Positions 1 to 27,393 of a stretch of DNA of 27,393 nucleotides are shown here, one piece after another. Origin of the DNA: a virus; IMG/VR virus record IMGVR_UViG_3300030389_000517, positions 1 to 27,393 of that record; one strand, written 5' to 3'. The translations under genes and the position numbers were made by a program. A model generated the notes under the pieces. It saw nothing but the letters and a program-made list of their open reading frames with translations. It was not told the DNA's origin and searched no databases. How positions within the stretch are numbered: position 1 is the first letter of the stretch; every line of letters begins with the position of its first letter.

Positions 1-86
1 TGACCTAACTCAATATAAGTTTTACTTATAAGATCTACTGAACCCATAAGCAACTCTTCTTTTGTCATTGTTTTAATTAACTTCAT
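1..86 (-). CDS. 5' end of an unidentified gene, cut by window edge
   Basis: Only the first 28 codons are present, starting MKLIKTMTKEELLMG and then running off the left edge. I start it at the ATG at 86, which lies inside the last codons of the replication-initiator-like gene upstream (overlap of 14 bases). A second in-frame ATG at 68 is the alternative start. The frame is open to the edge. It is the last visible member of the DNA-replication operon, so a helicase, helicase loader or other replication protein would fit by position, but the few residues seen carry no recognisable motif. Confidence 0.55.
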   Translation of the reverse strand, partial: MKLIKTMTKEELLMGSVDLISKTYIELG

Positions 87-720
87 TGTCTAGTTGTTGT
101 TTTAATTTTTGTTTTACATTCATGTTTTTTTGCAGATGCAAATGTATCTTACTTGTACCTTTGACGTTTTTTACCTGTCTTTTCTCCCATGTTCTTACAC
201 AAGCCTTCCAATCTTTCATTTTGTTTTTACCTACCTTCCAATCTTTACTTTGGTAAAAATCATAAAAAGTTTCTGCATCTATATTATTTTTTCTTTCAAA
301 ACAATAATCACTTATATCTTGAATAGTTGGTTTTTTAAAACGCCTTTTATTACTATCTGTAAGATTAATATTAATACTTGTATTATTATCCTTTAAGTTT
401 TCTTTAATACCCCCCTTGTCGTTTTCTTTAATACCCCCTTTAATAATACTTAAATACCTCCTATCAATTTCTTTAGTACCCTCTTTGTATGTATAATAAG
501 AAGATATATATCCATTAGATATTAGTTCGCTTATCCATTTAGAAACAGTTACCACACTTTTATTGTACAAAGCAGCAAAGTATTTGTTAGTAGCAAAACA
601 CTCTCCGTTCATATTTAAAAGTGCAGTAATCTCTGCATACAATAATTTTGCATTAGCTGTCAAGTTTTTATCATATCTAACCTCAGCACTAATTACCGCA
701 TAATAGTTTGGTTGTTTCAT
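73..720 (-). CDS. Replication-initiator-like winged-helix protein
   Basis: A 215-residue protein. Residues about 3-85 look like the winged-helix domain of phage and plasmid replication initiators (HTH_36 type): a start like MKQPNYYAVISAEVRYD, then LTANAKLLYAEI, then TNKYFAALYNKSVVTVSKWI as the helix-turn-helix, and NGYISSYYTYKEG as the wing. The remainder is polar and basic, as in DnaD-like or RepA-like initiators that recruit helicase. It contains a short tandem repeat, GGIKEND then GGIKENL, near residues 95-110. The ATG at 720 overlaps the TAA of the preceding gene (TAATG), which suggests translational coupling. The fold is reasonably clear; the initiator role is inferred from the fold and from neighbours in the replication block. 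Confidence 0.6.
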   Translation of the reverse strand: MKQPNYYAVISAEVRYDKNLTANAKLLYAEITALLNMNGECFATNKYFAALYNKSVVTVSKWISELISNGYISSYYTYKEGTKEIDRRYLSIIKGGIKENDKGGIKENLKDNNTSININLTDSNKRRFKKPTIQDISDYCFERKNNIDAETFYDFYQSKDWKVGKNKMKDWKACVRTWEKRQVKNVKGTSKIHLHLQKNMNVKQKLKQQLDNEVN

Positions 721-968
721 TAAAATGGTGCGTCTGTATTTTTAGTATCTTCTTTTTGTTGAGGTTCATAATCATTTACATAAGCATAATGAGTTGCACC
801 CTTTTCTGATGGCTCTCTTCTTTCTGCTATGACCATTGACACCCAACCATTCTTTGCATTAGATTGTAAATCTTCTACTTTGAAGTTTGCAACCATCATT
901 GATCCAAATTTTGTTTCAATGTTTTTTATACTACTCGGTAAGTAGATTTTCTCTTTTTTCTCTTTCAT
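720..968 (-). CDS. Small protein with SSB-like C-terminal tip
   Basis: An 82-residue protein with a probable beta-rich core (about residues 8-68: IYLPSSIKNIETKFGSMM, ANFKVEDL, NGWVSMVIAERRE, THYAYVNDYEP). A short polar linker follows, and it ends in NTDAPF. Bacterial and many phage SSB proteins end in an acidic tip of the form D-x-P-F that recruits repair and replication proteins, and this C-terminus matches that form. The body is shorter than a normal OB-fold SSB (about 110 residues before the tail), so I call it SSB-like only. It overlaps the end of the DnaA-domain gene by 38 bases and couples to the initiator gene by TAATG. An ssDNA-binding role is inferred from the tip and the location. 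Confidence 0.45.
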   Translation of the reverse strand: MKEKKEKIYLPSSIKNIETKFGSMMVANFKVEDLQSNAKNGWVSMVIAERREPSEKGATHYAYVNDYEPQQKEDTKNTDAPF

Positions 969-1371
969 GTTTAAATTTATTTATTTTATATAATTTATCT
1001 AATTGTTCTGTAATTGATTTTAATTGTTTCTCTAATCCTTCTATCTCTTCATCTATCTCTACTTCTATTATTCTATTTTCTATTCTTTCAAACTCTTTTA
1101 AATCTTTGTTGTAGTGATTGTAAAAGAACTCAAATTGTCTTGTGTGATGAATAACAGAGGCATGATGTAAATTTGTAACTCTGGATATTTCTTTCAATGT
1201 TAAATCAAACATCTCTCTAAGTATGTATATATACATTCTCTTAGCATGTATAATACTTTTTTTTCTACTACCTAAAAATATTTTATCTATATCAACATCA
1301 TATATGTGTGCTATTTCTGTAAGAATAATATTATTGTAGTATTCGCTAAATTTTAATCTTCTTCTTTTCAT
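931..1371 (-). CDS. DnaA domain IV-like DNA-binding protein with coiled coil
   Basis: A 146-residue protein. Residues about 15-85 resemble the C-terminal duplex-DNA-binding domain (domain IV) of DnaA: an ITLEIA-like first helix (ILTEIAHIYDVDIDKIFLGS), a basic stretch KKSIIHAKRMYIYILREM, then TLKEISRVTNLHHASVIHH. The last part corresponds to the DnaA signature, usually GRDHTTVLHA. No AAA+ ATPase (domain III) is present, so it cannot hydrolyse ATP like DnaA. Residues about 87-140 are a charged heptad-rich helix, probably a dimerising coiled coil. It starts at the ATG at 1371, directly downstream of the inverted-repeat region 1388-1555, the obvious candidate target. It may act as phage origin binder or as a regulator. 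Confidence 0.65.
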   Translation of the reverse strand: MKRRRLKFSEYYNNIILTEIAHIYDVDIDKIFLGSRKKSIIHAKRMYIYILREMFDLTLKEISRVTNLHHASVIHHTRQFEFFYNHYNKDLKEFERIENRIIEVEIDEEIEGLEKQLKSITEQLDKLYKINKFKHEREKRENLLTE

Positions 1372-1387
1372 ATTTATAATTTTTAAA

Positions 1388-1555
1388 AACTATATAAGTA
1401 GAGAATCACACCCTACTTGTTGTTGTAAATAATTGTTATAATCTTTGTTAATACTATATTTACTATTATTGTTTATCAATTAATGTGATCATAATCTATT
1501 ACAAAGTATAACCGCACGTTAATATTATAATGATTATAACTCTACTTATATAGTT
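1388..1555. repeat. Intergenic region bounded by a perfect 16-bp inverted repeat
   Basis: The left arm AACTATATAAGTAGAG (1388-1403) and its exact reverse complement (1540-1555) bound 136 bases of very AT-rich sequence. Inside are a second inverted pair, GTTATAATC at 1435-1443 and GATTATAAC at 1532-1540, a further ATAATC at 1491-1496, and GTTAATA twice (1447-1453 and 1518-1524). A local alternative stem, AAGTAG at 1396-1401 with CTACTT at 1413-1418, would compete with the long-range pairing in RNA. This is the longest gene-free stretch in the replication block. It could be a replication origin, paired operators or a transcript-level switch. I found no consensus DnaA box in it. Confidence 0.7.
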
Positions 1556-1558
1556 ATG

Positions 1559-1801
1559 TTAATTAATGTCATAAACTACAGTGTCTATGATGTCTTGTAT
1601 ATCTAAACCTAAAAAATCTGCTAATCTTTTTGCATGTATAAATCGCATGTTTGTTGGTTTTTCTATAAATTTTTTACTTGTTAAATAATTTACTTCTAGT
1701 ATCGAGCAAAGTCTTAAATTAGATATTCCGTATATTCTTAACAATGCTTCAAACTCATTCCTAGACTTTCTAATTTTTTCTAATGAATATTTTTTAGTCA
1801 T
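1559..1801 (-). CDS. Small HTH-type DNA-binding protein
   Basis: An 80-residue protein from the ATG at 1801; a TTG two codons upstream is possible but less likely. Residues about 14-75 have the layout of a lambda-repressor-like helix-turn-helix: NEFEALLRIYGISNLRLCSILEV as helices 1-2, NYLTSKKFIEKPTN around the recognition helix, then MRFIHAKRLADFLGL as a closing helix. It overlaps the end of the preceding gene by 8 bases. The right arm of the inverted repeat starts 3 bases after its stop codon, so an autoregulatory or origin-associated repressor role is plausible. It is too small for a full CI-like repressor with an oligomerisation domain, and no antirepressor or integrase is seen. The specific function is unknown. 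Confidence 0.5.
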   Translation of the reverse strand: MTKKYSLEKIRKSRNEFEALLRIYGISNLRLCSILEVNYLTSKKFIEKPTNMRFIHAKRLADFLGLDIQDIIDTVVYDIN

Positions 1802-2054
1802 TGTCAAACACTCCGTCTTTTAACATTTTAAGCCATTGTTTTTGTGGATCGGTTTCTATTTTATTTTGATAAATTTTTTTTATAATATCTTCTGCTTCTA
1901 TTTGTGTAATATAATTCATTCTGTTGTAAATATCTTCTTTATCAGCAGCAGATATTGATGTGTTATCAATCTGAGTTTCAATGATGAACCACTGCTCATT
2001 TGTCATAAGTGGTGGCTCACCATTTGTCAACTCATCAAACCAATCATCTTGCAT
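1794..2054 (-). CDS. Hypothetical acidic protein of the replication operon
   Basis: An 86-residue acidic, helix-rich protein that I do not recognise. Visible features are a tryptophan-containing start (DDWFDEL), a stretch TNEQWFIIETQIDN, a central helix AADKEDIYNRMNYITQIEAEDIIKKI and a C-terminus QKQWLKMLKDGVFDND. No cysteines, signal or membrane segment are present. The start codon overlaps the TAA of the recombination-type gene upstream (TAATG), and the end overlaps the HTH gene by 8 bases, so it is a coupled member of the early operon. Phage genes in this position are often partners of recombination or replication proteins, but nothing in the sequence proves that. Confidence 0.55.
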   Translation of the reverse strand: MQDDWFDELTNGEPPLMTNEQWFIIETQIDNTSISAADKEDIYNRMNYITQIEAEDIIKKIYQNKIETDPQKQWLKMLKDGVFDND

Positions 2055-2500
2055 TAGTCAACAATCTCATCTTGACCAAACACTCCTTGCTCATAAAAAC
2101 CTGCAATTTTCAGAACTACCCTACTCATTGCTCTTTTCTCAGCCATAGCGACTGGGAACTTTTTACCACCACCCATTAAGTTCTCATTAGATGCTTCTCC
2201 AAAACTCATAGCGTTTCTTACATCTTTACCAACTTTCATGGTGGCGGCTGCTCTTAACACACAGATATTTTTTTCTATATCCATGTTTATCACTTCATAT
2301 GCTACAGTAATACTGTTTCTTGATACGATCTTATCAATACCTGTTCTTGTGATAATTACAAAACCTCTTTTGTCTTTGTATATATCTTCTTCTGTAAGTC
2401 CATTTTCTTTATATAATCTTCTTAATGCCTCTTTTCTTGTTTCTACAACAGGTTCATTTTGTACTGATTGTAATTTTGTTTGTCCGTTCATTTTTTTCAT
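2054..2500 (-). CDS. Putative recombination protein (single-strand-annealing type)
   Basis: A 148-residue protein. After a polar N-terminus, residues about 38-135 read like a compact beta-beta-beta-alpha core: RGFVIITRTGIDKIV, SITVAYEVINMDIEKN, ICVLRAAATMKVG, then a glycine-rich segment and KKFPVAMAEKRAMSRVVLKIAGFY. The closing pattern, AMAEKRA followed by R and a hydrophobic helix, is one I associate with phage proteins annotated as Rad52-like, Erf-like or otherwise uncharacterised annealing or ssDNA-binding proteins. Its start forms an ATGA overlap with the preceding gene and its TAA overlaps the next ATG. A role in phage DNA recombination or replication is inferred. I cannot name the family with certainty. 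Confidence 0.45.
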   Translation of the reverse strand: MKKMNGQTKLQSVQNEPVVETRKEALRRLYKENGLTEEDIYKDKRGFVIITRTGIDKIVSRNSITVAYEVINMDIEKNICVLRAAATMKVGKDVRNAMSFGEASNENLMGGGKKFPVAMAEKRAMSRVVLKIAGFYEQGVFGQDEIVD

Positions 2501-2682
2501 TTGTTTTTGTTTTTAGTTATTAATTTATTTATTGATTGTAATTTTTGTTTTAATTCTATAATTTCTAATTTGTGTTTTGTGTTTGCTTTTCTTAATCTTT
2601 GAATTTCATAATTGTTAATTTCGTTTTCATCTAAATTATAAAACTTTTCAGTTATTCCGTTTAAGGGTAAATATGTTTCCAT
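2497..2682 (-). CDS. Small coiled-coil protein, first gene of the early operon
   Basis: A 61-residue protein from the ATG at 2682. A TTG further up is in frame, but it overlaps the -33 element of the promoter at 2710-2740, so it is unlikely to be transcribed. It begins METYLPLNGITEKFYNLDEN, then continues as a lysine-rich heptad helix (about residues 25-60: NYEIQRLRKANTKHK, EIIELKQKLQSINK). The stop TGA overlaps the next ATG (ATGA). No function is recognised. It may be a small DNA- or protein-binding helper, possibly a regulator, given that it leads the operon. Confidence 0.55.
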   Translation of the reverse strand: METYLPLNGITEKFYNLDENEINNYEIQRLRKANTKHKLEIIELKQKLQSINKLITKNKNK

Positions 2683-2709
2683 GTTTTTAGTTTTAGTTAA
2701 TATTTGCAG

Positions 2710-2740
2710 CAAAGTTATAAAATTGAAACTAAATACCAAA
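2710..2740 (-). promoter_or_regulatory. Bacteroidetes-type promoter TTTG-N19-TAACTTTG
   Basis: On the minus strand, TTTG (2740-2737) is followed after exactly 19 bases by TAACTTTG (2717-2710). This fits the Bacteroidetes consensus of TTTG near -33 and TAnnTTTG near -7. Transcription should begin a few bases downstream, about 20 bases before the ATG at 2682. It would drive the early set from the coiled-coil gene to the HTH gene, perhaps further. The match to both boxes and the spacing make this the best promoter in the window. Confidence 0.7.
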
Positions 2741-2789
2741 CTTTTTTCAACATTTTTTTAATAAATGTGTATTTACTAGATAAAATTAT

Positions 2790-3881
2790 TTAGAAATAAT
2801 GAACTAATCTTGCAACTTGACCACTGTTTTTTTCATGTACAAAACCTTCTACTGCTTTTAAAATACCTGTATATCCTTTTCTGTTATGCCAACTGTCTGT
2901 GCCAGAAGGCGATCTCATATATTCTACAGTAACCCCAATAAAATCTTTTGCATCTCTCCACTTATGTTTTACTTTGTGATGTAAATGATGTAAATACCAG
3001 TATCTATATTTTGTGCTGCTCCACATATTAGGTTTTTCTTGTGCCATAAGCAAAGGTAAATTATCCATTTTTGCACCATCTCCATGCTCTAAACCTATAA
3101 GATTACTACCATACTGATAATACTTTCTATGTGAAACGCTAACATCAAATGTAACTTCTGGATCTAATCTAAACCAACTTTTCAAAGCATGTGCTAAATG
3201 AAAACCACTTTGGTAATCATGATTACTCATGCTATGCAAAACATCTACTGGAGCAATCTTTCTTAACATCTCTACGCACTTTACATACAAAGCTAATGCC
3301 ACTTCAAAATGCTCCCACCATTTACCATCAGCATCTTGATGTGTTCCTTTTGTAGTTGTATTATAAACATTATCAATATGCAAAACATCATTGCCTACGC
3401 AAAACAAAACTCTTTCTATGTCAAAGCCTTTAGATTTGTCTATTAGGCCTTGTAAGCCCTCTAAAACACGCATACAAGCAGTTTCAACGTCATATCCGCT
3501 ACCTGTTTCCGTTGCATTTGCATATTTACCAATATGTATATCTGCAGGGTTGATGACTAAAAGATGTGATTTTTTCTTATTATTTCTTCTTATTGAAGGA
3601 TATTCTGGAGAATAATTTTTTATAAAATTAGTAACTTGTTTTATGATATCATCAGAACTTGCTGTAAGGTCTTCTTTAGTTACAATACTAAATCTAAAAT
3701 CGCCACTAGCAGACTGCCAGTGTTTTACAGAAACTACATCTTTTTTTGATATGCCTCTTTCTTTTAAATGTATATCTAATGCTGTATTTCCGTTTATATT
3801 TGTTGTGCTTTCTGCTCTATTTTCGTATATAAGTTCTACTTCTTCTGGTGTTAGTCTTAGTCTTTTACCATTTTTTTTCAT
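2790..3881 (-). CDS. Calcineurin-like metallophosphoesterase
   Basis: A 363-residue protein. From about residue 105 it carries the motifs of the binuclear-metal phosphoesterase fold (Mre11/SbcD and relatives): D114-x-H116 in PADIHIGKY, G-N164-D165 in FCVGNDVLHID, N220-H221 in SMSNHDYQ, H266 in LEHGDG, and the histidine cluster HHLHH at 298-302 in place of the usual GHxH. Residues 1-100 are a charged N-terminal extension with a short helical start (LTPEEVELIYE). Related phage proteins are taken to be nucleases or phosphatases acting on DNA, but substrate cannot be read from sequence. It follows the late-operon terminator and stands before the promoter-driven early set, so it may be its own unit. 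Confidence 0.8.
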   Translation of the reverse strand: MKKNGKRLRLTPEEVELIYENRAESTTNINGNTALDIHLKERGISKKDVVSVKHWQSASGDFRFSIVTKEDLTASSDDIIKQVTNFIKNYSPEYPSIRRNNKKKSHLLVINPADIHIGKYANATETGSGYDVETACMRVLEGLQGLIDKSKGFDIERVLFCVGNDVLHIDNVYNTTTKGTHQDADGKWWEHFEVALALYVKCVEMLRKIAPVDVLHSMSNHDYQSGFHLAHALKSWFRLDPEVTFDVSVSHRKYYQYGSNLIGLEHGDGAKMDNLPLLMAQEKPNMWSSTKYRYWYLHHLHHKVKHKWRDAKDFIGVTVEYMRSPSGTDSWHNRKGYTGILKAVEGFVHEKNSGQVARLVHYF

Positions 3882-3903
3882 AGTTTTTTGTTTAAAGGTT
3901 TTA

Positions 3904-3938
3904 CAAGTATAATAAAAAAAAAGGTTTAAAAAAACAAA
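3904..3938 (-). promoter_or_regulatory. Weak promoter candidate before the metallophosphoesterase gene
   Basis: On the minus strand, TATACTTG (3911-3904) differs by one base from TAnnTTTG, and a TTTG (3938-3935) lies upstream. The spacing is 23 bases rather than about 19, and the upstream box falls in the T-run of the terminator, so this is only a candidate. A promoter is expected here, because the late transcript seems to end just upstream. Confidence 0.25.
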
Positions 3939-3963
3939 AGTGAGATGCTTATTAACATCCCAC
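3928..3963 (-). terminator. Rho-independent terminator closing the late block
   Basis: On the minus strand GTGGGATG (3963-3956) pairs with CATCTCAC (3947-3940) in an 8-bp stem with one G-U pair and an 8-base loop. It is followed at once by TTTTG and seven T (3939-3928), with another T-run further on. It sits after the stop of the holin-like gene and before the metallophosphoesterase gene, as expected for the end of the late (structural and lysis) transcript. Confidence 0.7.
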
Positions 3964-4027
3964 TATTGATAACTATAAACAATGAATCAAAGATAGGCAC
4001 AACCCTACCTTTATTGTGCAAATATAA

Positions 4028-4306
4028 TTATTTTTTACAATCTTTTGCACAATCTGAACAGTTTTTTTCAAATACAGAAAAACATAAAGGTAAAACACCT
4101 AGTGCTGTTAACAACAAAGCATTAGTGTCAATACCATTTTTTTCTATATATAAACTAGCAGCCAATACTATAACTCCGCTAATAGTTCTTTTGCTGCTCC
4201 ATTTACCTTTTGTGTCAGTAAATAATTCTTTTATTGCTTTTATTAGTTCTGTTAAAGGCTTAACACCATTTTTGACAATAGCTTCGCCTAGCCATTTTTT
4301 TATCAT
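4028..4306 (-). CDS. Putative holin (small membrane protein)
   Basis: A 92-residue protein with a charged amphipathic N-terminal half (MIKKWLGEAIVKNGVKPLTELIKAIKEL). Two hydrophobic segments follow, about residues 43-54 (ISGVIVLAASLY) and 63-79 (NALLLTALGVLPLCFSVF), and the C-terminus is short and polar with three cysteines (KNCSDCAKDCKK). Size, two possible membrane passes and a position next to the M15 peptidase fit a holin, which would permeabilise the inner membrane to end infection. It is the last gene before the terminator. Cysteines in the tail are unusual for holins. The assignment rests on context and hydropathy, not on a family motif. Confidence 0.45.
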   Translation of the reverse strand: MIKKWLGEAIVKNGVKPLTELIKAIKELFTDTKGKWSSKRTISGVIVLAASLYIEKNGIDTNALLLTALGVLPLCFSVFEKNCSDCAKDCKK

Positions 4307-4311
4307 TTTAT

Positions 4312-4467
4312 TTATTTTTTATAGTTAGGAATTATTGCATCAATGATTGTGTCTATCCAACCAAAGATCTTATTATCTGTTTCTGTTGGTGTTAGGTTAG
4401 TTACTACTTTAGCAAAAGCCATCAATCCTACTAATAACTCTAACCAGTTTTCTGTTATAAAATTCAT
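4312..4467 (-). CDS. 51-residue putative membrane peptide in the lysis cluster
   Basis: A short open frame running from the ATG at 4467 to a TAA at 4312, between the M15 peptidase and the holin-like gene. It begins MNFITENWLELLVGLMAFAK, of which about residues 8-23 can form a membrane-spanning helix, and continues to FGWIDTIIDAIIPNYKK, a second amphipathic stretch. It fills the gap neatly, with 5 bases to the next ATG. Small proteins of this kind near phage lysis genes are often holins or holin partners, so either this one or its larger neighbour could be the holin. Confidence 0.6.
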   Translation of the reverse strand: MNFITENWLELLVGLMAFAKVVTNLTPTETDNKIFGWIDTIIDAIIPNYKK

Positions 4468-4489
4468 AATATTTAATTTTAATTAATAA

Positions 4490-4846
4490 TTAATACAGCC
4501 ATATTACTGGACTTACTTTGTCTACTACATCTATATCTACATGTATAAAAGATTTATGTAGACCAAATCTTTCAAACTCAGCATACACTAAAGCATCCAT
4601 CATTATTGCTCTTGTATTACTATCTGCACAATGTATGTCTACAGCTAAACCTTTTATATGTGATGACGTTGGGTTTTTTATGCTTTCTGGATGCTTAGGA
4701 CATCTATAACCACTTGTAATCTTAAATGGTATTTTAGCGAATCCTCTAGCTTTTTCAAGCATACGCAACAAGTCAACACTTATAACTGTTTCACCGCATC
4801 CACACTTACAAGTAAATTCAGACTTCTTAAAATATTTTAGTGGCAT
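4490..4846 (-). CDS. M15-family peptidase, putative endolysin
   Basis: A 118-residue protein of the D-Ala-D-Ala carboxypeptidase/endopeptidase type (Peptidase_M15, the VanY/phage endolysin group). It opens KYFKKSEFTCKCGCG, followed by a helix, KITSGYRCPKHP, then S62-H63 in SSHIKGLAVDIH with D70, and H102 in FIHVDID. H63, D70 and H102 are the expected zinc ligands. The frame stays open upstream to 5023, but that region is lysine-rich out-of-frame reading of the upstream gene. The ATG at 4846, one base after that gene's stop, fits the family's normal N-terminus. It should cleave peptidoglycan peptide cross-links during lysis. The CKCGCG segment is a common small addition in phage members. Confidence 0.85.
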   Translation of the reverse strand: MPLKYFKKSEFTCKCGCGETVISVDLLRMLEKARGFAKIPFKITSGYRCPKHPESIKNPTSSHIKGLAVDIHCADSNTRAIMMDALVYAEFERFGLHKSFIHVDIDVVDKVSPVIWLY

Positions 4847-4847
4847 C

Positions 4848-5912
4848 TTATAAGCGTCTTCTAAGGTTTTTGATGACTTCATCAAAATATCCTCCGAACT
4901 CTTGCTTAATTTCTTCTTCACTATTTTCTCTTGTTTCTTCTCTTTTAGTTTCTTCTTCTGTTGGCATTTTTTCTTCTTTTTTGTCAACATCATAAGTAAA
5001 CTTGATAACCATTTTTTTATCATCTTCTTCCATCATTATTTCTGCCATACCATCTTTGTGTAGTTTTCGCATAGTTTCTTCTGAAAGGTGTATGTGTAAA
5101 TCATGCTCATCATCTGATTTGTATTTGTCTTTATCCATTTTAAAATTTTTTTTAGTTTGTTTTTTTTCTTCTTTTTTAGTTGTTTTCATAGGATGTTTAT
5201 CTGGTAATAAATCTGTATCATGTTTACCACTCCTATACCTGCCGTTTCTCATTGCAAAAAGAAAAGAATTTACTCTTGCTATAGCCCATTGATCTGGGCC
5301 TGTAACTCCTTCTCTAACACTTTCTGGATTTGTGTAATATGCTCCTACTCCTCTTACAAAAACCTTTTCTAGCTTTGCAACTGTTACTTTTGGATTCCAC
5401 TCTTTTTTGAGATCTTTTACATCTTCATTGTGTTTCTCCATTTTATTCTTTAGTGTCTTTTTAATTCTTTCACTTACTTCTGTCTTTTTTTGATTCTTAG
5501 GATTGTCTATTTGTTCTAACTTTCTTATAGCCCAATTGATACCTTCGTCACCTCCCCAACAATCCCAAGCAATACCACCACACCCATCTTCGTATGGTAC
5601 ATCTTTATTTTGTTGATGTCTTTTAAATTGTGCCATCCTAGCGATCACATCCCTACTCAAACCATCTCTGTTTTTGAGTTGATTGGCTCTGGCAAATCCC
5701 ACAGGTGTTAGGCAATCGTTTGGATTATCATTTTCTTTTAACCACTTTAATGCTCTTGCTGCATTTTCAGAAGCAGCTTTTGGATAATCGTCATAAGTTT
5801 CTTGTGCATAATAATCTTTATTAGCACTTTCACACTCTGATTTTGTATCATACTCGCACTTGCCAGTTTGACCAAATTTGTATTTACCATTTTCACATTT
5901 ATAACAAGGCAT
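4848..5912 (-). CDS. Conserved phage structural-type protein with Cys-rich N-terminus
   Basis: A 354-residue mosaic protein. Residues 1-35 hold paired cysteines (MPCYKCENGKYKFG, KCEYDTKSECES), probably a small metal-binding or disulfide knot. About 47-135 is a block with ENAARALKWLKEND, TPVGFARANQLKN and GCGGIAWDCWGGDEG. About 175-240 contains VRGVGAYYTNPESVR, QWAIARVNSFLFAMRNG and SGKHDTDLLPDKHPM. I recall both patterns from phage proteins annotated only as structural or of unknown function. The rest (245-354) is highly charged, rich in Lys and Glu, with helical segments. It lies between structural and lysis genes. Candidate roles are a virion protein or a protein packaged with DNA. No enzyme motif was seen. 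Confidence 0.6.
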   Translation of the reverse strand: MPCYKCENGKYKFGQTGKCEYDTKSECESANKDYYAQETYDDYPKAASENAARALKWLKENDNPNDCLTPVGFARANQLKNRDGLSRDVIARMAQFKRHQQNKDVPYEDGCGGIAWDCWGGDEGINWAIRKLEQIDNPKNQKKTEVSERIKKTLKNKMEKHNEDVKDLKKEWNPKVTVAKLEKVFVRGVGAYYTNPESVREGVTGPDQWAIARVNSFLFAMRNGRYRSGKHDTDLLPDKHPMKTTKKEEKKQTKKNFKMDKDKYKSDDEHDLHIHLSEETMRKLHKDGMAEIMMEEDDKKMVIKFTYDVDKKEEKMPTEEETKREETRENSEEEIKQEFGGYFDEVIKNLRRRL

Positions 5913-5917
5913 ATCTT

Positions 5918-6055
5918 TTATTTTTTACCCTGCCCTACATAGGGCTTACTATATTGTTTACCACCTACTGTTCTACTTTTATTTTTAGAATGTATGCCTC
6001 GTCTTTTTTTACGAGAACCACCACTAAATTTAAATGTCATACCTTTCTTAGCCAT
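5918..6055 (-). CDS. 45-residue very basic protein
   Basis: A short frame from the ATG at 6055 to a TAA at 5918. It begins MAKKGMTFKFSGGSRKKRRG and ends with KPYVGQGKK. About one third of residues are Lys or Arg, and Gly and Ser make up much of the rest, so it is probably disordered and able to bind nucleic acid. It fits exactly between neighbours (1 base after the upstream gene, 5 bases before the next), which supports its being real. I recall similar tiny basic proteins in the structural region of Bacteroidetes phages, with no known role. Confidence 0.6.
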   Translation of the reverse strand: MAKKGMTFKFSGGSRKKRRGIHSKNKSRTVGGKQYSKPYVGQGKK

Positions 6056-6056
6056 A

Positions 6057-6503
6057 CTACGATGTTACTGCTATAATCTCTACATCACAAGCTGCTGTAT
6101 CTGCATCTGCAGAAATTTTAGTAATGTCTGCAAAAGCACCAAAAGCTTCACTACCATCTATTGCATCTATTTCATTAGACATCAAAACAAAACTATCTCC
6201 TGCGTTAACTTTTATAAAAGCTGTGTCAGCACCATTGTATAAAGATAAGTTTATAAAGTTAGTGTCATCTAAGTTTGTAATTCTAAAATATTTGTAATCA
6301 CCTACTACAACTTGTCCTGCTGCATCTGCTGATCCAAAGTTTATAATAGTTGGATTAGATGTACTTACATTCATTATTCTCTGTAAAATTTGACCATTAG
6401 AAGTATATGTTTTACTTCTTGTATTACCATAATTTACATTGTCTAACTGATAAGATTCTGTTATTGTTACTGTTAAGCTACTTGCTGTTACTGTTGTTGC
6501 CAT
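6057..6503 (-). CDS. Putative beta-rich virion protein
   Basis: A 148-residue protein, rich in Thr, Ser, Val, Ile and Asp and almost free of Lys, with alternating beta-strand-like segments: ATTVTASSLTVTITESYQL, SKTYTSNGQILQRIMNVS, GDYKYFRITNLDDTNFINL, ADTAFIKVNAGDSFVLMS, ACDVEIIAVTS. Composition and layout resemble small phage head-decoration or head-fibre proteins. It sits downstream of the portal and connector genes. No catalytic motif, membrane segment or signal peptide is visible. A virion role is an inference from composition and position. Confidence 0.5.
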   Translation of the reverse strand: MATTVTASSLTVTITESYQLDNVNYGNTRSKTYTSNGQILQRIMNVSTSNPTIINFGSADAAGQVVVGDYKYFRITNLDDTNFINLSLYNGADTAFIKVNAGDSFVLMSNEIDAIDGSEAFGAFADITKISADADTAACDVEIIAVTS

Positions 6504-6517
6504 AATTTATTTTTTAT

Positions 6518-6751
6518 TTATTCTGTAAATATTTTTATTAATGCTCCTAATGTAATAGAGTATATAATCCACATTGCTCTAACTAAAACTTTTCTCATAG
6601 CAGTATTTTTATTTACTCTTGCTGTAACCCCTGTATCTGGATTTAACAGCTTATCTGTTAGCATGTCTAATTTTACATCAATATTATCTATTTTCTCATT
6701 TATAGAGTTTATGTCTTTTTTCATTGCTATGATTTCTTCTTTAGTAGTCAT
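6518..6751 (-). CDS. Coiled-coil plus C-terminal membrane anchor, XhlA-like layout
   Basis: A 77-residue protein. Residues about 3-38 are a heptad-rich coiled coil (KKDINSINEKIDNIDVKLDM), then a short linker with MRKVLVRAMW, and a hydrophobic C-terminal segment (WIIYSITLGALIKIFTE) long enough for one membrane pass. This layout matches the XhlA type of lysis helper in PBSX-like phages, a coiled coil followed by a single C-terminal helix. It lies about 1.7 kb from the lysis genes, with virion-type genes between, so a lysis role is possible but not secure. Its ATG overlaps the stop of the preceding gene. Confidence 0.45.
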   Translation of the reverse strand: MTTKEEIIAMKKDINSINEKIDNIDVKLDMLTDKLLNPDTGVTARVNKNTAMRKVLVRAMWIIYSITLGALIKIFTE

Positions 6752-7389
6752 TAGAAGGTTGTTGTTTCTATTGTTAAATTTAAATATATTGTAGAACCTC
6801 CACTTGCTTCTTTAGCCATAGGGAAAATTAAATCTCCTGCAGCTAAACTTGCTGCAGTTATAGTTGTTTCATTTATACGAACCATTTTATTGTTACTATT
6901 CAAACCAGTAACAGCTATTTCATCTACTACAGTAGGTACTAAATTAGCGGTTGCCCCCTCTGTAGGTGTTGCTTTTACTATAGCAATAGTAACTACATTA
7001 CTTCCATTGCTTGTCATCCAACCACTTATTCTTGTAACTGTTGCTGCTTCTGGAATTATATGAGTATGACCTATTCTAAAAATATTTGTTACTGTCATGC
7101 TACCAGAAGAAACAGTACCAGAACCATAATCTTGAGCCATCTCAAAAGGCGATTTAGTATCTGCAATATCTTCACCAAAAAAATAATTTGTTGCACCAGT
7201 TAAAAAACCTTGCATCTTATAATTTGTAACACCCATCAAAGATTTACTTTGATAAATTAAATTACCATCTGTACCAGATTCAGAAGTACCTGCATTTTTA
7301 GATAAAACAGTGTTATTAGTAGCCACCTCAAATCCTTTTGGATTATGCCTGTTTACATCACTTAAATTTTTATGTTCGTTCTGTGCCAT
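6751..7389 (-). CDS. Putative virion surface or head protein
   Basis: A 212-residue protein from the ATG at 7389 (a TTG 18 bases upstream is in frame but would overlap the preceding gene). It starts MAQNEHKNLSDVNRHNPKGFE. The N-terminal half contains NNTVLSKNAGTSESGTDGNL, and the second half is beta-rich and Thr/Ala-rich (ATVTRISGWMTSNGSNVVTI, VVDEIAVTGLNSNNKM, GSTIYLNLTIETTTF). The N-terminal pattern resembles phage proteins that attach to virions next to fibre or decoration domains. It lies between connector and lysis-side genes. A structural role is likely from composition and location, but the precise function is unknown. Confidence 0.5.
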   Translation of the reverse strand: MAQNEHKNLSDVNRHNPKGFEVATNNTVLSKNAGTSESGTDGNLIYQSKSLMGVTNYKMQGFLTGATNYFFGEDIADTKSPFEMAQDYGSGTVSSGSMTVTNIFRIGHTHIIPEAATVTRISGWMTSNGSNVVTIAIVKATPTEGATANLVPTVVDEIAVTGLNSNNKMVRINETTITAASLAAGDLIFPMAKEASGGSTIYLNLTIETTTF

Positions 7390-7400
7390 TAATTTATATT

Positions 7401-7991
7401 TTAACAATCATCACAAGGACAGTAGTCTTTCCAACTTGTATATCCTCTATTAAATCTTCTTCTTGAATATATACTATCATACATGATTATACCATGATTT
7501 TTATATGTAGAGTATGTGTTTGGCTTATTGCTTTCATATGTAGGATAATTACCAATCTGATCGTCATCTTCTATAAAATCAATCATATCTTTTAGATATA
7601 TTTCAGCTTTTCTATAAGTGTCTTGTTTATAAGCATTTAGTTCAGCAGGATCAATAATAGTAGAAAACTCATCAATATTGTGTACAATACCCATACTACT
7701 ACTATTACTCTGTACTTCTGTTATTACTTCAAATCTAACAAACCAACATAAACATCTTGTCATAAAATCATCCATTAATGTTTGATTTGCTGTAGTTAAT
7801 GTACCTGCATGATGTTGTGTTTTAAGTTCTTCATAAAACTCTTTACCAATAGCATGTTTTATGTGTGCTAATTCTGCTAACAAAATAGTATTGTTAGATA
7901 TTAAAGCAGGATCAGTGTTTGCATTAGTAAAACTATTACTAATAACTTCTGCTGCTGTTACTAAAGGATTATATTGATTTACGTTTGCCAT
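7401..7991 (-). CDS. Putative head-tail connector protein (gp6-like)
   Basis: A 196-residue protein located 2 bases after the portal gene. It is mostly helical: LVTAAEVISNSF, NNTILLAELAHIKHAIGKEF, LMDDFMTRCLCWFVRFEVITEV, YRKAEIYLKDMIDFIEDDD. The C-terminus is aromatic and basic (YSRRRFNRGYTSWKDYCPCDDC). This helical-bundle layout with a LLAELAHIKHAIG-like core is typical of adaptor proteins that dock below the portal and link head to tail. Position directly after portal supports that. The C-terminal CPCDDC may bind metal or form disulfides; this ending is unusual for the family. Confidence 0.55.
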   Translation of the reverse strand: MANVNQYNPLVTAAEVISNSFTNANTDPALISNNTILLAELAHIKHAIGKEFYEELKTQHHAGTLTTANQTLMDDFMTRCLCWFVRFEVITEVQSNSSSMGIVHNIDEFSTIIDPAELNAYKQDTYRKAEIYLKDMIDFIEDDDQIGNYPTYESNKPNTYSTYKNHGIIMYDSIYSRRRFNRGYTSWKDYCPCDDC

Positions 7992-7993
7992 AG

Positions 7994-9325
7994 TTATTCT
8001 TCTATTTCAGTTACTTGTGGATTACCTGCCTCATCATCACCTTCTCCATCTTGGTCGTCATCTCTTGTTACAATTATTTGTTCTCTATCTGTTATAAACA
8101 TGTCGCCTTCTTCTAACATAGGTAAATCTTCATCTAGCATTTTTCTTTGTTCGTTTATAGTAAGAACCTCTTTAGGATCTATTTGTGTTGCATAACTAAT
8201 AGGTGGTTCATACTGTATTACTAAATCTTCTGGTAAATATCCTAACTCTCTAAATAATACTTTTCTTAGACCTGTCAAAAGCAAATCAGAAGTGTCTTTT
8301 ACTACTGTAGTCATTGCTAAATCATATGCAATCCGTATCTCACTGCCCGTATTGTTCATTTTACCAGAACTTACAATACCACTTAATGATGGCTGCCATC
8401 TATGTGCTGTAACAATATTTTGATCTGTTATTCTTTGTAAGTCTATCCAACTACCTTCTTGATCATCTTTGATTATTTGCACATTAGCTTGTGAAGTATC
8501 TCCATTCTTTACTAAGAATAAAAGTTTGCCATTGTTTCCATCTCCGACAAATTTTTTCTGGGCTTCTCTAACTAATTTTTTAGCTTCTTCTTCGCCCATA
8601 TCACCGCTTATTTCTATAATAGCAGATGGCTGAAAACCATTTTTAAATTTAGTGTGATTCCATTTACCTATTTCATAATCAACAGCTATATGCTCTAACG
8701 CTGCAACATAATCTGGTAAACCATAAAACTGAAAAGTAGGCTCATAGTCTTTAAATTGTATAACAAATCTACTTCTTCTTACGCTAGGATATATTGGGAT
8801 GATTGTAAGTTTTTCTTTCATTGTGTTATATCTAGCCCAGTCTGGATGTACATAAATTTCCTTCTTTTCTTTTGACATCCTAACAGTTGTTGCATCAATG
8901 TGATATAGATTCAAACCGCCATCATATATAACACCCTCTAAATAAGCGTTTCCAAAAGTGTAATAATCATCTGCTAATTTTTTAAAAATATCTCTTAGAG
9001 ATTCTCCATCTGCGTTTACATCTTTTATATATTCTTTTAAATCTTCGTTGTTTGTAACAAACTTAGCACCACTTGTAAAAACAGATTTTTGTGCTAAAAC
9101 ACTTCTGTGTGTGCTAGATTTTCTTTTTAATTCCGCTAAATATTGTGGAAACAAATTGTTTGTACCAAAAGGTATATAATCCGTTCTTACTTTGGATAAA
9201 TCTTGTGGTTCTTCAATATGTTCTGGTATTGCTAAATTAAATATACCAAACTCAAAAGTATTACTCTTCTGATCCAGTTGTGTCTTTAGCTGATTTTTTC
9301 TTTTTAGTTGTTTTCTTTGGCTCAT
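7994..9325 (-). CDS. Phage portal protein
   Basis: A 443-residue protein. It has the character of portals in Bacteroidetes phages: IPFGTNNLFPQYLAELKRKSSTHRSVLAQK near residues 50-80, SLRDIFKKLADDYYTFGNAYLEG near 108-130 (the conserved clip/wing region), RSRFVIQFKDYEPTFQFYGLPDYVAALEHI near 185-215, and a long helical stem with ARKLVREAQKKF-like residues. The acidic C-terminus (DDDQDGEGDDEAGN) is typical of the tail of portals. Portal forms the dodecameric ring for DNA entry and exit. Its ATG at 9325 lies inside the previous gene, with a 65-base overlap. It lies after the capsid gene rather than between terminase and capsid, an unusual order. Confidence 0.75.
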   Translation of the reverse strand: MSQRKQLKRKNQLKTQLDQKSNTFEFGIFNLAIPEHIEEPQDLSKVRTDYIPFGTNNLFPQYLAELKRKSSTHRSVLAQKSVFTSGAKFVTNNEDLKEYIKDVNADGESLRDIFKKLADDYYTFGNAYLEGVIYDGGLNLYHIDATTVRMSKEKKEIYVHPDWARYNTMKEKLTIIPIYPSVRRSRFVIQFKDYEPTFQFYGLPDYVAALEHIAVDYEIGKWNHTKFKNGFQPSAIIEISGDMGEEEAKKLVREAQKKFVGDGNNGKLLFLVKNGDTSQANVQIIKDDQEGSWIDLQRITDQNIVTAHRWQPSLSGIVSSGKMNNTGSEIRIAYDLAMTTVVKDTSDLLLTGLRKVLFRELGYLPEDLVIQYEPPISYATQIDPKEVLTINEQRKMLDEDLPMLEEGDMFITDREQIIVTRDDDQDGEGDDEAGNPQVTEIEE

Positions 9326-9539
9326 CTTTTGTCGTTGTAGTTGATAATTTTTCTATTAAATCAGTCAAACCTAAATCCTCATAAGCGTAAGCTAATTCTT
9401 CTTGACTAGCAGTAGCCCATATAATTTTAAAATCACCCTTATAAGTTGCACCAGATGATAATTTTGCTTTATATTTTGCCATAATTGTATATATTTTTAT
9501 ATGCGATAAATCTACTATTTTTTTGTTGCAACCACACAT
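9261..9539 (-). CDS. Small Cys-motif protein before the portal gene
   Basis: A 92-residue protein. From the ATG at 9539 it starts MCGCNKKIVDL; an alternative ATG at 9482 would start MAKYKAKLSSGATY and remove the CGC motif. The middle resembles a small beta domain followed by TASQEELAYAYEDLGLTDLIEKL, a pattern I recall from short phage head proteins. The end is Lys/Thr-rich and disordered (TTTTKDEPKKTTKKKKSAK). The last 65 bases overlap the portal gene in a different frame, longer than any other overlap here between well-supported genes. The function is not known. I keep the longer start because of the distinctive Cys start, with moderate doubt. Confidence 0.5.
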   Translation of the reverse strand: MCGCNKKIVDLSHIKIYTIMAKYKAKLSSGATYKGDFKIIWATASQEELAYAYEDLGLTDLIEKLSTTTTKDEPKKTTKKKKSAKDTTGSEE

Positions 9540-9575
9540 ATTAGTAAAAAAGATATTAATAGGATAATGTTATAA

Positions 9576-9596
9576 AACTTTTTACGAACAAAAGTT
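9576..9596 (-). terminator. Weak hairpin after the tail-tube-like gene
   Basis: AACTTTT at 9576-9582 pairs with AAAAGTT at 9590-9596 in a 7-bp stem with a 7-base loop, in the 83-base gap after the tail-tube-like gene. On the minus strand it is followed only by TTATAAC, so it is a weak terminator at most. It may simply be an mRNA-processing or stabilising hairpin. Confidence 0.25.
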
Positions 9597-9622
9597 CAAC
9601 CTATTATTATACCTTTAATTTA

Positions 9623-10207
9623 TTATGTAGTTGTTGCAGTTAATGTACTAGAGTTAGTCGTTAAAGTACCTGCATAAAGTCTAGGTAATTCATACTGTCT
9701 AGCCATTAAGTTTACTGTTATTGCATTTTCATCAGAGAAAGCAGCTCCAGTACCACCTTCCATACCAGATAAATTTAAAAACGTCTGATTTTTTTCTATT
9801 ACATCTTGATTTCTATATTTTTCACTTGCTCCAACAACAATCTTATTACCTGCTGTATCAACAACTATTGCCATCATACACTGATCTAATAATCCTTGTA
9901 GTGCCTTAAATTTGCTTGATGTCATGTTTGGTAACATGAATGATAATGCACACTCAAAAGATGTTGAACCATTTTCTTTAGAAGCTGTGATAGTCAATGA
10001 AGGCATCTCTTGCTTAAATTCAAACAGTTTCCAGTCGTCTGCATCTGCACCACCAGATTTTTTTATAGCTGAAATTTCATGTTTACCTGCTCCATTATCA
10101 AAAGCTACAGTATCACCATCTGCAAATGCTCTTATGCAGATTTGTTGAATACCACCTGCTACTTGTAAGTCAGTACATGTAATCCCAATTCCGTTATCTA
10201 TTGCCAT
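9623..10207 (-). CDS. Putative tail tube protein
   Basis: A 194-residue beta-rich protein located after the capsid gene. It begins MAIDNGIGITCTDLQVAGG, then IQQICIRAFADGDTVAF, KLFEFKQEMPSLTITASKEN, TSFECALSFMLPNM, a helix SSKFKALQGLLDQCMMAIVV, and GNKIVVGASEKYRN with a closing AITVNLMARQYELPRLY. A two-sheet fold with one helix and a late strand is the general plan of tail tube proteins and of related tail-terminator and Hcp-like folds. It is expected to assemble into stacked hexamer rings around the tape measure. A head-side protein of similar fold is the alternative. The tape measure gene is 3 kb away upstream, which is not the usual neighbour. Confidence 0.5.
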   Translation of the reverse strand: MAIDNGIGITCTDLQVAGGIQQICIRAFADGDTVAFDNGAGKHEISAIKKSGGADADDWKLFEFKQEMPSLTITASKENGSTSFECALSFMLPNMTSSKFKALQGLLDQCMMAIVVDTAGNKIVVGASEKYRNQDVIEKNQTFLNLSGMEGGTGAAFSDENAITVNLMARQYELPRLYAGTLTTNSSTLTATTT

Positions 10208-10235
10208 TTTATTTTATTTTATTAGTTATTAAATA

Positions 10236-10256
10236 AGAGGGGGATAAACCCCCTCT
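10236..10256 (-). terminator. Strong GC-rich hairpin after the capsid gene
   Basis: AGAGGGGG (10236-10243) and CCCCCTCT (10249-10256) form a perfect 8-bp stem with a 5-base loop, in an otherwise very AT-rich genome. It lies 10 bases after the stop of the capsid gene. On the minus strand the sequence after the stem is TATTTAATAACTAAT, a poor T-run, so it may be a partial terminator or may protect the 3' end of the capsid transcript to raise its level. Confidence 0.6.
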
Positions 10257-10266
10257 ATTGTTAATT

Positions 10267-11274
10267 TTAGTAGAAGATTCCCCATTGTACAAGTGAAGGG
10301 TACAAGAATTGTACACCTAACTTGAAGTAACCTCTAAAGAACATTTTTTCTTCTAAATCATCATAGAATACTTTAAATGATCCTTCTGGATCTGTTACAT
10401 CTGAACCTATTATTAAGTTATCTACTGCAGAGTAACATGCTCCTTCTGTTCCGTTTACACCACCTCTTAGGAATAAAGCAGGATCAGTATCAGCTAAGAT
10501 AGTATCCCATTCGTACATAGGAACTAATTCCACGCCGCGAAACTTAACAACTAATACACCATCTTGTTGATTAGTGATTGCTAAGTCTGCAGAAGTACCT
10601 TCTAAGTTCTGTAAGTAAGCATTGTAAGTTTTTGGAGTTACATATATCTTCTTATCTGCTGCAGGTACTTGTTGTAAAGCTGCAGGAGCAGAATCATACA
10701 TATTTCTGATTAATGATAAAGCCTCTGCTGCTGTTGGAGCAGTTGGTGCTACCGCACTAAATTCAGTTCTAGCTGCTAATACAGTTGCGTCATCTCCCAT
10801 TAATTTCATCCATCCTGATAATTGATTGTAATCTGAAGTTGCACCATCACCACCCCAAGCTAATCTTACTATGTCTTGACCAATACCTTTAACTGCTCTG
10901 TCAACAATAGCGTCAGCTAATTGTGTTCCTTCTAAATTCATTACATCAACACCACTTCTATACATCTCTTCGATGTAAGTGTCAAAGAACTCATTAGTAC
11001 ATTGCTCAAGAGCAACTCTCATTCTTCCTGCTGTTATTGTTTTTTCGTCAATATCAAATTGTTTTGAACCACTTGTTGCTGAACAATTTGTGTAAGTCTG
11101 TACTATTTTAGTCAAAGCCTTTGAAGTAAATACGTTCATTTTGTGTTTTACATTAGGTAAAACTCTATAATTACGCATAATATCATCACTTCTAAATACT
11201 GGCTCATAAAATATTTCGTTTAGATTCGCCCCAGAATATGTTGCGAATGTTCCTTTATTTGCTACGTTTGCCAT
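10267..11274 (-). CDS. Major capsid protein
   Basis: A 335-residue protein located just after the protease/scaffold gene. Features are an N-terminal arm (MANVANKGTFATYSGANLN), EPVFRSDDIMRNYRVLPNVKHK, a helical spine with LEQCTNEFFDTYIEEMYRSG and GIGQDIVRLAWGGD, then an Ala-rich region and IYVTPKTYNAYLQNLEG. The second half includes GVLVVKFRGVELVPMYEWD and the ending FFRGYFKLGVQFLYPSLVQWG. The strand order of the last part (ELVPM ... FFRGYFKLGVQ) resembles the P-domain close of HK97-fold capsids. The length, the protease gene directly upstream and the hairpin after the stop support this. It shows none of the N-terminal scaffolding region seen in some HK97-like capsids, in line with a separate scaffold in the upstream gene. 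Confidence 0.75.
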   Translation of the reverse strand: MANVANKGTFATYSGANLNEIFYEPVFRSDDIMRNYRVLPNVKHKMNVFTSKALTKIVQTYTNCSATSGSKQFDIDEKTITAGRMRVALEQCTNEFFDTYIEEMYRSGVDVMNLEGTQLADAIVDRAVKGIGQDIVRLAWGGDGATSDYNQLSGWMKLMGDDATVLAARTEFSAVAPTAPTAAEALSLIRNMYDSAPAALQQVPAADKKIYVTPKTYNAYLQNLEGTSADLAITNQQDGVLVVKFRGVELVPMYEWDTILADTDPALFLRGGVNGTEGACYSAVDNLIIGSDVTDPEGSFKVFYDDLEEKMFFRGYFKLGVQFLYPSLVQWGIFY

Positions 11275-11288
11275 TTTTTTATTTGTTT

Positions 11289-12323
11289 TTAATTATTAAA
11301 TTTATTTCTAATTCTTTCTGCCATTGCATTGTAAAAACCTGCATTAGCATCTTCTTTTTTGTTTTCAACTACTGCAGGATCACCATCAGTCTTAATTTCT
11401 GTACCTTTAGCATCTGCTTTGTTGATTTTTGCGTTTAACGCTTCTATCTCTGTAGTCAAAGTTTCGTTAGCACCTTTACTTGATACTAATTCTTCTTCTA
11501 ACAAAGAAATCTTGTTAGATAACTCTATGTTTTTAGTTTCAAACTCAGAAATCTTATTTTTTATTTCGTCATTATCAGCTAAATTAACAGTCACCTCAAC
11601 GTCTTCAACAACATCTTTTGAAACTTTTGCTGTACCTTTTACAGTAGCAACGATCTCATCAACTTTATTGTTGAACCACTCTTTTAAATCGTTAGTCATT
11701 TTTCTGTTTTTTATGTTAATACTCAATTTATTTTGGATTTCTTCTTGTGTAATGTTTTTAAATTTAGAAACATCATACTTTGCAGCTACTTTTATAGAAT
11801 CAGAAATTACATCAACAAAACCTAAATCATATGCTTCCTCAGCATTTAACCAAGTTTCTTCATCCATCATCCCTTTAATAACTTTATTAGACAATCCAGT
11901 CTTTTTACTATAAATATCTGTTAATTCTGCAGAGATTTTTTCAAGAGTTTCTGCTGTTTTTCTCATATCTTTTGCATCACCCATTGTGCCACCCCAAGCA
12001 TTGTGTATCATAAACAAAGAATTTTCTGCCATCACAATTTTATCTGCACCCAAAGCTATAATTGTTGCTATACTAGCAGCTATACCTTCGATGAAGACTG
12101 TTGTTTTAGCCTCTCTCCTTTTGATTACGTTGTACATAGCCATACCATCAAATACATCTCCTCCTAAACTATTTATTCGTAAATTGATTGGTTTGCCTTT
12201 TAGATTTTTGATGTCTGCGATAAATTGTTTGGCTGTTACGCCATAATTACCTATTTCATCAAATATATATATGTCTGCAGCTTTTGCTGCCTTATTGTTT
12301 ATACTATACCAGTTCTTTTCCAT
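11289..12323 (-). CDS. ClpP-like head maturation protease with C-terminal scaffold-like domain
   Basis: A 344-residue protein. Residues about 15-180 are an S14 (ClpP-like) prohead protease: INSLGGDVFDGMAMY at 51-64, the nucleophile S84 in FIEGIAASIATI, H107 in LFMIHNAWGG, and MMDEETWLNAEEAYDLGFVD, where acidic residues 154-156 stand at the place of the third triad member. Residues about 209-344 are a separate acidic coiled coil (KNKISEFETKNIELSNKISL, LTTEIEALNAKINKADA) ending in a short basic patch (RIRNKFNN). That second part looks like a scaffolding protein. M209, with an A-rich upstream region, could be an internal start giving free scaffold. It lies directly before the capsid gene, as expected. 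Confidence 0.8.
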   Translation of the reverse strand: MEKNWYSINNKAAKAADIYIFDEIGNYGVTAKQFIADIKNLKGKPINLRINSLGGDVFDGMAMYNVIKRREAKTTVFIEGIAASIATIIALGADKIVMAENSLFMIHNAWGGTMGDAKDMRKTAETLEKISAELTDIYSKKTGLSNKVIKGMMDEETWLNAEEAYDLGFVDVISDSIKVAAKYDVSKFKNITQEEIQNKLSINIKNRKMTNDLKEWFNNKVDEIVATVKGTAKVSKDVVEDVEVTVNLADNDEIKNKISEFETKNIELSNKISLLEEELVSSKGANETLTTEIEALNAKINKADAKGTEIKTDGDPAVVENKKEDANAGFYNAMAERIRNKFNN

Positions 12324-12378
12324 AAGTGCAAAATTAAATGATAGTATAAATAAATATACCTTATTTTTTTACAAAACT

Positions 12379-12711
12379 TTATAATAAGATGTTACTAGAG
12401 GGGTAACTTTTTTTTCTTTCTTTATATACAATGTTTTGTGCTTGACTTTCACTTATATCGTATTTTATAGAAAGATCCATCCATGTGTGTGTTCTACTAC
12501 CTTTGTTAACAGACAACAATCTGTCAAAATCTGCAATAATCATTAGGTTCCTAAGTCTTTTCGGTTCTATTATACCTCTTTCTACAAAATGCCTTACTAT
12601 ATCTTTGCAGGTTGGATATATACCAAACTTTTTTTCTAACGATACTCCTACTAAATTTATAAAATCTTCTACTACTTCTATTTTATTTTGCCTTTGCTTT
12701 TTTTGACGCAT
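12379..12711 (-). CDS. Small HTH-like protein of the late region
   Basis: A 110-residue basic protein. After an Arg/Lys/Gln N-terminus it has helical segments (VVEDFINLVGVSLEKKFGIY, TCKDIVRHFVERGIIEPKRL) and a C-terminal stretch (WMDLSIKYDISESQAQNIVY) that looks like a short helix-turn-helix. Its start overlaps the end of the preceding gene by 29 bases. It lies between the tape measure and the protease gene, where many phages carry small morphogenesis or regulatory genes. A DNA-binding role, for example in late gene control, is possible. I do not recognise the family. Confidence 0.5.
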   Translation of the reverse strand: MRQKKQRQNKIEVVEDFINLVGVSLEKKFGIYPTCKDIVRHFVERGIIEPKRLRNLMIIADFDRLLSVNKGSRTHTWMDLSIKYDISESQAQNIVYKERKKSYPSSNILL

Positions 12712-12985
12712 TAGTTTTTTTTGTAGATTTCTTAGCTTGTTCTTCTACGATCCAATTATCCATCATAGTTTCCCAAAACTTAACTACTGCTTTTCTGCAA
12801 GAAGAACAATTCATGTCTTGTTTGTTTGCAGGAAACAATAAATGCCATTCTGCAAACATCAAACTTAAAGATTTTGTTTCGTACTGTGTAAAGTTTGCAG
12901 TGTACTTTTGGTTTTTTATGACTGCATCTGTCATTGTTTTTCTTTTGCTTTTGCTGTAATTTTTAGCGATTTCTGTAATATTCAT
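12683..12985 (-). CDS. Hypothetical protein with CxxC pair and Lys-rich tail
   Basis: A 100-residue protein from the ATG at 12985 (MNITEIAKNYSKSKRKTM). A TTG at 13024 would extend it, but that overlaps the preceding gene's end, so I prefer the ATG, which leaves a 10-base gap. The middle has EWHLLFPANKQDMNCSSCRKAVVKFWETM, in which NCSSC is a possible metal or disulfide motif, followed by a helix. The last 15 residues are Lys/Ala-rich and probably disordered. It lies in a group of three small genes between the tape measure and protease genes. The function is unknown. Confidence 0.5.
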   Translation of the reverse strand: MNITEIAKNYSKSKRKTMTDAVIKNQKYTANFTQYETKSLSLMFAEWHLLFPANKQDMNCSSCRKAVVKFWETMMDNWIVEEQAKKSTKKTNASKKAKAK

Positions 12986-12995
12986 ATTATTTTTT

Positions 12996-13190
12996 TTACC
13001 ATTTATTTTCTGGACATTTGCCAAAAAACTCTTTTGTTAATGATGTCTTTGCATCTAAAAAACACTTACAAACAGCACATCTTGAGCCTCTGTTTATTAC
13101 AGGTCTTTTTAGTAACAAAAAGTTTCGGTAAAAACTACAACTTTTACATATGTTAAGTCTTTCTAACTTTGTTTTTTTATCAACAAACAT
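12996..13190 (-). CDS. Small zinc-binding-type protein
   Basis: A 64-residue protein with two cysteine knuckles: ICKSCSFY at residues 14-21 and RCAVCKCFLDAKT at 37-49, and a lone C59 near the end (GKCPENKW). The CxxC ... CxxC spacing is that of a zinc ribbon or knuckle. I recall this design (N-terminal ICKSC, then RCxxCxCFL, and a C-terminal CPxxKW) as a recurrent small phage protein of unknown role. The gene starts 18 bases after the tape measure stop and is followed after 10 bases by the next small gene. Confidence 0.6.
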   Translation of the reverse strand: MFVDKKTKLERLNICKSCSFYRNFLLLKRPVINRGSRCAVCKCFLDAKTSLTKEFFGKCPENKW

Positions 13191-13208
13191 TTGTTTATAT
13201 TTTAATTA

Positions 13209-16200
13209 TTAAATAGTTGCATTAGATTGTATAACATTTACAACGTTTTGTGTTTCTGTTATATCTGATTCTACAACAACAACTTTATTTATACTACCTC
13301 CTTGATTTCTACTTAGAGCATTAAACTGTGATTGAGTAAATGTTGTAGAGTTTAGTAAACCACCATCTGCAAACTTGACACCTCCTCCTGCAGCGTTCAT
13401 AGCAGATAATTGATCCCTAAACATTGCTGTACTTCTTTTATTTATAACAGCCTCACCTCCTTCTAACTCTACCACTCTACCACCTACAGCAAACTTTTCA
13501 CCACCAAAAGCATGTGCTTTACCATGTACCATGCCACCATTGCCAAACTCTTCTATCATACCTCCTTTGGCCATAGGTGAACTTGTTAACGCTTTCATGT
13601 TTTGTCTTATAGAAATTAACAATGCTAATGTTTTAGCTACTGCTATAATATTTGCAGGAAAAACTAAAGAAGAAGCTTTAGAAAGTGCTTTGAATTGTTC
13701 CGACAAAGCCTCTGAATTATTTGCTATTGTTGCTGCTGCAGATATTTTGATACCTGCTTCTCTTACACCTTGTAATTTTTCATCTTCTCCTGCCAATGTT
13801 ACTAATTGATCACCAATACCTTTTAATTGATCTAGTTCTTCTGTTCTAGCACCTTTCACGTCTTTTATACCTTTTAATTTTAAATCAATTAATTGTTGCT
13901 CTAGTTGCATCATCAATTCATGACTTTCCATTGTCATAAATTCTCTATCTTCAATCTCATCTAAAGCAGCTTGTGTATTTTCTATTTGTTTTTTTCTTAA
14001 TTCTTCTTCTGCATCAATTTGAGTTATAGTACCTGCTAATATTTGTTTGTCTATATCTAATTTATCTAAAGCATTATCGTAAGCTAAATTATCTTTTATA
14101 CCTGTTAAAAATTCTTTTTCTAATTTAGCCATTTCTTTTTCAAGATCTGACATCTCTTTTGTTAATCTAAATGTCTTGTCACCTATTTGAAAACTTTTTT
14201 CTGCCTCTTTATTTAAACGCACTCTTTGTTTTACAAGTGCTTCTATCAAAGCACTTTCTGCTCTTGCTATAGCCACTGGATCTGCTGCCTCAGATGTTTT
14301 AAGAATATTAACCATGTTTCGTAAATGTTTAATTTCTTCTGCTTCCAACTTTAAATTATGCTCTCTTGTACTATCTAATTCATCAATAAATCTTTGTTTT
14401 AAATCTTGTTTACTTTCTAAATTTCTAATTTTTTCATTATCAACTCTTGTTTTTAAAAGCTCTTGTTGTTCAGTCAATATCATTTGATCTCCTGTAGCTA
14501 TGTTGGTAAGGATTTGATCACCCAAGTCTTCAACAGAAATTTCTGTATCTTCTATAAGTAATTTTAAAGTTTTTATTTGATCAAGAATACCTTTACCTTC
14601 AAATTGAGCATTACCCATAAGTTGATCTCTTCTTCTTCTAAAACTTTCTACTGCATCAGAACCACCACTTAAAATTTGACCTCCCTCAGTAATTTGTGTA
14701 GGATCTTCTTCTCTAGCCATTTTTAAAAACTTAGCCATACCTCTTCTAAGGTCTTCTTCTTTCTTCAAAAGTTTTTCTAAGTCTGCTTTGTGTTTGACCA
14801 TGTCTTCATTGACAGTCTTGTTTATTTGATCTTCAATCTCTTTATTTATACTTGCGACCTCTTCTAAAGACTTTGGTTGCTTTCCTAAAAGTCGGTTAGT
14901 AACCCTCATTGTATTGTTAAATCTTTCTTGAGCAGCAGATATACCATCAAATGCTTTTACTGTCTTCGAAGCCTCATCATTAACTCCCATCAAAGAAGTC
15001 ACAAGTTCTGTTATAGCAACAACTAAAATACCAATACCAGTAGCAATAAAAGCAGCTTTGATTGCTATGCCTAATGTTCTAAAACCTACCTTTGCTACGT
15101 CTGTTCCTGCCCTTAATTTGCCTAAATTTTTTGTAAAATTTTTAGCCATTTTTGCGCCCCCAACAAACAACATATTACCAGTGTTTACAACAAGATTAAA
15201 CGCTTTGTAAGCCAATGTTACTTTTAATACTGTTGCAATGAAACGACCTACAATTTTTATTTGCTGTGCTACTTTTGAGGCGTTATCTGTTAACTTGTTT
15301 ATCATCTCTGTAAGACCTTGTGTGCTTTCTTTAAGACCAGTACCTACAAGTTCTTCAAATAAAGCAATAGATAAACCTTCTATAGCAGACAGTAATTCAA
15401 AAATAGAACCTTGTAAAGTGTCTTTCATCATGTCAGACATCTCTTGTGTTGTTCCTATAGCATCATCAAATTTGTCGTTAAGTCTTTCTACTTTTTCTGC
15501 CCCTACAGCCATTACATTAAGAGCAGCAACCTGCCTTATGTTAACTAATCCTCTTCTTACTTCTGGTGTCATTTGATTTAACATGCCTAATGCTTTGTGT
15601 AAATCACCAGAATTTTTGACTGTAAATCCTAATGCTTGTGACAATTTAGATGTAGGATCACCTAATTGTAAAAATATATTTCTTAAAGATGTACCTGCTA
15701 TAGATGCTTCTATACCTGCATCTGTCAATGTACCCATTATAGCTGTAGTTGTTTCTAATGGTATATTCATACCTGCGGCAATAGGCCCTACTTTCGACAT
15801 AGAGGTTTGGAATTTTTCTAAATCTAATGCAGAAGACGCAAAAGATAAATTCATAATATCAACTACTCTAGCAGTATCACTTGCATCTAAATTAAAACTT
15901 CGTACTGCTGCTCCTGCCACCTCTGCTGCTCTACCTAGATCGACACCTGTTACTGTTGCTAAACCTAACGTTGCCTCTTGTGCTGCTAAAATTTCTCTTG
16001 TAGTAAAACCTAACTTACTAAAATTAGTTTGTAACTCTGCCACTTGATTTGCAGTAAAGAATGTTGTTCTACCAAGTTCTAAGGCAGTCCTTTTTAATTT
16101 GTTAAATTCATCATTATTAGCACCAGATATTGCTCTTACTCTAGCCATTTGAAACTCAAAGTCTTTGAATCCTTTGATTGCATTACTAACCGCTTTATTG

Positions 16201-16349
16201 ACTAATCCAAACGCTGCAGTAGCCGCCCCAATAGTAGCTGCTAATTTTAAAAAACTTTTAGAGTTACCTTTAGTCTGCTTGTCTAAACTTTTTAACTGTC
16301 CTTCTCCTTGTACTACGACCTGTACTATTACCTTTTCTGTATTTGCCAT
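13209..16349 (-). CDS. Tail tape measure protein
   Basis: A 1046-residue protein, the longest here. Residues about 30-270 match the TP901-type core of tape measure proteins: FEFQMARVRAISGANNDEFN, LKRTALELGRTTFFTANQVA, LSFASSALDLEKFQ, VGPIAAGMNIPLETTTA and SIAGTSLRNIFLQLGD. A hydrophobic stretch near 425-455 (AAFIATGIGILVVAITELV) is a typical membrane-insertion candidate. Long coiled coils occupy about 480-830. The C-terminus is glycine-rich with repeats of the GGM/AVGG kind (MAKGGMIEEFGNGGMVHGKA, EGGEAVINKRS). It sets tail length and helps DNA entry; at the usual 1.5 angstroms per residue the tail would be about 155 nm. Upstream is the gp10-like gene, downstream small genes and the head block. 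Confidence 0.9.
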   Translation of the reverse strand: MANTEKVIVQVVVQGEGQLKSLDKQTKGNSKSFLKLAATIGAATAAFGLVNKAVSNAIKGFKDFEFQMARVRAISGANNDEFNKLKRTALELGRTTFFTANQVAELQTNFSKLGFTTREILAAQEATLGLATVTGVDLGRAAEVAGAAVRSFNLDASDTARVVDIMNLSFASSALDLEKFQTSMSKVGPIAAGMNIPLETTTAIMGTLTDAGIEASIAGTSLRNIFLQLGDPTSKLSQALGFTVKNSGDLHKALGMLNQMTPEVRRGLVNIRQVAALNVMAVGAEKVERLNDKFDDAIGTTQEMSDMMKDTLQGSIFELLSAIEGLSIALFEELVGTGLKESTQGLTEMINKLTDNASKVAQQIKIVGRFIATVLKVTLAYKAFNLVVNTGNMLFVGGAKMAKNFTKNLGKLRAGTDVAKVGFRTLGIAIKAAFIATGIGILVVAITELVTSLMGVNDEASKTVKAFDGISAAQERFNNTMRVTNRLLGKQPKSLEEVASINKEIEDQINKTVNEDMVKHKADLEKLLKKEEDLRRGMAKFLKMAREEDPTQITEGGQILSGGSDAVESFRRRRDQLMGNAQFEGKGILDQIKTLKLLIEDTEISVEDLGDQILTNIATGDQMILTEQQELLKTRVDNEKIRNLESKQDLKQRFIDELDSTREHNLKLEAEEIKHLRNMVNILKTSEAADPVAIARAESALIEALVKQRVRLNKEAEKSFQIGDKTFRLTKEMSDLEKEMAKLEKEFLTGIKDNLAYDNALDKLDIDKQILAGTITQIDAEEELRKKQIENTQAALDEIEDREFMTMESHELMMQLEQQLIDLKLKGIKDVKGARTEELDQLKGIGDQLVTLAGEDEKLQGVREAGIKISAAATIANNSEALSEQFKALSKASSLVFPANIIAVAKTLALLISIRQNMKALTSSPMAKGGMIEEFGNGGMVHGKAHAFGGEKFAVGGRVVELEGGEAVINKRSTAMFRDQLSAMNAAGGGVKFADGGLLNSTTFTQSQFNALSRNQGGSINKVVVVESDITETQNVVNVIQSNATI

Positions 16350-16360
16350 TTTATTTATAT

Positions 16361-16867
16361 TTATATTGCCTTAATAAAACCTTTACCTCCAATTATTACT
16401 CCTTTACCTTTTGATCCAAATTCTAAGCCAATTTTGTTGGCAACATCTCTACCTATTGATGGTGCTAACTTATTTGCTATTTCTTTTTTGTGTTTGTTTG
16501 CTACTCTACCTGCAAAATCTGTTCTATCTAACCTGTTACCTTCTTTCCAAATAATATATGGTTTTCCATAATAATCCTGTAATTTTCTAAATATAGGAAC
16601 TGCTGCAGTTGCAGGTAAGCCTTTTACAGAAACCCATTTTTTTATAGCTAAAAAGTTTGGTTCTTTTGCAGCTTTAGGATTGTTAACTGCTTTCCAATAA
16701 CTAACAGATGACATCATGCTCAATGTCAAATCTTTAACATGATTTCTTATACCTCTACTTAATCTACCTGTCGCATTATGTTTTTGTCTTTTGAGTTCTT
16801 TTTGCAAACTTGTTTTTAAAAAAAACCCAACTTCTGTTAATTTCTTTTTTGTGTTTTTTAGTTCCAT
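16361..16867 (-). CDS. HK97 gp10-like neck or tail-completion protein
   Basis: A 168-residue basic protein (many Lys/Arg). Visible parts are a starting helix (KLTEVGFFLKTSLQKELKRQ), ATGRLSRGIRNHVKDLTLSM, a segment SSVSYWKAVNNPKAAKEPNF, IKKWVSVKGLP, and helical RVANKHKKEIANKLAPSIGRD. This succession, with the TGRLSRGIRN motif and the conserved central WV, resembles the gp10-like or virion-morphogenesis proteins that sit at the head-tail joint. It is one gene before the tape measure. It could instead be a tail-completion protein specific to this phage group. Confidence 0.5.
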   Translation of the reverse strand: MELKNTKKKLTEVGFFLKTSLQKELKRQKHNATGRLSRGIRNHVKDLTLSMMSSVSYWKAVNNPKAAKEPNFLAIKKWVSVKGLPATAAVPIFRKLQDYYGKPYIIWKEGNRLDRTDFAGRVANKHKKEIANKLAPSIGRDVANKIGLEFGSKGKGVIIGGKGFIKAI

Positions 16868-16869
16868 TG

Positions 16870-17589
16870 TTATTCTTCTAATTGTTTTATAACATCTTTT
16901 CTTAAAATTTTGTGTGCGTTACCGAACATATCTTTTGCATACATAGGCATGATAAAATCTTTTTGTTCTTTGATTGTTATGTCAGAAAACGCACCAAATT
17001 CTGATGAAGCACTTTCAGTTGTATAATAAATTAAAAAAATATTATTTGGTGAACTTGCTACAAAAGTTGTTGTTTCTATTTGTTCTGTTGTGTTACTTCT
17101 TGTTGCACTTGTGTTAAATGTGCTGTTAAGTAAATATGTTGATCCAACAGGCGTATATGTATTCATAAAAAAAGTACCTGTCACGTCATTAGGATTTAAT
17201 GTAAGTTCTATTCGATAGGTATTACCTTTGATAAGATTTAATTTTTGATACATACCGCTAAAACTAGATTTACCTCCTGTTTTTTGACCATTGAACGTCC
17301 AGTAACCTGCTACAGTCACTGGTGCGTTTACAGTAGTATAATTAGATCCATTTGTTCTATAAGTAAGCCAACTGTTAACACTAGCAGGAGGATTGTTTAC
17401 TAAAGCATCTATATGTGGTGTTGACGCATCATTTGTATCGTAAGCAGTAACGCCATTTAAAATTAGATTAGAACTAAAAGCATTACCCCATCTGATAAAT
17501 TGTCCTTCAAAACTTTGATGTGTAACAAGTGTTTCAAGACCACTTCTGTTAGCTATACCTCCTCTTGATATTTGTTTTTTTGTTGCCAT
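16870..17589 (-). CDS. Tail protein with carbohydrate-binding-like domain
   Basis: A 239-residue protein. Residues about 40-210 resemble the jelly-roll fold of carbohydrate-binding modules: NLILNGVTAYDT, NSWLTYRTNGSNYTTVNA, GYWTFNGQKTGGKSSF, YQKLNLIKGNTYRIELTLNP and FGAFSDITIKE. The ends are short and charged, with FIMPMYAKDMFGNAHKI and DVIKQLEE at the C-terminus. The upstream 1036-residue protein shows a similar N-terminal block, so two sugar-binding-type domains may be exposed on this part of the tail. It probably helps to bind host surface glycans or capsule. The fold is inferred from pattern only. Confidence 0.5.
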   Translation of the reverse strand: MATKKQISRGGIANRSGLETLVTHQSFEGQFIRWGNAFSSNLILNGVTAYDTNDASTPHIDALVNNPPASVNSWLTYRTNGSNYTTVNAPVTVAGYWTFNGQKTGGKSSFSGMYQKLNLIKGNTYRIELTLNPNDVTGTFFMNTYTPVGSTYLLNSTFNTSATRSNTTEQIETTTFVASSPNNIFLIYYTTESASSEFGAFSDITIKEQKDFIMPMYAKDMFGNAHKILRKDVIKQLEE

Positions 17590-17592
17590 AAT

Positions 17593-20500
17593 TTATAATC
17601 CTTGTATATTTTCATCTGGGATTGGATCAAAGTCTGTAGGATCAAAAGTGCCAAACTCTGGTACTCTTGCAGCAAAAACACCAATCTCCTCCCACTGTAT
17701 TAATTCTACTTTTGTTGGTTTGTTTGTAATTGGATTAAAATCTATAACTCTGCTTATTCTCCAATAACTCCCATCAATATTTACTAGCTTTCTAAAGTCT
17801 AAGTTTACAATATCTGTTAATTTTAAATCAATAAAACAAGTTCTAATTATTGGATTTCTTTTTATAAACTCAAACATTTTTTTATAGTATGTGTCAAACA
17901 AACCTTTACTTACTTTTGTCACACCTCTGCTGCCATCAAGATCATTGTAATCATTAACATATACATTGCCATAAGCTAAATTAGGTACAGATGAATCCTG
18001 CCTGTTATAAAAGGTTGCTTGAGGATATATATTTGATAAAATATTTTGACCTAAAACAGCAGAATCATCTGCTACTATTTCAGACATATTATTTGACCAA
18101 AGTTGACAAACTGCTTTTCTTTGATTAAAAAAACCTAAATTTGTTGTTGGAGAATATTTCTTCCAATATAAAATTCTAGGCATAAATTCATATCCTTTTT
18201 CTGGCCTATATTCATCATTAACAGAAACATTTTCTATCCATAAACAACTTGAAGTAGGATTGTTAACAGTACTTTGTGGTATACCTGTACTATCTTGATC
18301 ATGACCAGTAAATGAACCTGCAAAAAAATTATTTTCAAAAACTACTGTACCCTTTTGAAAATTACTAGGTAAATCTTCTTCATAAGGATATTCATCCATA
18401 ATACCTTTAAAATAGTTTGCTGCCCTAAATTCTACTTTTTTATCGTTACTATCTGATTTGTACTTAAATATAAGTTTTCTTTTAAGTGTGCTTTCTAGTT
18501 TTTTATCTTCTGTAGTTTGTGACCTATCTAATTTGTATGTCCAATTTAATGCTTCACCAAAACCTCTGTAAAAAGAATCAAAAGGCTCTATAAAAACTGT
18601 TCTACTAGACTCATCTGTAGTCATTTTTAAATTAAAAGCATGGGCTACACCTTTTATAAAATCTATTTGTTTTAGTTCTGGATCTATTACATCTTTTAAA
18701 TTATATGTTTGACCATATTCTACATAATCTGGGTTAAATATTATAGTGTATTTACCATTAGGACTATCTGATTGTGTGGCAGAAGTTGGCGAAGAAGATC
18801 CAAATAAATGTGCTACAATAGTATCTGTGCCACCACTTAAATGTGCTAATGTAGCTTTTATTTGTAATTTTACTTGATCTCCATGATTTAACCACAATTC
18901 ATGATCTATGTCTTGAAATTTATAAGGATTTACTGGTGGTTGTGGGCCTGTACCAATACCTGTTGTTAATATTTGACCAACATCTATATCTGATGTTAGT
19001 ATTTGTTTGAAATTAGAATGACCTACAGTTTTTACCGACAAAATAAGTTTTAAACCTTCGTCTTCTTTAAATTTTACTGTACCACTCATGTTTACTGGAT
19101 CTGTTGTCAAAAAAACTGCAAAGTTTTTTATTTGTATTCTGTATTTACCATACTCTGGAGCAAAAAATATACCAGAGTTTGCACCAGATGTTAAAAAAGA
19201 TTGATTATCAAAAGCACCCATCAAAATCTCATCTGATCCTGCTGTTATATCTACATCATGTGTTACTGTACCAAAAGTGTTATTTGCATTTGAAGTTGTA
19301 GCTGGAAAATTAAATGAACCAATCAAACCTTCTCCAGAAAACTTAGAACCAAAAGAATTTTGTTGTAATCGCACATCACTATTATTGTATTTAAAGTTAG
19401 GCAGTAACCACACTAATCTTTTAAATATATCACTATCTAAAAATGTAGAACTAATTTTAAAACCACTTTTACCTTCTGGGGCGGCTTGAGCAAATATTTT
19501 TTCTAATGTTGTCTTTACAAATATAGCAGGTCGCCAATCCATTGATGGTATCGGTGTGCCATAAGGTTCTCCGTTATCATCATGGCCGTGATAACCTACT
19601 TGAGATAAAGTACCTGTGTTTGGGTGCTGCTCAAAATATGTGTTCAATAACTGTATTGTTCTTCTTTGTCCGTCTGGATTAAAATCACCATAAGAAGTTA
19701 TAGGATAAACAAAAGGTCTAGTAGAAGAATCACAATTTGTATCACTCCATGTAGTAGTAATACTAGATTTGTTTACCTGTAAGTTTTCTCCATCTGAACC
19801 CCAATCTATTTGCGACATGTCTTTTGTGCTTACAAAATTAGCCCAAGTTAGATTATCACCATAAAACACACAATTATAATGTGTTGGTGTTTCTCCTAAT
19901 CCTCCAACTCCTGTTACTCTTATAATGCCATTTAAAGAAAATAAATCGTTTACTATGATCCTACATCTTTTGTCTTGATATAAATCTGCATCTGTTTTGA
20001 TGTTTGAATTATATATATTCTTAAGTAACTTGTTATTATTTTTTGTTGCAGGAACTTTGAATGTTTTACTGTAGTTACCACTTGTACTTGTTATCTCATT
20101 TATATCTGATATTTGAAAAGTCATTGCAAGGGGAAAGTCTTCATTGCTTGTTATGTCAAGTTCTCCTACCACGCTATTTAAATTATCTAAGGTGTCAAAA
20201 ACAGTGTTATCTACAATAGTCACATCTCTTATTGTAAATGTTTGATCATTTTGATTTGCCCCTCTAAATGCAATGATAAATTTAGCATCTCCAGAATTAT
20301 TGTTTTGAGATTCATCAAAAGTAAAATTTATAGTCACATGACCTTGATTTACTACTGTCTGTGTACTTGCTATATAATTATCATTACCAGAACCACAAGA
20401 ACTATCTCCTCTAACAAAAGCAGTAGGATTTGGCTGCCCTCCTGCATCTACGTTTGGTATAAAAAATCTTACTGTATAATTATGATTGTTTTGTAACACC

Positions 20501-20703
20501 ATACAAGGACTTTGCAGATCAGCAAAATATCCAGTTGTTACAGATGAAGCATCACAATTTACATCTAACCCCCCAAAATTGACAGAATCCTGTATTGACA
20601 CACCATCTTCTGTTGTCCAACCTGTTGGCACTGCATTATTATTCCAAGTAACTAAATTACTTTGTATATGTTGATAATCTAAAAACTCTATTCTTACCGC
20701 CAT
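17593..20703 (-). CDS. Large tail/baseplate protein with N-terminal binding-type domain
   Basis: A 1036-residue protein. Residues about 15-170 form a carbohydrate-binding-like beta block (VTWNNNAVPTGWTTEDG, CMVLQNNHNYTVRFFIPN, FIIAFRGANQNDQTFTI). About 185-290 contain EDFPLAMTFQISDINEITST, GNYSKTFKVPATKNN and LLKNIYNSNI, a stretch I recall from central tail or hub proteins of Bacteroidetes phages, followed by RCRIIVNDLFSLNG. The rest is beta-rich with EFMPRILYWKKYSPTTNLGF and, near the end, LKLTDIVNLDFRKLVNIDGS and KVELIQWEE, typical of baseplate hub proteins. A structural tip or hub role is likely. The function of the inserted N-terminal domain is inferred. Confidence 0.6.
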   Translation of the reverse strand: MAVRIEFLDYQHIQSNLVTWNNNAVPTGWTTEDGVSIQDSVNFGGLDVNCDASSVTTGYFADLQSPCMVLQNNHNYTVRFFIPNVDAGGQPNPTAFVRGDSSCGSGNDNYIASTQTVVNQGHVTINFTFDESQNNNSGDAKFIIAFRGANQNDQTFTIRDVTIVDNTVFDTLDNLNSVVGELDITSNEDFPLAMTFQISDINEITSTSGNYSKTFKVPATKNNNKLLKNIYNSNIKTDADLYQDKRCRIIVNDLFSLNGIIRVTGVGGLGETPTHYNCVFYGDNLTWANFVSTKDMSQIDWGSDGENLQVNKSSITTTWSDTNCDSSTRPFVYPITSYGDFNPDGQRRTIQLLNTYFEQHPNTGTLSQVGYHGHDDNGEPYGTPIPSMDWRPAIFVKTTLEKIFAQAAPEGKSGFKISSTFLDSDIFKRLVWLLPNFKYNNSDVRLQQNSFGSKFSGEGLIGSFNFPATTSNANNTFGTVTHDVDITAGSDEILMGAFDNQSFLTSGANSGIFFAPEYGKYRIQIKNFAVFLTTDPVNMSGTVKFKEDEGLKLILSVKTVGHSNFKQILTSDIDVGQILTTGIGTGPQPPVNPYKFQDIDHELWLNHGDQVKLQIKATLAHLSGGTDTIVAHLFGSSSPTSATQSDSPNGKYTIIFNPDYVEYGQTYNLKDVIDPELKQIDFIKGVAHAFNLKMTTDESSRTVFIEPFDSFYRGFGEALNWTYKLDRSQTTEDKKLESTLKRKLIFKYKSDSNDKKVEFRAANYFKGIMDEYPYEEDLPSNFQKGTVVFENNFFAGSFTGHDQDSTGIPQSTVNNPTSSCLWIENVSVNDEYRPEKGYEFMPRILYWKKYSPTTNLGFFNQRKAVCQLWSNNMSEIVADDSAVLGQNILSNIYPQATFYNRQDSSVPNLAYGNVYVNDYNDLDGSRGVTKVSKGLFDTYYKKMFEFIKRNPIIRTCFIDLKLTDIVNLDFRKLVNIDGSYWRISRVIDFNPITNKPTKVELIQWEEIGVFAARVPEFGTFDPTDFDPIPDENIQGL

Positions 20704-20706
20704 GTG

Positions 20707-22539
20707 TTAGTTTCTTTGTGTTCTTACTTGATGTGCTAAAGTGTATTGTATGTTAAAACTTACTAATCCTAACTCTTGATTTACAGTTTCTACGTCACTA
20801 TTAGTAATAATAACAGGTATGTATTCCTTCAATGATGGCCTTAAATGATCGTTTACAGTATTAGCTATTTCTGTTGCATCTGTTTGCATCTCTACCCATA
20901 CGTTAGGTGATGTCATTATTTCTTCTAACCATTTAGCATCTTGTTGATTTAAAGGATTAGTGTAAACAGATAAGTTTCTATCTGCTCTTACATTTATCAC
21001 TTCTCTACCACCTTTGTATATATCTCCTCCCCTCATGGTGTCTGATATATAATTTAAATCATTAATTGCTACTCCAGAATCTGTTTGATTTTGATACCAT
21101 GTCCTATCTGTTGCTTTTCTATCTATCACATCTCTACTTATATTTATACCTTCTGCTATATTCTTTTTAGCTGTAAAACTATCTATACCACCCATAGAAT
21201 TAAGCCAATGAAATCTAACAAACTCATAAGGTGTTTTAGCTGTTTCTCTATCTATGACAAAATATCTAAACTCAGAACATCTTACTTCTGTATATGGTGA
21301 TTCTAAACCTATTCTTGCTACACTAACCCTGTAATAAGCAACGTTGTCAGTTATTTTATCACCTGTATAATTTGTCCAATAAGGCCAAGTAGCTGTTGCT
21401 GCTTTGTTTGATACATTTTTCAAACCTAAGTTTGGATTGTCAGCAGTTGCTGCTGTATTATTAATAAAAGAGGGAGAAACATTTTGTATAACTGTTCTGT
21501 CTGGTTTGTTTACTAAACTTTCAACAGAATTAACAGTTTCAGTATCTAATAAGTCTTCAAAATCTCTTAAATAAAATGTGTTTAAACTGCTTCTGTCTTC
21601 TGAAAATGTTTCTATTTTTAAGCCTACATCACCTACTTTAGGATTGCTAGGGCTACTTCCGCTTATGTTTGTTACAGATACTCGTCTAAAATAAAACTGT
21701 AAAAACTCTGCTTCTTCATCCATTCTTACAGGCTTCATAAAAGGAATGTCATTTAATCTTGCAAAATTTTTGCATCTGGATAAAAAAGCTTGAGAAACTT
21801 GCACGGACGCATTAGCACTACTACTCATTACATAAGCAGGTCTTGTGCCACTACTTGCGTAAAAAACACTATCTCTTTCTACTTGATTTACAGAATTTAT
21901 TACAGCTATTTCCTCTGATTCTATAGTTGCGTCAGTTGCATCTACCAACTCTCCTTGAGCATTAACAATAACAAAACTTGCTTCTACTTGCACTATTCTG
22001 TATGTACCATTTTTTGATACATTAAAGTCACTTATTGGACTTCCTTGCAAACCACCTGTATTATTAATTACATTATCTTGTACTATCAATCCTCCATTCA
22101 TACCGCCAAACATAGAACTCTGCCATGTGCCTTTGCCTATTGGACATAAACTGTAAGAAAGCTCATCTTGTAATAATTGACTAATATCTATTGTAAACCT
22201 ATGTCCTTGAGCAGGTACATCATTTAAGTTTCTACTGATAATATCTCTTGACTTACTTATGACAGCTATAGTCTGATAAGCACCACCAGTACACTTTACT
22301 TTAACTGTAAAAACTACATTTACAAGATCTCCTTTTTGTGTATTACTGTTAAAATTAACAGCGTTAGGCTCTATAGCCTCAGTTAAATTTGCCTTATTAT
22401 AAACCACTTGATATCTTAAATTATCATTAGCACTTTTTAAATAGTTGGTTCTAAAGCTATTAAAAGCTTGTTGTAATATTGAACCATCAAAATCTACAGG
22501 TTGAAATCCCCAATCTACTTGTCCATTTATACTTGCCAT
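20707..22539 (-). CDS. Large tail protein (distal tail or fibre-like)
   Basis: A 610-residue protein, beta-rich with few cysteines. Residues near 75-150 include VFTVKVKCTGGAYQTIAVIS, FTIDISQLLQDELSYSLCPI, and the middle LQFYFRRVSVTNISG. Near 450 is FVRFHWLNSMGGIDSFTAKK, which I recall as a recurring signature of a conserved tail protein in Bacteroidetes phages, and the C-terminus has YIPVIITNSDVETVNQELGL. The gene lies 2 bases from its upstream and 3 bases from its downstream neighbour, in the tail block. A distal tail or baseplate protein fits, but I cannot give a defined name. Confidence 0.55.
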   Translation of the reverse strand: MASINGQVDWGFQPVDFDGSILQQAFNSFRTNYLKSANDNLRYQVVYNKANLTEAIEPNAVNFNSNTQKGDLVNVVFTVKVKCTGGAYQTIAVISKSRDIISRNLNDVPAQGHRFTIDISQLLQDELSYSLCPIGKGTWQSSMFGGMNGGLIVQDNVINNTGGLQGSPISDFNVSKNGTYRIVQVEASFVIVNAQGELVDATDATIESEEIAVINSVNQVERDSVFYASSGTRPAYVMSSSANASVQVSQAFLSRCKNFARLNDIPFMKPVRMDEEAEFLQFYFRRVSVTNISGSSPSNPKVGDVGLKIETFSEDRSSLNTFYLRDFEDLLDTETVNSVESLVNKPDRTVIQNVSPSFINNTAATADNPNLGLKNVSNKAATATWPYWTNYTGDKITDNVAYYRVSVARIGLESPYTEVRCSEFRYFVIDRETAKTPYEFVRFHWLNSMGGIDSFTAKKNIAEGINISRDVIDRKATDRTWYQNQTDSGVAINDLNYISDTMRGGDIYKGGREVINVRADRNLSVYTNPLNQQDAKWLEEIMTSPNVWVEMQTDATEIANTVNDHLRPSLKEYIPVIITNSDVETVNQELGLVSFNIQYTLAHQVRTQRN

Positions 22540-22541
22540 GT

Positions 22542-23684
22542 TTAATATATTTTAAATTTTTTGTTTAAGTAATCTTTTATATCTGATTTTTCGTTTTCTG
22601 TTAATGCTCTATTAAAAACAATAAGTTCTCCTAAATCTACAGGACTAAATTGTGTACCATCACCACCTATATTATAAGGCACTGCATCATATGTAAATCC
22701 TGTCCAACTGGCATCACTAGAAACAGCGTTTGCTCCACCATTTAAAGATGTTGTCAAAGTACCAGTGCTACCACTTACACTCAGACTTGTGCATATTAGC
22801 CCATAAGAACTTGAATCCTGACTATTTAGAAAAAGAGTATCTGCATTATTTTTTACCTCTGAATAAAATTTATTATCTTTAAATCCTACAATAATTTTTA
22901 AATTTTCTGATCTACTGTAATCATAAACAATCTGTGTATCTGTGTTTGCAACAGTTTGTTTGGCTACCATAAAAATTGTGTAACTATTAGATGATATAGG
23001 GTTATTTGCAGTTGATGTTAGTATGTCATCTGTACCATCAAAACTTATAAACGCTTTTTCGTTAGGCCCATCAAATCCATGTCGTAAAGGCTGTTTACCA
23101 CTGGTTGCTTGTGAAACAGAAGCAGCACTTGCCGCACTGCTTGTCCAACTACTTACTTTTTTTGTTGCTATGTCAAATGTTACGTTACTGTCTGCTCTAT
23201 ACCATAAAACCAAATCAGAGAAGTCTGTTGGATAATTAGATACAGGTCTGAAACATTTTGTAAAAGCACTGATTGTAAAAGTAAACTTTACATGAACTAA
23301 ACGATCATTACCTACCTCTTTTACTCTTACTATTTCTATACTTTCATCATCTAAGTAAGCTGTTACTGTATCATCTTGAAAATGTTTTAATGTCAAGTCC
23401 AACCACTCGTTACCTAGATCTTGCAAGTTATCCCATCTTTTTTGTAGTAAGACTGCAGATTGTGCAGCTTGTGTGTAAAGATTATAAAAATTTATTTCAA
23501 AAGTATATAGTTCTCTACCATCAAATATTTCTGGTATTGTTGATTCTGGCGGCTCTATAAGAAGTAAAGGATATTTTACATCATGATCTTGATTCAACTC
23601 TGCCTCATATCCAAATTTTACATCTCCATACGTCCACTTATCTTCAAATACTTGTATTATGTCTGTTAATCTTGTTATTGCCAT
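22542..23684 (-). CDS. Tail-terminator-like domain fused to a LamG-like domain
   Basis: A 380-residue two-part protein. Residues 1-145 look like a small tail-completion or tail-terminator domain (TDIIQVFEDKWTYGDVKFGY, KYPLLLIEPPES, ELYTFEINFYNLY, NEWLDLTLKHFQDD and VHVKFTFTISAFT). Residues about 157-378 look like a concanavalin-A/LamG jelly roll: DLVLWYRADSNVTFD at 157-171, FISFDGTDDILT at 212-223, YTIFMVAKQ at 235-243, and a typical ending IVFNRALTENEKSDIKDYLN. LamG-type domains bind sugars or proteins and are common on phage surface proteins. The gene begins with TAATG coupling to the frameshifted gene. The fusion is unusual; see findings. Confidence 0.6.
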   Translation of the reverse strand: MAITRLTDIIQVFEDKWTYGDVKFGYEAELNQDHDVKYPLLLIEPPESTIPEIFDGRELYTFEINFYNLYTQAAQSAVLLQKRWDNLQDLGNEWLDLTLKHFQDDTVTAYLDDESIEIVRVKEVGNDRLVHVKFTFTISAFTKCFRPVSNYPTDFSDLVLWYRADSNVTFDIATKKVSSWTSSAASAASVSQATSGKQPLRHGFDGPNEKAFISFDGTDDILTSTANNPISSNSYTIFMVAKQTVANTDTQIVYDYSRSENLKIIVGFKDNKFYSEVKNNADTLFLNSQDSSSYGLICTSLSVSGSTGTLTTSLNGGANAVSSDASWTGFTYDAVPYNIGGDGTQFSPVDLGELIVFNRALTENEKSDIKDYLNKKFKIY

Positions 23685-24013
23685 TATTTCAAAGGTATAT
23701 TGTTTTTATTGTGTATTTCATCATGTACAGCATTTTCAAAATCATTTTTTGCACTGTTCCAACTTAGATAAGTCAAGACTTTATATAAGTTTGTTCTTTT
23801 TACACTTTCTACTTCGTTATATCCATCCATTTTAAATATTTTTTTTTCTGCTACCATGTACAAGCTATTAAGCCATCCGTAAGGCTTTATGAACTTGTTG
23901 TAGTGCTTTCTTGTAGGAACTCTTCCTTTGCCGCTTGTAGTCCTTCCTTGTCCTTCCCCAAGAACGTTCGGAAAGTCTTTGCTAAGTTTACGCTTTGCAA
24001 AGTCAAAAAAAAA
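23684..24013 (-). CDS. Frameshift (-1) extension of the tail-assembly-chaperone-like protein
   Basis: This frame has no ATG near its beginning; its first possible start is a TTG at 24025, so it is best read as the second half of a -1 frameshift product. From the slippery site it continues FDFAKRKLSKDFPNVLG and ends with NAVHDEIHNKNNIPLK, 107 residues in total, with basic N-terminal and helical C-terminal parts (KPYGWLNSLYMVAEKKIFKM). Joined to the first 188 residues of the upstream frame it gives a protein of about 295 residues. Long frameshift products of this kind are the usual form of tail assembly chaperones. The stop TAA overlaps the next ATG. Confidence 0.7.
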   Translation of the reverse strand, partial: FFFDFAKRKLSKDFPNVLGEGQGRTTSGKGRVPTRKHYNKFIKPYGWLNSLYMVAEKKIFKMDGYNEVESVKRTNLYKVLTYLSWNSAKNDFENAVHDEIHNKNNIPLK

Positions 24014-24570
24014 GCGAACTCCCAAACGATGTCCATTGTTAAATTTTTAAATTTTTCTGTTTTGTCTGGTATGGCTTCATCTGAATATACTTCTCCTTCT
24101 TCTCTACATAATATTGCCATTTGTTCTGGCAATACGTCATACCTTCCATGCTTCATCATTTTAATTGTTGTTTCTAAATGTGTTGATTCTATATAGTCAC
24201 CAAAAGTGTTTCTCTTTAAAAACTCTGATGGAAACTTGTAAGTTGCTCCATCTAATTCAAAATCTGTTATACCTTTAGGCTCATACTTTTTTAATGTTTT
24301 ATAAAAAGTGCTAATAGCTGCAGTAACACTATCTAAATCAAGTCTTTCCATCTTTTTTTTACTGATGCCTGTAAGATATATAAATAAATCTCTGTTAAGT
24401 TTTAAATTATTTACTGCATTATCTGATTGATCAACTTTTAGTTGCCCATCTTCATCTTTATCTGCATACTTATTTATTATATTATATATACCATACCAAA
24501 AACTTAGCTTCATGTCTTTCCATTCTGTAGGTATATCATAATTTTTATTTTCTATTTTTATTGTCAACAT
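23887..24570 (-). CDS. Tail-assembly-chaperone-like protein, unshifted form
   Basis: A 227-residue protein beginning MLTIKIENKNYDIPTEWKDM. It is mixed beta at the start, then helical (KLNRDLFIYLTGISKKKMER, TAAISTFYKTLKKYEP), with FELDGATYKFPSEFLKRNTF near 105-122 and AILCREEGEVYSDEAIPDKT later. The last 39 residues, from L189 on, follow the slippery run. In siphophages the gene before the tape measure is often a pair of this kind, in which most ribosomes end here and a minority shift frame. Here the pair is near the tail genes but several kilobases from the tape measure. No sequence motif names the family; the frameshift layout and place in the tail block give the assignment. Confidence 0.55.
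   Translation of the reverse strand: MLTIKIENKNYDIPTEWKDMKLSFWYGIYNIINKYADKDEDGQLKVDQSDNAVNNLKLNRDLFIYLTGISKKKMERLDLDSVTAAISTFYKTLKKYEPKGITDFELDGATYKFPSEFLKRNTFGDYIESTHLETTIKMMKHGRYDVLPEQMAILCREEGEVYSDEAIPDKTEKFKNLTMDIVWEFAFFLTLQSVNLAKTFRTFLGKDKEGLQAAKEEFLQESTTTSS
23977..24013 (-). promoter_or_regulatory. Programmed -1 frameshift site with nine-T run
   Basis: On the minus strand, nine T (24013-24005) lie in codons GCT TTT TTT TTG of the upstream frame. The heptamer T TTT TTT (24013-24007) lets both tRNAs re-pair after slipping back one base, moving into the downstream frame. A possible stem, CTTTGC (24002-23997) with GCAAAG (23982-23977) and a 14-base loop, begins 4 bases after the heptamer. 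The overlap of the two frames is 127 bases beyond the heptamer's start, allowing the shift. Confidence 0.7.
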
Positions 24571-24575
24571 ATTTT

Positions 24576-25016
24576 TTAGTTTTGATTAATTTCTTTGTTG
24601 GGTAAATCTTTTATCAATTCTTTTTTTTCATTCTCATCTATCAAGACATCTGCCAGTTCACTTGTTGTATCTTCGCAACTCATGACTATTCTTTCAAGAC
24701 TTTCTCTCATTATACTTTTGTTATTATTATTTTTTAGGGCAGTCAAAAAACCAATAGCAGTATAAAAAGCCATGTTTGGTATCAAAAACAAAAATTCTGC
24801 TAAATATGCATCATTTTCTTTTTTTTCTACCATGTTTGTATAAAAATTGTTAGAATACATGTAAATAGTTTGTAATATGTCAGAAAACTCTTGAAATTTA
24901 CCAAAACCACAATCTTCTGTAGCATAATACACTAATTTTTTTAAATTTCGTATATGTTTCTCTACAATCAGCCTATGCTCGTCATTTAAGTATAAAACTT
25001 CGTCTTTTTCTATCAT
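24576..25016 (-). CDS. Hypothetical helical protein of the tail region
   Basis: A 146-residue, mostly helical protein: KDEVLYLNDEHRLIVEKHIR, NLKKLVYYATEDCGFGKF, LQTIYMYSNNFYTNMVEKKE and a hydrophobic stretch near 92-112 (AEFLFLIPNMAFYTAIGFLT), which might be a buried helix or one membrane pass. The second half is acidic (RIVMSCEDTTSELADVLIDE). It lies between terminase and the frameshifted gene, separated from the terminase by a 91-base gap. Many tail-gene clusters contain a small helical gene of this kind. I do not recognise the family. Confidence 0.5.
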   Translation of the reverse strand: MIEKDEVLYLNDEHRLIVEKHIRNLKKLVYYATEDCGFGKFQEFSDILQTIYMYSNNFYTNMVEKKENDAYLAEFLFLIPNMAFYTAIGFLTALKNNNNKSIMRESLERIVMSCEDTTSELADVLIDENEKKELIKDLPNKEINQN

Positions 25017-25052
25017 TTTACAACAATTTGTCTAAAATTATCCAAAACTGTA

Positions 25053-25060
25053 CAAAATTA
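25053..25060 (-). promoter_or_regulatory. Isolated -7-like element in the terminase/tail gap
   Basis: TAATTTTG on the minus strand (25060-25053) fits TAnnTTTG exactly and lies 36 bases before the ATG at 25016, in a 91-base gap rich in AAAATT words. There is no TTTG at a good -33 distance, so this is a weak candidate for a separate promoter of the tail operon. Confidence 0.2.
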
Positions 25061-25107
25061 CTTTTTATTGTCATAATTTTTTCACAATTTTTTAACAAAC
25101 TCAAAAT

Positions 25108-26556
25108 TTAGCTAAAATATACTATTTTACCTGCTCCACCACCCCATATCTCTTTGTTTACAGCCATAACTAAGCAATCTACCATGTCATCATGCTTTGC
25201 AGAAGGAAACTTAGATAGCTGATCTAAAAACTCTTCGTTCCATTTACCACTCAATAGACTTACTCTACCACTTTCCAATGAAGCACTTATATCGCTTACT
25301 CTTGCTACTTTGTCTTTTGTTGGTGATTTATCTTCTTTTACGTTTAGTCCTGTTTCTCTTACAAGTGTTTGTACAATAGATTTACCAGATGCTTTTGGTT
25401 CTACATATATTCTGCTTTTGTTTGTATATCCATTTTTCTTTACCCACTCTGGTATAAACTTTACTAAGTCTGGAAACTCTTTTCTTACATTTATACAATC
25501 CACTATTTGCCATGTGTTGTCTACATAAGTATACGCCAGTAGTGCTGATGGATCGTTTTTTTGATTTGCAGTGTATGCAGGATCTATTACAAAGTTCACT
25601 GTTGCTTGTTCTTTTCTATATCTGTCTATCTTGAACCAATCTCTATGTATCATACCACTGTCAAGAGGTGTTGGTGTTTGCTGCAGTTGTCCTGCATAGC
25701 CATACGTTCCCAAAGCACTTTTGTAATCTTGCAAAACTTTTTTGCTAAATCTTTCTTTCCAAAAAAGTCCAGATTCTTTGTCATAAAATTTTTCTAGTGA
25801 TTTTGGTTTTATGTTTCCATCTTCACTTGTTGCAGGAATACATATGTGTTTGTAATTTAGTCTTGTTTCTTTGTCAAGCAAAAATCCACTTAAATCTTCT
25901 TCATGTACTCTTTGCATGATAATTATTCGCACTCCAATGTCTGCTTGATTCAGCCTTGAGTAAAAAGTTGTTCTGTACCACTCGTTTGCGTTTTCTCTTT
26001 CTGTTGATGAGTTGGCCATCTGAGGCGACAAAGGATCATCCACAATTAAGAAGTCACCTCCCTGTCCTGTAACTGTACCACCAACAGATGTGGCTCTTCG
26101 CATACCTATATGATTATTTTCATACCTCTCTTTGAGGTTTTGATCTTTCTTGATAAAGAAAACATCACCCCACCTTTTCTTGAACCAATCACTAAATATA
26201 ATATCTCTTGACTTTGTAGATAATTCTATAGATAGTGTTGCAGAATATGATGAGGTTATAAATCTTAGCTTTGGTGATTTTATCCAAGCCCATACTGGAA
26301 ACATAACAGTAACTATAAGTGACTTAGTGCTACGAAAAGGAACGTTGATAATTATGTCTTTATTTTTTGGCTCTTGCCTAATTATTCTTTCACACTCTGC
26401 TTGTAGCGTATCGCATATGTATTTATGATGCCAGTTAGTAGACAAAGGCACTGATGGCTCTACCACATGCCATGCTTGTTTAAAAAACTCATAGAAACTC
26501 ATCTCACAAAGTTTTTTGTTTAGTGCAAACTTTAGTGCTGCTTTTTTATTCGTCAT
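25108..26556 (-). CDS. Terminase large subunit
   Basis: A 482-residue protein that translocates and cuts phage DNA during packaging. The ATPase half has a Walker A-type loop P73-F-R-S-T-K-S79 (IINVPFRSTKSL), Walker B FLIVDDPL near 169-176 (DD in place of DE), and a motif-III-like IIIMQRVHEED near 211-221. The nuclease half (RNase H fold) has D325 in NFVIDPAY, E386 in RIYVEPKASGKS, and HDDMVD at 455-460. Length and motif order match phage terminases. Its start overlaps the small-terminase gene by 11 bases. It is the strongest identification in the window. Confidence 0.92.
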   Translation of the reverse strand: MTNKKAALKFALNKKLCEMSFYEFFKQAWHVVEPSVPLSTNWHHKYICDTLQAECERIIRQEPKNKDIIINVPFRSTKSLIVTVMFPVWAWIKSPKLRFITSSYSATLSIELSTKSRDIIFSDWFKKRWGDVFFIKKDQNLKERYENNHIGMRRATSVGGTVTGQGGDFLIVDDPLSPQMANSSTERENANEWYRTTFYSRLNQADIGVRIIIMQRVHEEDLSGFLLDKETRLNYKHICIPATSEDGNIKPKSLEKFYDKESGLFWKERFSKKVLQDYKSALGTYGYAGQLQQTPTPLDSGMIHRDWFKIDRYRKEQATVNFVIDPAYTANQKNDPSALLAYTYVDNTWQIVDCINVRKEFPDLVKFIPEWVKKNGYTNKSRIYVEPKASGKSIVQTLVRETGLNVKEDKSPTKDKVARVSDISASLESGRVSLLSGKWNEEFLDQLSKFPSAKHDDMVDCLVMAVNKEIWGGGAGKIVYFS

Positions 26557-26968
26557 CTATTTCTGTGTAATCAATATCTTCTGCCTCTTCAAGACCTCTA
26601 ATTTGTTTTTTGATATCATCAAGTGTTGCTCCCTCATTTAAATTTATCTCAATCTTTGTGTCCGTATCTTTTTTGATTTCTGTTGATTGCAGTTTTGGTA
26701 TAGCATAGTTCATTAGTTTTGCTATAGCATCTATGTATGCTCTAGGATCTTCATCAAATAAAATGTCCAGTGCCATCTTAATCTTTACTGGCTGCCCTTC
26801 CAAAGCGTATGCCAATGACTTTCTTGTCATCTTTGCTACTTGCCTTACTTCATTATTTTTTGGCTGTAGTGCCTTTGGTGTTTTATTGTAATTCTGATCT
26901 ATCTTGCCAAGCTGAGGTCTTTTTTTCCTAGCCTCTTCCCCTAACTTTTTTTTTGGTTTATGTTCCAT
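26546..26968 (-). CDS. Putative terminase small subunit
   Basis: A 140-residue basic-then-acidic protein from the ATG at 26968 (a TTG at 26983 is in frame and would add five residues). It begins MEHKPKKKLGEEARKKRPQ, then VRQVAKMTRKSLAYALEGQP, KIKMALDILFDEDPRAYIDA and the stretch AIAKLMNYAIPKLQSTEIKK. That DP-x-Y, helix and PKL pattern is one I recall from small terminase subunits of Bacteroidetes phages. The end is acidic (LEEAEDIDYTEIDDE) and probably disordered. Its position directly before the large subunit, with an 11-base overlap, supports the assignment. The fold itself cannot be confirmed here. Confidence 0.65.
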   Translation of the reverse strand: MEHKPKKKLGEEARKKRPQLGKIDQNYNKTPKALQPKNNEVRQVAKMTRKSLAYALEGQPVKIKMALDILFDEDPRAYIDAIAKLMNYAIPKLQSTEIKKDTDTKIEINLNEGATLDDIKKQIRGLEEAEDIDYTEIDDE

Positions 26969-27393
26969 CCTGCCAAAATACAAAAACTTTTGTTTCCCTT
27001 TTCATAATAATAATATAAAATTGAACAAGGTATTGTTAACATTATTTTGAATTGTACACAAATTATGAAAAACTATAATTTTAAAACACTAACTTCGTAC
27101 TCTTATAAGAATATTATAAGTTTCTAGTCTTATAATCGTACTCTTGTCTTATAGTAAACATCATTGCTCATATCGCAAAGTATATACAAACTTTCTAAAT
27201 AGATGTTTATAGTATAACACAGTATTTATAAAATTGAACTTTGGTTTTAGATCTGTACGTCTGTATGTCCAGAACTCTGGCACCTAACAAATGACGGATT
27301 TTGCAAAACGTTTGCATTTTTACAAATCAATGCAAATAAATTATAAATTATCATGCAAAATTGTTAATAATCTTTGTAATTTTTTAAAAAAAA
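26969..27393. other. Non-coding repeat-rich region upstream of terminase
   Basis: No credible gene was found in these 425 bases. Notable words are TCGTACTCTT twice (27095-27104 and 27136-27145), GTCTTATA twice (27127-27134 and 27146-27153), an 8-bp inverted repeat ATTATAAG/CTTATAAT with an 8-base loop (27113-27136), and TATAAAATTGAAC twice (27014-27026 and 27227-27239). At the right end are a perfect inverted repeat TTTGCATT/AATGCAAA (27311-27318 and 27329-27336) and the palindrome TTTTGCAAAA (27299-27308). It could hold the late promoter, regulatory sites, or the DNA site recognised by terminase. No exact promoter pair was seen. Confidence 0.5.

Follow-up and report, generated by a model that had tools for sequence, protein, structure and literature searches.

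A probable programmed frame transition on a conserved run of nine T in a candidate tail-assembly chaperone gene

Two overlapping frames in a virus genome raise the question of whether they represent one gene with two products and, if so, how the frames are joined. The window analysed here spans the whole of an IMG/VR virus record (27,393 bases; GC content 31%). On its minus strand, frame A (23887..24570) encodes a 227-aa unshifted product and is overlapped in the -1 frame by frame B (23684..24025), which comprises 113 aa when counted from a TTG at 24025, its earliest usable start. The functional part of B begins at 24007, within a run of nine T (T9, 24005..24013) that contains the in-frame heptamer T TTT TTT (24013-24007). 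Located just 5' of the run is GGAGTTCGC (24014..24022), part of a conserved TGGGAGTTC(AG/GC) element. The junction codons are GCT TTT TTT TTG ACT in A and TTT TTT TTT GAC TTT in the -1 frame, and a -1 shift on the run would generate a fused A-B coding region (23684..24570) of exactly 295 aa with the peptide ...WEFAFF-FDFAKRKLSK... across the junction. The original prediction had described these overlapping minus-strand frames, a second frame with only a TTG and no early ATG, and products of 295 and 227 residues; recomputation reproduced all of this, the coordinates to the base. Only one other T9 is present on the coding strand of the entire window (3922-3914), located outside or between the listed coding-strand ORFs. 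Runs of nine A were also observed on the coding strand, one within the B frame (23839-23847, AEKKIF) and one in the 5' portion of the ORF that putatively encodes the small terminase (26946-26954). The first of these is unlikely to be conserved, given that aligned relatives mostly carry Gly in place of one Lys.

The run and the -1 relation are conserved throughout the relatives of this gene. Protein searches of viral contigs yielded 243 loci, some from contigs fetched more than once, representing 96 distinct 70-base contexts. A set of 49 representatives with more than 10% DNA difference covers fused proteins down to 31% identity. No direct relatives were found in annotated phages by tblastn and blastn, and none among genome contigs. 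Frame B is in the -1 frame in 243 of 243 loci and the run is T9 in 241; one further contig begins inside the junction, and in the single T10 locus a substitution just upstream of the run leaves the frame relation unaltered. The in-frame T TTT TTT is present in all loci having the site. No frame-fusing indel was detected in the 242 scored loci, an absence that is notable because one extra T in a slippage-prone run would suffice to fuse the frames. At the junction, conservation passes from A into the B frame and not into the tail of A: A is conserved as far as the run, the 39 codons that follow it in A show little conservation, and B matches among relatives from its first residues onward. The universal T9 and -1 relation combined with the lack of fusing indels indicate that the split results neither from chance nor from assembly error and that it is itself under selection. 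These comparisons make a conserved programmed frame transition at this gene very likely. The original prediction had placed a -1 shift at the T run and had turned on conservation of run and second frame in related phages; it is strongly supported by both and by the joined domains of the Duneviridae homologues described below. The opposite pattern, an interrupted T run combined with an ATG, was not found among the relatives. Some of them do carry an ATG instead of the TTG ahead of B, yet T9 is kept.

Homologues in the Duneviridae indicate that the fused A-B product is a real protein. In laban6-1 (gp17), Ingeline_1 (gp5) and FPSV-D35, the homologue is a single unbroken ORF of 293-301 aa covering both domains, and it is this continuity that argues for the fused product. 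A single-frame homologue is found in ten viral contigs, at least one of which is laban6-1 itself, and profile-profile comparison with the unbroken Duneviridae proteins spans the junction (E 2.3e-9, probability 96%). The Duneviridae family (phrog_25418) is homologous to A-B over both domains, similar in length and likewise encoded upstream of tail genes, but consists of one ORF without a nine-base T run. This family without known function probably has a role in tail assembly. Judging by annotation, the Duneviridae possess just the long form, and the short form is thus not a universal requirement.

A more distant counterpart is found in Nonlabens phage P12024S, in which gp38, located directly after TerL, and gp39 (23136-23830) are annotated as separate hypothetical genes. 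A T9 is present in ATA CTT TTT TTT TAT, and the -1 frame carries on as a B-like domain. The T9 is kept in an 87% relative. The pair thus resembles A/B in being split at its own T9, with B in the -1 frame, and in adjoining TerL, but the similarity is remote (profile comparison E 2e-4, probability 45%), the run lies in another codon register and the upstream GGGAG is lacking. Homology of gp38/gp39 to A/B is likely rather than proven. A Foldseek search with a model of A (mean pLDDT 73) returned many uncharacterised phage proteins, including ones from Flavobacterium phage 6H and P12024S. Compared with the single ORF of FPSV-D35, gp10 of 6H (10044-10927) has its frame disrupted by a 2-base difference in length together with a short patch of divergence; the break leaves the B domain unannotated and is possibly a sequencing error. 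Separately, a run of ten A (GAG TCA AAA AAA AAA GAT TAA) is found at the end of gp56 of Cellulophaga phage phi17:1 (15741-16453), a gene located two short genes upstream of the tape-measure gene; a -1 move at this run gives access to about 100 more codons and would represent a probable unannotated tail chaperone frame transition on a homopolymer.

The T run and its upstream flank appear to be constrained at the nucleotide level. Synonymous-codon excess identity has its whole-gene maximum at the run (window centres at residues 185-193), against near-saturated synonymous sites elsewhere in the gene (mean excess 0.086). In codon counts that ignore phylogeny, the Glu upstream of the run is GAG in 48 of the 49 representatives compared with a background of 29%, and the Phe that follows it is TTC in 47 of 49 compared with 16%. 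The codon ahead of the run ends in T in every representative. Within the run, TTT is used for all three Phe codons against a background of 84%, with no exception at the last wobble T (49 of 49). TGGGAG is conserved 5 nt upstream of the run. Wobble choices fixed against codon usage point to nucleotide-level constraint rather than to the peptide alone, and we regard TGGGAGTTC(AG/GC)T9 as conserved on these sequence comparisons. Strong synonymous conservation is also observed at the Thr codon of residue 178 (24037-24039), eight codons before the run, which is ACA in 39 of 49 representatives against a 58% background; the conserved element may start further 5' than GGGAG. The overlapping frames stay open for at least 22 codons. 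The A tail is open slightly longer than predicted by synonymous shuffling of B (mean p 0.27 across 49 non-independent sequences), a weak sign of selection on the A tail itself.

Taken as a whole, the locus is best explained as one gene that yields two products via T9 and encodes a probable tail-assembly chaperone, an account we hold to be reasonably probable and in which we infer the shifting, its level and rate, and the chaperone role. Normal reading through U9 would produce the 227-aa protein A, while a -1 frame move on T9 in a fraction of events would produce the 295-aa A-B. Two routes could lead to this outcome: two tRNAPhe could slip on U UUU UUU, or RNA polymerase could add one U and thereby create a U10 mRNA. 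If the split is kept by selection, as proposed above, both products or their ratio would matter. The site has features of both routes, containing an in-frame heptamer of the X XXY YYZ type typical of ribosomal sites as well as a run of nine T where one extra base joins the frames, as in mxiE-type slippage. We consider the two routes to be near even, with polymerase slippage a serious candidate, and lean slightly towards a substantial contribution of the polymerase, due to the fixed ninth T and to the recurrence of T9 in P12024S in another register. No papers on U UUU UUU in phages were found in the literature collection searched.

A purely ribosomal -1 shift at U UUU UUU (or U UUU UUG), with GGGAG acting as an internal SD-like stimulator as in dnaX, is an alternative to which we give somewhat less than even weight. 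The in-frame heptamer present in all loci and the conserved TGGGAG at a spacing of 5 nt speak for this route, as GGGAG resembles a ribosomal stimulator and could act as one provided that it is readable by the host ribosome. The run, however, extends two T beyond the heptamer, with a last wobble T that is fixed where background usage is 84%, though the ninth T could be explained by the second (TTG) heptamer or by the A frame. Downstream stem-loops or pseudoknots and upstream SD-like stimulators are common, not obligatory, at ribosomal -1 sites. The downstream stem of the original prediction does exist in the window as a low-energy structure (-20.1 kcal/mol, z -3.2), but its role as a stimulator finds no counterpart in relatives: the mean folding z over 49 representatives is -0.18 and RNAalifold detected 0 consensus pairs of a common nested structure downstream of the run in 17 relatives. 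The window stem is hence not a general stimulator, and the missing conserved structure speaks against the ribosomal route. An upstream GGAC/GTTC hairpin pairing was judged by eye to be too weak. In E. coli, U_UUU_UUU ranks among the weaker ribosomal sites, below A_AAA_AAG (PMC5009743). Terminase and fold relatives suggest that the host is probably a member of the Bacteroidota/Bacteroidia. Bacteroidia ribosomes sequester the anti-SD and do not carry out SD pairing (PMC9976891), and F. johnsoniae shifts poorly at the SD-dependent prfB site (PMC12421855), both of which would, in such a host, argue against an SD-like stimulator. GGGAG is also absent in P12024S.

Slippage by RNA polymerase only, with one U inserted at T9 and ribosomes reading the message without slipping, is possible and in our view rather doubtful as the sole route. 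The precedent is Shigella mxiE, and in many bacterial genomes selection against slippage becomes evident once a run reaches nine T (PMC1088944). The U run of Shigella flexneri mxiE similarly joins overlapping ORFs by a one-base gain to yield a longer product, but mxiE encodes a bacterial regulator for which slippage was measured, whereas the present phage gene is known from sequence. Polymerase slippage would also account for an identical run length in P12024S despite the different codon register and would suit hosts unlikely to use SD stimulators (PMC9976891). On the other hand, the heptamer is present as well and some ribosomal slipping is to be expected, and the upstream element is conserved. 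To our knowledge, elements of this kind are not established contributors to transcriptional slippage.

The layout of the gene and a weak structural match indicate that it probably serves as a tail-assembly chaperone. In a use of the lambda G/GT kind, A would coat the tape-measure protein, and tube subunits would be recruited through the B domain of A-B. As in lambda G/GT, overlapping frames are combined with a -1 shift close to where the first frame ends, which gives a short product and one that is extended at the C-terminus; here about 188 residues are shared and the B domain adds about 107. In contrast to lambda, where the shift site is GGGAAAG, the universal site found here is the nine-base homopolymer T9, no sequence relation is recognisable and A/B is located about 7 kb from the tape-measure gene (13209-16349), with five genes of at least 168 aa in between. 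A/B is therefore not directly upstream of the tape-measure gene. Such adjacency is typical of G/GT chaperones, not strictly defining. The original suggestion of a tail-assembly-chaperone layout consequently stands as far as the arrangement of frames is concerned, but lacks the neighbouring tape-measure gene and a family match. Searches of Pfam and PHROGs with A and B found no tail-assembly chaperone family and nothing informative, comparison of A with PDB folds gave just meaningless matches (Z about 3), and the fold search with B returned two unnamed viral proteins and no informative named match. Among the Foldseek matches of A, one weak match (E 0.03) is to a protein named tail assembly chaperone.

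These observations could also be reconciled with a real frame transition in a different protein of neck or tail assembly that is needed in two lengths, an alternative we rate as less likely than not. It would be in keeping with the distance from the tape-measure gene and the missing family hit, with the position of A/B, which just one small gene separates from the terminase genes, and with the single form in Duneviridae. It is weakened by the size of the products, the position of the shift near the 3' end of A and its -1 direction, all of which match G/GT, by the named Foldseek match and by the fact that no alternative chaperone candidate was seen upstream of the tape-measure gene. The gene order TerS-TerL-146-A/B-380-610 is conserved among relatives. 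The upstream neighbour is a 146-aa gene of unassigned function (24576..25016, minus strand), and downstream lies a 380-aa gene (22542..23684, minus strand) with a weak match to phrog_10356 (virion structural). This match covers the C-terminal residues 156-379 while the N-terminal part looks like a separate domain, and the gene could possibly represent a fusion. BLASTP found no homology between the 380-aa protein and the 152-aa Duneviridae or 140-aa P12024S neighbour. The stop codon of B (23684..23686) shares one base with the ATG of the 380-aa gene (TAATG), and an ATG is found within six bases of the B stop in 49 of 49 representatives, some of these possibly internal to B. As shifted ribosomes would end beside the next start, the shift may also feed translation of the following gene.

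An origin of B as a separate protein, made without any shift from an internal NTG start overlapping the Val-Trp codons, is highly improbable, and we rejected it as the main route. An NTG (TTG, ATG or GTG) does precede the run in 48 of 49 representatives with the -1 frame open there, but it is forced by the Val/Ile-Trp codons, and ATG, which arises via GTA, occurs in 10 of 49, below the 43% background use of GTA. The motif is also not A-rich as preferred by Bacteroidia starts (PMC9976891), and internal initiation would leave unexplained both the invariant T9 and the joining of A and B in one ORF in Duneviridae. A sequencing or assembly artefact or a decaying gene, with a true run of T10 and a single ORF, can practically be dismissed: homopolymers are error prone and Duneviridae have one ORF, but T9 recurs across many metagenomes as well as in two cultured phages, P12024S and P12024L, the overlapping frames are kept open and the site is constrained.

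The two-product reading via T9 has consequences for annotation and for the biology of these phages. In automatic annotation, the B domain is overlooked or the gene is divided in two. The 96 distinct contexts and the cultured phage pair represent natural replicates of a frame transition that has become fixed on a homopolymer of nine T, in phages whose hosts are probably without SD pairing. It is unlikely, though conceivable, that this large marine phage clade sets the ratio of the two forms by polymerase slippage on the invariant T9, together with the conserved upstream element, and not by ribosomal frameshifting, perhaps because host ribosomes cannot use Shine-Dalgarno stimulators. The system would allow a direct test of whether phages move from ribosomal to transcriptional slippage where the usual stimulator is unavailable to the ribosome.
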